Of a stretch of 64,000 nucleotides of DNA, positions 1 to 64,000 are shown in pieces. Positions within the stretch are counted from its first letter, which is position 1, and each line of letters begins with the position of its first letter. The translations under genes and the position numbers were made by a program. Below the pieces are notes generated by a model. The model was not told the origin of the DNA. It saw only the letters and a list, made by a program, of their open reading frames with translations, and made no database searches. This stretch comes from Anoxybacillus amylolyticus (GTDB lineage Bacteria > Bacillota > Bacilli > Bacillales > Anoxybacillaceae), in contig NZ_CP015438.1 in assembly GCF_001634285.1 (NCBI RefSeq), positions 729,501 to 793,500 on the forward strand. Direction: 5' to 3'.

Positions 1-989
1 GCAAGTGATGCGTAGAGTCCATGAGCTGAAGGAATTTTGTCCTTACTAATATATTGATTAACAAAAGTCATGAATGCAAAGTGCGTGAGACCAAATGTTA
101 AAGCGTGCAACGGTTGAGAAAACACAAAAACCAGTGGATTCTCAAAAAAATAGACACTTGACCAACGGATAATTGATGCAATCCCGGCCAATAGAAACAT
201 AGTCGCTACATCGAACTTAGTGAATACTCGGTTTGAAATGTAAAAGAACCCGATTTCAGCTAAGACAGCCAAAACAAGGATTCCACCAATATAAACACTA
301 TTGATTCCTATGTGTTTAAGATAAATAACTCCGTAATTATAATAGGCAGCATGGGTACCTTGTAAAACCATACTCAGGAGGAGACATATTAAAAATGATT
401 TTGATTTCAGTAATTCAAAGGAACCTCCTGCCCGTTGAGAAAACTTAACTCTTAAGCTTGATGGAGATCGAATTAATGATAGGATTAAAATGAATAGATT
501 ACCGAGTAAAAACAAATAGATAATATTGTTCGCATTTTTTGAGGCTACCCATCCTGTTAACACTGATGAGAGAATAAAACCGAACGATCCCCATAATCTG
601 CATTTTCCATAGTCAATCCCATTTTCTTCTTTTGATAGAATGGAGGCCTTTGTCTCGTTGATAGGTAACAACATGGGATAGATGAGGCTGAAAAAGACCA
701 TTACTAACATAAGCCATGCCAAATTATTAAAAGGCAAAAAACATACTAGGATGATTAGAGATAAAAAAGCGACTATAAGCGAAACGTGTGATAACCAATA
801 CCTTTTGCACAAGGCAGGAAAAATGTACGAAGTTGAAAAAGCTCTTACTAGTAATCCGATGGATATCACGATCCCTGCTTGTTGAGCAGTTAACCCTTTT
901 GTAATCAGCCAAACGGTCCAGTACGGTAAGAAAATCCCCCAGGTGAAGAAAAATACAAAAAAGTTTGTGGATAACCATGTTTGTTTCAT
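1..989 (-). CDS. MFS transporter, LacY/HcaT-like (C-terminus off window)
   Basis: Integral membrane permease of the MFS_1_like (LacY/HcaT/nucleoside-H+ symporter) type. The reading frame is open from ATG at 989 to the left edge, about 329 residues, and begins MKQTWLSTNFFVFFFTWGIF, so the first membrane helix lies at the extreme N-terminus. At least eight further hydrophobic segments follow, separated by short charged loops. The gene starts 11 bp after the stop of the dienelactone-hydrolase-family gene and is the last visible member of the riboswitch-led operon (4207 to <1). The substrate is not readable. The family includes nucleoside and aromatic-acid importers, which would fit a purine-responsive operon, but that is inference. 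The 3' end is missing only because the window ends. Confidence 0.85.
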   Translation of the reverse strand, partial: MKQTWLSTNFFVFFFTWGIFLPYWTVWLITKGLTAQQAGIVISIGLLVRAFSTSYIFPALCKRYWLSHVSLIVAFLSLIILVCFLPFNNLAWLMLVMVFFSLIYPMLLPINETKASILSKEENGIDYGKCRLWGSFGFILSSVLTGWVASKNANNIIYLFLLGNLFILILSLIRSPSSLRVKFSQRAGGSFELLKSKSFLICLLLSMVLQGTHAAYYNYGVIYLKHIGINSVYIGGILVLAVLAEIGFFYISNRVFTKFDVATMFLLAGIASIIRWSSVYFFENPLVFVFSQPLHALTFGLTHFAFMTFVNQYISKDKIPSAHGLYASL

Positions 990-1000
990 AATGCTTCCCC

Positions 1001-1624
1001 TTATGTCAATACATTTTTTTTCGTTTTCTGAATGGTTTCAATAAGTTGTAGGGACAGTTCAAAAGCCTTTCTTTCTGAATCCGGATGATAGTTATTGGAG
1101 AAGGGATTAGCGAACCCGTGCTGTCCTTTAAACAACTCGACTTTTATCCCTGATTTACAGGATAATTGCTCGACGAGCCAGTTAACATTAAATGACTTTT
1201 CGTGCTCAGAAAACAGTAATAGTACGGGTAGTTTTGGGAATAAATTGAGATAGTCTCTAATCCGTGATCCATAGTAACCTATGGCCGCATCTCCTATGCC
1301 ATAATGTTCGCAACATAACCAAGCTACGGTTGCACCGACGCTATACCCCCAGAACACAATGGTTTTGTATCGAGACTTTAAGGAATCTACTAAATTTAAA
1401 ACTTGTTTTTTCGCTTTTCCAAATCCAATTTCATTTTTGAAATATTGGTAAGCATCTGCCTCATCATCATAATGAAAATGATCTCGATTTAATAAATTGG
1501 GGCAGTATACGTCATACCCTTTAGTGGCAATCATTTGAGCTACGTGTTTCATATGATCGTTAATCCCATAGATTTCATGTATTAGGATGACAGCAACATC
1601 AGAATAATTACAGTGTTTTAACAT
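1001..1624 (-). CDS. Dienelactone hydrolase family protein
   Basis: A 207-residue single-domain alpha/beta hydrolase, the usual size for this family. The family signature is present: HEIYG at residues 16-20 (the conserved Glu of DLH proteins), a nucleophile elbow GYSVGA at 93-98, an acidic residue in FSEHE near 140, and His169 in GQHGFANP. The nucleophile is Ser95 where classical dienelactone hydrolases use Cys, so it probably acts as a serine esterase or lactonase on an unknown ester. There is no signal peptide, so it is cytosolic. It lies 70 bp after the P450 gene and 11 bp before the MFS gene on the same strand, which suggests it processes a P450 product or transported compound. Confidence 0.85.
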   Translation of the reverse strand: MLKHCNYSDVAVILIHEIYGINDHMKHVAQMIATKGYDVYCPNLLNRDHFHYDDEADAYQYFKNEIGFGKAKKQVLNLVDSLKSRYKTIVFWGYSVGATVAWLCCEHYGIGDAAIGYYGSRIRDYLNLFPKLPVLLLFSEHEKSFNVNWLVEQLSCKSGIKVELFKGQHGFANPFSNNYHPDSERKAFELSLQLIETIQKTKKNVLT

Positions 1625-1694
1625 GATATGACAAACTCCTTATCCTTATAATTAAAGATAGAGGGGGTGTCGCACCCCCACTCAGTATAGGAAG

Positions 1695-2954
1695 TTAGTA
1701 TTTGATCGGCATTGTAACAATACCATGAAAGGTAGGGTTAGGCGTCCATTCAGGTCTTTCAAGATTATATAAAGGTGTAATGTGAGAAAAACGTTGAATA
1801 ACTTCTTTTAAAATTTCGGCGATTTCTACGCGAGCAAATGCTGCAGCAATGCATGCATGATAACCACCACCAAAACCAATATGCTGTTTACCTGTCCGAT
1901 TGATATCAAATTTTTCTGGATTTTCAAAAACGCGTTCATCACGACCAGCGGAACCGAGGAAGAAATAGACCGAATCTCCTTCACGAATAAGTTGGTTATG
2001 AATAGTAATATCTTGGGCAGCGTGTCTTGTTATGTATTGAATTGGTCCTTCAAGTCGCATAGCCTCATCCAAGACCTTAGGAATTAGAGACAGATCTTTT
2101 TTGAGTTCATCAAATACTTTTGGATGTTTGAACAATAGATGCAACGTATTACTTAACATGAACTGCGGAATTTTATGTCCACCAAAAATTAGATGAATGG
2201 TTTGTGCGATAAGTTCATCGTCACATAATTCTCCTTCCTCACCCGGATTATCTGAGATTAAACGGCTTAACAAATCGTTGCGTTTTTTGATGCGTCTTTC
2301 AGCAATTGCTTCTGAAAGAAACATGTACATTTCTTTCATACTTTTTTTGGTTTGATCGCTGATATCTTTGTCAGGGACGTGGGAAACAACAAAGTTTTGC
2401 ATAAATTGAGCAATGTCATCTGACCAACGGATAAAACGTTCAACCTCTTCACCTGGAATACCAAGCATTTTACAAAGTACCAACGCCGGAATTGGATGAG
2501 CAACTTCAGAAACGAAGTCAAACTCGTTCGAATGTTTTTCAACCACTTGATCTAAAACTGATGTTACAATTTTTTTGATTTCAGGAGTGATAGCCTCAAT
2601 CTCTTCTTTCCAAAAGGCACGGTTCATGTATTTTCTTAAACGTGTATGGATTGGACGGTCGTTATAAATCATCCATGTGGATATAATGTCGATGATCTCC
2701 TTAAAGTGCTTGTCTTCGCCTTCAGGGAGATTTTTCATTTTGTGCCAAATTAGTGGGCTAGTGATAAAGGTGTCTCCCTGCAAATATTTTGTGATGTCAT
2801 CATATCTTGTTATAAACCACGAACGCATTTCTTCATTCCAATAAACTGGAGCATTATCTCTTAATCTCTTGTAATAGTTGTAACGATTATGCAAATAATC
2901 ATCACTGTAAACACTAAATTGTTCTACATTTTGGGATTCGATAATCGTTTCCAT
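1695..2954 (-). CDS. Cytochrome P450, atypical I-helix
   Basis: Soluble bacterial-type P450 monooxygenase of 419 residues, a normal length without a membrane anchor. The ExxR of helix K is in DEAMRLEGP. The heme-ligand loop reads FGGGYHACIAAAF with Cys368 as proximal ligand. Helix I reads LIFGGHKIPQFML: where most P450s have (A/G)Gx(D/E)T, this one has G-G-H-K-I, so both the acidic residue and the threonine used for oxygen activation are absent. The residue two after the heme Cys is Ala instead of Gly. Such changes occur in P450s with unusual chemistry such as coupling, rearrangement or peroxide use. The gene lies 29 bp after the HD-hydrolase stop. No ferredoxin or reductase is encoded in the visible part. 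Confidence 0.9.
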   Translation of the reverse strand: METIIESQNVEQFSVYSDDYLHNRYNYYKRLRDNAPVYWNEEMRSWFITRYDDITKYLQGDTFITSPLIWHKMKNLPEGEDKHFKEIIDIISTWMIYNDRPIHTRLRKYMNRAFWKEEIEAITPEIKKIVTSVLDQVVEKHSNEFDFVSEVAHPIPALVLCKMLGIPGEEVERFIRWSDDIAQFMQNFVVSHVPDKDISDQTKKSMKEMYMFLSEAIAERRIKKRNDLLSRLISDNPGEEGELCDDELIAQTIHLIFGGHKIPQFMLSNTLHLLFKHPKVFDELKKDLSLIPKVLDEAMRLEGPIQYITRHAAQDITIHNQLIREGDSVYFFLGSAGRDERVFENPEKFDINRTGKQHIGFGGGYHACIAAAFARVEIAEILKEVIQRFSHITPLYNLERPEWTPNPTFHGIVTMPIKY

Positions 2955-2983
2955 TATAAAATTCCTCCTTAAAATATAGTTAT

Positions 2984-4207
2984 TTATATAAAGACCTTTA
3001 GGTCTTTTTCCTTTTCTACAAAGTTAATGACTTCTCTTTCGGATAGTTGACAAATTAGGTCACAAGTAATTCTAGCTTTTTCGGTATCGTTTAAATGGTC
3101 TAATATTTCTAGCTGTCTCATGTTAGTGTCTGAACCTCTGTTTTTGTGGTTATCAAAAAATAGAAAATTAAATATTCTTTTAATATAATCATCTATTCTG
3201 ATTTCAAATTTGAGGTTTATATCATTTTTCAGAAAACATATCTTTGTAATTTGGATTAATATTGCTAGTTTCAAGCTGCTATGTAATGGTAATTGTATTT
3301 TGCTGTAGTAAGGCTTTGCTGGATTTATATAAAATTCTAAGGAATCAATAAATTCAATAACAATTTTATTTAATGCATATCTTTCCCTAGATATTTGGCC
3401 AGATAAAAAATCTTCCAAGAAATTATCTTTGATTTCATTGAAAAGACAATTGATTATTCTCTCTAAATTATCAATATTCTTATAATTAGGGTTAGATGTT
3501 ATACCTTCTAATATTAACGAAAGTATAGTATTTGAGTTTAAAATATTAGCAAATTGATTTCTACTAAAGAAACCCACCATGTCTTTTATATCGTAGATGG
3601 CATTAGAGATATCATCTGCGAGTTCAATTATATATTCTTCAATAACAGGTTGATTGTAAGTCTGGAGAATTTTATTTACAAAAATAGATGACTCCTGATA
3701 ATATCCCTTAATTAAATTCGCTTCTTCTTCCCTTTTAAGAGGTATTACATTTTTATGTTTAAGAAGCGCGGCTACAGTTCTTAATGTAACATTATGAGAT
3801 TCTTCAGTTACAATTCTTATTGTTTGAGCATTGGATTCAAATCCCCCAAAGCATTTCATTATATTATCAAGACTTCTTTCGGCACTATGACCAAAAGGAG
3901 GATGTCCTATATCATGCGCAAAGGTTGCCGCATGAATAAGATTTAAATCAATAGTTGGTAAATCATTTTTTAACAAATGATTGTTTACTCTTTCAGTAAT
4001 TATTTCTGCGATTTCGTTGACTTCCAAAGAATGAATCAATCTATTCCGTAAATTATGGTTATGAGGAAATGGAATAAGTTGTGTTTTAGTATGTAAAATA
4101 CGAAAGTATGGTGATCTTAGTATTCGTTGGTAATCGCATCTAAACTCTGAAATCGAAATCTTTTCTTGTTCTGGTGAAAATCTGCTTTTGTCATATTTTT
4201 TATACAT
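2984..4207 (-). CDS. dGTPase-like HD-domain triphosphohydrolase
   Basis: Predicted deoxynucleoside triphosphate triphosphohydrolase, which cleaves dNTP to deoxynucleoside plus tripolyphosphate; 407 residues. Metal-site motifs are all present: His of NRLIHSLEVNEIA, the HD pair in FAHDIGHPPFGHSAE and the distal Asp of ELADDISNAI. The family motif FESNAQT, used in nucleotide binding, follows. I chose ATG 4207 (MYKKYDKSRF) because GGGAGAGG precedes it by three bases. The longer open frame up to 4282 begins inside an inserted MITE and is not credible. It is the first gene of the operon downstream of the guanine-type riboswitch at 4615-4681, so a purine-level signal probably controls it. Substrate preference (dGTP or other dNTP) cannot be read. 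Confidence 0.88.
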   Translation of the reverse strand: MYKKYDKSRFSPEQEKISISEFRCDYQRILRSPYFRILHTKTQLIPFPHNHNLRNRLIHSLEVNEIAEIITERVNNHLLKNDLPTIDLNLIHAATFAHDIGHPPFGHSAERSLDNIMKCFGGFESNAQTIRIVTEESHNVTLRTVAALLKHKNVIPLKREEEANLIKGYYQESSIFVNKILQTYNQPVIEEYIIELADDISNAIYDIKDMVGFFSRNQFANILNSNTILSLILEGITSNPNYKNIDNLERIINCLFNEIKDNFLEDFLSGQISRERYALNKIVIEFIDSLEFYINPAKPYYSKIQLPLHSSLKLAILIQITKICFLKNDINLKFEIRIDDYIKRIFNFLFFDNHKNRGSDTNMRQLEILDHLNDTEKARITCDLICQLSEREVINFVEKEKDLKVFI

Positions 4208-4254
4208 TAACCTCTCCCACTCTACAAAAATAGTTTTCTGAATAAATAGTAAAA

Positions 4255-4506
4255 ACCCAAGAGGATAGGTTTCTATATACATGCAACTGGGGAGTTTAAC
4301 TTATTTTTTCGACTGTCGGAGGCAAGCCAAAGGCTTGCCTGCGTCACGCATTCGCGTGACAGAGAACCGAACAACGAGCCGCCTCCCAGACAAATTCATT
4401 TGTCTGGGAGCGGTGTTGTTCGGTCGCCCGACAGTCGAAAAATGTTAACACTTCAATGTGCATTTATATATTAATGTTTCACGAGTGAAAACCTATCCTC
4501 TTGGGT
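4255..4506 (-). terminator. Riboswitch terminator, split by a MITE in its loop
   Basis: The two 18-nt arms at 4489-4506 and 4255-4272 are perfectly complementary. On the minus strand the second arm is followed by GGGTTTTTAC, so this is an intrinsic terminator that would stop transcription before the HD-hydrolase gene. The top of the first arm continues into TTTCACTCGT (complement of 4481-4490), which can pair with ACGAGTGAAA at the 3' side of the aptamer P1, a plausible antiterminator. The 193-bp MITE at 4276-4468 now occupies the loop. Without it the loop would be about 20 nt. Confidence 0.8.
4276..4468. mobile_element. 193-bp cloverleaf MITE, copy 1
   Basis: Non-coding element, identical by eye to 26669-26861. 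It is bounded by a TA duplication (4274-4275 and 4469-4470). Ends read TATACATGCA and TGCATTTATA. Inside, an outer stem (CGACTGTCGG with CCGACAGTCG) encloses two short hairpins (GGCAAGCC/GGCTTGCC and GTCACGC/GCGTGAC) and one long hairpin (CCGAACAAC/GTTGTTCGG capped by CTCCCAGACAAA/TTTGTCTGGGAG), giving a four-way junction. TA target use and the terminal TATACAT-CAA similarity to the IS630 relic at 22064 point to mobilisation by an IS630-family transposase. Confidence 0.85.
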
Positions 4507-4614
4507 TGATGTCCTCGATACTATATGTACAACTTATAAATAGGTATATGAATCCCGTCCATATCCCTTCATCTTTCTTAATTACTGAATAAAATGGACT
4601 TAGATTCACTTTCA

Positions 4615-4681
4615 CTCGTAGTCCAGCAATTTAAGGTTGCCGGGTAGAGACTCTCAGACCATATTTCTGAGGATATACGAG
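4615..4681 (-). ncRNA. Purine riboswitch aptamer, guanine type (C74)
   Basis: Complete 67-nt aptamer on the minus strand. P1 is CTCGTA pairing with TACGAG. P2 is CTCAGA/TCTGAG with loop AATATGG. J2/3 is AGTCTCTACC. P3 is CCGGCAA/TTGCTGG with loop CCTTAAA. J3/1 is ACT. These match the xpt-type purine aptamer core, including the loop-loop kissing sequences. The specificity base in GGACTACG is C, which pairs with guanine or hypoxanthine; U would indicate adenine. U51 of J2/3 is retained, unlike the first-described 2'-deoxyguanosine variants. Downstream lie the terminator (4255-4506) and the dGTPase-like operon. Confidence 0.92.
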
Positions 4682-4700
4682 CAAGTTTTTATTAAAATAT

Positions 4701-4854
4701 GGTTCATCACCACAAAATGTACTTGACGAACACGTAATGTTGTGAAGCAAGGGATACCGCTTATCGTTTATTTAACTTTCATTTACAATTATGTATAAAC
4801 AAGTATCAAGTCCGCTTTTATTAAAAAATCAAGCACAACTTTTGGTGAAGAGCC
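4701..4854. mobile_element. 154-bp ISL3-derived miniature element
   Basis: Non-coding. Its termini GGTTCATCACC... and ...TTTGGTGAAGAGCC closely match the inverted repeats of the complete ISL3 element at 7392-8726. It is flanked by a perfect 8-bp duplication TAAAATAT (4693-4700 and 4855-4862), the size ISL3-family transposition makes. It sits between the promoter (4878-4906) and the purine aptamer, so it is transcribed as part of the riboswitch leader. The nearby full-length ISL3 is a plausible source of transposase. Confidence 0.85.
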
Positions 4855-4877
4855 TAAAATATTCATTTTTATCAATA

Positions 4878-4906
4878 ATTATATAGATTGTAAAAATTTA
4901 TGTCAA
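4878..4906 (-). promoter_or_regulatory. Consensus sigma-A promoter of the riboswitch operon
   Basis: On the minus strand TTGACA (4901-4906) and TATAAT (4878-4883) are separated by exactly 17 bp. This is a perfect vegetative promoter, as expected for a transcript whose output is set by a riboswitch. Transcription would start near 4870 and cross the ISL3 miniature element, aptamer and terminator before the first gene, a leader of roughly 660 nt. Confidence 0.85.
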
Positions 4907-4965
4907 CAAAAAATGGAATTATAATAAAAAATAGTATTATTTTCTGTTAATTATTTGTGATGCTA

Positions 4966-6129
4966 TATAAATTCAGCTTGAATTTCCGACATGTTTAACT
5001 AATACCTCTCCTTGTCTATACTGCTCCTAAACGAGTAAAAAAAGGAGCGGATTAATCAATGAAGAAAAAAGGATTACAAATTACGAACGATCACGGTTGG
5101 ACTATCGAACGTCTTCAGGAACAGGAAAGAGCCATGAAAAAAGCAAACATGGCAAAACGAATTGCAGTGATTCGGCTCATTATGCAAGGCTATTTGGGAA
5201 TCCAAGTGGCTGAGCTTTTGAATATCCATCGTGAAACCGTTTCGATTTACGTTCAAAAGTTTAATCAAGGTGGCATGGATGCGCTATTAGAACGCCATTA
5301 CGCCCCGGGAAGAAAGCCTTATTTGTCTCCAGACGAAGAACGTGAATTGAGAAAAATGCTGGAAGAAAGCCCCCCTGCCGATGAAGGATACGGCATCGAA
5401 ACATGCTGGAATACACGAATCATTCAACATGTGTTAGAAGAGAAATTTTCTGTCACCATGTCCCGTGGCGGTATTTGTGACATGCTTCATCGATGGGGAT
5501 TTCGCTATACACGTCCTACGTATACTCTCAAACGGGCCAATCCTCAAAAGCAAAAAGAGTTTCAACAGGAGATGGAACTCATAAAAAAAACTTGTCCGAC
5601 AACACGGTCATAATCTATGAAGATGAAAGCCATATTCGGGACTACCAAGCTCTTCGTGCCACATGGAGTGTCAAAGGGCGTCAAAAACAAATCCCTACGT
5701 ATGGACACCACGCAACGGTTAGCTTATTAGGTGGTCAGTGAATTTCTCTGTATGGAAACGGACCAATGTAACGCACAGGCTTTTCTGCAGTTTCTTCAAT
5801 ACACATTGGACCAGTATCCAGATCAACATGTCGTGATGGTCTTGGATAACGCAAAAATTCATCATGCCAAAGTTCTTCAGCCTTTTTTACAGGAGCGTGA
5901 AGAGCAGTTAACTTTTGTATTCTTACCCCCTTATTCGCCGAATTTAAATTTAGTTGAACGGATTTTGGGATGGCTGAAAGAGAGTGTGATTGCCAATCGG
6001 TTCCATCCCACTCGAAAAGAGTTGAGAGAATCGATTGTTTCGTTTTTGGAGTACCTTTCTGAATTTCCAGAAAGAGTGCTCCAGCGCATCGGACAGGTGG
6101 TTATGTCGGAAAATTAATCTGAATCTATA
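4966..6129 (+). mobile_element. IS630-family insertion sequence, copy A
   Basis: The left end TATAAATTCAG continues to TTTCCGACAT. The right end (6102-6129) is its inverted repeat, with the same TTTCCGACAT inner part. TA dinucleotides flank it, as expected for IS630/Tc1-type insertion. The right end abuts and shares TATA with the left end of copy B. The two copies differ in sequence, so this is two different IS630 elements placed side by side, not a tandem duplication. Confidence 0.8.
5059..6117 (+). pseudogene. IS630 transposase, two frame breaks
   Basis: DDE transposase in three reading-frame pieces. Piece 1 (5059-5613) carries the winged helix-turn-helix DNA-binding part and starts after AAAGGAG. 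Piece 2, read in the -1 frame from the run of eight A at 5583-5590, holds the first catalytic Asp in YEDESHIRDY. Piece 3 (5731-6117) holds the second Asp in VLDNAKIHHA and the Glu in NLNLVERILGWLK. The A8 break could be natural slippage between orfA and orfB. The second break near 5735 falls where copy B encodes GTLNDETG, and here several codons are missing, so copy A is probably dead. Confidence 0.85.
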
Positions 6130-7266
6130 TAAATTGAAATAAAGGTTTTCTCCCGTTCTATGGCGAATAATTAGAGAGAAAATAGAGGAACGGAGAGATA
6201 ATAGAATGCGGAATCGCAAAGATGAGATCGAAAAGTTGTCCATTGCTATGAAAGAAGCGAAAAATAAACGAGCATATGAACGCTACCAAGCAATTTATCT
6301 TCATTTGCAGGGATACAAAAAAGGAGAAATCGCAACGATTATTGGTCGATCCAAGAAAACCATTTATAACTATATCCATGCCTACGCCCAGCGCGGTCTT
6401 GATGGACTAGAGATGAAATATTCACCTGGCGCCCCACGTCGATTGAGCCCTGATCAGGAAAAAGAGCTGGCTTTTATCATTGAACATCAGCTCCCAGTAG
6501 ATGTTGGATTCGAAGCAAAATATAATTGGACGCTTGCGATTGTCGCTGAACTCATTCAACAAAAGTGGGGATCAACGTATACCCTTCGTGGAACAAGCGA
6601 AATTCTGCATCGGTTAGGGCTAAGTTATACGAAACCAACATATACGCTAGCCAATGCCGATGAAGGGAAACAAAAAGAATTCATCGAAATCACCTTCCCA
6701 GAAGTAAAAAAAACTGTTAGATGGGAAAATCGCACATGTCCTCTTTCAAGATGAATCGATGATTCGTGATTACCAAGCCATTCAAAAAACATGGTTTGTC
6801 AAAGGAAAACAACGAATCATTCCGACGTTTGGAAAACATCAAGGGCTGAAGCTGATTGGCACGTTGAACGACGAAACAGGGGATGTATGTTGCATCGAAG
6901 AAGAACGCTATGACGCAGAAACATTTCTTCGGTTTCTTCAACTTGTGTTAGAACGCTATCCTACAGGCAAAATGGTGATGATTTTAGATAACGCTCGAAT
7001 TCACCATGCCAAACTCATTCAGCCATTTTTAAAAGAACACGAAGATCGGTTAGAGCTCGTCTTTTTGCCGCCATATAGCCCTCAATTGAATTTGATTGAA
7101 GGGTTATGGAAATGGCTGAAATCAGACGTGATTTACAACGTGTTCTATTCGACTGTGCAGGGAATCAGAAAGAATGTTCAAGCCTTTATTCAGAGAATCA
7201 ACCAGAACCAAGAACAAACGATCGATCGTTTGTGTGTTCAATTGTAAATCTTTAATTCAACTTATA
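6128..7266 (+). mobile_element. IS630-family insertion sequence, copy B
   Basis: The left end TATAAATTGAAATAAAGG (from 6128) is the inverted counterpart of the right end, complement TATAAGTTGAATTAAAGA (ending near 7266). TA flanks the right end. It begins inside the last bases of copy A, so one element inserted at the TA bordering the other. It carries one transposase gene split at a poly-A run. Confidence 0.8.
6206..7247 (+). CDS. IS630 transposase orfA/orfB, split at an A8 run
   Basis: DDE transposase of about 345 residues in two overlapping frames. OrfA (6206-6754) holds the N-terminal helix-turn-helix and begins after a purine-rich ribosome-binding stretch. OrfB continues from the A8 run at 6706-6713 in the +1 frame (LLDGKIAHVLFQDESMIRDY) and runs to 7247. 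The catalytic residues are Asp in FQDES, Asp in MILDNARIHHAK and Glu in QLNLIEGLWKWLK. All are intact, so the element could be active if slippage on A8 joins the frames. The required shift is +1 (or -2), opposite to copy A. Without slippage it would be a pseudogene. Confidence 0.75.
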
Positions 7267-7332
7267 TAGTTATCCAAAATATTTCTTATAGGATTGATTA
7301 CCTTTATAGGGAAAACAAAATGGAAGTAATTT

Positions 7333-7380
7333 GAGGTTGTCCACGAAAGCTTTTTCTTTCAGGACAACCTCTTATTTTAT
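7333..7380 (+). terminator. Intrinsic terminator between IS630 and ISL3
   Basis: GAGGTTGTCC pairs with GGACAACCTC across a 19-nt loop and is followed by TTATTTTATG. The same hairpin with compensatory-looking changes (AGGTTGCC/GGGCAACCT, then TTTTATTTTATG) recurs at 13231-13275, so the two intergenic pieces are homologous. Confidence 0.6.
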
Positions 7381-7391
7381 GAAAAAATATT

Positions 7392-8726
7392 GGTTCATCA
7401 CCAAAAGATGTACTTGCCCCTGCCATTAAAGTATGTTAGCTGTTTCTAACCGAACCCGCAATGCAAAACGTTGGATATTTCTGTATCCGTATCCTCGACG
7501 TTTAATCAGCTTGATCTTGTTATTCGTTCCCTCCATTTTCCCATTCGAATAAGGCGATAAAATGCACGATATGATTTCGTCTGTTCGTTTGACGAGTGAT
7601 TTTGCGATGGCACGCACAACCGAACAAGGACAAAACGAATACCGATGAATCCAAGCCTCCAAACGTCGTTTCGCCTGTTGCACGTCTTTGCTTTTGGACA
7701 CATAGCGAAAATGTTGGAGCGATTGGTAGACAGACTTTAAGTAATCGCTTTCATTACACCATTCTCGTACAATTTGACGTTCTTCCTCTATAAGCTTCTC
7801 TGGACATTGGCTCAATAAACGACAAACGTAACGAACATTTCCATGTTTCTTGCCTCCTTTGTCTAAATATTTGCGACAACGCTCTAAAGCATCTGTAAAC
7901 AGCTGAATGACATGGAAATAATCGACCACATGTGTCGCCTCTGGGCAAATCCCTTGAATCGCTTTTTTCATCGCTGGAGCCAAATCGCTCACGACATACT
8001 GAACAGAACCAGACACATGAGCCAACGCACGTCCAATGGCTTCCTCGTTCTTTCCTGCTTCAATGGCATACACTTCTCCCGTTTCGGCATCCATGATCGC
8101 CACTCCGTAGTCATGCCCTTTTCGAAAAGCAAACTCATCGACACAAACCGCCTTTGGTTGGATTTCATTCGATAGGAAGGAAGGGGCATGAGTATAAAAC
8201 CAACGTTCAACGGTCGTGTAAGGAAGCTTGAGCATACGAGCCACTGCCTGAATGGATGTTCCGATGCAAGATTGCGCGACCCATTGCTGAAAAGCATCCG
8301 TCGCCACACTTCGAGGAGCGATGGCTGGATAAGACGTGCTGAATGTCATGCCACACGTACCACAACGTCTGCGCTCTACAGGAAGTTCAATCCAAAAAAT
8401 TCCGATTCGCTGAGCATAGCCATGCATCCATTGCTTCTTTTTGCATGTCATTTTGATCGTGCGCTTCAAGCAGACAGGACATAACGGGCATTGTTCGGGC
8501 AGAGAAAGTTCGAAAATCCAACGTTCTTCTTCTTTTCGTACCTTTTGAATCAAAACATCTGGTAAATCGATGAGTTCTTTGATAAACTGAGAGTACATGC
8601 GAATTTTCCTTCAATGGTTTGGTTTGGTCACCTTTACCATACAGGAAAATTCGCATTTTTTGTACCCTCTATTTTCTCTATGCACACCTATCTTAAATGA
8701 TCAAGTACAACTTGTGGTAAAGAGCC
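7392..8726 (-). mobile_element. Complete ISL3-family insertion sequence
   Basis: 1335 bp with imperfect terminal repeats GGTTCATCACCAAAAG... and (complement) GGCTCTTTACCACAAG..., both continuing to GTACTTG. It is flanked by a perfect 8-bp duplication AAAATATT (7384-7391, 8727-8734). It carries one intact transposase gene. The precise ends make it a recent, probably functional insertion. Confidence 0.92.
7426..8598 (-). CDS. ISL3-family transposase
   Basis: Intact 390-residue transposase, full length for the family. The N-terminal zinc-binding region contains CPLCPVC and RRRCGTCGMTF. A helix-turn-helix follows (SIQAVARMLKLPYTTVERW). The DDE core includes AVCVDEFAFRKGHDYGVAI (first Asp), VVSDLAPAMKKAI (second Asp) and, near the C-terminus, the segment SNGKMEGTNNKIKLIKRRG with the catalytic Glu. 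It acts in cis on the surrounding 1335-bp element and may mobilise the 154-bp derivative at 4701-4854. Confidence 0.93.
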   Translation of the reverse strand: MYSQFIKELIDLPDVLIQKVRKEEERWIFELSLPEQCPLCPVCLKRTIKMTCKKKQWMHGYAQRIGIFWIELPVERRRCGTCGMTFSTSYPAIAPRSVATDAFQQWVAQSCIGTSIQAVARMLKLPYTTVERWFYTHAPSFLSNEIQPKAVCVDEFAFRKGHDYGVAIMDAETGEVYAIEAGKNEEAIGRALAHVSGSVQYVVSDLAPAMKKAIQGICPEATHVVDYFHVIQLFTDALERCRKYLDKGGKKHGNVRYVCRLLSQCPEKLIEEERQIVREWCNESDYLKSVYQSLQHFRYVSKSKDVQQAKRRLEAWIHRYSFCPCSVVRAIAKSLVKRTDEIISCILSPYSNGKMEGTNNKIKLIKRRGYGYRNIQRFALRVRLETANIL

Positions 8727-8831
8727 AAAATATTAGAAAATATACCAAAATTTTTATTGACAGAATTGATAATTTTTTTATTAGTAAACGTCAAATAGCC
8801 CCCACCTTTTTGAAGGCCGGGGCTTGAGGTA

Positions 8832-10463
8832 TTATTTAGTTAGCTGCTGAAAAGCAATACATGAAACAGGGAGTGTGGTTGACCAAGGAAGCATTTGATC
8901 CAATGCGTTCTTGTCTGACAAATCCATATTGGGAAGCTTCTCAAAAAGATAGCGAAGGTAATAATATGGATGTAATTGATTCGCTTTCGCTGTCTCCACT
9001 ATGCTGTAGATGATGGCACTTGCCCGTGCACCTTGTGGTGTATTAGCGAAAAGCCAATTTTTCCTTCCGATGACCACCGATTTGATCGAGCGTTCGCTGC
9101 GATTATTATCGATCTCCAGTCGCCCATCCTCTAAAAAGGCCACTAATTTATCCCATTGGTTCAGACAATACGCAACGGCTTTTCCTAATGCGCTCTTTGG
9201 CAACACGTGCTGTTTTTGCTTTTGCAGCCATGACAAAAAAGCGTCTAAGATAGGCTTGCTTTGCTTTAGACGTTCTTCATACCGATCTTTAGGATCTAAT
9301 TTTTTTAATTTACGTTCCACCGCAAACAGCTGATTACAGAAATTCAGACCTTCCGTTGCGGTCACTGGTGCCACGCTATTGGCAGGCATGGATTTTAGGG
9401 CGTCTGTAAATCCTCTACGCGCATGAGCCCAACAACCAACCAAGGTTACGTTTGGCACTTGATGGTATCCTGCGTATCCATCCACCTGCAAATAGCCTTG
9501 AAAACCGTTCAGGAAATTCTTTGGGTTTTCCCCTGCTCTCGTTTCCTGATAATCATAAAGGATGATAGGCGGCCCTTCTATTCCTGTCTGATACTGCCAT
9601 AAATAGGAGGTAGAAGTAGCCGGTCTTCCAGGTTCCTGAAGAACCTGAAGGGTGGTTTCATCGGCATGAATAATATCCAGCTCCAGAAGATGTTCGTGCA
9701 TCCGATGATACAGCACACTCAGCCATCGTTCCGCTCCTTTTACCATCCAATTGGCAAAGGTTTGTCGAGAAAGAGGCATGCCCATTCGTTGAAACTGTTT
9801 TTCTTGGCGATATAACGGGAGTCCCTCTACATATTTTTGCGTCATAATATGTGCCAAAATAGAAGGAGAGGCAAGACTGCCCGGAATGACGGATTTCGGT
9901 CTAGGCGCTGTTTGAATAGGTGTTTCGATCTCATGGTGCTCACAATGGCGACAAGAATAGACATATTGCACGTGTTTCACTACTTTTAATTCCGCAGGAA
10001 TATAGACAAGTTCTTGGCGTACTTCCGTACTCATTTCATGTAGCGTTCCACCGCAACACGAACAGACCTGCTCTTCATCGGATAAACGGTATTCGACCGT
10101 TTCGACCGGCAGGTTTTCCAGCATCGCTTCGCGGTGACCGCGTGTTTTCCGACGGCGCTGATAACGAATGGACTCCAACGTAGGTTCCGGCAACTCAAGG
10201 TTCGATTCGTTTTCTACCTCGTTGAATAGTTCCAATTGACCAGGATGGATTTTTTCACTTGAAACGCCAAAGCGTTTGTGCTGCAGAAGGCGAAGCTGTT
10301 CTTCATACCATTTTACTTTCGCTTCCAACTCCTGTTGCTTTTTTAGTTTCGCCTGTAATTCTGCATTTTGCTTTTCTAGCATTTCCAAGCGTTGGAGGAG
10401 ATCTTCAGTTGTAAGATTGGAATGAGGGAATTTCGCTGTTTTTTTCATACTCTCATTATACAA
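8832..10463 (-). CDS. tnpC: IS66 transposase TnpC
   Basis: DDE transposase of the IS66 family, 543 residues, intact. An N-terminal leucine-rich coiled coil (about residues 20-60) is followed by a basic linker, a zinc-finger-like pair (CSCCGG near 136 and CRHCEHHE near 173) and the catalytic region with HADETTLQVL, QVDGYAGYH and the C-terminal ...LEIDNNRSERSIK segment carrying the last catalytic residues. A 13-bp direct repeat inside the gene (9313-9325 and 10044-10056) is the deletion joint in the relic at 25719-26916. Confidence 0.95.
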   Translation of the reverse strand: MYNESMKKTAKFPHSNLTTEDLLQRLEMLEKQNAELQAKLKKQQELEAKVKWYEEQLRLLQHKRFGVSSEKIHPGQLELFNEVENESNLELPEPTLESIRYQRRRKTRGHREAMLENLPVETVEYRLSDEEQVCSCCGGTLHEMSTEVRQELVYIPAELKVVKHVQYVYSCRHCEHHEIETPIQTAPRPKSVIPGSLASPSILAHIMTQKYVEGLPLYRQEKQFQRMGMPLSRQTFANWMVKGAERWLSVLYHRMHEHLLELDIIHADETTLQVLQEPGRPATSTSYLWQYQTGIEGPPIILYDYQETRAGENPKNFLNGFQGYLQVDGYAGYHQVPNVTLVGCWAHARRGFTDALKSMPANSVAPVTATEGLNFCNQLFAVERKLKKLDPKDRYEERLKQSKPILDAFLSWLQKQKQHVLPKSALGKAVAYCLNQWDKLVAFLEDGRLEIDNNRSERSIKSVVIGRKNWLFANTPQGARASAIIYSIVETAKANQLHPYYYLRYLFEKLPNMDLSDKNALDQMLPWSTTLPVSCIAFQQLTK

Positions 10464-10495
10464 TAAAACAGCGGAATTCCCTGAATTTTTATTAT

Positions 10496-10852
10496 TTAAA
10501 TAACTTTCTTTGCGGTTACTGCCGAATGGGCTTGTTTCTGGTTCAATGATAGTCCATCGAGCAGCCAGCGTAATTGGCGTGGACTAATTTGTAAAGGTTC
10601 CGAGCTGTGCTCCGAAGGCCAATCAAACGTTCCACGTTCCAGTCGGCGATAATATAGCCAAAATCCGTTATGATCCCAATGAAGAATTTTCAATTTATCC
10701 CGTCCACGATTGCAGAACACAAAAAGGGTAGAAGAAAAGGGATCAAGCTGGAATGCTTCTTGGACGATGGCTGCCAACCCGTCGATGGATTTTCGCAAAT
10801 CTGTACTCCCTCGGGCGAGGTACACATGGGTCACCGTGGCCGCATTTAACAT
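10496..10852 (-). CDS. tnpB: IS66 accessory protein TnpB
   Basis: 118-residue IS66 Orf2 family protein with the typical start (HVYLARGSTDLRKSIDGLAA) and the conserved FVFCNRGRDKLKIL and DHNGFWLYYRRLERGTF motifs. It is needed for IS66 transposition, though its biochemical role is not well defined. It overlaps tnpA by 7 bp and precedes tnpC by 32 bp, so the three are translated as a unit. Confidence 0.94.
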   Translation of the reverse strand: MLNAATVTHVYLARGSTDLRKSIDGLAAIVQEAFQLDPFSSTLFVFCNRGRDKLKILHWDHNGFWLYYRRLERGTFDWPSEHSSEPLQISPRQLRWLLDGLSLNQKQAHSAVTAKKVI

Positions 10853-11163
10853 AACGTTTTCAACACCTTCACCACATCGGCAAAAAGCGAAGGGTTAAAC
10901 CCTTGCTTCACCTCGATCGAACATTCGCCGATTTTTACTTGGATGGAATCCTCTTCATGGATCGATGGATCTGCCATCACAACGGATGCCCATTTTGTAG
11001 AGGGATTTGGTGTAGCGTTGGAACCTTCGAGCCGTTTGAGCCAGTACTTCAGCTGGTGAACCTTTAACCTATTCCTTTCACACCATTTTGCTTGGGTGAG
11101 ACCACTCGCCCTGTAATCAGCAATACGCTGTTCCCATTCACGTCTTAATTCGTTTTTGTCCAT
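10846..11163 (-). CDS. tnpA: IS66 accessory protein TnpA
   Basis: 105-residue first gene of the IS66 element. The N-terminus (REWEQRIADYRASGLTQAKW) forms a helix-turn-helix typical of this Orf1 group, continuing CERNRLKVHQLKYWLKR. It overlaps tnpB by 7 bp. It presumably binds the element ends. Confidence 0.9.
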   Translation of the reverse strand: MDKNELRREWEQRIADYRASGLTQAKWCERNRLKVHQLKYWLKRLEGSNATPNPSTKWASVVMADPSIHEEDSIQVKIGECSIEVKQGFNPSLFADVVKVLKTLC

Positions 11164-11363
11164 ACCAAAACTCCTTTAATTAAGATTTCTAAAGAAATTA
11201 TGGCACGGATGTAGGGGCAAAACTAGGTGGGAAGAGTTTGACGCTTACTTTTATTATTCAATCATCATCCAATGATGTGGGAAAGGAGTGGTATTTTTTA
11301 TTGATTATGGCTTAGCAACGAACGTTGTTAAAACAAAAGGACAGAGTCAAAGGAGCGGGGGAG

Positions 11364-12812
11364 ATGTCTTTTTGGAGTTCATTAAGCAAACTAGGGCATT
11401 TGGTCGAGAAAAAGGTAGAGCAGACGGTAAAGCATGTCGCCAATGACGTCAAAAAAGTAGAGAAGACCATTCAACAAGCTGTTCAGCAAGTAGAAAAGAA
11501 AGTCGAGCCAGTGGTGAAACAAGTCGTAAAGGATACGGTGCACATTAGCCAAAAGGCAAAGGAAGCTTTTCATCAAGCGGAAAAGAAAGCGGAACAAATG
11601 GGAAAGCACGTTGCCCATGAGGTGAAACAAGCGGAGAAAGCGATTCAAAACGTTGAAAAGAAAGTGGAACATGCCGCGAAACAAGCAGTGAGAGATACGG
11701 TACATATTAGCGAGAAGGCACAAAAAGCATTTCACGAGGCGGAAAAGAAGACGGAGAAAGCTATCAAGCACGTCGTTCACGATGGGAAAAAAGCGGTGTC
11801 CGAAACGGTTCACACGATTGGACAGAAAATAAAGCAAGAAATCAAAGAAACGGGGAAAGCGATCGAACGCGATACGCGACAACTAGAAAAGAAAGCAGAG
11901 CATGTCACGAAGCAGGCGGTTCATGATATAATCAATGCAGGACAAAAAATCGAACAAGCCGCTCGACAAGTAGCGAAGAACGCAGAAAAATCATGGCACG
12001 GATTGACGAAACACCCAATGGAAAGCACAGTGGAGTTTGTGAGAGGAGCGGGAGATGCAATTGTACAAGATATCACACTGGATAAAATTCACCGATCCTA
12101 TCACAGTCCTCACCCTGTCGCTTATGAATCAGGAAAAATGGCCGGGCATGCGGTATCAACGATTGCGGGGATGATCGAAACAAGCGGGTCTGAAGCTCTC
12201 GAAGTCGGTGGTGCATCATTGACAGCGACTGGAGAAGGAGCGTTTGTGGGGGTTCCCGTCATGGTAATGGCCGGAGAGGGAATGGCCTACGGTCAAGCGG
12301 AAACATCGTTAAGCTTCAACCGTTTGGTCAAAAGCGCCGAAGAACTGTACCAACGAATGAGCCGGAGCGAAGGGGGTTCGGGGGGAGTTGCTAAGAGGAC
12401 GCCTAAAGCTACTCAGGGAATGGGAAAAGCTGAAGTTTTAAAAAGCAATAAAGCTAATGGAGCAGCATTTGAAAAAAATGTTCAAAATAAACTTTCTCAA
12501 ACACAAAATGAACTTAAACAACAAATAACAATAAAAACTGAGAGTGGAGTAAAGACAAGAGTTGATTTTATCGGAAAAGACAAACAAACGGGGCAATTGA
12601 AAATAACAGAAGCCAAATCTTCACACACAGCTCCTTTAACAAAGAATCAAAAGCAAGCGTTTCCTGAAATCGAAAAATCAGGGGCTACGGTTGTAGGAAA
12701 AGGAAAGGAACCCTATACAGGAGGGACTCAAATCCCACCAACTAAAGTAGAGGTTGTACGCCTGAAAGCACATCATCCTTCTGAACTTAAAGGTCAAACA
12801 CATAAAAAATGA
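11364..12812 (+). CDS. Polymorphic toxin, helical-repeat scaffold plus PD-(D/E)xK-like nuclease C-terminus
   Basis: 482 residues from ATG 11364, chosen because AAAGGAGCGGGGGAG precedes it directly and the same start is kept at 21542. Residues 1-215 are a long amphipathic helical array of VEKKVE..VKHVA-type repeats rich in K, E and A. Residues about 220-345 are a Gly/Ala-rich hydrophobic pretoxin region (PHPVAYESGKMAGHAVSTI). The last ~110 residues are a different, AT-richer module with D401 (TRVDFIG), E416 and K418 (ITEAKSS), resembling a PD-(D/E)xK nuclease. No LXG or WXG domain and no signal peptide are evident, so the export route is unclear. The next gene, 12 bp on, is the likely immunity gene. 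Confidence 0.8.
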   Translation: MSFWSSLSKLGHLVEKKVEQTVKHVANDVKKVEKTIQQAVQQVEKKVEPVVKQVVKDTVHISQKAKEAFHQAEKKAEQMGKHVAHEVKQAEKAIQNVEKKVEHAAKQAVRDTVHISEKAQKAFHEAEKKTEKAIKHVVHDGKKAVSETVHTIGQKIKQEIKETGKAIERDTRQLEKKAEHVTKQAVHDIINAGQKIEQAARQVAKNAEKSWHGLTKHPMESTVEFVRGAGDAIVQDITLDKIHRSYHSPHPVAYESGKMAGHAVSTIAGMIETSGSEALEVGGASLTATGEGAFVGVPVMVMAGEGMAYGQAETSLSFNRLVKSAEELYQRMSRSEGGSGGVAKRTPKATQGMGKAEVLKSNKANGAAFEKNVQNKLSQTQNELKQQITIKTESGVKTRVDFIGKDKQTGQLKITEAKSSHTAPLTKNQKQAFPEIEKSGATVVGKGKEPYTGGTQIPPTKVEVVRLKAHHPSELKGQTHKK

Positions 12813-12824
12813 TGGAGGTAAAAA

Positions 12825-13190
12825 ATGTCACTAGAAAAATTAAATGAACTGGACTCCATTGGAATTGATAAAGAATCAGGGATTGTGGAACTTTCGATTA
12901 TTGATGATTTAGATTGGATAGATGAAGAAAACCATCTGCTTTTACTACAGGAAAAAATCAATTGTTACTTAGCATTCATTGAAAGCGGAGAAATTTACCA
13001 ATCATATCCACAAGCGGCTGAACGTGAAATTTGCATTACAATCTATACAAAATTTACTCCAACCCGTTTTGCGTTAGAATTTCTCACAAAAGCACGTGAA
13101 GTAATTGAGCAGGCAGGTTTTACATTAAAATGTTTTGGATGGATAAATGATAATGAAGATGAAACAGGTGAATGGCAAAGAGTTATATAG
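12825..13190 (+). CDS. Predicted immunity protein, DUF6572-like
   Basis: Acidic, soluble 121-residue protein directly downstream of the toxin, with its own strong site GATGGAGG before ATG. The sequence around LDWIDEENHLLLLQEKINCY and LAFIESGEIYQSYP resembles the DUF6572 family, commonly found beside toxin genes. It is AT-richer than the toxin scaffold but similar to the toxin C-terminal module, as expected if toxin tip and immunity gene move together. It presumably binds and blocks the nuclease domain; family assignment is from memory of motifs. Confidence 0.7.
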   Translation: MSLEKLNELDSIGIDKESGIVELSIIDDLDWIDEENHLLLLQEKINCYLAFIESGEIYQSYPQAAEREICITIYTKFTPTRFALEFLTKAREVIEQAGFTLKCFGWINDNEDETGEWQRVI

Positions 13191-13230
13191 TTTTAACGTG
13201 TCGAATTACTAAACATCAGTGCCACAATTT

Positions 13231-13275
13231 GAGGTTGCCTGCTAAAGTTTTCTCTTTCAGGGCAACCTTTTATTT
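13231..13275 (+). terminator. Terminator after toxin/immunity pair 1
   Basis: AGGTTGCC pairs with GGGCAACCT around a 20-nt loop and is followed by TTTTATTTTATG. It closes the toxin-immunity transcription unit. It is homologous to the hairpin at 7333-7380. Confidence 0.65.
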
Positions 13276-13289
13276 TATGTACCCTTGGT

Positions 13290-13741
13290 GCTAGATAAAA
13301 TCGAGTAAGCATAAAAATAGCCCTTGCTTGTGGATCTCCTTCAGAATGAAAGCCCCAACCATCATTCGAAAGGAGAATCCTCATGCAAGAGCTTTCATGT
13401 TACTACAGATCAAGCCAAGATTCAAAAGCAATATGCCGCCATTTTCTTTTTTGTTTCTGGCCAGCTGTCGTCTATTCAGATGTACCTTCACTCGTGACAA
13501 ACGTTTCATGAAAAATCAGTTCCTTTTTGATCAGACTGTGAAACGATTCGGCACAGGCATCATCATGACAGTTGCCTTTTCGGCTCATGCTCGTTTCGAT
13601 CTTATGGGCTTTCAACATCGCTTGGTATTACTTCGAGGCATATTGACTGCCTCGATCCGAGTGAATCAAGCCCGGTGATGGCTTTCTCTGTCGAATGACT
13701 CGCTCTAGCGCCTGCATTAGGATACGTGCCTGTCACCGATC
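13290..13741 (-). pseudogene. IS3-family orfB relic
   Basis: On the minus strand the frame encodes [20 protein letters not shown], then RGSQYASK followed by a stop, and resumes as MSRKGNCHDDACAESFHSLI, then KKELIFHE. These are the conserved C-terminal DDE segments of IS3-group (IS150-like) transposases. The in-frame stop and missing N-terminal half make it dead. Its upstream edge (near 13741) is joined directly to the middle of a toxin scaffold gene, so the insertion replaced the N-terminus of toxin 2. The remaining bases to 13290 hold no other recognisable gene. Confidence 0.75.
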
Positions 13742-14681
13742 CGATGAGGTGAAACAAGCGGAGAAAGCGGTTCAAAAGGTCGAAAAGAAAGTCGAGCATG
13801 CCGCTAAGCAGGTGGTTCATGATATAATCAATGCAGGACAAAACGCCGAGCGAACGGTTCGGCAAGTAGGAAAAAACATCGAAAAATCGGTACATGAGTT
13901 TTCGAAACATCCGCTCGAAAGTACGATGGAATTTGCTAGAGGCGCAGGCGATGCGGCGTTGGCGGATGTAACGTTTAATTTTGTGCAACAACGATCTTAC
14001 AATAGTAAACATCCTGTTGCATACGAAGCAGGTCAGATGGTAGGACATGCGGTATGGACGATAGGAGGCATAAAAGTAACCGAGATATCCTCTGCAATCG
14101 GAGTAGGTGGAGCAGCAGTTAGTTTGAGCGGAGGTGGAGCATTTGCTGGGGTTCCTGCAATGGCTGCTGGTGCTGCAGGAATGACTGTTGGAGGAGTGAT
14201 GATGAAAACAGGGATCACAAACTTCTCTAAAAGTGCAAGTGATTTGTCCCAGCAACTAAGTCGGAGCGAAGGGGTTTCGGGGAAAGCAGTTAAGGGGACG
14301 GGGAATAGTTTACCTTCTTATGGGCAGAAATCAGTGCCTATGGATCCCTACCGAGAAGTATATGGATTCCCAGTGAAAGTAAAGCCAGGTGCTCAAGAGA
14401 AACATATTCCTAACACTCCAAATTACAAACAAGAAATAGCAAATGGAAAAAACAAGAGTATCTTCTATGGTGATAATAGAACTGCACAAGAATTGCTTGA
14501 TAAGTTCGCTGGAAAAGGTGAGCTATTATCAAATGGTAAAAGAGAAAGAGTAGATTTTGGTAAGCCAATTGGGAAATACTATGATATAAAAACTGGTAAC
14601 TATATAGAGACTACTAGAGGGATAATTCATTATGGAAAAGATGGAGCACATATAGTGCCTTCAGAACCATTAAAAAAGTAA
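13695..14681 (+). CDS. N-terminally truncated polymorphic toxin with Ntox50 C-terminus
   Basis: Open frame of 328 residues. The first ~16 codons derive from the IS3 relic. From 13742 it joins the same scaffold as toxin 1 ([20 protein letters not shown]), then the hydrophobic pretoxin region with [17 protein letters not shown]. The last ~90 residues match the polymorphic toxin type 50 domain: [33 protein letters not shown] and [15 protein letters not shown]. Ntox50 is predicted to be an RNase-type toxin. No ribosome-binding site precedes 13695 and roughly 130 residues of scaffold are missing compared with toxin 1, so it is probably silent, though the toxin domain is intact. The immunity gene follows 16 bp later. 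Confidence 0.75.
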
Positions 14682-14697
14682 AAAGAGGAGGATATAC

Positions 14698-15036
14698 ATG
14701 GGGTATGATCCTTTAATAGAAGCATTAAAAGAGCATAAAGATAGTGAACTGATAATAGAGTGGGTTGATGGATTAAAGATTATTGGTGAACCGGACACAC
14801 TTTTTGAGACAGACAATGGATTAGATGAGGATGATATTAATTATATGGAGTATTATGCAATCGCATTTCGAGTAAATGATATCTTATCTCATCCTATTAC
14901 TCAAGAAAACAGTATATATAATTGGTTGAAACAAAAAAAAAGTTCGTTGATTGAAATTTCTCTTTACGACGATCCACCGAGTGCAGTTTATTTAGCTGAC
15001 GGACAAATTGTGTGGAGAAGGGATCACCATAAATAA
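14698..15036 (+). CDS. Predicted immunity protein for the Ntox50 toxin
   Basis: 112-residue acidic cytosolic protein with a strong ribosome-binding site (AAGAGGAGG) before ATG 14698, 16 bp after the toxin stop. I do not recognise the family. Its position, size, acidity and AT-rich composition are those of an immunity gene. It may be kept because related Ntox50 toxins from sibling cells are still a threat, or because internal toxin translation persists. Confidence 0.6.
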
Positions 15037-15052
15037 AGAGGTTGCTTTAAAC

Positions 15053-15213
15053 GTAAACTTCAAATAGCCCTCACCTTTTTGAAGGCCGGGGCTTGGGGTA
15101 TTATTTAGTTAGCTGTTGAAAAGCAATACATGAAACAGGAAGTGTGGTTGACCAAGGAAGCATTTGATCTAATGCGTTCTTGTCTGACAAATCCATATTG
15201 GGAATCTTCTCAT
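15053..15213. mobile_element. IS66 terminal fragment (tnpC end)
   Basis: Starts with the IS66 terminal repeat variant GTAAACTTCAAATAGCCCTC and continues collinear with 8784-8942 (end of tnpC on the minus strand), with scattered substitutions. It stops abruptly at GGGAATCTTCT, where a ~28-nt piece also present at 13714-13741 begins. It is a decayed scar. Confidence 0.8.
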
Positions 15214-15242
15214 AGGATACGTGCCTTTCACCGATCCGAAGA

Positions 15243-15353
15243 GACTTAGACCTAATACAACAGGAAGCATTAATCAATAAAAAATGGCCTTCTGACATTC
15301 AAAGACAATTGGAGCAAAAAGAAATTCTTGAAGGTATTCTAAGGAGTAGATAA
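15243..15353 (+). pseudogene. Orphan C-terminal tail of a third toxin-like gene
   Basis: An open frame without a start encodes DLDLIQQEALINKKWPSDIQ, then RQLEQKEILEGILRSR and a stop. Composition is AT-rich like the toxin tips. It is cut at its 5' side by the 28-nt IS3-type segment, exactly as toxin 2 is cut. A ribosome-binding sequence overlaps its end and a mini-ORF follows, mirroring the toxin/immunity arrangement. The domain is not recognised. Confidence 0.45.
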
Positions 15354-15355
15354 AA

Positions 15356-15403
15356 ATGGATGAACAATTAAGGGGTTTTTTGGAAGATTTGATTACACTT
15401 TAA
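15356..15403 (+). pseudogene. 15-codon remnant of a possible third immunity gene
   Basis: ATG 15356 follows AAGGAGTAGATAAA and encodes MDEQLRGFLEDLITL before TAA. The good ribosome-binding site on so short a frame suggests the 5' end of an immunity gene whose body has been deleted. It could also be a chance mini-ORF. Confidence 0.35.
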
Positions 15404-15469
15404 GGTTGTAGCCCCTCCGAAGATTATAGGTATCCGTCCTCGCACCTAGATACACGCCTGAAGTATACC

Positions 15470-15513
15470 AAAATGCCTCTAACCCCTTTTGTATCAAGGG
15501 ATCGAGGCATTTT
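15470..15513. terminator. Bidirectional terminator
   Basis: AAAATGCCTC pairs with GAGGCATTTT around a 24-nt loop. A runs on one side and T runs on the other make it work in both directions. It ends the RND operon on the minus strand and any read-through from the toxin locus on the plus strand. Confidence 0.75.
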
Positions 15514-15578
15514 ATTTACCTAGTCGCTGTCGAACTTGGATAAAACGTATTTGTGTTTTGGGTAAGCGTTTTTCTTTT

Positions 15579-18500
15579 TTACTCGTTTCGTTCTGCTTTC
15601 GCTTGTCGGATAAAGAACAGTTCATACATAACCGGAATGATGATCAGTGTGAGCAATGTAGACGAAGTAAGCCCACCAATGACTGTAATAGCTAGTCCTT
15701 TGGAAATTAATGTTCCTGATGTTTTCGTTAATGCAAGCGGAATGAGGGCAACCACTGTCGCAAACGCCGTCATTAAAATTGGACGCAAGCGCGTTTTTCC
15801 TGCCTCAATGAGTGCATCGCGAATCGTCATTCCTTTTTGTTCGCGATTTTGTCCGATGCGGTCCACAAGGACAATCGCGTTTGTTGTGACAATGCCGATT
15901 AACATTAACAACCCGATCATCACACTCACCGACATCGGTTCGTTAGCGGCATACAACCCGAGAAGCGAACCACTCGGAACGAAAATGAGCGAGGATAAAA
16001 TAACAAATGGAATTCGTGCCTTTCCAAATGTGATCAGCATGGTAACATATACTAGACCGATGGCAACTACCATCGCCAAACCAAGTTGTTGGAACGTCTC
16101 AACCGTATCATCGCTTCCTCCGCCACCTTCCAATGAAACTCCTTTTGGCAAATCAACGTCGTTTTCCAATTTCTCAATGACATCTTCGGTCACTTTTTGG
16201 ATATTATCCCCGACAATCTGCCCCGATACACGAGCGAATACTTTTCCATCGAGCTTTTGAATCGATGTATACGTTTCGACTTCCTTAACTGTTGCTAGCT
16301 TTGACACAGGAACAAGACCGCGTTTTGTGAAAATGAGCGTATTTTTTAACCCTTCAACAGCATCAACGCGTTTGTCGTATGCCAATTGAACTGTCCGTTC
16401 AACGCCATCAAGCGCCAGCGTTCCGACGTCAACTGGTTTCGTTTCATCCGCAATCGTTCCGAGAATTTGGAAGCTGGATACTCCATAAGCCGCTGCTTTT
16501 TCTGGATCAATATCGACAATGATTTGTTTTTGTTTATCCGCGAAATTGTTTGTTACATATTTTAAGTCTTTACGCTTCTTCAAGTATTCCTCTACTTGCT
16601 TCGCTGCCTTTTGTAAGGAAGCTAAATCGTTCGAATGTAAATCTATATTAATATTATTGTTAGAAGGTGGCCCTACCTGCAGTTCTTGCACGCCAAGCTT
16701 TGTGCCCGGCGCCTCTTTGCCAACAATCGTTTGCATATTTTTTTCGAGCTTTTTTATAAAGGAAGCGACATTTACACCTTCTTTTAAGCTAATGAAATAG
16801 TTTGCCTGATTTTCCCGCTTCAATCCGGTGCGAAAATCGCGGCTGCCAACTCCTGTAGTCACTTCTTTAATTTCCTTTTGATTGTCAAACATCTTTTCGA
16901 TTTTTAACGAAACATCGTTTGTTTTTTCAAGCGATGTCGAAGATGGGAGCTCGATGCTGGCGACTAGCGTCTTTTGTTCCTCATTTGGCAAAAACACGAA
17001 CCCTAATTTGGGCACAAGCACAAAAGAACTTACAAGCAACATAACCGATATTAATAAAATAACCGCTTTATGGTTTAATGCCCAAGCAATGACTCGTCCA
17101 TAAACACGCTGCAATGCTCCTTCTTTTTCTTCAGGCGGAACTTTTTTGAAGGAGAATTTGGCTAAAATCGGCACAATGGTGACCGCAACAAGCAATGACA
17201 TAAGTAATGAGAAAACAATTGTCAACGCAAATGGCAAGAAAAATTCACCGGTAATTCCGCCAACAAAGCCAAGTGGCAAAAAGACGACAACGGTTGTAAT
17301 CGTTGATGAGGTAATCGCCTTTAAAATTTCTTTTGTCGAATCTTGAACAAGTTCATCTGTCATGCCGTGTTTCGACTTGCGAACCCGCCGGAAAATGTTT
17401 TCGATGACGACAATACTGTCATCAACGACGCGGCCAACCGCTACCGCCATTCCACCAAGTGTCATGACATTTAACGAAATATCGAGTTGATGTAGGAAAA
17501 TCGACGCTACTAACAAGGATAATGGGATGGAAACAATAGCAATCACAGTCGCACGCACGTTGCGTAAAAACACAAGCACGGCAATGGAAGCAAATAGAGC
17601 CCCTAGCAGTCCTTCGCGGATAAGCGATTCGACAGATTTTTTGATGGCTTCTCCAGTATCAAAGCCGATCGCATAATCAAATTCGTCTTTGTGGGTATCT
17701 AATACTTTAATAACTTTGTCGGCCACTTCTACCGTATTGGCATCTTGTTTTTTCGTGATCGCCATGGAAAGGCAATCCTTTAAATTGTAGCGTGTTATTT
17801 CTGGCTGCTCTGTCCTCGTTTCTATTTGGGCAATGTCTTTTAATTTTACCACTTGCGATGTTGGGGTGAGCGAAGACATTAACGGCATGTTCCTTAACGC
17901 TTCAACCGTTTCCAGTTTTTCTTGCACGCGCACAGGGATTTGCAATGTATCGGTATTTACGCTTCCAGCAGGGAGTGAAAGGAACTTTTCGTTAATCTGA
18001 TCTTTAATTTGCGATAAACTTAACCCTGCCTGCAGCGCTTTTTGCTTATCAATCGTGATTTGCACCACATCATCTTTCATTCCCCCAACGGAGATAGAGT
18101 TAACGCCGTTTATTTTATTTATTTCAGGAATCACATCTTGTTCTAATAACTTTTGCAAATCTACATCTTTTTTCGCAAATAAAGAGATGTTCAAAATGGG
18201 GGATGAACCAGTCGAAAAACGATTAATTTTTGTTTGAACATGATCAGGAAGTTTTGCATCTTTTATTAATACATCCACTTGCCGTTCTACTTCATCCATA
18301 TCCGCATGAAACGGGAACTCAAGATTAATGATCGCAATGCTTTCAAACGAAGAGCTCTGCATTTTTTTCATCCCCTCAAGGGACTTAAACTTTTCCTCCA
18401 ACTTCGAAGTGACCTGTTCATTTATGTCTTGAGGAGATGCTCCCGGGTAAACCACTTCAATCGATAGCTGTGGAAACTCAATATTCGGCAGCAATTCCAT

Positions 18501-18602
18501 TTTCAAAGAGGAGAATGAATACAATCCTCCCAAAACAAGAAGAACAGAAATGATAAATACGGCTACCGCATTTTTTAAACTAAACCTGATCAAAAAATTC
18601 AT
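15579..18602 (-). CDS. RND-family efflux transporter, AcrB/SwrC-like
   Basis: Inner-membrane proton-driven exporter of 1007 residues, full length for the Firmicute RND group. TM1 is at residues ~10-30 and a large extracytoplasmic domain follows (~35-320). TM2-TM6 include GGMAVAVGRVVDDSIVVIEN with the acidic proton-relay residues, and a second repeat ends near 1000. The closest B. subtilis type is SwrC/YerP, linked to surfactin tolerance and swarming, but the substrate here is unproven. Its start overlaps the preceding small membrane gene by 4 bp (ATGA). Divergent from the operon is a two-component system (19394-21408), which probably controls it. Confidence 0.9.
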   Translation of the reverse strand: MNFLIRFSLKNAVAVFIISVLLVLGGLYSFSSLKMELLPNIEFPQLSIEVVYPGASPQDINEQVTSKLEEKFKSLEGMKKMQSSSFESIAIINLEFPFHADMDEVERQVDVLIKDAKLPDHVQTKINRFSTGSSPILNISLFAKKDVDLQKLLEQDVIPEINKINGVNSISVGGMKDDVVQITIDKQKALQAGLSLSQIKDQINEKFLSLPAGSVNTDTLQIPVRVQEKLETVEALRNMPLMSSLTPTSQVVKLKDIAQIETRTEQPEITRYNLKDCLSMAITKKQDANTVEVADKVIKVLDTHKDEFDYAIGFDTGEAIKKSVESLIREGLLGALFASIAVLVFLRNVRATVIAIVSIPLSLLVASIFLHQLDISLNVMTLGGMAVAVGRVVDDSIVVIENIFRRVRKSKHGMTDELVQDSTKEILKAITSSTITTVVVFLPLGFVGGITGEFFLPFALTIVFSLLMSLLVAVTIVPILAKFSFKKVPPEEKEGALQRVYGRVIAWALNHKAVILLISVMLLVSSFVLVPKLGFVFLPNEEQKTLVASIELPSSTSLEKTNDVSLKIEKMFDNQKEIKEVTTGVGSRDFRTGLKRENQANYFISLKEGVNVASFIKKLEKNMQTIVGKEAPGTKLGVQELQVGPPSNNNINIDLHSNDLASLQKAAKQVEEYLKKRKDLKYVTNNFADKQKQIIVDIDPEKAAAYGVSSFQILGTIADETKPVDVGTLALDGVERTVQLAYDKRVDAVEGLKNTLIFTKRGLVPVSKLATVKEVETYTSIQKLDGKVFARVSGQIVGDNIQKVTEDVIEKLENDVDLPKGVSLEGGGGSDDTVETFQQLGLAMVVAIGLVYVTMLITFGKARIPFVILSSLIFVPSGSLLGLYAANEPMSVSVMIGLLMLIGIVTTNAIVLVDRIGQNREQKGMTIRDALIEAGKTRLRPILMTAFATVVALIPLALTKTSGTLISKGLAITVIGGLTSSTLLTLIIIPVMYELFFIRQAKAERNE

Positions 18603-18820
18603 CCTTTACCATCCTTTCTATTGGATTTGTGGTGTAATGTGATCAATGTAACAACAGCTACAAAAGCAGCCAAATATATCGGCATATATTTCATCCATTT
18701 CAGCCAAGGATCGGGGCCAAGGAGGAGCCGAGCTACCACCGCAATGATTTCGGATAGAATCAATCCTCCAAGAAACCCAGCAAACACAGCCGTGAAGAGA
18801 GCCAAAAGCAGTTTCTTCAT
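18599..18820 (-). CDS. Small membrane protein, DUF5957-like
   Basis: 73 residues from ATG 18820, preceded by AGGAGGGAAAGAGAA; the longer frame upstream lacks a site. Two membrane helices (about residues 4-32 and 46-62) flank a short loop with LLGPDPWLKW. The pattern FLGGLILSEIIAVVARLLLG resembles DUF5957 of Bacillaceae. It overlaps both neighbours by 4 bp, so it is translationally coupled and probably works with the RND pump. The function is not known. Confidence 0.7.
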   Translation of the reverse strand: MKKLLLALFTAVFAGFLGGLILSEIIAVVARLLLGPDPWLKWMKYMPIYLAAFVAVVTLITLHHKSNRKDGKG

Positions 18821-19227
18821 TTCTCTTTCCCTCCTTGTTCCATAGACAAATGTCTTGTTCCTGACTGTCGCGCCACGTTCCAAGACGCTAAAAATAACCC
18901 CAAAGCAATCACCGGATGAAGTGCACCAACGATTTTCAAGTTAGCAGTGAAGTACTGTGCAAAAATGAGCCCCACTAATCCGACGCTCTGCCAACACAAC
19001 GTCTTTGGAAGCCGGCCAGTAAACGCAAAGATAAGCATGAGTATCGGCAATATCTCAAATAAATGCACAAAAACGATATGTGTCGTCCAATACATTGAAT
19101 TAGAAAAGATGGCTATCCCTGCAAGGAACGTCTGGATCACAATGCAGGCAACAAGCCCCCATGCTAGACCGGTGAAAATAAATCGCGAAACTTGAACACT
19201 TGTATTTACACGCTTTTCCTTATCCAT
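18817..19227 (-). CDS. Four-helix membrane protein, DUF6220-like
   Basis: 136 residues from the second ATG (19227), seven bases after GGAGGAG. Four hydrophobic helices (about 15-38, 50-70, 76-95 and 100-118) with WTTHIVFVHLFEILPILMLI and HPVIALGLFLASWNVAR, typical of DUF6220. First gene of the three-gene RND operon, stop/start coupled (ATGA) to the next gene. Function unknown; the position suggests a partner or regulator of the exporter. Confidence 0.75.
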   Translation of the reverse strand: MDKEKRVNTSVQVSRFIFTGLAWGLVACIVIQTFLAGIAIFSNSMYWTTHIVFVHLFEILPILMLIFAFTGRLPKTLCWQSVGLVGLIFAQYFTANLKIVGALHPVIALGLFLASWNVARQSGTRHLSMEQGGKEK

Positions 19228-19393
19228 TATCATCTCCTCCGTTCATATGGGCTTTGATCCGCTACGGTCTCATCCTACCAAGACAATGTTGCAAACTTAT
19301 GACGAACCTTTACGCGTTTGATGAATTTTTCCTAAATCGATGAAGATGGGGCTATAATGGAGAAAGAATGAGATGAAAGGAAGGAAGAAGAGG

Positions 19394-20080
19394 ATGTCAC
19401 ATACATTGCTGTTGGTGGATGATGAAGAAAAAGTGCTCGAATTTATGGAGCCATTTCTGCGACAAGAAGGATTTGAAATCGTCACTGCTAAAACAGGAAA
19501 AGAAGCACTACAAAAAGCTAAAGAAGTAAAGCCATCTCTTGTAGTGCTTGACTGGATGCTTCCGGAAATGAGTGGGATCGACGTATGCCGTGAACTGCGC
19601 AAGACGAGCCATGTTGGCATCATCATGGTCACAGCGAAAACAGAGGAAACTGACAAAATTATTGGCTTAGAGGTAGGAGCGGATGATTATATTACCAAAC
19701 CTTTTTCCTTGAGAGAACTGGCAGCCCGCATTCGCTCGGTATTGCGGCGAATGGAGGGGCAAGAAAATCAGGAGGAAATGATGAAACGAGGAAACTTGGC
19801 TATTTCCGAAGCGCAATGCCGCGTATGGAAACAAGGGAAAGAAATCGCCTTAACGCCGACCGAATTTAAGCTGTTGCTTACCCTAGCCGCAAAACCAGGT
19901 GTCGTCTATAGCCGTCTGCAGCTGCTGCAAAGCATTTTTGAAGATGACCTCTTCAACGATGAACGGACCGTTGATGCTCATATCAGCCGCCTCCGCAAAA
20001 AAATTGAAGATGACCCGTACCGTCCTGTCTATATACAAACGGTTTATGGATTCGGTTATCGGTTCGGTGAACAGATATGA
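19394..20080 (+). CDS. OmpR/PhoB-family response regulator
   Basis: 228 residues from ATG 19394 after AAGGAAGGAAGAAGAGG. The receiver domain (1-120) has the acidic pocket VDDEE, phospho-acceptor Asp53 in LDWMLPEMS, and Lys in YITKPF. The C-terminal winged helix (~130-228) has ALTPTEFKLLL and RTVDAHISRLRKKI. It overlaps the histidine kinase start by 4 bp. Divergent orientation to the RND operon (161 bp between starts) suggests it activates that operon. Confidence 0.93.
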   Translation: MSHTLLLVDDEEKVLEFMEPFLRQEGFEIVTAKTGKEALQKAKEVKPSLVVLDWMLPEMSGIDVCRELRKTSHVGIIMVTAKTEETDKIIGLEVGADDYITKPFSLRELAARIRSVLRRMEGQENQEEMMKRGNLAISEAQCRVWKQGKEIALTPTEFKLLLTLAAKPGVVYSRLQLLQSIFEDDLFNDERTVDAHISRLRKKIEDDPYRPVYIQTVYGFGYRFGEQI

Positions 20081-21408
20081 GCATTAGGCGTAAGCTGTTT
20101 CTTTCGATGGCCGCCCTTATTATCGGCATGGGAATCATGTTTTCCCTCATCATCAAGGTGGTCGTCGTCGATATACTGGACGTGGTACTAAAGGTGGATC
20201 GAAGCCAAGAAATGAAAGAGCTGTCGAACATATTTGCCTATTATTATGAAACACATCATCATTCTTGGAACGGCATCGAACATATCCACCTCGACACGGC
20301 TATCATAAAAAGACACGAACAGGTGGGGGTGGTTCTTTTGTCCCTAGAAGGTGAGCAACTATATGCGACGGGAGACATTCCTGCGTCATGGATGATTGGA
20401 CTAGGCATCTCGACTAAGGTACAAGCAGATGGGAAAACAGTAGCTTTTTTGCATTATTATGACCGTGAAATCGGAACTATGGTCAAAGTACGGCGGGGAA
20501 TCACGAGCTCTGTCACCACGTTATCCTTGCTTAGCGCCGCTATTTTGGTGTTGCTTTCTCTCTTTGTCGCCTTCTGGTTGTCGAAACGGCTCACGGTGCC
20601 GCTTGAGATGCTCATTACCGCGATTGACCGTCTCGGAAAAGGTGAATTCGGCGTTCAGGCGCCGGTGATTACCAAGGACGAATACGGTAAAGTGGCCCAA
20701 ACGTTCAACGAGATGTCAAAACAGTTGCAACAAGCAGAGGAAGTTCGCCGACGTTTGGTGGCCGATGTTGCTCATGAACTGCGAACACCCCTAACGATCC
20801 TACGCGGAAAACTCGATTGGTTTCAGCAACAGCGCCGCCCCATTGATCCCGAGAGGCTGCTACCGCTGCAAGATGAGTTGATTAGACTGACCCGTCTCGT
20901 AGAAGATCTGCATCAACTGTCGCTAGCCGAGGCCGGTAAACTTCCGCTCGAACGGAAACCAACGAATATGGAAAGCCTTTTGCAACAGCTCATCGAGCGG
21001 GTGACTCCCAGTGCGGAAGAAAAAAACATTTGTATTCATCTGACTTGTTCGACCAACCACGCAACGATTTGCGTCGATCCGCACCGAATTACCCAAGTGT
21101 TCCTGAACTTGCTGGTTAATGCGATCCGCTATACTCCTGAGAACGGAACGGTAAACGTGGTAATCGACGAAGAACCCACCCTGTTGCAAATTTCCGTTTC
21201 AGATACAGGTATCGGCATCGCGCCCGAGCATTTGCCTTTTTTGTTTGAGCGATTTTACCGCACAGATGAAGCCAGAACGCGAAATCGAGGTGGAACCGGA
21301 TTGGGGCTGACCATCGCCAAAGAATTCGTATTGGCTCATGGGGGAACAATCGATGTCGATAGCACCCCTGGTCAAGGGACCACCTTTCGAATCAAGCTTC
21401 CTCGCTGA
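20077..21408 (+). CDS. Sensor histidine kinase with HAMP domain
   Basis: 443-residue membrane kinase. TM1 lies at ~8-30, a ~120-residue extracytoplasmic sensor follows and TM2 lies near 150-172. HAMP comes next, then the H-box VAHELRTPLTILRGK, N-box LNLLVNAIRYTPENG, G1 SVSDTGIGIAPEHLPFLFER and G2 RGGTGLGLTIAKEF. All catalytic boxes are intact. Translationally coupled to the response regulator. The extracytoplasmic region is not a recognised family; a surfactant or membrane-stress signal would fit the adjacent exporter. Confidence 0.93.
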   Translation: MSIRRKLFLSMAALIIGMGIMFSLIIKVVVVDILDVVLKVDRSQEMKELSNIFAYYYETHHHSWNGIEHIHLDTAIIKRHEQVGVVLLSLEGEQLYATGDIPASWMIGLGISTKVQADGKTVAFLHYYDREIGTMVKVRRGITSSVTTLSLLSAAILVLLSLFVAFWLSKRLTVPLEMLITAIDRLGKGEFGVQAPVITKDEYGKVAQTFNEMSKQLQQAEEVRRRLVADVAHELRTPLTILRGKLDWFQQQRRPIDPERLLPLQDELIRLTRLVEDLHQLSLAEAGKLPLERKPTNMESLLQQLIERVTPSAEEKNICIHLTCSTNHATICVDPHRITQVFLNLLVNAIRYTPENGTVNVVIDEEPTLLQISVSDTGIGIAPEHLPFLFERFYRTDEARTRNRGGTGLGLTIAKEFVLAHGGTIDVDSTPGQGTTFRIKLPR

Positions 21409-21541
21409 CAATAGAAGAGTTTAGGGTAGAATGGAAAATACGAATCAATAATTAAAAGGAAAACTTACTATGAATTGTACACAAAATCGCAAAAATGGAT
21501 AAATCATTGATCAAACATGACTGAGTCAAAGGGGCGGGGAG

Positions 21542-22060
21542 ATGTCTTTTTGGAATTCATTAAGCAAACTAGGGCATTTGGTCGAGAAAAAGGTAGAGCA
21601 GACGGTCAAGCATGTCGCCAATGAAGTCAAAAAAGTAGAGAAGACCATTCAACAAGCTGTTCAGCAAGTAGAAAAGAAAGTCGAGCCAGTGGGGAAACAA
21701 GTCGTAAAGGATACGGTGCACATTAGCTAAAAGGCAAAGGAAGCTTTTCAACAAGCGGAAAAGAAAGCGGAACAAGTGGTAAAGCACGTCGCACATGATG
21801 TGAAACAAGTGGAGAAAGCGATTCAAAACGTTGAAAAGAAAGTGGAACATGCCGCGAAACAAGCAGTGAGAGATACGGTACATATTAGCGAGAAGGCACA
21901 AAAAGCATTTCACGAGGCGGAAAAGAAGACGGAGAAAGCTATCAAGCACGTCGTTCACGATGGGAAAAAAGCGGTGTCCGAAACGGTTCACACGATTGGA
22001 CAGAAAATAAAGCAAGAAATCAAAGAAACGGGGAAAGCGATCGAACGCAGTGCGCATCAA
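21542..22060 (+). pseudogene. Toxin scaffold copy, disrupted
   Basis: Near-identical to the first ~165 codons of the toxin at 11364, including the ribosome-binding stretch AAAGGGGCGGGGAG. A CAA-to-TAA change at about 21727 ends the first frame after 62 codons (MSFWNSLSKLGHLVEKKVEQ...), and the second frame resumes at 21776. At 22064 an IS630 relic replaces the rest, so pretoxin, toxin tip and immunity gene are gone. Confidence 0.85.
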
Positions 22061-22063
22061 CTA

Positions 22064-22166
22064 TATACATCCAAATTGACATTTTAACCTCTGGTTCACG
22101 CAGCACACCCGATGCGGCGCAACACTTCATCTGGGTGCTGCAACACATATTGTTCAAAACGAGTAA
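22064..22166 (-). mobile_element. IS630-family terminal relic
   Basis: The end reads TATACATCCAAATTGACATT with TA before it. On the minus strand the last codons of an IS630 transposase remain (RFEQYVLQHPDEVLRRIGCA). Only about 100 bp survive; the other side is cut by an IS66 relic. The terminal sequence resembles the end of the 193-bp MITE (TATACATGCAACTGGGGAG). Confidence 0.7.
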
Positions 22167-22802
22167 TTTTGCCGATGTGGTGAAGGTGTTGAAAACGTTA
22201 TGTTGAAGAATGCGGCAACAGTGACCGCAACGGAAGGTCTGAATTTCTGTAACCAACTGTTTGCGGTGGAACGTAAATGAAAAAAATTAGATCCTAAAGA
22301 TCGGTAGGAAGAACGTCTAAAGCAAAGCAAACCCATCATAGACGCTTTTTTGTCATGGCTTCAAAAGCAAAAACAGCACGTGTTGCCAAAGAGCGCATTA
22401 GGAAAAGCCATTGCGTATTGTCTGAACCAATGGGATAAATTAGTGGCCTTTTTAGAGGATGGGCGACTGGAGATCGATCATAATCGTAGCGAACGCTCCA
22501 TCAAATCGGTGGTCATCGGAAGGAAAAATTGGCTTTTCGCCAATACACCACAAGGTGCACGGGCAAGTGCCATCATCTACAGCATAGTGGAGACAGCGAA
22601 AGCGAATCAATTACATCCATATTACTACCTTCGCTATCTTTTTGAGAAGCTTCCCAATATGGATTTGTCAGACAAGAACGCATTGGATCAACTGCTTCCT
22701 TGGTCAACCACACTCCCTGTTTCATGTATCGCTTTTCAGCAGCTAACTAAATAAGACCCCAAGCCCCGGCCTTCAAAAAGGTGGGGGCTATTTGACGTTT
22801 AC
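22167..22802 (+). mobile_element. Internally deleted IS66 relic 1
   Basis: Contains the end of tnpA (from TTTTGCCGATGTGG), the first codons of tnpB, then jumps at a shared GTGACC to the C-terminal part of tnpC (22227-22754, with a frame break near 22280), and ends with the normal terminal repeat at 22802. tnpC residues from LSWLQKQKQHVLPKSALGKA onward are intact in 22350-22754. The element cannot transpose by itself. Confidence 0.85.
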
Positions 22803-22871
22803 CTTGAATATATCTTACTTGCGCTTATCGTCGCAACTGTGATAAAAATTTGGTATGAAATGTTTCAGTAA
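22803..22871 (+). pseudogene. C-terminal fragment of a small membrane protein
   Basis: Immediately after the IS66 relic an open frame encodes LEYILLALIVATVIKIWYEM, then FQ and a stop, followed by a terminator. It looks like the end of a single-helix membrane peptide; its 5' part is gone. Family unknown. Confidence 0.4.
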
Positions 22872-22905
22872 GCTGGCTCAGTGGAGCTGGCTTTCTTTTA
22901 TGCGA
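22869..22905 (+). terminator. Intrinsic terminator
   Basis: AAGCTGGCTC pairs with GAGCTGGCTT (10 bp, two G-U pairs) around AGTG, followed by TCTTTT. Confidence 0.6.
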
Positions 22906-22978
22906 AGCAATTGCAACGCGCTCGTTCATTTGGTATGATGTTAAATGATGGAAAAATAAATGAAATAGGATGATGGGG

Positions 22979-23905
22979 ATGAAACGTGCCAGAATTATTT
23001 ATAACCCAACGTCAGGACGAGAACTGTTTAAGAAGCATTTGCCGGACGTGCTCATTCAGCTTGAGCAGGCAGGATATGAAACCTCTTGCCATGCGACAAC
23101 GGGAGCGGGGGATGCCACAAAAGCTGCTAGGGCGGCAGTTGAACGCCAATTTGACCTTGTTATTGCTGCTGGGGGGGATGGGACGATTCATGAAGTCGTC
23201 AACGGCATTGCTAGCCAAGAATACCGACCGAAGCTGGGCATCATTCCGGTTGGCACGACGAACGATTTTGCGCGGGCGATCGCGGTGCCGCGCACGATCG
23301 AAGGAGCATGTGAAGTCATTACGACGGGGGAAGCGGTGCCGATTGATATCGGCTGTGTGATGAACGAAGGGAAGACGCGCTATTTTATTAACATTGCCGG
23401 TGGTGGTCGTCTCACCGAGTTGACGTATGAAGTGCCAAGCAAGCTAAAAACGATGCTTGGGCAGCTTGCTTACTATTTAAAAGGGATTGAAATGTTACCG
23501 TCGATTAAAGCGACCGAAGCGCGAATTGAGTATGACGGGAAAGTGTATGAAGGTGAAATTATGTTGTTTTTAGTGTCGCTCACCAATTCCGTCGGTGGGT
23601 TTGAAAAATTGGCGCCCGATTCGTCGTTAAATGACGGGATGTTTGATTTAATTATTTTAAAGAAGACGAATTTGGCGGAATTTATCCGCATCGTGACGCT
23701 CGCTTCGAGAGGGGAGCATATTAACGACCCGAATCTAATATACACAAAAGCCAACCGTATTAAAGTAACCGCCCCGAACAATATGCAGCTCAATTTGGAC
23801 GGCGAATACGGGGGCTTGTTGCCGGGTGAGTTCGTCAATTTATATCGACATTTAGAAGTGTTTGTTCCAAAGGAAAAGGCTGAGCAGATGAGGGCAGGAT
23901 TTTAA
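22979..23905 (+). CDS. dgkB: Diacylglycerol kinase DgkB
   Basis: Soluble lipid kinase of the DagK/YegS group, 308 residues, phosphorylating diacylglycerol released during lipoteichoic acid synthesis. The catalytic-domain signatures are IYNPTSGRELFKKHLPDVL, the nucleotide loop AAGGDGTIHEVVNGIA, and PVGTTNDFARAIAVP. The Mg-site aspartates of the second domain lie in DSSLNDGMFDLIIL and LDGEYGG. I chose ATG 22979 because the purine-rich AGGATGATGGGG sits ahead of it. B. subtilis has the same neighbour order (yerQ then yefA). A terminator overlaps the stop codon. Confidence 0.93.
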   Translation: MKRARIIYNPTSGRELFKKHLPDVLIQLEQAGYETSCHATTGAGDATKAARAAVERQFDLVIAAGGDGTIHEVVNGIASQEYRPKLGIIPVGTTNDFARAIAVPRTIEGACEVITTGEAVPIDIGCVMNEGKTRYFINIAGGGRLTELTYEVPSKLKTMLGQLAYYLKGIEMLPSIKATEARIEYDGKVYEGEIMLFLVSLTNSVGGFEKLAPDSSLNDGMFDLIILKKTNLAEFIRIVTLASRGEHINDPNLIYTKANRIKVTAPNNMQLNLDGEYGGLLPGEFVNLYRHLEVFVPKEKAEQMRAGF

Positions 23906-23928
23906 GTGAAAATCCTGCTCTCTTTTTG
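23891..23928 (+). terminator. Terminator overlapping the dgkB stop
   Basis: GCAGGATTTT pairs with AAAATCCTGC around AAGTG, followed by TCTCTTTTTG. The stem includes the last codons and stop of dgkB. Confidence 0.8.
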
Positions 23929-23989
23929 TGTTCACACCAATCGTGTGATACAATCAATGCAGCATTTTCACGAAAAGGAAGTAGAAACA

Positions 23990-25369
23990 ATGGCAAAAGT
24001 AGAAGCTCCAGTTGCAAAAAACGAATACTATGATGTCATTTTTGAAGATTTGACGCACGATGGCGCCGGCGTGGCAAAAATTGACGGTTTTCCGATTTTC
24101 GTGGCGAACGGGCTACCGGGGGAAAAAGCAAAAATTAAAGTCATTAAAGTGAAAAAAGGCTATGGCTATGGGCGTTTAATTGAGCTATATGAACCGAGCC
24201 CGGATCGCGTCGACGCTCCGTGTCCGATTTACAAGCAATGCGGAGGCTGCCAACTGCAACATTTAAGCTATGAAGGGCAGCTAAAGGCGAAGTATAAACA
24301 TGTAAAAGAAGTGCTTGCGCGCATCGGAAAGATTGAAGATGTCGCTGTTCATCCTGTCCTCGGCATGAGTGATCCGTGGCGGTACCGCAATAAAGCGCAA
24401 GTTCCTGTTGGTGAGCGTGAAGGGGGACTCGTTGCCGGTTTTTACAAAGAGCGCAGCCATGACATTATCGATATGGACGCGTGTTTGATCCAACAGGAAA
24501 TGAACGATATCGTCGTTCAAACGGTGAAGCAGATTTGCGAGCAATATAACATCCCAGCCTACAACGAACAAACGCATAAAGGTGTCCTTCGCCACATTAT
24601 GGCTCGCTATGGGGCAACGACGAAAGAGGTAATGGTCGTTTTGATTACACGCACGGAAGAGTTGCCGCATAAAAAGAAAATTATTGAGGCGATTATTGAT
24701 CGCATCCCAAATGTAAAATCGATTGTGCAAAATATTAACCCGAAGCGAACAAATGTCATTATGGGGGAAGATACGCGCGTTCTTTGGGGTTCGGAACACA
24801 TTTACGATTATATCGGTGACATTCGTTTTGCTATTTCTGCTCGTTCGTTTTATCAAGTGAACCCTGAACAAACGAAAGTGTTGTATGAAAAAGCGCTTGA
24901 ATATGCCGAATTGACAGGAGAGGAAACGGTCATTGACGCCTATTGCGGCATCGGGACGATTTCGCTCTTTTTAGCGAAAAAAGCAAAGAAAGTGTATGGA
25001 GTCGAAGTTGTTCCGGAGGCGATTGAGGATGCAAAGCGAAATGCAGCGCTAAACGGCATTACAAACGTCGAATTTGCCGTTGGCGAAGCGGAAGCGGTCA
25101 TTCCGAGATGGTATGAACAAGGGGTGAAAGCCGATTGCATCGTCGTCGACCCGCCGCGCAAAGGCTGTGACGAAACGCTATTACAGACGATGATCGCCAT
25201 GAAACCGAAGCGCATCGTCTATGTTTCATGCAACCCATCCACCCTCGCCCGCGATTTGCGTATCCTCGAAGACGATGGATACAAAACACTTGAAGTCCAG
25301 CCGGTCGACATGTTCCCACACACCGTGCATGTGGAGTGCGTAGTATTGATGTCAAGGGTGGAGAAATGA
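23990..25369 (+). CDS. rlmCD: 23S rRNA (uracil-5-)-methyltransferase RlmCD
   Basis: SAM-dependent methyltransferase that in Bacillus makes m5U747 and m5U1939 in 23S rRNA. 459 residues from ATG 23990 ([16 protein letters not shown]), which has AAAAGGAAG before it; the longer frame overlaps the terminator. The N-terminal TRAM domain is at ~10-70. The iron-sulfur cysteines are in [17 protein letters not shown] plus a later Cys near MDACLIQ. The Rossmann motif is [12 protein letters not shown], with VDPPRKGCD and the catalytic Cys in [14 protein letters not shown]. Conserved gene order with dgkB. Confidence 0.93.
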
Positions 25370-25479
25370 GTAGGGCTGAAAACGCCCATAAACAAAAGGT
25401 TTCCAGACATTGTTCTTTTCTTTTGGCTGTTCTGCCTGAGGAGACAGTGTCAGGAAGCCCTTATTTTTATTGTTTGCGG

Positions 25480-25500
25480 GAACATATCAACTGGCCTAAA
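25480..25500. repeat. IS-end-like sequence, inverted partner at 29563
   Basis: TTTGCGGGAACATATCAA is the inverted complement of TTGATATGTTCCCGCGAA at about 29562-29579, and TTGATATGTTCCC recurs there once more. Such multiple terminal repeats are seen at IS21-type ends. With only these fragments the family is uncertain. Together they bracket the 25.5-29.6 kb accessory block. Confidence 0.4.
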
Positions 25501-25575
25501 AGCGATAGGGTTGAGTTGACAGATTAGATAACGCCTATTTTTATAGGGGTTGAGGAGACAGGATAGATGTATAAT

Positions 25576-25718
25576 TTAGTCTTCTCGCATAGCATCAGTA
25601 TAGAAAATTCTATCAAGCTCCTCGTTTGATGTTATACCACGAACCTTATTCCTGACTGTCGTTTTTCCCATATCCAAGCGATAGAAATGTTCGCGACCAT
25701 CTACACCTTTTTTTAGAC
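25576..25718 (-). pseudogene. C-terminal fragment of an unrecognised protein
   Basis: The minus-strand frame encodes GVDGREHFYRLDMGKTTVRN, then KVRGITSNEELDRIFYTD, AMRED and a stop. The 5' part is cut off by the IS66 relic at 25719. I do not recognise it. No other gene is visible between rlmCD and this fragment. Confidence 0.4.
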
Positions 25719-26916
25719 GTAAGCGTCAAATTCTCCCCACCTAGTTTTGCCCCTATATCCGTGCCCATTAGCTTTGCATAAAAAAAAATTTTCGCTTTGT
25801 CAAGTAGCTGAAGACAAAAAAGGATAATTGAAGATCTCCTCCAACGCTTAGAAATGCTGGAAAAGCAAAATGCAGAATGACAGGCGGAACTAAAAAAGCA
25901 ACAGGAGTTGGAAGCCAAATTAAAATGGTATGAAGAACAACTTCGCCTTCTGCAACATAAACGCTTTGGCGTTTCGAGCGAAAAAACCCTTCCTGGTCAA
26001 TTGGAACTATTCAACGAAGTAGAAAACGAATCCAACCTTGAGTTGCCGGAACCTACGTTGGAGTCCATTCGTTATCAGCGCCGTCGGAAAACACGCGGTC
26101 AACGCGAAGCGATGCTGGAAAACCTTCCTGTCGAAACGGTCGAATACCGTTTATCCGATGAAGAGCAGGTCTGTTCGTGTTGCGGTGGAACGTAAATTAA
26201 AAAAATTAGATCTTAACGATCGGTAGGAAGAACGTCTAAAGCAAAGCAAACCCATCATAGACGCTTTTTTGTCATGGCTTCAAAAGCAAAAACAGCACGT
26301 GTTGCCAAAGAGCGCATTAGGAAAAGCCATTGCGTATTGTCTGAACCAATGGGATAAATTAGTGGCCTTTTTAGAGGATGGGCGACTGGAGATCGATAAT
26401 AATCGCAGCGAACGCTCGATCAAATCGGTGGGCCTCGGAAGGAAAAATTGGCTTTTCGCTAATACACCACAAGGTGCACGGGCAAGTGCCATCATCTACA
26501 GCATAGTGGAGACAGCGAAAGCGAATCATTTACATCCATATTACTACCTTCGCTATCTTTTTGAGAAGCTTCCCAATATGGATTTGTCAGACAAGAACGC
26601 ATTGGATCAAATGCTTCCTTGGTCAACCACACTCCCTGTTTCATGTATTGCTTTTCAGCAGCTAACTATATACATGCAACTGGGGAGTTTAACTTATTTT
26701 TTCGACTGTCGGAGGCAAGCCAAAGGCTTGCCTGCGTCACGCATTCGCGTGACAGAGAACCGAACAACGAGCCGCCTCCCAGACAAATTCATTTGTCTGG
26801 GAGCGGTGTTGTTCGGTCGCCCGACAGTCGAAAAATGTTAACACTTCAATGTGCATTTATATAAATAATACCCCAAGCCCCGGCCTTCAAAAAGGTGGGG
26901 GCTATTTGACGTTTAC
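25719..26916 (+). mobile_element. Internally deleted IS66 relic 2, carrying MITE copy 2
   Basis: Begins with the IS66 repeat GTAAGCGTCAAATTCTCCCC and ends with ...TTTGACGTTTAC at 26916. tnpA and tnpB are absent. tnpC N-terminal codons (25830-26190) are fused to C-terminal codons (26190-26667) at the 13-bp sequence TTGCGGTGGAACG, which occurs twice in intact tnpC. The 193-bp MITE is inserted just after tnpC. The flanking 8-mers differ (TTTTAGAC and GATTATCC), so the flanks are not the original target copies. Confidence 0.85.
26669..26861. mobile_element. 193-bp cloverleaf MITE, copy 2
   Basis: Identical by eye to 4276-4468. Intact IS66 sequence reads GCTAACTAAATAATACC; here the element splits it with duplicated TA (26667-26668 and 26862-26863). 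This comparison with an empty site fixes the element ends and shows precise TA-targeted transposition. Confidence 0.9.
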
Positions 26917-27111
26917 GATTATCCCGGGGGAAGTTTCGAACCTGAGTATAAATGCACTAAATGTAAATCTGTACTTGAGAGAGTTAATTGTGACTTTACA
27001 GAGGACTGTGATGCGGATGAAAAACATGAGCTCTTAGCATCCTTCCCATGCCCTAAATGTGGGAAAAAGACTCTTTATGTAGATACGGTAACTATAGTCA
27101 TGTGGGATTAG
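26917..27111 (+). pseudogene. Zinc-ribbon protein fragment
   Basis: Open frame of 64 codons directly after the IS66 end with no start. It has two CxxC pairs (YKCTKCKSVL and FPCPKCGKKTLY) and ends VDTVTIVMWD. The 5' end was removed by the IS66 event. Probable small zinc-ribbon protein of unknown role. Confidence 0.5.
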
Positions 27112-27221
27112 TATGAGGAGCTTGTTAAAAGCTTATTGAAAAGATAAACGTCTTCGATGACACTGTAAGTAAAATTTCAGTCCAACGTTGAGCTATACAT
27201 TCGAGATAAAAATATATGGTG

Positions 27222-27266
27222 ACCGCCAGTAGAGGAGAATTATTTTCTAGCTGGCGGTATTTTTTT
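27222..27266 (+). terminator. Intrinsic terminator upstream of chrB-like operon
   Basis: ACCGCCAG pairs with CTGGCGGT around a ~20-nt loop, followed by ATTTTTTT. It insulates the following promoter at 27271. Confidence 0.75.
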
Positions 27267-27270
27267 GCCG

Positions 27271-27330
27271 TTGACAATATTATAGATGATTGATAGAATG
27301 TAACGAGTATTACAAGTAATGAGTATTACA
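27271..27330 (+). promoter_or_regulatory. Promoter with tandem 15-bp operator repeats
   Basis: TTGACA (27271-27276), 17-bp spacer, TAGAAT (27294-27299). Immediately downstream two 15-bp direct repeats, GTAACGAGTATTACA (27300-27314) and GTAATGAGTATTACA (27316-27330), cover the start region. ATTACAAGTAAT at their junction is also palindromic. This is a probable repressor site for the chrB-MFS-DUF1232 operon. Confidence 0.65.
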
Positions 27331-27338
27331 TTAGGCGG

Positions 27339-27887
27339 GTGGATATTTTGTACGATAAAGAATGGTTGATATTGAATTTCACTTTACCAAAAGAACAATC
27401 GAGCGTAAGGGTAAGTGTGTGGAGAAAATTAAAAAAATGCGGATCTGTTAGCATTGGGCAATCGATGTGGGCTCTTCCTGTTTCAGAAGAGCATTTAGAA
27501 ACCTTCAATGAAATATCAAAAGAAATAATCGAAAATGGTGGCAGCGCTTATATTGCAAATGCTGATTTCCTTAATGCAGGGAGTGACGAAGATATCGTTA
27601 ATCTGTTCAACAAAGTACGAGATGAAGAGTATCAGGAGTTTTTGGATAAATGCGATGATTACTTTCGTGAAATTGAGAAGGAAACGGAAAGAAAAAACTT
27701 TACATTTGTTGAGCTTGAAGAAAACGAAGATGAATACAGTAAGCTTGTGGAGTGGTTAAAGAAGATAACATTAAGAGACTTTTTTGTTGCCCCATTAAAA
27801 GAACAAGCAGAGGAAGTTCTGCAAAGATGCAAGCAATTGCTAGATGAGTTTAGTGACAAGGTTTATAAAGCAAATGAAGAAGAATAA
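27339..27887 (+). CDS. ChrB N-terminal domain protein
   Basis: 182 residues matching the N-terminal domain of the chromate-resistance regulator ChrB: EWLILNFTLPKEQSSVRVSV near the start, WRKLKKCGSVSIGQSMWALP in the middle, and a long charged helical second half. The start could be GTG 27339 or TTG 27348; neither has a strong site. It is the first gene of an operon with an MFS transporter (21-bp gap) and a DUF1232 protein. ChrB proteins sense or help resist chromate, but this short form without the C-terminal domain also occurs beside other transporters, so the stress is uncertain. Confidence 0.75.
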   Translation: MDILYDKEWLILNFTLPKEQSSVRVSVWRKLKKCGSVSIGQSMWALPVSEEHLETFNEISKEIIENGGSAYIANADFLNAGSDEDIVNLFNKVRDEEYQEFLDKCDDYFREIEKETERKNFTFVELEENEDEYSKLVEWLKKITLRDFFVAPLKEQAEEVLQRCKQLLDEFSDKVYKANEEE

Positions 27888-27908
27888 TGATAAGGGAGGT
27901 CACAGAAT

Positions 27909-29150
27909 ATGAGTAATCAATCTAAAAATCGTTTTACACCGGCCGTTACGGTGATCATCATATTTGGCATTATAAGTATGCTTGGAGATGTAGTTTATGA
28001 AGCAGCAAGAAGCGCCAACAGTCAGTATTTAAATTTACTGAGTATCAGCGCGGCTCAAGTCGGTCTGGTCTTTGGTATAGGGGAGTTCCTTGGATATTTT
28101 CTTAGGCTCGTCGCAGGAGTTTTGTCTGATAGGAGCGGCAGGCACTGGCCTTTTATGTTTCTTGGTTATGGTATGCTGCTGGTTGTTCCTCTTATAGGAT
28201 TCACGATGAACTGGAATATTCTCGTTGTGCTAATATTGATGGAGCGAATCGGAAAGGCTCTGCGAAGTCCGGCTAAAGATACCATTCTTTCAGGAGTTGC
28301 AGAAAATCAGATTGGGGTAGGATTTGCTTTTGGACTTCAGGAAGCCCTAGACCAGATTGGCGCATTCATTGGTCCTCTTATTTTTACAGCAGTCTTTTAT
28401 TTTACTGGTAAGAACGGTATTACACAGTACCAGTTAGGGTACAAATCACTTTTCGCACCATTTATAATTCTGATGCTATTCCTGATGTATGCCTACAGAA
28501 GGATTAAGCGTGATCATCTCATACCTGCAGTTGTAAAAAAAGATTTTCATTCAGAGCACCTCAAACCAATTTTCTGGATCTATACTGTCTTCACCTTCTT
28601 TTGCACATTAGGCTTTGTGAATTTCAGCACAGTGGGTTATCATCTGAAGGCGAATAACCTGATGTCTGACGGGAATATAACACTGGTGTATTCGGCAGCA
28701 ATGATTGTAGATGCTGCTGCAGCACTACTTGTCGGGAAAGCTTATGATCGACTTAAAATGAAGACGGAAAGGAGAACTGGAGGTATTCTGGTTTTGATGG
28801 CAATTCCGTTCATGACAATGTTATTACCTGTTTTGACATTGAGCGATTCAGCAACACTCATCGTTATTGGTATGATTGTTTTTGGTATAGTCATGGGAGC
28901 ACATGAAACGGTCATGCGTTCTGCCATTGCGGATATAACACCATTTGATAAGAGGGGCACAGGATATGGTGTATTCAACACCAGCTATGGATTGGCTCTG
29001 CTCGGTGGAGCCACATTAATGGGATTGTTCTACGATATGAATTTGATTGGAATGATTATTGCTTTTACTTGCGTTACAGAATTGATAGCCATAATTCTTT
29101 ATTTCAAGATGAACAATATGATAAAGAATAGCCATCAGGTGAAATCTTAA
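27909..29150 (+). CDS. MFS transporter
   Basis: 413-residue, about 12-helix permease with good site GGGAGGT before ATG. MFS motif A is present as AGVLSDRSGRHWP after TM2, and motif-like ERIGKALRSPAKDTILSG after TM4 is characteristic of a subgroup found beside ChrB proteins. Probably a drug or metal-stress exporter. Middle gene of the operon 27339-29535. Confidence 0.85.
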   Translation: MSNQSKNRFTPAVTVIIIFGIISMLGDVVYEAARSANSQYLNLLSISAAQVGLVFGIGEFLGYFLRLVAGVLSDRSGRHWPFMFLGYGMLLVVPLIGFTMNWNILVVLILMERIGKALRSPAKDTILSGVAENQIGVGFAFGLQEALDQIGAFIGPLIFTAVFYFTGKNGITQYQLGYKSLFAPFIILMLFLMYAYRRIKRDHLIPAVVKKDFHSEHLKPIFWIYTVFTFFCTLGFVNFSTVGYHLKANNLMSDGNITLVYSAAMIVDAAAALLVGKAYDRLKMKTERRTGGILVLMAIPFMTMLLPVLTLSDSATLIVIGMIVFGIVMGAHETVMRSAIADITPFDKRGTGYGVFNTSYGLALLGGATLMGLFYDMNLIGMIIAFTCVTELIAIILYFKMNNMIKNSHQVKS

Positions 29151-29166
29151 TAAAGGAGTACGAGAA

Positions 29167-29535
29167 ATGAATCTTAAGGAGAAAGCAAAGGCTATAAAAA
29201 TTTATATTCCTGCGCTTTTCATCGCAATGAAGAGAAAAGATACGCCAATTGCTGCTAAGATTATTGCAGGGATTACTGTAGGGTACGCATTGTCACCGAT
29301 TGATGTCATTCCTGATTTTATACCTGTGTTAGGGTATCTGGATGATCTTATCATTCTTCCATTGTTGGCAGCTTTGGCAATAAAATTTATTCCAGATGAA
29401 ATAATGGAGATATGCAAAACTGAAGCAGAAGGTATGTGGAAAGATGGAAAACCTAAAAAGTGGTACTATGCAATACCAATTATAGTCTTTTGGATATTAA
29501 TAGTTTCATTAGTACCTTGGAAAATTTTTATATAA
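29167..29535 (+). CDS. DUF1232 (YkvA-like) membrane protein
   Basis: 122 residues with the family core GYALSPIDVIPDFIPVLGYL followed by DDLIILP, and a C-terminal membrane helix (~100-120, IPIIVFWILIVSLVPW). 16 bp after the MFS gene, RBS AAAGGAG. Role unknown; often found near transporters. Confidence 0.85.
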   Translation: MNLKEKAKAIKIYIPALFIAMKRKDTPIAAKIIAGITVGYALSPIDVIPDFIPVLGYLDDLIILPLLAALAIKFIPDEIMEICKTEAEGMWKDGKPKKWYYAIPIIVFWILIVSLVPWKIFI

Positions 29536-29561
29536 AGGGTGATCGTTCTTGTGAAGTTTGT

Positions 29562-29885
29562 TTGATATGTTCCCGCGAACGTCGGTTTCCGGAAAAACAG
29601 AAAAAAACCTATTGATATGTTCCCTTATACGTAGGGGTCAAAAATCAGCCAATGACATCAATGCTGTCCTCTCGAGCCATGTCGAATGTGTTGCGAAACT
29701 AGAACTTATTGTAAAGCCAAAATAAACTCTTGCCATTCACAATAAACTTCCGCCAAAATCAAAATAAAGTTGTGCAAAAGGGCAGGAGCAAGGCAAGGGA
29801 AAGGAAAGAGGGAAAAGGGGAAACCCTTCATCTTCAAGCCTTTCCCCTCATTCCCTGCCACAACTTTATTCTCAAACATAATAAA
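29562..29885. mobile_element. Probable IS21-like end remnant with a large imperfect palindrome
   Basis: Holds two copies of TTGATATGTTCCC (29562 and 29612 region) and a series of AATAAAC/T-type short repeats (29700-29770). Then AATAAAGTTGTG (about 29764) and its complement CACAACTTTATT (about 29863) flank purine/pyrimidine-rich arms. No transposase gene remains. Family assignment is tentative. Confidence 0.4.
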
Positions 29886-30052
29886 GTAATGGCAGAAAAA
29901 ATCGAATCAAAAATCGAGAAAATGAGCGATTCATCATCTTTGGCGAGGAGACCCTCACTTTAACGACCAAAGGGAGTAAGTGGGGGAGGAATCGCTTTTT
30001 TTGTGTTTTTGTATCACTAAAAAATATATTTAGTGAAATAGAGGTGAGACAA

Positions 30053-31207
30053 ATGGACATGACGTTAACAGCCAAAATAAAAATTTACCCAACAGCGGAA
30101 CAAGCACAATTATTGAAAGCCACCCTTTCCGCTTATCGACAAGCATGCAACGCTGTATCTGTTGTGATTTTTGACACAAAAGTGCTTGTACAAGCCAAGT
30201 TGCACGACATGACCTATCGTCAACTTCGAGCAAACTACGCGTTGCGTTCGCAAATGGCGCAATCTGTGATCAAGACCGTTATCGCTAGATACCGTTCCCT
30301 AAAAAGCAATGGTCATGAATGGACATTGATTCGCTTTAAAAAACCTGAATATGACATTGTTTGGAATCGAGATTATTCGCTTGTTCAAGGTGTATTTTCT
30401 GTCAATACACTAGAAGGACGAATCAAAGTGCCGTTCGAACCAAAAGGCATGGAACAATATTTTGATGGCTCATGGACGTTTGGTACAGCAAAACTCGTCT
30501 ATAAGCATAACAAATTCTTTTTGCACATCCCCATGACCAAAACGATTCCAACAGTGGATGAACACCACATTCGCCAAGTGGTCGGTGTCGATGTAGGGGT
30601 TAACTTTCTTGCAGTAGCTTATGATTCGCAAGGGAAAACAACCTTTTTTAACGGACGAAAAATCAAGCATATGCGTGCGAAGTACAAACGAATGCGAAAA
30701 ACCCTCCAGCAAAAAGGTACGGCTTCTGCGCGTCGGAAGTTGAAAAAAATCGGACAACGAGAAAACCGTTGGATGACGGATGTGAACCATGCCGTCACGA
30801 AGGCACTCGTTCGTCAATATGGAGAACGTACCCTTTTTGTATTAGAAGATTTAACAGGCATTCGTGAAAAAACAGAACGCGTATGTATCCATGACCGATA
30901 TGAAACCGTATCGTGGGCTTTCTATCAGTTCCGTCACCTATTAGAGTATAAGGCACGTTTGCATGGGGCAAAAGTGATTGTGGTTGCTCCACATTACACA
31001 TCTTTGACATGTCCAAAGTGTGGGCATACGGAAAAAGCCAACCGAAAGAAACGTACACACACCTTTTGTTGCCGAACATGCGGATACACATCAAACGATG
31101 ACCGCATTGGTGCCATGAACCTTCAACGAAAAGGAATGGAGTACATCGTTGAAGGAACGACACAAGGATCCCTTGCGTCGTTGGGTAGTCGTCAACCTGC
31201 CCCATGA
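30053..31207 (+). CDS. tnpB: RNA-guided endonuclease TnpB
   Basis: 384 residues from ATG 30053, five bases after GAGGTGAG. IS605 OrfB/TnpB family, the ancestor group of Cas12 nucleases. The N-terminal helix-turn-helix-like region (AKIKIYPTAEQAQLLKATLS) is followed by a split RuvC: Asp in VVGVDVGVNFLA, Glu in FVLEDLTGIREK, and Asp in SNDDRIGAMN. A zinc ribbon CPKCGH...CRTCGY sits between the last two. All catalytic residues are present, so the nuclease is probably active, guided by an RNA from the element's 3' end. Confidence 0.93.
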   Translation: MDMTLTAKIKIYPTAEQAQLLKATLSAYRQACNAVSVVIFDTKVLVQAKLHDMTYRQLRANYALRSQMAQSVIKTVIARYRSLKSNGHEWTLIRFKKPEYDIVWNRDYSLVQGVFSVNTLEGRIKVPFEPKGMEQYFDGSWTFGTAKLVYKHNKFFLHIPMTKTIPTVDEHHIRQVVGVDVGVNFLAVAYDSQGKTTFFNGRKIKHMRAKYKRMRKTLQQKGTASARRKLKKIGQRENRWMTDVNHAVTKALVRQYGERTLFVLEDLTGIREKTERVCIHDRYETVSWAFYQFRHLLEYKARLHGAKVIVVAPHYTSLTCPKCGHTEKANRKKRTHTFCCRTCGYTSNDDRIGAMNLQRKGMEYIVEGTTQGSLASLGSRQPAP

Positions 31208-31306
31208 TGCAACCCCAAGTCAAGGAAGGAGGACGAAGTCCGCTCGCACTTCTGGGGAGTTGCAAGCCTCCACTTCAAGCGTTAGCTAAGTGGGGGTAGT
31301 TGACGA
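31100..31306 (+). ncRNA. Candidate omega-RNA of the TnpB element
   Basis: TnpB guide RNAs arise from the 3' part of tnpB plus the right end. Here 31200-31306 has a GC-rich, structured tail with CCTCCACTT/AAGTGGGGG just before TAGTTGAC. If this is the true end, the guide would start at GAATGACTTTATTATG (31307 on). Location inferred from family knowledge. Confidence 0.4.
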
Positions 31307-31463
31307 ATGACTTTATTATGACTGAACACAAGTATAACTTTTGGTTTGGATGCTTAAAAGGTCTATTTTTTATATATATAAGCACTTAACCCATAACTTG
31401 TCTAAACAAACTTATGACCCTCTTCATATACTGAGGTATCTTAGTGACAAGAGGTGAAACATA

Positions 31464-31997
31464 TTGTCAGAACATATAGGGGAAAATTGTAATGGTAATA
31501 ATAAGCCAAAAGTAAGGTGTGGTTGTATTAACGGGCGAGCGGTGACAGTACATGGACCTGTAACATCAGGACCACCAGATCGAGGTGGATTATCCGAATA
31601 CGGGTATATTTATAACTTAACTCCTCAAACGGTAGCTATAGAGGCTGACGTCCTTTTTGATTCAAATGGAATACTGACACCTGGGATTACGCATATCCCC
31701 GGAACCGCTCAAATTGTAGTTACTACCCCGGGAGACTACGAGGTTACTTTCTCTGTGTCAGGTACAGAACCCAACCAATTCGCACTATTTTTAAATGGAG
31801 TATTGGTTCCAGGAACAGTCTACGGTTCAGGTGCCGGTACTCAGCAAAACAACGGTCAAGCTATAATTGCTATGGCAGCCAACGATGTTCTTACCCTTCG
31901 AAATCATTCTTCTGCTGCAGCAGTTGGTCTTGCGTCTGTAATAGGAGGAACACAAGCAAACGTAAACGCTTCTATTGTCCTTAAAAAATTAAGGTAG
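31464..31997 (+). CDS. BclA C-terminal-domain-like exosporium protein
   Basis: 177 residues from TTG 31464 after AAGAGGTG. The C-terminal ~130 residues match the TNF-like BclA_C jelly roll: YIYNLTPQTVAIEADVLFD, then GDYEVTFSVSG, NQFALFLNGVLVPGTVYG and NDVLTLRNHSS. There is no collagen-like GXX repeat; a short Cys-containing N-terminus (RCGCINGRAVTVHGP) takes its place. Probably a spore-surface protein. Its stop codon abuts the headless kinase. The intergenic 31310-31440 contains only AT-rich sequence. Confidence 0.8.
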   Translation: MSEHIGENCNGNNKPKVRCGCINGRAVTVHGPVTSGPPDRGGLSEYGYIYNLTPQTVAIEADVLFDSNGILTPGITHIPGTAQIVVTTPGDYEVTFSVSGTEPNQFALFLNGVLVPGTVYGSGAGTQQNNGQAIIAMAANDVLTLRNHSSAAAVGLASVIGGTQANVNASIVLKKLR

Positions 31998-32678
31998 TTG
32001 AGCATTCGTAACAATAATTTTATTTCAAATGTTTCTCATGAGATCGGTTCACCGCTTACTTCGATTCGTGGGTTTGCTCGGGCGTTAAAAAACGAACATT
32101 TGTCTCACAAACAGCGAATCCATTATCTCGACATTATTGAAACAGAATGCGTCCGTCTGTCGAAGTTGAGCGATAATTTGTTGCGTTTGGCGATGTTAGA
32201 TTCTGACCGATATCCGTTTCAGCCTACATCTTACCGCCTAGATAAACAATTGCAGTCACTCATCCTCAAATGTGAGCCACAGTGGATGGAAAAAGAGATT
32301 GAAATGTGTGCCATGCTTGAGAAGGTAGTCATTACGGCAGATGAAGATTTGCTAAGCCAAGTGTGGTTGAACTTGCTTCATAATGCGATTAAGTTTACCC
32401 CACAAGGTGGGACGATTACAATTCAGCTCCAGCAACAAGACAACACCGCTATTGTTACTGTTTCAGACAATGGTCCTGGCATTGCCGAAGAAGATCAGCT
32501 GCGTATTTTTGAACGCTTTTACAAGGCAGATAAATCGCGCAACCGTGCTGTTGGTGGCAGTGGGTTAGGGCTAGCGATTGCAGACAATATTGTAAAAATT
32601 CACCAAGGAAAAATTTCTGTTCATAGCCAATTAGGAGAAGGCGCGGAATTTACCGTTCAGCTCCCGCTATCGAATTAA
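31998..32678 (+). pseudogene. Histidine kinase lacking its sensor half
   Basis: 226 residues starting right after the bclA-like stop, possible TTG start without a ribosome-binding site of its own. The kinase core is complete: H-box SNVSHEIGSPLTSIRG, N-box LNLLHNAIKFTPQGG, G1 TVSDNGPGIAEEDQLRIFER and G2 VGGSGLGLAIADNI. Transmembrane, sensor and HAMP regions and any response regulator are absent, so a deletion fused the BclA gene to the kinase core. It may be silent or made by re-initiation as a soluble kinase. Confidence 0.7.
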
Positions 32679-32706
32679 GGAGAGAGGCAACCCTCTCTCC
32701 TTGCTC
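32677..32706 (+). terminator. Kinase terminator, target of the group IIC intron
   Basis: AAGGAGAGAGG pairs with CCCTCTCTCCTT around CAA, starting in the stop codon. The intron begins about 8 nt after the stem, which is the hallmark insertion position of group IIC introns. Confidence 0.85.
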
Positions 32707-32710
32707 ACGT

Positions 32711-34598
32711 GTGCGTCCGGCATGGGTGTAGTCTATAGGGTGAAAGTCCCGAACTGCGAAGGCAGAAGTAGCAGTTAGCTTAACGCAAGGGTGTCCGTGG
32801 TGACGCGGAATCTGAAGGAAGCGAGCGGCAAACTTCCGGTCTGAGGAACACGAACTTCATAAGAGGCTAGGTATCATTGGGTGAGTTTGCGCGACAAAAC
32901 AAAGCCCTTTCTGCCGAAGGTGATATCGAGTAAATGAAGCAGATGGATGGAAGGAAAGACTGCACTCTTACCCGGGGAGGTCTGATTGGAATGCCGAGTT
33001 CCCTTGGCAACCTATCCAGTGATGGATAGCTGAACAATCAGAAGTCAGCAGAGGTCATAGTACCATCCTTGCTCGAGAAAGGGTGGGAAGGACTGAACCA
33101 TGAAGAGAGAACGAAATCTACGCATTCAGTACCTGTGAAGAACACAGACAATCCGAAAGGACTTACTTAGAGGAGGAAGCGGTGAATCCCGTGGGGGACT
33201 CTAAGAGGGTGGAGCAGGAACTGGCATAAGGAGAACCTTCGTTCACGTAGAAAGGGAAGCGAAGATGTTAATGGAACGAATCTTGTCACGTGGAAATCTT
33301 CTAACGGCGCTCAAACGAGTGGAACAAAATAAAGGAAGTCACGGCATCGATGGAATGTCCGTAAAAGACCTACGAAGACATCTCTATGAAAACTGGGACT
33401 CCCTCCGGGAAGAGTTAAGAACAGGAACCTACCAACCTGCACCCGTACGTCGTGTCGAAATCCCGAAACCAAATGGCGGAGTGAGGATGTTAGGAATACC
33501 TACCGTGACAGATCGTTTCATTCAACAAGCAATCGCTCAAGTGTTAACCCCAATCTTTGACCCAACCTTTTCGGAAAATAGTTATGGGTTTCGTCCGAAT
33601 CGGAGGGCTCATGATGCGGTAAGGAAGGCGAAAGAATATATCAAAGAGGGTTACCGCTGGGTGGTCGATATAGACTTAGAGAAATTCTTTGATAAAGTCA
33701 ATCACGACCAATTGATGGGGATACTCGCCAAGCGAATCGAAGACCGCATCCTACTGAAGTTGATACGAAAATATCTTCAATCAGGAGTCATGATAAATGG
33801 GGTTGTCCAAATAACGGAAGAAGGAACACCGCAGGGAGGACCGCTTAGTCCACTTCTATCCAACATTCTCCTAGACCAATTGGACAAAGAGTTGGAAGCA
33901 AGGGGGCACCAATTTGTCCGATATGCGGATGACTGCAACATCTATGTGAAGTCATGGAAAGCAGGACAGCGTGTGATGAAATCGGTATCGACCTTCCTCG
34001 AACAGCACCTAAAATTGAAGGTAAACAGAGAGAAATCAGCAGTAGACCGTCCGTGGAAACGGAAGTTTCTAGGGTTCAGTTTCACCTTTCACAAAGATCC
34101 AAAGGTGCGAATAGCCAAAGAAAGCATGGAACGGCTGAAAAGAAAAATACGAGAAATAACTTCTCGGTCGAAGCCTTATCCGATGGAAGTAAGGGTGGAA
34201 AGACTGAACCAATACCTCACAGGATGGTGCGGATACTTCGCGCTAGCAGATACCCCGAGCAAATTCAAAGAAATAGACGAGTGGATAAGAAGAAGGCTGA
34301 GAATGTGTGAATGGAAACAATGGAAGAAACCTAAAACAAGAGTTAGAAAGCTGATTGGATTAGGGATTCCAGAATACAAAGCATACGAATGGGGAAACAC
34401 CAGAAAGAAATACTGGCGAATCGCCCACAGCCCAATTCTACACAAAACCCTCGACAACTCCTATTGGAGCCAACGAGGGCTGAAAAGTCTGTATAATCGC
34501 TACGAATTTCTGCGTCAATCTTAGTGGAACCGCCGTATACCGAACGGTACGTACGGTGGTGTGAGAGGTCGGGGGTTAATCACCCCCTCCTACTCGAT
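32711..34598 (+). mobile_element. Group IIC intron, complete
   Basis: The 5' end is GTGCG at 32711. A ~550-nt structured ribozyme part precedes the RT gene. Domain V at 34529-34560 (ACCGCCGTATACC / GGTACGTACGGTGGT) has the CGC catalytic triad of class C rather than AGC. Domain VI with GGGGG/CCCCC follows to about 34598 (CTACTCGAT). Insertion after an intrinsic terminator agrees with class C behaviour. All parts seem intact, so it may be mobile. Confidence 0.88.
33265..34524 (+). CDS. ltrA: Group II intron reverse transcriptase/maturase
   Basis: 419 residues, similar throughout to thermostable group IIC RTs such as that of G. stearothermophilus. RT motifs are VRRVEIPKPNGG, GIPTVTDRFIQQAIAQ, YGFRPNRRAHDAV, DIDLEKFFDKVNHD, EEGTPQGGPLSPLLSNILLD and the catalytic YADD in FVRYADDCNIYVKS. 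The maturase X/thumb domain follows (NQYLTGWCGYFALADTPS). It lacks a C-terminal HNH endonuclease, as expected for class C. It lies in ribozyme domain IV. The start ATG 33265 has AAGGGAAGCGAAG before it. Confidence 0.95.
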   Translation: MLMERILSRGNLLTALKRVEQNKGSHGIDGMSVKDLRRHLYENWDSLREELRTGTYQPAPVRRVEIPKPNGGVRMLGIPTVTDRFIQQAIAQVLTPIFDPTFSENSYGFRPNRRAHDAVRKAKEYIKEGYRWVVDIDLEKFFDKVNHDQLMGILAKRIEDRILLKLIRKYLQSGVMINGVVQITEEGTPQGGPLSPLLSNILLDQLDKELEARGHQFVRYADDCNIYVKSWKAGQRVMKSVSTFLEQHLKLKVNREKSAVDRPWKRKFLGFSFTFHKDPKVRIAKESMERLKRKIREITSRSKPYPMEVRVERLNQYLTGWCGYFALADTPSKFKEIDEWIRRRLRMCEWKQWKKPKTRVRKLIGLGIPEYKAYEWGNTRKKYWRIAHSPILHKTLDNSYWSQRGLKSLYNRYEFLRQS

Positions 34599-35255
34599 TG
34601 CCTTAATAAGACGAATGCTAGAAATAGCTGCTTCGTGTTCAATTGAACGTCTAGAAAGAAGATCTAAAATTCGTTCGTGCTTTTCCATGTTTTGTTCTAT
34701 TTTCTTAACAATTTCATTCGTCTCAAGCACTGCTTGTTGAACAAAGATAAACTCTTGCTTCGTAACCATGTTGGCTCTAATGTCTTCGAGCTCTTGTTTT
34801 GTCGCCATGTTGGCTCTAATGTCTTCGAGCTCTTGTTTTGTTGCCATGTTGGCTTTAATGTCTTCGAGCTCTTGTTTTGTTGCCATGTTGGCTTTAATGT
34901 CTTCGAGCTCTTGTTTTGTTGCCATGTTGGCTTTAATGTCTTCGAGCTCTTGTTTTGTCGCCATGTTGGCTTTAATGTCCTCAAGCTCTGTTGTGAAGTC
35001 CTGCTTTACTTCTCCCAGTTCTTGTTTCGTCGCCATATTTGCTTTAATATCTTCCAATTCTTTTGTGAAACTGTTCTTCACATCTTCGAGCTCTTGTTTT
35101 GTTGCCATGTTGGCTTTAATGTCCTCAAGCTCTGTTGTGAAGTTCTGCTTTACTTCTTCCAGCTCCTGCTTTGTTGCCATGTTCGTTTTGATGTCGCTTA
35201 CTTCATGTTCAATAATTTGGAGCTTGTCCAAAATTTTCTGCAATATCACTTCCAA
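34590..35255 (-). CDS. Coiled-coil protein with 13-residue tandem repeats
   Basis: 221 residues from TTG 35255 (LEVILQKILDKLQIIEHEV), which has AAGGAGGG seven bases upstream. Residues ~25-165 consist of ~13-residue units of consensus DIKANMATKQELE, some extended to 26 by V(K/D)xxFTTELE, followed by a heptad coiled coil (NEIVKKIEQNMEKHERILDL). It has no signal or membrane segment. The last codons and stop lie inside the 3' end of the group II intron, so the original C-terminus may have been altered. Similar repeat proteins occur in Bacillaceae without known function. Confidence 0.75.
   Translation of the reverse strand: MEVILQKILDKLQIIEHEVSDIKTNMATKQELEEVKQNFTTELEDIKANMATKQELEDVKNSFTKELEDIKANMATKQELGEVKQDFTTELEDIKANMATKQELEDIKANMATKQELEDIKANMATKQELEDIKANMATKQELEDIRANMATKQELEDIRANMVTKQEFIFVQQAVLETNEIVKKIEQNMEKHERILDLLSRRSIEHEAAISSIRLIKAIE
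34769..34980. repeat. 39-bp tandem repeat array
   Basis: Five to six near-identical 39-bp units (TTGGCTTTAATGTCTTCGAG... on the plus strand), encoding DIKANMATKQELE on the minus strand. A degenerate continuation runs to about 35180. Near-identity between the central units indicates recent unequal crossover or slippage. Confidence 0.9.
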
Positions 35256-35485
35256 AGAAATCCCTCCTTCTACGAAAAATACACGATGGTAACCATGGAA
35301 AAGCGGCGTGTGGTGATGAATCGCTCCTTTCTTTGAGAAATGGGGAAACGAGCGTGTAGAGTAAGTGATTGAGGAAAAAGATGGTGTTGTCGTGCAGAAC
35401 GTGTGGAGATAATCGTTTCCCATCCATATTATAAATGATTCACAGAAATTTGAAAATAACGTTTTGGGCATAGATTGTGTATGTG

Positions 35486-35872
35486 TCATTGTCGCTTCGT
35501 TAATATACGAATTAATTGCGCTACAACACCGAAAACGATGCCGAGCCCTGCAACAAAAAGAAAGGAAATGATGCTTGTTAAATCACTCCACCCGTCATTT
35601 GCTCGCGTCCATGAAAGGTAAAGTAAATAAAAGACTCCTCCTGCATAAAAGGTAAGTGAAACGGAGAAGTAAGTTGTCCCACCGAAAAAACCGCCAATTC
35701 CAGCTGCAATGGCTAAAAGGAGTGAAATAAGCGAAAAAGCAGTAACATTTTTTGAATCGATTTCCATATGCAACATAAAACGCGACAATAAAAGTACAAT
35801 AAATAGTAGAAGAAAAATGCCACCGGTTAACCAAACCCAACGGAAGGGAAATTTAGGAAGAAGTTTGAGCAT
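35486..35872 (-). CDS. Four-helix membrane protein, YesK-like
   Basis: 128 residues from ATG 35872 after AAAGGAGTGAC. Four hydrophobic helices (about residues 15-37, 47-67, 73-90 and 100-122), with little soluble sequence and a basic C-terminus (RILTKRQ). Resembles YesK-type small membrane proteins of Bacillus; function unknown. The 230 bp between it and the coiled-coil gene contain no further gene that I can support. Confidence 0.65.
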   Translation of the reverse strand: MLKLLPKFPFRWVWLTGGIFLLLFIVLLLSRFMLHMEIDSKNVTAFSLISLLLAIAAGIGGFFGGTTYFSVSLTFYAGGVFYLLYLSWTRANDGWSDLTSIISFLFVAGLGIVFGVVAQLIRILTKRQ

Positions 35873-35955
35873 GTTTGTCACTCCTTTACAACGAGTTGCT
35901 TTCACTATATCATAAAACGAAAGCGTTTACGAATCAAAAAGGTGGGAAGAAGATA

Positions 35956-36642
35956 ATGAAACGAAAATGGCTGCTTGTCAGTATTTTTCTGGTGACTGTC
36001 ATTTCTGGCTGCACGAATAAGACAAATGACGGCGTACAAATAAATGCATTAAAAGCGCAAGTGAAAGAACAACAAAAAGTCATCCATGAACTTAAACAAG
36101 AAAACGAAAAATTGACGAAAAAAATGTCCGAACAACACGTGAACAAGGATGTGCTGCATACGGCGCTTGATGTAGTAACAGCACTTCAAGCAAAAGACAT
36201 GAAAAAAGTAGCGACATACGTTCATCCAGAAAAAGGAGTGCGTTTTAGCCCGTACGGTCATGTTAACCCCGACAGCGACGTTGTTTTTAAGAAAACCGAA
36301 CTTCCTTCTTTAATGGAAAGCAAGCATATTTATCATTTTGGTACGTTTGACGGTTCCGGACAGCCGATTGACATGACATTCCAAGACTATTTTCATAAAT
36401 TTGTATATGATGTTGATTTTGCTAACCCGCATATAATTGGGAACAATGTGGTGATCGGGAAGGGAAATACAATAGAAAACATTCATGACGTATACCCGAA
36501 CGCCGTATTTGTCGAGTTTCATTTTACCGGTTTTGATAAGCAATATAACGGAATGGATTGGAGAAGCTTACGGCTTGTATTGGAAAAACAAGGAGAAACA
36601 TGGTATTTAGTGGGGATTGTTCACGATCAATGGACGATTTAA
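35956..36642 (+). CDS. Lipoprotein of unknown function
   Basis: 228 residues from ATG 35956, preceded by GGTGGGAAGAAG. Lipoprotein signal peptide MKRKWLLVSIFLVTVISGC with the lipobox Cys at 19. A short coiled coil (VKEQQKVIHELKQENEKLTK) follows, then a soluble domain with HPEKGVRFSPYGHVN and a C-terminal beta-rich part ending WYLVGIVHDQWTI. Probably anchored on the outer face of the membrane. I recognise it as a conserved Bacillaceae type but cannot name a function. Confidence 0.8.
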   Translation: MKRKWLLVSIFLVTVISGCTNKTNDGVQINALKAQVKEQQKVIHELKQENEKLTKKMSEQHVNKDVLHTALDVVTALQAKDMKKVATYVHPEKGVRFSPYGHVNPDSDVVFKKTELPSLMESKHIYHFGTFDGSGQPIDMTFQDYFHKFVYDVDFANPHIIGNNVVIGKGNTIENIHDVYPNAVFVEFHFTGFDKQYNGMDWRSLRLVLEKQGETWYLVGIVHDQWTI

Positions 36643-36673
36643 AAAAGGGTGCCCTAAGGACACCCTTTTATTT
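36640..36673. terminator. Bidirectional terminator
   Basis: AAAAGGGTG pairs with CACCCTTTT around CCCTAAGGA. It separates the convergent lipoprotein and CoA-disulfide reductase genes. Confidence 0.85.
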
Positions 36674-38314
36674 CGCCCTAAATACGGAGGAGTACAATTT
36701 GTAGCCGCCATCTAAGTTTTTCGCGACAAATCCGTTTTCTTGCAAAATACGAGTGGCTAAATAGCCGCGTAGTCCAACTTGGCAAGTGACATAAATCGGT
36801 TGGTCGTTCGGTAATTCATGCAATCGCTCGCGAAGTTCGTCGAGCGGAATGTTGACAGACCCATCGATAGCGCCGCGTGCCACTTCCAGTGGGGTGCGGA
36901 CATCGACGAGGAAGCCACCGCTAGCCACAATGTCATCAATTTCGTGCCATTGTACCGTCCCAATACCGTCCATCACATTCGATGCTACGTACCCAGCCAT
37001 ATTTACCGGGTCTTTCGCAGAGGAGAACGGAGGCGCATAAGCAAGTTCTAAATCTGGCAATTCGCGAACAGTCAATCCACCTTTAATAGCAGTAGCAATG
37101 ACATCAATACGTTTGTCCACCCCATCTTTTCCAACCGCCTGTGCTCCGTAAATTTTTCCTGTTTGTTTATCGAAAATGAGCTTTAGCGTCATTTGCTGGG
37201 CGTTTGGATAATAGCTTGCATGGCTCATTGGATGAATGTGGACGACTTCGTACGGAATGCCGAGCTGTTTTAACGTTTTTTCGTTATTTCCTGTCACCGC
37301 AACCGTTAAATCAAACACTTTCGCAATTGCTGTTCCGAGCGTACCATTATATTTTACATCGATTCCGTGAATATGGTCGGCAACGAGCCGCCCTTGCCGG
37401 TTTGCCGGCCACGCGAGCGGAACGAACGTTTCAAAACCGTGAATGTAGTTTTTCACTTCAATCGCATCGCCAATCGCGTAAATGTTCGGGTCGGACGTTT
37501 GTAAATGCTCATTCACTTTAATTGTACCGCGGATGCCTAATTCAAGCCCTGCTTCTTTTGCTAGTTGACTTTCTGGCTGCACCCCAATGGCTAAAATAAT
37601 CATATCGGTATCAATCACTTGCCCGCTCGTTAAGACGATGCGGCGACCGTTATTTTCAAGCGATTGTACGCCATCTTCTAACATAAGTTGAATACCGTGT
37701 TCTTTCATGTGCGTATGCACAATCGCTGCCATTTCATAGTCGATTGGCGGCATTACTTGATTTGCCCGTTCGATGAGTGTAACGTTTACCCCGCGTTCGG
37801 CTAAGTTTTCAGCCATTTCGACGCCGATGAATCCACCGCCGATGACGACAGCGTGTTTTGGCTGTTGTTGATCGACGTATGCCTTAATTTTATCTGTATC
37901 TGGCACGTTGCGAAGTGTGAAGAGCGCGTCGGCTGTCTCGCTGCCTGGAATTGGCGGCACAATTGGCTTTGCGCCAGGGGATAAAATGAGTACATCGTAT
38001 GTTTCTTCGTACTCTTCTCCTGACAAGACATGCTTCACGGCAACCGTTTTGCGGTCGCGATGAATGGCCGTCACTTCGCTAAAGTTGCGAATATCAAGTT
38101 TAAACCGTTTGGACATGCCTTCGACCGTCTGCACTAATAGTTTTTTCCGGTCGGTAATGACTTCGCCAATATAATACGGCAATCCGCAATTGGCGAAAGA
38201 AATATATTCCCCACGTTCAAACATAACGATCTCATATTTTTCGCTTAACCGGCGCAAACGCGCTGCGGCGGTAGCTCCCCCTGCAACTCCGCCGACGATA
38301 ACCATTTTTTTCAT
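36668..38314 (-). CDS. cdr: CoA-disulfide reductase with C-terminal rhodanese domain
   Basis: 548-residue fusion enzyme. The N-terminal FAD/NAD(P)H disulfide reductase has the FAD motif VIVGGVAGGATAAARLRRL, active Cys in YISFANCGLPYYIG, NAD motif HAVVIGGGFIGVEMAENLAE and FAD motif NIYAIGDAIEV. The C-terminal rhodanese domain (~460-548) has its persulfide Cys in IYVTCQVGLRGYLA. Such CoADR-RHD proteins reduce CoA-S-S or CoA-persulfides/polysulfides. RBS GGGAGGGG before ATG 38314. It follows a rhodanese-like membrane protein by 22 bp, and a CstR-like operator precedes the pair, consistent with sulfide/persulfide control. Confidence 0.92.
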   Translation of the reverse strand: MKKMVIVGGVAGGATAAARLRRLSEKYEIVMFERGEYISFANCGLPYYIGEVITDRKKLLVQTVEGMSKRFKLDIRNFSEVTAIHRDRKTVAVKHVLSGEEYEETYDVLILSPGAKPIVPPIPGSETADALFTLRNVPDTDKIKAYVDQQQPKHAVVIGGGFIGVEMAENLAERGVNVTLIERANQVMPPIDYEMAAIVHTHMKEHGIQLMLEDGVQSLENNGRRIVLTSGQVIDTDMIILAIGVQPESQLAKEAGLELGIRGTIKVNEHLQTSDPNIYAIGDAIEVKNYIHGFETFVPLAWPANRQGRLVADHIHGIDVKYNGTLGTAIAKVFDLTVAVTGNNEKTLKQLGIPYEVVHIHPMSHASYYPNAQQMTLKLIFDKQTGKIYGAQAVGKDGVDKRIDVIATAIKGGLTVRELPDLELAYAPPFSSAKDPVNMAGYVASNVMDGIGTVQWHEIDDIVASGGFLVDVRTPLEVARGAIDGSVNIPLDELRERLHELPNDQPIYVTCQVGLRGYLATRILQENGFVAKNLDGGYKLYSSVFRAK

Positions 38315-38335
38315 TAGTAGCCCCTCCCATAAAAT

Positions 38336-38692
38336 TTATGCTGTTTTTATTGTTGGGTTGATTTCTAAGCAACATACTCCCTTTATTTGAAAACCGTATC
38401 GCTTCAACTTGCGTACCCCTAAATTTGTCGTAATCGCATCAGATGTAATCAAAATAACCTCTTTATAAGGAATTTGATGGTAATTACGCTTGATGTACGA
38501 TAGTGGCAAAGGAATTGCCGTTGGAACAGGAAGTGCCGTTGCCTCGTTATATTCGCGCAAGTCAATGACAGCAGCGTGTTTTATATTAGGTAGTTGCGTC
38601 TTTGAAATCATGGAAACGCCGCAAACTGGCACGTATCGTATATACAGCTCGTATATGATTGTACTAACAACTAGAGCAAGCAATAGTTCCAT
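38336..38692 (-). CDS. Membrane-anchored rhodanese-like protein without active Cys
   Basis: 118 residues: one N-terminal membrane helix (MELLLALVVSTIIYELYIRY) and a rhodanese fold with HAAVIDLREYNEATALPVP. The loop that normally holds CxxGxR reads ITSDAITTNLGVRKL, so the sulfur-carrying Cys is missing; other cysteines (GVCCLEI) are elsewhere. Likely binds partners or polysulfide rather than acting as a sulfurtransferase. First gene of the operon with cdr. Confidence 0.75.
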   Translation of the reverse strand: MELLLALVVSTIIYELYIRYVPVCGVSMISKTQLPNIKHAAVIDLREYNEATALPVPTAIPLPLSYIKRNYHQIPYKEVILITSDAITTNLGVRKLKRYGFQIKGVCCLEINPTIKTA

Positions 38693-38718
38693 GTCGCTGA
38701 ATACATCCCTCCATTCTT

Positions 38719-38761
38719 ATACCCCATAAGGTATATTAACAATTATTAGTTGATTTGTCAA
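38719..38761 (-). promoter_or_regulatory. Promoter with CstR/CsoR-like operator
   Basis: On the minus strand TTGACA (38756-38761), 17-bp spacer, TAATAT (38733-38738). The palindrome ATACCCCATAAGGTAT (38719-38734) overlaps the -10 and the start site. It resembles operators of CsoR-family persulfide sensors (CstR), which repress rhodanese/CoADR genes. No CstR gene lies in the window. Confidence 0.65.
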
Positions 38762-38855
38762 GGGTGTTTAAAAGTGCTTGTTTGTTTTCACCATATTTTC
38801 ACTTTTCTTTTTTACACTGAAACTAGAAAACGAAATGCAGCAAGGAGGAATAGTG

Positions 38856-40064
38856 ATGAACATGACACCGTATGAATACACGACACCACCAGTGAAAAAG
38901 CGAGGATTTTTCTCTGTTTTATCTGCTTCCATCATCGGAGCAGTGATTGGAAGTGGGGTGACGCTCTATGCCGCACCGCATGTAGGAATGCTATCTACAA
39001 AAGTGAAACAAACAGAAACTGCTTCAACGGAAACAAAGCAAGAAACAACACAAAATACTCTATCGCTTCAACAAACGGCTAGCACTGCAAACAATATGAT
39101 TACGGCCATCAATCAAGTAGCCGATGCAGTCGTTGGTGTTGTCAACATTCAAAAACAAATGGACTTTTTCTCTGGCTCTTCTTCCGAGCAAGAAGCTGGC
39201 ACTGGATCAGGCGTTATTTTTAAAAAAGAAGGGAATAGCGCCTACATTGTCACGAACAATCACGTCATTGAAGGGGCGAATAAAGTAGAAGTATCGCTTG
39301 GAAAAGGGAAACGTGTTCAAGCGACGGTTGTCGGTGCGGATCCGCTAACAGATTTAGCGGTATTAAAAATTGACGGAACACATGTGCAAAAAGTCGCTAG
39401 CTTTGGTGATTCGTCTGCCCTTCGTATCGGCGAGCCAGTCGCGGCAATTGGCAACCCGCTCGGCTTAGATTTGTCGCGAACAGTAACAGAAGGGATTGTC
39501 AGCGGTAAACGAACGATTCCTGTTTCAACATCGGCAGGGGAGTGGGAGTTGAACGTCATTCAAACCGATGCCGCGATTAACCCTGGCAATAGCGGCGGAG
39601 CATTGATTAATAGTGCTGGACAAGTTATCGGCATTAACAGTTTGAAAATTGCCCAAGAGGGGGTAGAGGGGCTAGGATTTGCCATCCCAATTCAAGATGC
39701 GAAACCAATTATTGAGCAGTTGATGCAATATGGAAAAATTAAACGCCCGTATCTTGGGGTCGGACTGCGAGATGTCAGCGAAATCCCAGCGGATGTTCGT
39801 TTTGAGCAACTTGGATTGCCAGAAAATGAAACGAACGGAGTCGTTGTCACAGCGGTAGAGGCCTCTTCGCCAGCTGCCAAAGCAGGGCTGCAAGCGAAGG
39901 ATGTTATTACAGCGATTAACGACACAACCGTTAACAACGTCAGCGAATTAAGAAAATACTTATATACGAATACAAAAGTTGGCGAAACTGTTCAACTCCA
40001 CATTTTACGTAACGGCAAACGCATGACAATCTCCCTTCAATTAAGTGAGCGGAATAATCAATAA
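38856..40064 (+). CDS. HtrA-like serine protease with PDZ domain
   Basis: 402 residues from ATG 38856 after AAGGAGG. A cytosolic tail of ~18 residues is followed by one membrane anchor (~20-45) and a trypsin-like domain with His in IVTNNHVIEGA, Asp in DPLTDLAVLKI and Ser in NPGNSGGALINS. A PDZ domain (~300-395) follows with RPYLGVGLRDVSEIP and AAKAGLQAKDVITAIN. Envelope quality-control protease of the HtrA/HtrB/YyxA group in Bacillus; exact paralogue not assigned. A terminator follows. Divergent from the rhodanese operon. Confidence 0.92.
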   Translation: MNMTPYEYTTPPVKKRGFFSVLSASIIGAVIGSGVTLYAAPHVGMLSTKVKQTETASTETKQETTQNTLSLQQTASTANNMITAINQVADAVVGVVNIQKQMDFFSGSSSEQEAGTGSGVIFKKEGNSAYIVTNNHVIEGANKVEVSLGKGKRVQATVVGADPLTDLAVLKIDGTHVQKVASFGDSSALRIGEPVAAIGNPLGLDLSRTVTEGIVSGKRTIPVSTSAGEWELNVIQTDAAINPGNSGGALINSAGQVIGINSLKIAQEGVEGLGFAIPIQDAKPIIEQLMQYGKIKRPYLGVGLRDVSEIPADVRFEQLGLPENETNGVVVTAVEASSPAAKAGLQAKDVITAINDTTVNNVSELRKYLYTNTKVGETVQLHILRNGKRMTISLQLSERNNQ

Positions 40065-40095
40065 AAAGAATACGGTCAAGACTCATTGTTTACCA

Positions 40096-40137
40096 AAAAA
40101 TCGCGGTCATCGTTTAGACGAATGGCCGCAATTTTTT
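40096..40137 (+). terminator. htrA terminator
   Basis: GCGGTCAT pairs with ATGGCCGC (one G-U), bracketed by A and T runs. Confidence 0.8.
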
Positions 40138-40227
40138 TAGGCATGAATGCATAGAAATAATAAAAAAGGAATTTTTTTACGTAAGTAGAATAGAAAAATA
40201 AAAGCGTTTAAATTTGGAGGTATGCCA

Positions 40228-40536
40228 ATGGAGTTTAAAAACTATGAAGAGTTTTGGCCGTTTTATTTATCGCAGCATCGCAAACGAGCAACGAGGGTTT
40301 GGCATTTTATCGGGACTAGTTTTGTGTTTATTTTTCTTGTCACGGCGGTTGTAACATGGAACGCTTGGTGGATATTAGCCGCTCCAGTCGTGGCGTATTC
40401 GTTTGCTTGGATTAGCCATTTCTTTATCGAAGGGAATAAGCCGGCGACGTTCGGCCATCCGCTTTGGTCGCTACGGGCAGATTTTCGGATGTATCGGCTC
40501 ATGTTGCTTGGAAAATTAGAAAAAGAACTAGAGTAG
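40228..40536 (+). CDS. DUF962 (Mpo1-like) membrane protein
   Basis: 102 residues from the second ATG (40228), seven bases after GGAGG. Family core YLSQHRKRATRVWHFIGTS, two membrane helices, and HFFIEGNKPATFGHPLWSL with the conserved His/Glu/Asn residues of the Mpo1/DUF962 family. Yeast Mpo1 is an Fe(II) dioxygenase in fatty-acid alpha-oxidation; the bacterial role is unproven. Confidence 0.85.
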   Translation: MEFKNYEEFWPFYLSQHRKRATRVWHFIGTSFVFIFLVTAVVTWNAWWILAAPVVAYSFAWISHFFIEGNKPATFGHPLWSLRADFRMYRLMLLGKLEKELE

Positions 40537-40609
40537 CGCAGCTTGTCTTCGAATGAGGCGCATGTGTAAAGCATATAGTAATAGTAGCAAAACGAAAGGA
40601 GTGAAGCGC

Positions 40610-41023
40610 ATGGTGACAAAACCAGCGGGCTTTTGGAAACGATTGCTTGCAAGTTTTTTAGACGGTCTTATTATCGGTATTCCGTTAAGCATTATTGGTT
40701 ATTTAATTACTGGAAAAGCAGAAGGAAATTGGTTCACTTCGCTCATGAATATCTTATACATGTGGCTTATCCCGGTTGCGTGGTCAGGGTATACAGTAGG
40801 GAAGAAAATCGTCGGCATTCGCATCGTGAAGGTAAACGGGGAGAAACTTGGCGTTGGCGCGATGTTTTTGCGCTCCTTTGTCGCCTACCTTATTTATGGG
40901 CTTACGCTAGGGATTGCTTTCTTAGTCAGTGCTATTATGGTAGCAGCTCGCGAAGATAAGCGAGCGATTCACGACTTCCTCGCGGGGACATACGTAACGA
41001 CCGAACCGAAAGTGAAGGAGTAA
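40610..41023 (+). CDS. RDD-family membrane protein
   Basis: 137 residues from ATG 40610 after AAAGGAGTG. RDD-type signature: PAGFWKRLLASFLDGLIIG (Arg and Asp of helix 1), TVGKKIVGIRIVKVNGEK, and the C-terminal DKRAIHDFLAGTYVV-like motif with Asp. Three membrane helices. Some RDD proteins act in ion transport; substrate unknown. Confidence 0.85.
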   Translation: MVTKPAGFWKRLLASFLDGLIIGIPLSIIGYLITGKAEGNWFTSLMNILYMWLIPVAWSGYTVGKKIVGIRIVKVNGEKLGVGAMFLRSFVAYLIYGLTLGIAFLVSAIMVAAREDKRAIHDFLAGTYVTTEPKVKE

Positions 41024-41087
41024 AAACGACAACAATTACAGGCGTGTTGATTAACCAATAAGAACCAGTTGGCATCGCTCTATTCCT

Positions 41088-41227
41088 AGCTTTTCTGCCG
41101 TTGTCGGCAAACGGTACGTTTGCCGACGGGCATGCTGTACGCATGCCCTCCTCGAACAATGAACGCTTTGCGGGCAAATGTCATTTGCCCGCCGGCGTTC
41201 TTGTTCGAGGGAAAAGGCAGAAAAGCT
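41088..41227. repeat. Four-way-junction palindromic element
   Basis: Nearly every base is paired. Outer stem AGCTTTTCTGCC (41088-41099) with GGCAGAAAAGCT (41216-41227). Arm A is GTCGGCAAAC/GTTTGCCGAC. Arm B is GGGCATGC/GCATGCCC. Long arm C is CCTCGAACAA/TTGTTCGAGG, then GAACGC/GCGTTC, then GCGGGCAAATG/CATTTGCCCGC. The arm order and the CGAACAA and CAAAT-CATTTG parts are shared with the 193-bp MITE, but most stem sequences differ. No coding frame. Target duplications could not be identified. Confidence 0.8.
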
Positions 41228-41310
41228 TGTGGTCAGCCATATGATTCTATATTTTTAGTAAAATAATGGATAATCAACACTCGTGCAACAATTATTTTGA
41301 TACACAAGGA

Positions 41311-41355
41311 AACCCGCTCCTCTTTGAGTTTTTATTCATCGAGGAGCGGTTTTTT
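41311..41355 (+). terminator. Intrinsic terminator
   Basis: CCGCTCCTC pairs with GAGGAGCGG around an 18-nt loop and is followed by TTTTTT. No gene directly precedes it besides the RDD gene and the palindromic element. The rest of 41230-41600 is AT-rich upstream sequence of the permease. Confidence 0.8.
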
Positions 41356-41601
41356 ATGCCATTTTCAAATGAAGAAAGTATATTCATTCATATATAAATT
41401 TTTTCAAAATATTTATAAAAACGATTTATAAACATTCATAAGCATTTTTAAATATTCTAGAAAAAAACTTTTTGCATTTTCCTTTTTGTTAATGTTAATA
41501 TTAGAATAACTAAAAATATTCTTAATTAATAAACAAGGGGGAGGGGCTTGATTAAATATAAAGCGCTTACATAAAAATGATAACAAAGGGGAGGAAGGGA
41601 T

Positions 41602-43014
41602 ATGCAGCCATCACAAGGGTTAAAGCGAGAGTTAAAAAGTAGACATTTATTTATGATTGCACTTGGCGGTGTCATCGGAACAGGGTTGTTTTTAGGTTCA
41701 GGGTACACAATCCATGAAGCGGGACCGGGGGGAGCGCTTGTTGCTTACTTATTCGGTGGATTTGTCATGTATTTGACGATGCTTTGTCTAGGAGAATTAG
41801 CAGTTTCCTTGCCAGATGCAGGTTCGTATCAAACGTATGCAACAAAATATATTTCGCCTTCCGCAGGATATGTCATCGGCTGGCTTTCATGGCTAAACTG
41901 GTCGGTGACAGTAGGGCTGGAGCTTTTAACAGTGAGTATTTTAATGAAACGGTGGTTTCCAGACGTTCCTTCTTGGATTTGGTGCGTTGTTTTTGCGGTT
42001 GTGCTATTTTCCATTAACGCACTTTCGACAAGGAGCTTTGCCGAAGTAGAGTTTTGGTTTTCTAGCATTAAAGTATTAACAATTATTGCGTTTATTATTT
42101 TAGGTGGAGCAGCGATGTTTGGTTTCCTAGAAATGAAAGGTGGGAAGCCCGCTCCGATGTTTTCTAACTTTACAGACCATGGGGGATTGTTTCCGAATGG
42201 CATTGCGGCCATTTTAGTGACGATGATTGGCGTAAACTTCTCCTTCCAAGGAACAGAGCTTGTCGGTGTAGCGGCAGGAGAGAGTGAAAATCCGGAAAAA
42301 ACGGTGCCGAAAGCGATTAACAATACTGTTTGGCGCATTTTGCTCTTTTTTGTATTAGCCATTTTTGTGCTAGCAGGTCTTTTCCCGTGGGAAAAAGCGG
42401 GCTTAGTAGAAAGTCCATTTGTTGTTGTATTTGACAGCATCGGCATCCCATATGCAGCCGACATTGTAAACTTCGTCATTATTACAGCTGTTCTTTCTGT
42501 CGCCAATTCAGGCTTGTACGCTACTTCTCGCGTGCTTTGGTCAATGTCGCGTCAAGGGATGGTGAGCCCTATGTTCAGCAAGCTGTCGAAAAATGGGGTA
42601 CCGCTCAACGCGCTAATCGCTAGTATGCTCATCGGCTGTCTTTCTTTATTAAGCGGCATTTACGCAGAAGATACGGTCTATTTATGGCTTTTGTCCATTG
42701 CAGGGTTTGGTGCGGTAACAGTATGGGCATCCATCGCGCTATCTAACTACTTGGGAAGAAAAGCGTTTTTAAAACAAGGTGGCGCTGTTCGCGATTTAAA
42801 ATATAAAACACCGCTTTATCCATTCGTCCCACTTTTAGCGCTTGCGTTGAATACGCTGATTATTGTTAGTCTTGCGTTTATCCCAGAGCAGCGCATGGCG
42901 CTTTATTGCGGCATTCCATTTATGCTTGCTTGCTATATTTATTACCATCTTGTCGCAAAACACCGAACAACAGAACAACGAATGACTTCCAAAATAGAAA
43001 TTGAGAGAATGTGA
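41602..43014 (+). CDS. Amino acid permease (APC/AAT family)
   Basis: 470 residues, 12 membrane helices. AAT-family signatures: [20 protein letters not shown] in TM1, [22 protein letters not shown]-like [17 protein letters not shown] after TM6, and [17 protein letters not shown]. Site GGGGAGGAAGG precedes ATG. The substrate group could be basic or sulfur-containing amino acids or histidine; it is not adjacent to hut, which lacks its own hutM in this window. A terminator separates it from nos. Confidence 0.88.
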
Positions 43015-43017
43015 GGA

Positions 43018-43052
43018 CAAAACAGGCTTCCGGACAAGGAGCCTGTTTTTTT
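43018..43052 (+). terminator. Permease terminator
   Basis: AACAGGCT pairs with AGCCTGTT around TCCGGACAAGG, followed by TTTTT. Confidence 0.8.
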
Positions 43053-43091
43053 GGTACAATGGTGGAGGAAAACAAAAAGGGAGGGCGTGTA

Positions 43092-44168
43092 TTGGAGAAA
43101 CAACCGTTATGGAATGAAGCTGAAGCGTTTATTCGCATATGTTATCAAGAACTAGGGAAAAATGAGATGGATACGGAACATCGTCTTGCGGAGATTGAGC
43201 GAGAGATTGTCCTTACCGGTACGTATACTCATACATATGAAGAATTGGAACACGGCGCCAAAATGGCGTGGCGCCATAGTAACCGTTGCATTGGCCGCTT
43301 ATTTTGGCAAACGTTACATGTGTTTGATGCACGGAACGCTGAAACAGAGGAAGACATAGTAACCCATTTATTTCGTCATATTGAATTTGCGACAAATGGC
43401 GGAAAAATTCGCCCAACAATTACAGTGTTTAAGCCGAATGGAGATGTACGCATTTGGAACCACCAACTCATCCGTTATGCGGGGTATGAAACAGAACATG
43501 GGGTAATCGGTGATTCTTCTTCCATTTCTTTTACAAAAGCATGCGAACAGATGGGGTGGAAAGGAGAACGAACGAATTTTGATTTGTTGCCCCTTGTCGT
43601 TCAACAAAAGGAGCGACGACCAAAATGGTTTAACATCCCACGCGAGATTGTGCTAGAAGTTCCGATCAAGCATCCAGAGCTTGTGTGGTTTCAAGACTTG
43701 CAGCTGAAATGGTATGCGGTGCCGATTATTTCGGATATGTGTTTAGAAATTGGCGGTATTCATTATATGGCTGCTCCTTTTAACGGTTGGTATATGGAAA
43801 CGGAAATTGGCGCTCGCAATTTAGCAGATGATTACCGTTACAACATGCTTCCAAAAATTTCTTCGTGTATGGGATTGGATATGAGTACAAACGCAACCCT
43901 TTGGAAAGATAAAGCGTTAATTGAACTGAATGTAGCGGTTCTTCATTCTTTCAAAAAAGCAGGTGTTAGCATCGTCGATCACCATACAGCAGCGCAGCAG
44001 TTTAAGTTATTCGAGCAAAAAGAACAAGAAGCTGGTCGGCGCGTCACCGGCGATTGGACATGGCTTATTCCTCCCGTTTCGCCAGCGACGACACATATTT
44101 TTCATAAAAATTATGACAATACGATCATTACACCGAACTTCTTTTATCAAAAGCGACCGTACGAATAA
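43092..44168 (+). CDS. nos: Bacterial nitric oxide synthase oxygenase
   Basis: 358-residue heme-thiolate oxygenase that makes NO and citrulline from arginine, using reductases supplied in trans. TTG 43092 is chosen: GGGAGGG precedes it by seven bases and the length then equals known bNOS. The heme ligand Cys lies in [13 protein letters not shown]. The substrate Glu is in [15 protein letters not shown]. The pterin/dimer region [17 protein letters not shown] is near the C-terminus. No reductase domain, as in Bacillus. In Bacillaceae NO protects against oxidative stress and antibiotics. Confidence 0.95.
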
Positions 44169-44223
44169 CGATTTCCATCATAGTTGCACTTTTCTCCCCA
44201 TATATTAAATTGGGGGGATGTGT

Positions 44224-44664
44224 ATGCAATTTTATTATGGTCAACAAATGCCGCTTCGTATTTTAGATGAGGCGGAGTTTTGGAAACACCAAGAGGAAGA
44301 ACATACCGTTGTCATTCGCGAGCTTGTGGTCGGATTAGAGCAACCGTTTGTTGAGGCGCTGCAAAAGTGGGAAGAGGCATTGTCAGCTACTCATCAACAA
44401 ATCGTCCGCTATATCGAATCCGTTGTTCGCGCGGGGGCATATTTACCTAACGAACTGTATCAGCAAGTGTTACATTTAGTGTCATTTTGTTTGCAACAGA
44501 GCCTGGCATTTATTCAGTTGTGCCAGCAACTGAAAACTGCCAGCGTTGCTGTTCGGCAAAATAAAACTGCGAACGTCGTCTTAAACCACATTATTCGCGA
44601 ATCGGAATACTTTGTCGGTATTGCCCAAGTGCTGTTGTACAGAAAGCAAGATGCCTACTCATAA
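44224..44664 (+). CDS. DUF2935-like helical protein
   Basis: 146 residues from ATG 44224, downstream of TTGGGGGGATG. All-helical, with EFWKHQEEEHTVVIRELV at the start and NHIIRESEYFVGIAQVLL at the end, both containing His/Glu positions typical of DUF2935 metal-binding bundles. It is about half the length of two-domain members. Function unknown. Confidence 0.7.
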   Translation: MQFYYGQQMPLRILDEAEFWKHQEEEHTVVIRELVVGLEQPFVEALQKWEEALSATHQQIVRYIESVVRAGAYLPNELYQQVLHLVSFCLQQSLAFIQLCQQLKTASVAVRQNKTANVVLNHIIRESEYFVGIAQVLLYRKQDAYS

Positions 44665-44685
44665 CAGGGTAGGCATTTCTTGTTT
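44651..44685 (+). terminator. Terminator overlapping the DUF2935-like stop
   Basis: ATGCCTAC pairs with GTAGGCAT around TCATAACAGG, followed by TTCTTGTTT. Confidence 0.7.
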
Positions 44686-44849
44686 AAAACTATACTTACA
44701 AAACAAAAAAAGAAAGATAGGACCTTTGTATGTTTTATTATATCGTTTTTTAACAGTATATTATAATAAAAATTCTCTTTCCTTTCTTCAAGGAAATGAT
44801 ATAATAAAAAATAAATTCTTAATTTACGGAAAATTTGGAGGGGGAAAAA

Positions 44850-46103
44850 GTGTCGCTGTCGAGTTACATTATTCGTACACTAGTAGTCGTCATTCCAGGG
44901 ACGGTACTCATTGGTTTAGGAGTGTGCATCGGAAATAGGGTGAATGGGCTTGCTTTTTGGTGGACAATGGGAGCAACTGTATTGCTCGGTATGATTCTTG
45001 GGACATTATCGGCGACGATAAACTATCGCCGCTTTGTCGCACCAATCGCTGTCATTAACGAACATTTGCAAAAAATGACGGACGGTGATTTATTAACACG
45101 CGTTCCGTTTGAACGTGTAAGGGAGTTAAAACCGATCGCCATTTGTATAAACGACATGGCGGAAACATGGGGAGAAATGATGGGCAACATGAAACGCCAT
45201 TCGGATGAGATGGCGCATTTTTCTGAACAGCTTTCGTACATTGCCGAACAAACGACAAAAGCAACCGAGCAAATTGCAACAACGATGGAAGATATCGCCT
45301 TGCACGCTGAGCAGCAAGTAAAAATGGTACAAGAAACATCTCGATCGATGAATGACATTTCCCATTCGCTGATGAATGTTGCAACCAATACGGAGCGTGT
45401 ATCAGCAAATACAGGGGAAACGTTAGTGAAAGCAACGACAGGGAAGCAATCCATTGAACAAATGGAAGAACAAATGAAATTTATTCATGCGCACGTGCAA
45501 ACGCTCGGACAAGTTGTGAAAGGATTAGGGGAGCGTTCGAACGAAATCGGGCAAATTACGCAAGTCATCACCGGCATTGCTTCACAAACGAACTTGTTGG
45601 CATTGAACGCAGCCATTGAAGCGGCACGAGCAGGGGAACAAGGGAAAGGGTTCGCTGTCGTTGCGGATGAAGTACGGAAACTCGCTGAGCAATCTGCTCA
45701 ATCTGCTCAGCAGATTACCCAACTAATCGGCGACATTCAGAAAGAAACAGAACAGGCGATTCGCTCGACAGAAACGGTCGTTGGCGAAGTATCCGAAGGG
45801 CTTCATGCCGTGCAAACTGCCGGTCTATCATTTGAACAAATTCGCCAATCGATCAACAGCGTCAATGAACAAATGGAACACGTTTCTTCCGTCATTCAGC
45901 AAATGACAAAAAGCGCTCAACAAGTAGCTACCTCGGTGGAACAAATCATTACCATTGTAGAACAGGCATCGGCAGGCTCTACAAACATCTCCGCAGCTAC
46001 TGAAGAGCAGATGGCATCCATGGAAGAAATCGCTTCTTCTGCTTCCTCGCTCCGTAAAATGGCGGAAGATATGCAACGGCTTATGCAGGGATTTCGAGCA
46101 TAA
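44850..46103 (+). CDS. Methyl-accepting chemotaxis protein without external sensor
   Basis: 417 residues from GTG 44850, placed after GGAGGGGG. Two membrane helices lie almost back to back (about residues 6-28 and 34-56) with only a few residues outside, so there is no periplasmic-type ligand domain. HAMP at ~57-115, then a signalling domain whose hairpin tip reads [20 protein letters not shown], then [20 protein letters not shown]. It could sense membrane state or a cytosolic cue, or serve as a helper receptor. Confidence 0.9.
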
Positions 46104-46164
46104 AAAGCGTTTACAACTTTGAATAAATATGCTAGAATTTTAGAAAAAATAAATTCATGTTTGA

Positions 46165-48283
<2,119 letters not shown>

Positions 48284-48290
48284 ACTGCTT

Positions 48291-48325
48291 AAAAAAGAGG
48301 ACGCCTTTGTTGGCTCCTCTTTTCT
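48291..48325 (+). terminator. thiC operon terminator
   Basis: AAAAGAGGA pairs with TCCTCTTTT around CGCCTTTGTTGGC. Confidence 0.75.
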
Positions 48326-48467
48326 ATGAAAATAACCAATCGATGAGCATGTATTTTCTCACTTGGATGGGGAGCAACACTTGCTCATCGACGTTTTCTA
48401 TGAAAACCCCCATCCGATAAAATGTCTATTTTCGTCTTGGGACGGCGAGTAATATTTGCTCACGGAC
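48326..48467. repeat. Degenerate tandem repeat of about 70 bp
   Basis: Two head-to-tail units each begin TTTTCTATGAAAA, contain TATTTTC..CTTGG and end AATATTTGCTCA-CGA or AACACTTGCTCATCGA. The first also folds by CGATGAGCA/TGCTCATCG. Non-coding; it separates the convergent thiC unit and the molybdenum hydroxylase operon. Confidence 0.6.
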
Positions 48468-48929
48468 TTATCGCTTCTTTTGTGCGAGAACAGAACGAAC
48501 CGCCTGCTCAATTTCATGGTAGCTTGTGCAGCGACAAATGTTGGATTCCAGCCATTTTCGGATCGTTTCCTCGTCTGCGTCTGGCTTTTGTGTTGTTAAA
48601 GCGTAAGCGTTCATCACAAATCCTGGCGTACAATAGCCGCACTGAAACGCAAACTGCTCGACGAAAGCGCGCTGAATGGCAGTATCATGCAGCCCTTCAA
48701 TCGTTGTAATCGCTTGCCCAACCGTTTCTATCGCTAACATCATGCATGATTTTATTGGCGTATCGTTCACAAGGACCGTACACGCACCACAATCTCCGTT
48801 TAAACAACCAGGCTTTGCACCGGTTAACCCTAAATGGCGAAGCACGATTAATAACGTATCTGCTTGGCGAATGACCGCCGATCGTTGCTCACCGTTAATA
48901 TGCAAAATGACTTCGTATTTCATGAACAT
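48468..48929 (-). CDS. Molybdenum hydroxylase, 2Fe-2S subunit (XDH/CoxS type)
   Basis: 153-residue electron-transfer subunit. The plant-type [2Fe-2S] site is GCLNGDCGACTVLVND plus the upstream spacing. The second helical cluster has CGYCTPGFVMNAYAL and SNICRCTSYHEI. All eight Cys are present. It passes electrons from the Mo centre to FAD. Last gene of the five-gene operon, overlapping the FAD subunit gene by 10 bp. B. subtilis PucE is the counterpart if the substrate is xanthine. Confidence 0.92.
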   Translation of the reverse strand: MFMKYEVILHINGEQRSAVIRQADTLLIVLRHLGLTGAKPGCLNGDCGACTVLVNDTPIKSCMMLAIETVGQAITTIEGLHDTAIQRAFVEQFAFQCGYCTPGFVMNAYALTTQKPDADEETIRKWLESNICRCTSYHEIEQAVRSVLAQKKR

Positions 48930-49759
48930 TCCCCTTCTAGCTCGGTAATGACGTCCAAAAGCGCATGCCGTAGCACAAACAAACGGTATTTTGCCGACCC
49001 TTCGATATCATCAAGCACCGGAAATGGAAGTGCTTCGATCGCACTAGCGATGCGAACATCAAGAGGTATCTTTCTGTTTAGCTGATCTTCTATTTCCAAC
49101 GAGCGAAACGGAAACGGACAGACGCCGCTAAAGGCAACGCGAAGCTTCCCGTCCTTTTTCAATGCAGCGACCGTTACGAGTGGATACCCAGTATTTCCTT
49201 GTTGCCGCCGCTTTGTATGAGCGTATGGTAGTTTGCTGTATGTGGCATCGACTTTTACTTGAACGAGAAATTCAGAGGGAGAAAGGCGCATGTATTGCTG
49301 GAACACCTCATGAATTGACCGTTCATTTATTCCTTCTTTTCCAGCGATGACAACTCGACTATCGGCAAGCAAGATAGGAAGGACGGTTTCACGGTAAAAA
49401 ATCTGTCCACAAATATTGCCGCCAAGTGTAATTTGGTTGCGCGCGGTTCGATCTGCAACTTCCCGCGCGGCTTTTGTCAATAGCGGAAACAAATTTGCTT
49501 CTTCAATTGCAGTAAGCGAAACGGCTGCGCCGAACGTCAACTCATCCGCTGCTATGGAAAGCGTGCGGCATTCAGGAAGGTGTTTAACGTCAATGACCGC
49601 ATCGGCAAATGTCCTCCATAGGCGTGCTAACGTAATAAACTCGGTGCCGCCGCCGTAATAAAGAGGGCGCTTTCCATCGGCTTCGAGGGAAGAAAATAGT
49701 TGTACTGCATCTTCAATCGTAGACGGGCGATAGTATGCGATATCAAACGGAATCATCAA
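48920..49759 (-). CDS. Molybdenum hydroxylase, FAD subunit
   Basis: 279 residues. CoxM/PucC family: FAD-binding segments YYGGGTEFITLARLWR, ARNQITLGGNICGQIFYRET and LPILLADSRVV, with a C-terminal CO_deh_flav_C domain (FSGVCPFPFRSLEIEDQLN). It overlaps the Mo subunit gene by 17 bp and the FeS gene by 10 bp, a tightly coupled complex. Confidence 0.9.
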   Translation of the reverse strand: MMIPFDIAYYRPSTIEDAVQLFSSLEADGKRPLYYGGGTEFITLARLWRTFADAVIDVKHLPECRTLSIAADELTFGAAVSLTAIEEANLFPLLTKAAREVADRTARNQITLGGNICGQIFYRETVLPILLADSRVVIAGKEGINERSIHEVFQQYMRLSPSEFLVQVKVDATYSKLPYAHTKRRQQGNTGYPLVTVAALKKDGKLRVAFSGVCPFPFRSLEIEDQLNRKIPLDVRIASAIEALPFPVLDDIEGSAKYRLFVLRHALLDVITELEGECS

Positions 49760-52067
49760 ACCACCCTTCCTTTATCCGCCAAATCAGCTCTGGAAGAAGC
49801 GGTAGTTGGTTAAGCGGAACTTCAGCGGCGGTTGATAAGGCGTTCGCTAAGGCAGCTGGCATCCCAATTAATCCATGTTCCCCGACACCGCGAGAGCCAT
49901 ATGGCGCATCAATTTGTGGGGTATAGACGAAATCAGCGATGTACTCTGGATGTTCGCCAAATCGAAGCGGGCGGTACGTTCGAAATTGCGCGTTTAGCAC
50001 TCGTTCAAATCGGTCAAACAAAAACGTTTCCCTGCTAGCAAAACTTAATCCCATGCTCATTGCTCCCATCACTTGCCCAAGCGCAGCTTTTTCATTCAGC
50101 ACTTTTCCAATATCAATAACCGAAACAGCTTTTATAATGCGATACGTATAGTCACGTTTATCGAACTCTACTTCGACGGCATGCGCACATACCGTCCATT
50201 CTGGACCAGGTTTTCCTTCGCCTGTTTCTTTGTCAAGCGGGGTTAAGTGGCGTAAAATATAATGCCCATGCCCAATAATTTGTCCCCCAATGGCGTTTCC
50301 GTTCGGGTATTTGTAGCCGTAGGCGATTTCTTTTATCGGTATATAAACGCTTGGATTGTCGCGTAAAAAGACGTTTCCGTAGCCGACTTCTAAATCTTCG
50401 CTAGAAACGCGGAGAACGCAAGCAGCGATGGCTTTCAGCTGATGAATGACGTCGTCCGCTGCGGATAAGACAGCGCGGCCAGCCATAAACGTGCCACGGC
50501 TTGCGACCGTTTTCCAATGCTCTGGTGTCGTTTGCGTATCAATGTCCATTTTGACATGAATATCGTTAATGTCCATTTTTAATTTTTCGGCAAGGATTTG
50601 CGCTAAGACGGTTTTTGTCCCTGTTCCGATTTCGACAACGCCAGTAATAAGGTTTACGCTTCCGTCAGTGTTAAAAGTAATGATGGCGCCCGAGCTAGCG
50701 TCTGTGTCAATGGTAGACGTTTTCCAGCTGCAGCTAACACCTTTAGCTCGTACGAGGCGGGAGTTGATCTCGATACGTTGCCAGTCGTCCCATTCGATTA
50801 GTTCATGTACTCGAGCGATACAAGCAGGTAAGTTGCCGACATTGCTTTTATTGAGCACGACTTGCGTCGGAGTAGTATCGCCAGGAAGAATGGCATTTCT
50901 TTGGCGAATCGCTAATTTGTCCATTTGTAATTTTTCCGCTAGCAAATCGATTGTCCTCTCAACGGCAAATGCTTGTTCACAATGGCCGAAGCTGCGAAAC
51001 GGAGAAGCGTACGGATGATTGGTATAGACGCATAACGAGTCGCACCATACGTTGTCAATGCGATATGGACCAGTGCAATCCGCAGCCGCTGCTCGGGTCA
51101 CATCAATCGCCTTGTCGGAGTATGCCCCACCGTCAAATAAAAATAATATTTCGGCTGCTGTTATTTTTCCATCTTTCGTCGCACCTAGTTTGACCGTTGC
51201 TTCCATCCCGATATGAACAGGCGAAGTGACCATGTCTTGTTCACGTGTATTCCATACGCTTACCTTTTTCCCCCCAACTGCTTTCGCAGCAAGATAAGCG
51301 AGCAGCTCTAGCTGGACAGGCGCTTTTCCGCCGTACGCTCCGCCGACGAACGGGGTATGAACGACCACTTTACCCACTTCTTCCCCGAAATATTCACTAA
51401 TGAGCCGCTTAATCATAAATGGCGCTTGTGTCGAAGCTGTTATGACAATCGTTCCATCTGCCTGAATTTCAGCGGTTGCACATCGCGTTTCCATCGCGGC
51501 ATGGTCGGAAGGGGAAAACGAAAAGCTTGCCTCAACAATCACCTCACTTTCCGCCCATCCTTTTTCCATCGATCCTTTGCGAATTTTTGTACGGTGGGCA
51601 ATGTTTGTGCCTGGTTCGGGATACGTATATTTTTCTTTTTGGTAGGTTGCTAAGTGTTCATGAAGAAGGGGAGCTCCTTCATTTAGCGCTTCTTTCGGTG
51701 AACCGACGACACGGAGTGGCTCATAAGTAATCGAAAGATGTTGTGCTGCTTGTTCTGCTTGCACAAGTGTATCTGCCACTACTACGGCAACGACTTCACC
51801 GTGGTAACGAACTTTTTCCCATGCGATTGGTGGGCGATCGCGCAAATCTTCTCCTGTTAATGGCAGCCCTTCACCTGTGAGGATAGCGCGTACCCCGGGG
51901 ATAGTGTACGCTTTTTCGGTGCGAATTTCGAGAATACGAGCGTGGGCGTATGGACTTGTGACAAGCTTTGCATGCAACGTTCCATCGCTAACAATATCGA
52001 GCGTATATTTTGCTTTTCCTGTTACTTTTTCCCATGCTTCTTTTCGAATGACGCTTTTTCCGATCAT
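49743..52067 (-). CDS. Molybdenum hydroxylase, molybdopterin-binding large subunit
   Basis: 774 residues, usual length for CoxL/XdhA/PucD-type subunits. N-terminal Ald_Xan_dh domain (ARILEIRTEKAYTIPGVRAI), Mo-pterin loops TPFVGGAYGGKAPVQLELLA, ASPFRSFGHCEQAFAVERTI and TGVVEIGTGTKTVLAQI, and the catalytic Glu near the C-terminus in DAPYGSRGVGEHGLIGMPAA. Purine oxidation is plausible given the Puc-like gene set, but aldehyde or other heterocycle oxidation is possible. Starts 4 bp inside the nucleotidyltransferase gene. Confidence 0.9.
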   Translation of the reverse strand: MIGKSVIRKEAWEKVTGKAKYTLDIVSDGTLHAKLVTSPYAHARILEIRTEKAYTIPGVRAILTGEGLPLTGEDLRDRPPIAWEKVRYHGEVVAVVVADTLVQAEQAAQHLSITYEPLRVVGSPKEALNEGAPLLHEHLATYQKEKYTYPEPGTNIAHRTKIRKGSMEKGWAESEVIVEASFSFSPSDHAAMETRCATAEIQADGTIVITASTQAPFMIKRLISEYFGEEVGKVVVHTPFVGGAYGGKAPVQLELLAYLAAKAVGGKKVSVWNTREQDMVTSPVHIGMEATVKLGATKDGKITAAEILFLFDGGAYSDKAIDVTRAAAADCTGPYRIDNVWCDSLCVYTNHPYASPFRSFGHCEQAFAVERTIDLLAEKLQMDKLAIRQRNAILPGDTTPTQVVLNKSNVGNLPACIARVHELIEWDDWQRIEINSRLVRAKGVSCSWKTSTIDTDASSGAIITFNTDGSVNLITGVVEIGTGTKTVLAQILAEKLKMDINDIHVKMDIDTQTTPEHWKTVASRGTFMAGRAVLSAADDVIHQLKAIAACVLRVSSEDLEVGYGNVFLRDNPSVYIPIKEIAYGYKYPNGNAIGGQIIGHGHYILRHLTPLDKETGEGKPGPEWTVCAHAVEVEFDKRDYTYRIIKAVSVIDIGKVLNEKAALGQVMGAMSMGLSFASRETFLFDRFERVLNAQFRTYRPLRFGEHPEYIADFVYTPQIDAPYGSRGVGEHGLIGMPAALANALSTAAEVPLNQLPLLPELIWRIKEGWFDDSV

Positions 52068-52675
52068 CGTAGTCCCCCTTTTTCCCAGTACTTAAGTGCC
52101 TGTTTGTACTCTTCCATGGTGTCAATATCGAAAAAAAGGCGATTGTCGTCAGCGTGGAGCAATGTTCCATTCCAATGTTTTTGGCGAATTAGCTGCCGGG
52201 CTCCTTCGTCGCCCTGGATGTTCAGGAGTGAAGGAAAGACGGATGCACTAAATAAAACGGGAGGGAACGGTATGCTGTTATTGGCAAATGCCACATAATC
52301 AGTATGCGTTTGAGTAAAGTGAGCGATGAGTTCGTTAATCGTTTCCTTTCGGACAAACGGTTGATCGGCTAATAAAATGACAGCCGCATCTGCTTTTTGG
52401 TAAATGGCTTTGCGAACGCCGCATTGTAGCGAAGAAGATTGAGTAGTGGAAGGACAATGAATAATCGCGATTTTTTCGTGTTGCAATAACGGAAATGCTA
52501 CCCAATCGAGCGGATCGTTTGGCGGCACGATAAGAAAAACAGTCGAAAGAAAAGAAAAGAGAGCGGCTTGCAACGCAATTGAGCCGAGGAAAGAGTCAGC
52601 GAATGGAAGTGCCCGTTTGTCCGTTCCCATTCGTGTGCTGTTTCCGGCGGCTAAATAAATGCCGACGGTGATCAT
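52064..52675 (-). CDS. Molybdenum cofactor nucleotidyltransferase (MocA/PucB type)
   Basis: 203 residues. GT-A fold nucleotidyltransferase that adds CMP or similar to Mo-pterin for xanthine dehydrogenase-type enzymes. The loop GIYLAAGNSTRMGTDKRALP binds the nucleotide; LLADQPFVRKETINELI gives the metal-site Asp. Overlaps neighbours by 4 bp on both sides. Confidence 0.88.
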   Translation of the reverse strand: MITVGIYLAAGNSTRMGTDKRALPFADSFLGSIALQAALFSFLSTVFLIVPPNDPLDWVAFPLLQHEKIAIIHCPSTTQSSSLQCGVRKAIYQKADAAVILLADQPFVRKETINELIAHFTQTHTDYVAFANNSIPFPPVLFSASVFPSLLNIQGDEGARQLIRQKHWNGTLLHADDNRLFFDIDTMEEYKQALKYWEKGGLR

Positions 52676-53676
52676 CTTTTTCCCCCTTTTCGTAAAGCCT
52701 CGATCATTTCAGCGACGATGCTAATCGCAATTTCCTCTGGACTGCGTGCACCAATCGCATGCCCGACCGGCGAGCGAATAGTCGAAGGGATATGGCCACC
52801 AAACAATCTAGCGGTACGAGCTTTCGAACCTAAAACTCCAAGATAATAAAGCGGCTTGTCACGCAGCAAGGCTAAAATTTCTTGGTCGCGCTGAAAATGA
52901 TGGGTCATGACGACAACGAAATCTCGTTCGTGAAGAGAAAGTGTTGGGATTACCTCCCGTGGAAATCCATGCTTTATTTCAGCGAACGGAAAATATTGTG
53001 CATCACCATAGGCTGGTCGCCAATCGACAACGATGACCCGAAATCCGAGTTGATGGGCGAAAGAAGCAAGTGGGCGTGCATCTGGGGTTGCTCCGAACAA
53101 AATAAGACGAGGCTTTGGCCAAAAATGGTGGACATAAATAGAGCGTTCACCAATCGAGCGGATGCCGTTAGCAGTCGAAAAAGATGGGATCGTTTGCAAA
53201 ATGTTAATAAGTTCATCATGAATTTCTGAAAGCTCACCAAACGTTTGCCCGCTTTCGGTGACGAATAGCCACGGTTGCTTTATTTGTGCTTCTTCAATTA
53301 GTCTAGCAAAGACAACATGCTCTCCGCGGTCAAGACATGCTTTCACGGCGAGTAAATGGGCACGAAACGATGTAGTAAGCGGCTGCAACAACACGCGAAT
53401 CGTTCCGTTGCATCCTACTTGCCCCCAAGAAAAATCATCTTCTTGTGTTAAGTCATAAACAACGACGGTTGCGGCTTTAGTCCGCCATACATCGTCTGCT
53501 TTCGCGGCTAAATCTTCTTCTAAACAACCGCCGCTTAATATCCCCATTTGCGTTCCATTTTCCCCGAATAGCATACATGTTCCTTCTTTTTGATACGAAG
53601 AGCCTTCGACACGAATAATCGTTGCTAGAACACGCCAATCCCAACGGTCAACTACTTCCAATAAATGATATTCCAT
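52672..53676 (-). CDS. XdhC/CoxI family maturation factor (PucA type)
   Basis: 334 residues. N-terminal XdhC_CoxI domain with VEGSSYQKEGTCMLFGENG and MGILSGGCLEEDLAAKADD. The C-terminal Rossmann-like XdhC_C domain has RLILFGATPDARPLASFAHQ and VMTHHFQRDQEIL. It binds Mo cofactor, helps its sulfuration and inserts it into the hydroxylase. First gene of the operon. Confidence 0.9.
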   Translation of the reverse strand: MEYHLLEVVDRWDWRVLATIIRVEGSSYQKEGTCMLFGENGTQMGILSGGCLEEDLAAKADDVWRTKAATVVVYDLTQEDDFSWGQVGCNGTIRVLLQPLTTSFRAHLLAVKACLDRGEHVVFARLIEEAQIKQPWLFVTESGQTFGELSEIHDELINILQTIPSFSTANGIRSIGERSIYVHHFWPKPRLILFGATPDARPLASFAHQLGFRVIVVDWRPAYGDAQYFPFAEIKHGFPREVIPTLSLHERDFVVVMTHHFQRDQEILALLRDKPLYYLGVLGSKARTARLFGGHIPSTIRSPVGHAIGARSPEEIAISIVAEMIEALRKGGKR

Positions 53677-53775
53677 TGTTTTCCCTCCATTCGTATTGTA
53701 TTAACGACTTTTTTGCAATATGTATATGAAGATGGGAATGTTACAATTTTGTGAAGTTATTCACGTGAGCAATAG

Positions 53776-53806
53776 AAAACCCCTTGTTCGTATCGAACAA
53801 GGGGTT
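53776..53806 (-). terminator. Terminator of the SPFH-RHH unit
   Basis: AACCCCTTGTTCG pairs with CGAACAAGGGGTT around TAT; on the minus strand it is followed by TTCT. It lies between the RHH gene and the xdhC promoter region. Confidence 0.8.
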
Positions 53807-53984
53807 ATGTTGTTTCGTTGGATTTATTCTTGTCTTTTTTCAGCCGTCCTTCTTTGCGGGCGGCTTCGCGCAACAAAAATTCGATATGGGCATTGACACT
53901 GCGGAATTCGTCTTGCGCCCAGCGGGCAATTACTTCGTATAATGCAGGGTCAATTCGCAACGGAAAGCTTTTTTTGTTTGTCAT
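53805..53984 (-). CDS. Small Arc/ribbon-helix-helix protein
   Basis: 59 residues from ATG 53984 (MTNKKSFPLRIDPALYEVIA), after TGTGGAGTG. The strand-helix-helix pattern with SFPLRIDPALYEVIARWA and SVNAHIEFLLREAARKEG is that of Arc-like DNA-binding proteins. 16 bp after the SPFH gene, so cotranscribed with it; it may regulate the pair. Confidence 0.8.
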   Translation of the reverse strand: MTNKKSFPLRIDPALYEVIARWAQDEFRSVNAHIEFLLREAARKEGRLKKDKNKSNETT

Positions 53985-53999
53985 CGCACTCCACAACCA

Positions 54000-54845
54000 T
54001 CAATATAAGCTTCCGGTATTAATAACCGGCTGAGTGGCGCGCTCGGAAACGATCGCCACCATTAAATTATTGACCATATTGGCTTTTCTTTCATCATCTA
54101 GCTCTAAAATTCCTTCTTTGTTAAGTTGTTCAATGGCCATTTGCGCCATTGAAACAGCTCCTTCCACGATTTTTTTGCGGGCGGCTAAAATGGCGGATGC
54201 TTGCTGGCGTTGAAGCATGGCGCTTGCAATTTCCGGTGAGTAGGCGAGGTGGCTAAGCCGAGCTTCAACCACTTCCACACCAGCAACCGTGAGCCGAGCT
54301 TGTAGTTCGCTAGCTAAGACGTCTGAAATAATATCCGCGTTTCCTCGTAATGTAATTTCGTGCCCGTCAAACGTATCATATGGATATTTCGTAGCAACAT
54401 GGCGAATCGCTGTTTCGCTTTGAATCGCAACAAATTTTTCATAGCTTTCGACATCAAACACGGCTTTAGCGGAGTCGACGACTTTAAAGACGATGACGGC
54501 CGCGATTTCAATCGGGTTTCCTTCGATGTCGTTCACTTTTAGCGTGGTGCTGTTAAAGTTGCGAACGCGAAGAGAAACGGTTTGCCGAATCGTTAACGGA
54601 ATCGTCAAAAACAACCCGCTATCGCGAATGCTTCCTAAATAGCGCCCGAAAAAGGTGACGACTTTTGCTTGGTTCGGTTGAACAATTGTCATTCCTGTAG
54701 CCAATAATAACGCAAGTACGACTAAAACAGCTGGAAGCACTATCGACATGTACTGGATGAATAACAACGCTGCCCAAACTACTAAAAAAATAATGAGCAC
54801 GACACCAATAACTCCATTGACATACCACGCTTTCGTTTCTTTCAT
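54000..54845 (-). CDS. SPFH/band 7 (stomatin-like) membrane protein
   Basis: 281 residues from ATG 54845 ([11 protein letters not shown]), preceded by GGAGGAGG; the longer frame has no site. Two adjacent membrane helices (~8-30 and 34-55), then the SPFH domain ([20 protein letters not shown], then a band-7 core to ~220) and a helical tail [20 protein letters not shown]. Likely forms membrane microdomain assemblies. Partnered with a small RHH protein. Confidence 0.9.
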
Positions 54846-54962
54846 CTTCTTTCCTCCTCCGTTATTATATCGTAATGATATCATATTTTGAAAAAAATGT
54901 AAATAATAAAAAAGGAAAAAGCAATGAAATGGTGTAATTAATAGGCGAAGGAGATGAGGAAA

Positions 54963-56291
54963 ATGGAACAAATCATTCACGGCAAACCGTTAGAAGAATG
55001 GAAAGAAATGTATCCGCTATTCGCTCGTATTTTAGCGACAAACGAAGTGTTTTGGAAAAATCCAAACTGCCGACCGTTTGCAGACGTTAGTTACAATCTA
55101 CCGTTTAGCGAACGCGATGTATTAGAAGCAGAAGCAAGATTGCGTCGGTTTGCACCGTTTTTTGCGACTGCTTTTCCGGAAACGAACGGAATCATTGAAT
55201 CACCGCTTATCGAAATTGAGCAGGCACAACAAGCAATGGAGGCGATGTTCCTAACACCGATTGTGGGGAAGATGTGGCTCAAGTGCGACAGCCATTTACC
55301 GATTGCTGGTTCGGTAAAAGCAAGGGGTGGAGTGTACGAAGTGTTAGTGCGTGCGGAGCAATTGGCATTAGCGCATGGGTTACTTTCGCTCAAAGACAAT
55401 TATTCCGTTTTTGCGAGCGAGTCATTTCGTCAGTTTTTCTCCCAATTTTCGCTGACCGTTGGTTCGACGGGCAACCTCGGGCTAAGCATCGGCATTATCG
55501 GGGCGAAACTCGGGTTTCGTGTAGTAGTACATATGTCGGGTGATGCAAAACAATGGAAAAAAGAGCTATTACGCAAACACGGTGTTCACGTCATCGAACA
55601 TCGAGCGGATTACAGTGCGGCAGTCGAACAAGGAAGAAAGGAAGCGGCACAAGAGCCGAACAACTATTTTGTCGATGATGAAAATTCTGCGCATTTATTT
55701 CTTGGCTATGCGGTCGCAGCGTTACGGCTGAAAAAGCAGTTAGAAGAAAAAGAAATCGTTGTGGACCGTGAACATCCGCTTTTTGTGTACCTTCCATGTG
55801 GTGTTGGGGGAGCACCGGGAGGCATTACGTTTGGATTGAAGTTATTATTCGGAGATGCGGTCCATTGCTTTTTTGCCGAACCGACCCATGCCCCGTGCAT
55901 GTTGCTCGGAATGATGACCGGACTTCACGACCAAATAAGTGTGCAAGATTTTGGGATTGATAATCAAACAGAGGCAGACGGACTTGCGGTCGGACGACCG
56001 TCCCGCTTCGTCGGAAAAACGGTAGAACAATTAGTAAGCGGTATCTATACTGTCGATGACCAAACATTATCTCGATTACTGGCACTCATGTATGACAATG
56101 AACGTCTTTCCTTAGAGCCATCCGCTCTTGCCGGTGTTTATGGCCCTATTGCCCTGTTTCCACATTCTCATCACCAAGCAGAAAACATAACCGAAGCGAT
56201 CCATTTATGCTGGGCTACTGGCGGTAGTCTCGTTCCTGAACAAGAGTGGAAGAAGTATTACGAGCGAGGGAAACAATCCATGAAAGAATAA
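54963..56291 (+). CDS. dsdA: D-serine ammonia-lyase
   Basis: PLP enzyme converting D-serine to pyruvate and ammonia; 442 residues from ATG 54963 after AAGGAGATGAGG. Lysine for PLP in [13 protein letters not shown], phosphate-binding glycine loop [12 protein letters not shown]-type ([16 protein letters not shown]), and substrate loop [13 protein letters not shown]. Stands alone with its own weak upstream AT-rich promoter region, divergent from the SPFH gene. Confidence 0.93.
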
Positions 56292-56355
56292 AGCTTCTTC
56301 CTTTATCATACTATCATATCACCATATTAATTTACTAAAATATGGCAAAAAACCA

Positions 56356-56385
56356 TTGACAGTGAGAAACGCTGACCGTTACAAT
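56356..56385 (+). promoter_or_regulatory. hut operon promoter
   Basis: TTGACA (56356-56361), 18-bp spacer, TACAAT (56380-56385), about 50 bp before hutP. The spacer sequence GAGAAACGCTGA weakly recalls a catabolite-response element but is not a clear cre. Confidence 0.65.
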
Positions 56386-56435
56386 GAAGATAGACGATTA
56401 GTTTTTTAGAAAATTAAAAAAATAGGTGTTGGTGT

Positions 56436-56888
56436 GTGTTGTTAAAGCAGGCAGGAGGAAGAATTGGTCGCAATGCGATTTTGCTCGCGTTAATGGAAGA
56501 AGACGAGGAGCAAGCGGTGCTTGAACACTTATCTGCATTGCAATGGCGCTACTGCAAAGGAAAAGTTGGTTCGATGGAATTGCAAAAAATTGTGGCTGCC
56601 ATCGAAACAGCAGCGAAACGAAATGGTGTCGTAAACGGAGAACTCTACCGTGAAATGCATGCCTTATATCACGCGGTTGTCGAAGCGATGCAAGGAGTTA
56701 CGAGAGGTCAAGTAGAGTTAGGCGATTTCATGCGAACGGTCGGTCTCCGATTTGCGGTGGTGCGCGGAATGCCGTATGAAAACGAAGCAGAAGGCCAATG
56801 GATTGCCGTTGCGTTATACGGGACGATCGGGGCGCCGATTCGCGGGTTAGAGCATGAAACTATCGGATTAGGAATCAATCATATGTAG
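56436..56888 (+). CDS. hutP: Hut operon positive regulator HutP
   Basis: 150-residue RNA-binding antiterminator. With histidine and Mg2+ it binds UAG-type triplets in the hut leader and prevents termination. Strong match to Bacillus Hut[80 protein letters not shown]. It starts at GTG 56436. Its target hairpin lies just downstream, before hutH. Confidence 0.95.
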
Positions 56889-56956
56889 CCTATAGGTATT
56901 TAGTTCAGAAGGAGGCTATCCCACCAAATGGTGGTGTAGCCTCCTTCTTTATTTTA
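56883..56956 (+). promoter_or_regulatory. HutP-controlled attenuator
   Basis: TAG triplets (TAGCCTATAGGTATTTAG) precede a strong hairpin GAAGGAGGCTA (56908-56918) with TAGCCTCCTTC (56937-56947), followed by TTTATTTTATT. This matches the B. subtilis arrangement in which HutP binds the UAG-rich region and disrupts the terminator. Confidence 0.88.
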
Positions 56957-56971
56957 TTAAAGGGATGGGGT

Positions 56972-58501
56972 GTGAACGTGGTCATTTTAACGGGTCATAC
57001 GTTGACGTTAGATGAGGTAAAGCGAGTATTGTACGGAAACGAAAAAGTCGTAGTGGCAAAAGAGAGCGTGGATGAGGCAGCGCGCAGCCGGCAGGCGGTT
57101 GAAGAAATCGTCGCTAACAAGCGAATTGTATATGGCATTACGACAGGGTTCGGAAAGTTTAGTGATGTGTTTATTGAAGCAGACGATGTAGAACAACTGC
57201 AATGGAATTTAATTCATTCACACGCTTGCGGGGTAGGAGAGCCATTTCCAGAAATCGTATCGCGCGCGATGCTACTGTTGCGGGCCAATGCACTTTTAAA
57301 AGGCTATTCGGGTGTTCGGCCCGTCGTCATTCAACGATTGCTTGATTTATTAAATGCGCATATCCATCCAGTCGTTCCGCAGCAAGGTTCTCTTGGAGCG
57401 AGCGGTGACTTAGCACCGCTATCGCATTTAGCGCTCGCATTGCTTGGCGAAGGGGAAGTGTTTTACCGCGGGCAACGCATGTTGGCGATGGAAGCGTTGA
57501 CGAAAGAAGGCATTGCACCACTCTCGTTAAAGGCGAAAGAAGGATTAGCGCTCATTAATGGAACGCAAGCAATGACCGCAATGGGGGTTGTCGGTTATTT
57601 AGAAGCAGAACAGCTTGCTTATGAAAGCGAACTGATTGCAGCGTTGACGATCGAAGGATTGCGAGGGATTATTGATGCATTCGATGAGCGTGTGCACCTT
57701 GTGCGCGGCTACCGCCAGCAAATAGAAGTAGCGAAACGCATCCGTTCGTATTTAGTGGGAAGCAAACTGACGACGACACAAGGCGAATTGCGTGTCCAAG
57801 ATGCCTACTCGCTTCGTTGCATCCCACAAGTGCACGGCGCGTCTTGGCAAGCGCTTGATTATGTGAAAGAAAAGCTAGAAATTGAGATGAATGCAGCAAC
57901 CGACAACCCACTTATTTTCGATGATGGTGCGACTGTCATTTCTGGGGGGAACTTCCATGGTCAACCGATCGCCTTGGCGATGGATTTTATGAAAATTGGC
58001 GTAGCGGAATTGGCCAACATTTCGGAACGGCGCATTGAGCGGCTTGTTAATCCGCAATTAAACGATTTGCCCCCTTTTTTAAGCCCAGCGCCAGGGCTGC
58101 AGTCAGGGGCAATGATTATGCAATATGCGGCTGCATCGCTTGTGTCAGAAAATAAAACGTTAGCACATCCAGCAAGCGTCGATTCGATTCCGTCGTCTGC
58201 GAACCAAGAAGACCATGTCAGCATGGGAACGATCGCCTCTCGCCATGCATATGCGATCATTCAAAACGCGCGGCGCGTCTTGGCAATTGAATTGATTTGC
58301 GCGTTGCAGGCAGTTGAATATCGCGGCGTGGAAAACATGGCGCCAAAGACGCGGTCGTTTTATGAAGCAGCAAGAAAAATCGTTCCGTCGATTACAAAAG
58401 ACCGCATCTTTGCAAAAGATATCGAGGCAGCGACAAAATGGCTGAAGGATGTGGAATGGGATTTTTTTTCACAAACGATCGAAACGGTAATCAATAGATG
58501 A
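56972..58501 (+). CDS. hutH: Histidine ammonia-lyase
   Basis: First enzyme of histidine degradation (histidine to urocanate); 509 residues, start GTG 56972 after AAAGGGATGGGG. The MIO cofactor triad Ala-Ser-Gly is in [20 protein letters not shown]. Other conserved blocks: [31 protein letters not shown]. Overlaps the frame leading to hutU by 4 bp. Confidence 0.97.
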
Positions 58502-58515
58502 AAGGGGATAGCAAG

Positions 58516-62355
<3,840 letters not shown>

Positions 62356-62370
<15 letters not shown>

Positions 62371-62390
62371 GTCGGGTTGCTATTTTTTTG
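62356..62390 (+). terminator. hut operon terminator
   Basis: GCAACCCGA pairs with TCGGGTTGC around TTGAG, followed by TATTTTTTTG; the stem includes the last hutG codons. Confidence 0.88.
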
Positions 62391-62473
62391 TGAAAAAACG
62401 AGAAAGTTGCTCTTTACGATTGTTTCGTATAAGATGAGAGAAGATAGCTAGTCTTAAAAAGGAGAAATGATAG

Positions 62474-63160
62474 GTGTCTTCAGAAGCGTTGGCGGCGTTA
62501 ATTAAAATTGTGATGATCGATATCATTTTGTCGGGGGATAATGCGGTTGTTATTGCGATGGCAACAAGGAAGCTTGCGAAAGAACAGCGGAACAAAGCCA
62601 TTTTTTGGGGGACAGGCGGTGCAGTTGTTTTACGAGTTTTATTTGCGGCAGTCATTGTGTTTCTCCTAAACATTCCGTTTGTCCATTTCGTTGGTGGATT
62701 GTTATTGCTCTGGATTGCGTATAAAGTGTTGCTAGAGCAAGAAGAAGAAGCAAACATCCGCTCTTCTGACCGGTTGTTTCAAGCGGTTTGGACGATTATT
62801 GTTGCGGATGCCGTGATGAGCTTAGATAACGTAGTGGCAGTGGCCGGTGCGTCTGAAGGGCACATTGGCATGATTGCTTTTGGTGTCGCCATTAGTATTC
62901 CAATTATGATTTTCGGCTCGAAAGCGATTGTGGTGGCAATGGAAAAGTATAAATGGCTCGTATATGCTGGGTCTGGCATTTTAGCATGGACGGGCGGAAA
63001 AATGATGATGGAAGATGAGGGATTTATGCAGCTTCTCCATTTTTCACATGGACCGCTTGTATACGCCGTTGCGGCAGGTCTAACCGTTTTTGTGTTAGCG
63101 GCAGGGTATATCACTAATAAAAAATCGGAAGCACAAAGCAAAAAAGAACGAATGATATAA
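62474..63160 (+). CDS. TerC-family membrane protein, YjbE-like
   Basis: 228 residues from GTG 62474 after AAAAAGGAG. Seven hydrophobic helices; signature IDIILSGDNAVVIAMATRKL in helix 1 and its repeat ADAVMSLDNVVAVAGASEGH later, each with the Asp-Asn pair typical of TerC proteins. Such proteins are linked to Mn2+ export or metalation of secreted enzymes. No Mn riboswitch was found in the 100-bp leader. Confidence 0.9.
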   Translation: MSSEALAALIKIVMIDIILSGDNAVVIAMATRKLAKEQRNKAIFWGTGGAVVLRVLFAAVIVFLLNIPFVHFVGGLLLLWIAYKVLLEQEEEANIRSSDRLFQAVWTIIVADAVMSLDNVVAVAGASEGHIGMIAFGVAISIPIMIFGSKAIVVAMEKYKWLVYAGSGILAWTGGKMMMEDEGFMQLLHFSHGPLVYAVAAGLTVFVLAAGYITNKKSEAQSKKERMI

Positions 63161-63195
63161 AAAGCTAGCATCTCGCTAAGATGCTAGCTTTTTCA
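63160..63195. terminator. Bidirectional terminator
   Basis: AAAAGCTAGCAT pairs with ATGCTAGCTTTT around CTCGCTAAG. Separates the convergent TerC and lutC genes. Confidence 0.88.
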
Positions 63196-63199
63196 ATGT

Positions 63200-63913
63200 T
63201 TATCGATCGGTAATGACGATATAGGCTGCTTTCACTGGGCCGTGAACGCCGACGACTAAGTTCATTTCGATATCTGCGGAGTTGCTCGGACCGGTAATAA
63301 AGTTAATGCAAGAGGGCACGAGCTGTCCTGTTTCGATTTGTTCATGAATGAATGCAGCCGCTTGGGTCATACGCGGAACGATCGTGCTTTTTGGAACGAT
63401 GGCAATATACGTTCGCGGCAAAAAGCTGACCGTCCGTCCTTTGCCGGCATCACTAAATAAAACAACTGTGCCAGATTCGGCTAACGTGATATCGCTGAAC
63501 GTAATGCCGACGTTTGCTTTTTCTGCCCGTTCAATATTTTTTCGCCCAGCCGAAGCGTCCCAAATGTGAACATCGACGTTTTCGTTTGGCCACTCCTCTA
63601 ATAATGGTAGCAATCCATACTGAGCAAACCGTTGGTCGTCCCACGTAACAACAGGCCCGCCACCGTATTGTTCGACTACTTGCCTTAATGTAGGGGCGAG
63701 AGCGTCAGCAGTGGTTGCCACAAAATCAGTGTGAATGTGGGAGCATTGTGCTTCTAATACAGAAAGCAATTCCTCTTGATTGTATCCTTGAAATACTGTC
63801 CATTGCGGCGCATAGCTCCAATTTGGTCGGCGAACGTCTGCAGTGATTCGCTCCCGCCCAAGCTGTCTAGCAATTGTTTGAAGAAACGTGTCACGGTTAT
63901 AAACCATCCCCAT
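63200..63913 (-). CDS. lutC: L-lactate utilization protein LutC
   Basis: 237-residue LUD-domain protein (YkgG family), part of the LutABC iron-sulfur oxidase complex for L-lactate. Conserved FSDITLAESGTVVLFSDAGK and SCINFITGPSNSADIEMNLV plus VGVHGPVKAAYIVI at the C-terminus. Follows lutB by only two bases, with GGTAGGG in the end of lutB serving as its site. Confidence 0.93.
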   Translation of the reverse strand: MGMVYNRDTFLQTIARQLGRERITADVRRPNWSYAPQWTVFQGYNQEELLSVLEAQCSHIHTDFVATTADALAPTLRQVVEQYGGGPVVTWDDQRFAQYGLLPLLEEWPNENVDVHIWDASAGRKNIERAEKANVGITFSDITLAESGTVVLFSDAGKGRTVSFLPRTYIAIVPKSTIVPRMTQAAAFIHEQIETGQLVPSCINFITGPSNSADIEMNLVVGVHGPVKAAYIVITDR

Positions 63914-63915
63914 TG

Positions 63916-63999
63916 TTATTCCCTACCTTTCTGATGTTCCCGGAACCAATCGCGGAACCGTTCTTTTGCCGGAGCTGGAAATTCACGAATTTCCGTCCA
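63916..63999 (-). CDS. lutB: LutB C-terminus (5' part off window)
   Basis: The last 27 codons of the upstream gene, WTEIREFPAPAKERFRDWFR then EHQKGRE and stop, match the C-terminal tail of the iron-sulfur protein LutB. The rest lies beyond the right edge. Same strand and operon as lutC. Confidence 0.85.
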   Translation of the reverse strand, partial: WTEIREFPAPAKERFRDWFREHQKGRE

Positions 64000-64000
64000 T

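Follow-up and report, generated by a model that had tools for sequence, protein, structure and literature searches.

Guanine-I riboswitches are known from operons of purine synthesis, salvage and uptake, of the purE, guaA, xpt-pbuX and permease type, in which a terminator and an antiterminator form OFF logic. When guanine is plentiful, guanine riboswitches commonly lower the expression of purine supply genes, and the guanine-I aptamer contacts its ligand through U22, U51 and C74 (PMC9295807). The xanthine-II and guanosine variants of this riboswitch keep the three-way junction and are also found in atypical gene associations, but they have a changed U51 or junction insertions (PMC9295807). Some actinomycete cytochrome P450s are known to couple guanine to cyclodipeptides, in the setting of the cyclodipeptide-associated family TIGR04538. 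Other relatives of the proteins treated here are the bacterial dGTP triphosphohydrolases (TIGR01353), the P450s CYP109 and PksS, the 3-phenylpropionate transporter HcaT, which belongs to the MFS, and nucleoside symporters. A literature search for purine or guanine riboswitches with a P450, a dGTPase or a biosynthetic cluster found nothing relevant. A first, sequence-only reading of this DNA likewise knew of no described riboswitch-P450 operon of this kind.

Organization and distribution of the cassette

The window, which is the whole stretch of 64,000 nucleotides of Anoxybacillus amylolyticus DNA that was analysed, carries at one end a guanine-I aptamer followed by genes for an HD hydrolase, a P450, an alpha/beta hydrolase and a transporter (Table 1). 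The four-gene operon and the TTGACA-17-TATAAT promoter proposed in the sequence-only reading are both confirmed, the genes being intact and closely spaced with small gaps (the MFS gene continues outside the window) and the promoter being exact at 4906-4878 of the minus strand. The HD gene's longest reading frame (432 aa) would begin within the terminator, and translation likely starts at 4207, with GGGAGAGG just upstream. Elsewhere the cassette often ends with a small orphan fifth protein, which the window copy lacks.

Table 1. Features of the riboswitch cassette, in order of transcription
Feature	Position	Strand	Evidence
Promoter TTGACA-17 nt-TATAAT	4878..4906	-	Exact consensus match; same promoter precedes the A. 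mongoliensis aptamer
Miniature repeat, 154 bp, presumably ISL3-like, between promoter and aptamer	4701..4854	-	Flanked by 8-bp target duplication ATATTTTA
Guanine-I type purine aptamer	4599..4700 (Rfam bounds); core about 4615-4682	-	RF00167, 91.5 bits
P1 3' strand, common to aptamer and antiterminator	4609..4622	-	Pairs with terminator 5' arm, -19.7 kcal/mol
Terminator 5' arm with the antiterminator partner that overlaps it, TTTTCACTCGT	4476..4508	-	Leader comparison with A. mongoliensis; pairing computation
Palindromic repeat, 195 bp, at TA in terminator loop	4274..4468	-	Genome copies; A. mongoliensis comparison
Terminator 3' arm and T run	4251..4273	-	Leader comparison with A. mongoliensis
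dGTPase-like HD hydrolase, 407 aa	2984..4207	-	PF01966; TIGR01353
Cytochrome P450, 419 aa, I-helix GGHKIP	1695..2954	-	PF00067, 117.7 bits
DLH-family alpha/beta hydrolase, 207 aa, serine nucleophile motif GYSVG	1001..1624	-	PF01738, 81.9 bits
MFS transporter, 5' part in window (386 aa in full)	1..989	-	PF12832, 155.6 bits

The order of aptamer, terminator and genes recurs at 17 loci in about seven Bacillales genera. Carriers make up 11 of the 397 Bacillales genomes sampled, all 11 with the aptamer, and a class-wide sample of 399 genomes contained no additional carriers. This fixed order bears out the earlier link between riboswitch and operon; the possibility that the riboswitch normally drives another gene, now lost, was checked and fails, since the cassette genes follow it at the 17 loci. 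The neighbourhood is rich in transposons and two repeats lie inside the leader, so a foreign riboswitch could have been moved beside the operon by transposons, but such a chance juxtaposition is vanishingly improbable and is refuted by the conserved synteny, the arrangement being found in 17/17 loci. From these comparisons, the association of riboswitch and cassette is judged to be far beyond chance. Identities of 98-99% between genera indicate recent transfer, and in Anoxybacillus the cassette has spread recently and has partly decayed. As far as genome comparison can tell, the operon is a real, conserved and guanine-repressed accessory element of Bacillales.

Aptamer and expression platform

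The purine aptamer with C74 that the first reading had recognized scores 91.5 bits with RF00167 (E 1.7e-15; gathering threshold 37 bits), and those of the 16 other cassette loci score 70-92.5 bits. In all 14 leaders read, GT(C/T)TCTACC and GACTACG are present and the ligand contacts U22, U51 and C74 are kept without junction insertions, so that U51 and C74 are kept in 14/14. The cassette aptamers thus have the contact bases of the guanine-I class and neither of the changes seen in the xanthine-II and guanosine variants; an altered specificity, for xanthine or 2'-deoxyguanosine, was considered and is unsupported by the pocket bases. Purine aptamers precede purE, guaA, a permease and an adenine deaminase in the same genome, that is, purine supply genes under four switches with the same OFF logic, whereas the cassette switch controls a P450, a hydrolase and a transporter.

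The P1 3' strand and the 5' arm of the terminator pair at the energy given in Table 1, which was reached in 0 of 300 shuffles, and across cassette leaders this antiterminator is preserved by compensatory changes between the two strands. On this comparative evidence, the platform is an OFF switch that has been conserved and in which terminator and antiterminator exclude each other. When guanine is bound, P1 would close and hold its 3' strand, the terminator would form and the operon would be off; when guanine is absent, the P1 3' strand would instead pair with the 5' arm of the terminator, and RNA polymerase would read through. Guanine control of the cassette is well supported computationally. 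The recurring cassette also offers a natural series for the coevolution of terminators and antiterminators.

Cytochrome P450

The P450 fold is assigned by PF00067, and the E-x-M-R motif and the heme cysteine motif FGGGYHxC are invariant. The acid-alcohol pair of the I-helix is absent, with GGHKIP in place of AGNETT invariantly in 12 sequences, so the P450 is atypical, as had been claimed. Cassette P450s form a distinct clade, with at least 68% identity inside and at most 35% outside, and are under very strong purifying selection (dN/dS 0.02-0.10). This enzyme is the constant and most constrained part of the cassette, and its family is well delimited and strongly conserved, its active-site helix being unusual. 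By sequence, the closest solved P450s are CYP109 (CYP109E1, PDB 5l90) and PksS, which share about one third identity or less with it, and 5l90 has an I-helix of the AGNETT type. Plasmid and phage searches returned only distant P450 matches, of about 32% identity or less. The predicted structure, made from a 4-sequence alignment, had a mean pLDDT of 34 and was left out of the analysis.

The best NCBIfam match of the P450 is TIGR04538, at 198.6 and 180.9 bits, far under the cut-off of 500, so that the suggested specific likeness to actinomycete guanine-coupling P450s is not upheld, and no cyclodipeptide synthase lies near the cassette. This match and the missing acid-alcohol pair, which is also absent from some P450s of unusual chemistry, would suit an operon that makes and exports a natural product or signal derived from a purine, in which the HD enzyme would free deoxyguanosine from dGTP for the P450 to modify or couple. 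Such a role is unlikely, given the distance to the TIGR04538 cut-off, a cassette without synthase, ligase or transferase, a dispensable HD enzyme, and the oddity of switching a synthesis off just when its presumed precursor, guanine, abounds.

dGTPase-like HD protein

The HD proteins share the core motifs of bacterial dGTP triphosphohydrolases and score above the TIGR01353 cut-off of 152.35 bits (181.2 for the window protein and 160.6 for that of locus L031), and their H...HD...D metal site, made of H, AHDIGH and AD, is invariant in 13 sequences. They nevertheless form a separate subfamily that is confined to the cassette, and dGTPase matches from plasmid and phage searches are only distant, below 40% identity. 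In one genus the HD gene is missing and the aptamer directly precedes the P450 gene, so the system can do without the HD enzyme.

With the PADLOC dGTPase model the HD protein scores 208.7 bits, which would suit an anti-phage system that depletes dGTP and carries the other genes as passengers. This reading was considered and set aside as highly improbable, because the curated anti-phage dGTPase model NF041026 gives 161.9 and 154.2 bits against a cut-off of 400, the most constrained gene is that of the P450 and not that of the HD protein, and a defence system would have little reason to be under guanine control.

Transporter and orphan protein

The transporter belongs to the MFS_1_like family, with Nuc_H_symport as second-best Pfam match. 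Its group contains many symporters, and the 3-phenylpropionate transporter and nucleoside symporter models are close to it. It stays just under the cut-off of the 3-phenylpropionate transporter model NF008346 (259 bits), with 240 bits at locus L047 and 230.9 for the partial protein of the window. These relationships suggest import rather than export; the sequence-only reading had proposed that the operon may make, detoxify or export a purine-derived compound.

The direction of transport bears on whether the cassette detoxifies a purine antimetabolite or an inhibitor of guanine nucleotide synthesis, a rather unlikely role in which the poison would lower guanine and open the switch, the P450 and the hydrolase would inactivate it, the HD enzyme would destroy toxic (d)NTP analogues and the transporter would export. 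An OFF guanine switch would answer guanine starvation, HD dNTPases of this type could act on analogues, and the sporadic presence and recent inter-genus transfer noted above fit an accessory resistance role, but the nearest families of the transporter are importers and the constraint on the P450 is unusually strong for a broad detoxifier.

Relatives of the orphan fifth protein occur near toxin loci, which fits poorly with simple salvage; its structure, predicted from a single sequence, had a mean pLDDT of 38 and was left out of the analysis.

Proposed function

The best explanation of the cassette, with a probability of roughly 0.4, is that the cell takes up a purine-bearing compound and processes it oxidatively, guanine serving as the feedback signal. 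The detoxification and natural-product roles discussed above stay in contention, each about half as probable. The uptake explanation is favoured because of the 17 loci with the aptamer, the compensatory antiterminator, the kept ligand contacts, the constraint on the P450 and the symporter-like transporter. The core output is the specialised P450, the DLH-family serine hydrolase and the MFS transporter, usually led by the cassette-specific dGTPase-like enzyme. The transporter would import a compound that contains or resembles a purine, which the P450 and the hydrolase would then cleave or alter. In cassettes that have the HD enzyme, it would dephosphorylate a related deoxynucleotide or an analogue. 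The pathway would then be shut by guanine, either its product or a sign of sufficiency, as would be the case at the four purine supply switches of the same genome. Counting against this explanation, the nearest named P450 families give no pointer to purines, one genus has no HD enzyme, the window copy may be misregulated through its split terminator, and there are the toxin-associated relatives of the orphan protein.

A riboswitch reports the subject of a pathway, and a guanine switch that in about seven genera is fixed before a cassette of P450, hydrolase and transporter is therefore strong evidence of a purine-linked metabolic branch that was not found described in the literature. The chemistry of this pathway would be turned off by an ample supply of guanine. 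A little more tentatively, the P450, which lacks the normal proton-delivery pair, may itself take a purine, or a compound linked to one, as its direct substrate in a new guanine-feedback pathway. Both its chemistry and this riboswitch-controlled branch of purine metabolism would then be new. The cassette supplies a short list of enzymes for assay.

Transposable repeats in the leader

The terminator of the first reading is confirmed: its arms exist, of about 20 bp at 4508-4487 and 4273-4251 of the minus strand, but the loop contains the 195-bp repeat, which was missing from that description. The genome contains about 20 nearly complete copies of this repeat and 5 identical copies of the 154-bp repeat; both are missing from the A. 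mongoliensis leader, so that the locus shows transposable repeats landing within a riboswitch leader. The ISL3 label of the shorter repeat is our assumption from the shape of its terminal repeats and its 8-bp duplication. Because the longer one splits the terminator, the window copy of the operon may be misregulated. The surroundings of the locus are rich in transposons.

Organization and recurrence of the riboswitch-led cassette

The sequence-only reading, which had found four tightly spaced genes preceded by a promoter, an aptamer and a terminator hairpin, is confirmed by Rfam, Pfam, NCBIfam and reading of the sequence. Pfam and NCBIfam assign the four genes, which form the cassette, to HD/dGTP triphosphohydrolase (HD gene), P450, the dienelactone hydrolase family (DLH) and MFS_1_like (MFS); the MFS gene is truncated by the window edge, yet is whole in the genome (386 aa). 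The cassette carries no redox partner gene. A strong hairpin is present in the P450-DLH gap of nearly all loci, with sequences unrelated between loci, and suggests that transcription partly terminates or an mRNA ends there, which would raise P450 levels above those of the genes that follow.

A P450 scan of one genome per species finds A. mongoliensis, a Rossellomorea, a Bacillus sp. record, a Peribacillus record and an A. tepidamans fragment, and the purine aptamer is found at all these loci save those cut by a contig end. The P450 is encoded in 11 of 397 sampled Bacillales genomes (E 2e-191 or better), with the aptamer upstream in all 11, and a class-wide sample of 399 genomes gives no additional carriers. 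Family and genus searches add three loci, for a total of 17 aptamer-bearing loci in about seven genera. The order aptamer, terminator, HD gene, P450, DLH and MFS is fixed, apart from three carriers that lack the HD gene, and the flanking genes outside the cassette vary between the genera examined. The association of riboswitch and gene set noticed in the window thus holds beyond chance, and the identity of the operon, its conservation and its OFF architecture are established at the level of sequence.

Coordinates of features in the window and in the compared loci (L-numbers)
Feature	Record	Position	Strand	Remark
Purine aptamer	window	4599-4700	minus	Rfam, 91.5 bits
Promoter TTGACA-17-TATAAT	window	4906-4878	minus	upstream of aptamer
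Long terminator hairpin, then four close genes	window		minus	downstream of aptamer
195-bp palindromic repeat	window	4274-4468		in terminator loop
195-bp palindromic repeat, second copy	window	near 26673-26863
Hairpin in P450-DLH gap	window	1625-1694
Transposase-dense region	window	5059-10463		upstream of operon; two broken IS630-like genes, one ISL3-like, one IS66-like (names assigned by eye from translations)
Group II intron domains (RF02001, RF01998) and TPP riboswitch (RF00059)	window	32794-33093 and 46161-46275	plus
Decaying Anoxybacillus cassette copies	L030; L036; L033	1564-2751; 5290-6685; 1-85
Orphan protein of about 141 aa	L032	13247-13669		equivalents in L035, L047-L053, L068-L071

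Aptamer and expression platform

The ligand contacts of guanine riboswitches are U22, U51 and C74 (PMC9295807). The motifs GT(C/T)TCTACC and GACTACG, which contain U51 and C74, are kept in 14/14 fully read leaders, with no junction insertions. A terminator closes the leaders a short way before the first gene, and in each leader type the 3’ strand of P1 is able to pair with the top of the terminator 5’ arm. The two strands are GAGTGAAA and TTTCACTC in the window type, GAGATAA and TTATCTC in Rossellomorea, and GAGAAG and CTTCTC in the genus without the HD gene. This pairing is preserved despite letter changes between the types. The duplexes have energies of -14 to -20 kcal/mol, and for each of the eight leaders tested no more than 2 of 300 shuffles are as good. 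In the most divergent two types, those of the window and of the HD-less genus, the own partner gives the best pairing, a comparison that carries little meaning for the remaining leaders, which resemble each other too closely. When a leader is folded only as far as the terminator loop, the antiterminator is the predicted fold. Read from these pairings, the architecture is the classical guanine OFF arrangement, in which bound guanine would close P1 and let the terminator form.

A palindrome centred on CCTGCAGG (ATAATCCTGCAGGTTATTAT) closely follows the probable -10 box, upstream of the aptamer, in L032, L035 and L047-L052, where it resembles an operator; a variant is found in Rossellomorea, and the window type has none.

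Conservation of the P450 and the HD enzyme

Members of the P450 family share at least 68% identity, and sequences outside it are about 35% identical or less. In the alignment, 239 of 422 columns are invariant. The I-helix sequence GGHKIP is invariant in 12/12 members where PDB 5l90 has AGNETT, so the acid and the alcohol are both missing in all of them. P450 peroxygenases are described as lacking the acid-alcohol pair (PMC10988616), a likeness that does not fix the chemistry of the cassette P450. For relatives at a synonymous divergence of about 0.1-0.6, simple Nei-Gojobori counts give dN/dS values of 0.02-0.10 (P450), 0.10-0.15 (MFS), 0.21-0.28 (HD gene) and 0.25-0.35 (DLH).

The HD subfamily is found in 10 of 394 Bacillales genomes (E 1e-35 or better), all ten being cassette carriers. 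It is missing in G408, G800 and G804, three carriers of one genus in which the aptamer immediately precedes the P450. Judged by this distribution, the HD enzyme is part of the cassette, yet not indispensable.

Recent movement and decay

The four cassette proteins of the window genome are 98-99% identical to those of A. mongoliensis, which belongs to a different genus, and the cassette has therefore moved recently. Between these two the changes are few, and their dN/dS ratios of about 0.6-1, based on too few changes for interpretation, fit relaxed selection after a recent transfer. Two repeats set the window leader apart from that of A. mongoliensis: one of 154 bp, with an 8-bp duplication, lies between promoter and aptamer, and the other, palindromic and 195 bp long, lies inside the terminator loop. 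Of the former the genome holds five identical copies, of the latter about 20 near-full copies. The terminator arms are intact, and the predicted minimum-energy fold still pairs them around the 195-bp insert, which could alter regulation. The A. mongoliensis copy has an IS630-type insertion between HD gene and P450 that has cut the former at its 3’ end and the latter at its first codons. The same joint is interrupted in genome G024, whose P450 has a stop codon, and a further Anoxybacillus copy is a contig-end fragment. Judging by this damage, the Anoxybacillus copies are decaying.

Proposed function

The same genome has four further purine aptamers, which precede the genes for purE, guaA, a PbuG-like permease and adenine deaminase (named from translations, without family search). 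Following the logic of other guanine switches, those of this genome included, guanine would turn off purine-supplying genes. Since these switches repress purine supply, the cassette may by analogy serve to acquire or process a purine-bearing compound under guanine shortage. We infer guanine as the cellular ligand, import as the direction of transport and a purine-like substrate for the P450. It is also possible that the cassette detoxifies a purine antimetabolite, or that it synthesises a purine natural product.

The riboswitch class is already known, and the regulated cassette is new relative to the open-licence literature searched. No paper joining a purine riboswitch with a P450 or a dGTPase was found in that literature, which leaves absence elsewhere unproven, and the main text of the 2022 paper on guanine-riboswitch variants (PMC9295807) does not mention a P450.

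An additional gene downstream of MFS

An open reading frame of about 141 aa lies 3’ of the MFS gene at twelve loci and at the contig-cut locus of genome G785; the cassette types of the window, A. mongoliensis and Rossellomorea lack it. Its protein has no match in Pfam or NCBIfam. Some distant relatives outside the cassette (L093-L102) adjoin toxin ends of RHS-like type and small proteins resembling immunity proteins, as judged by eye from translations.
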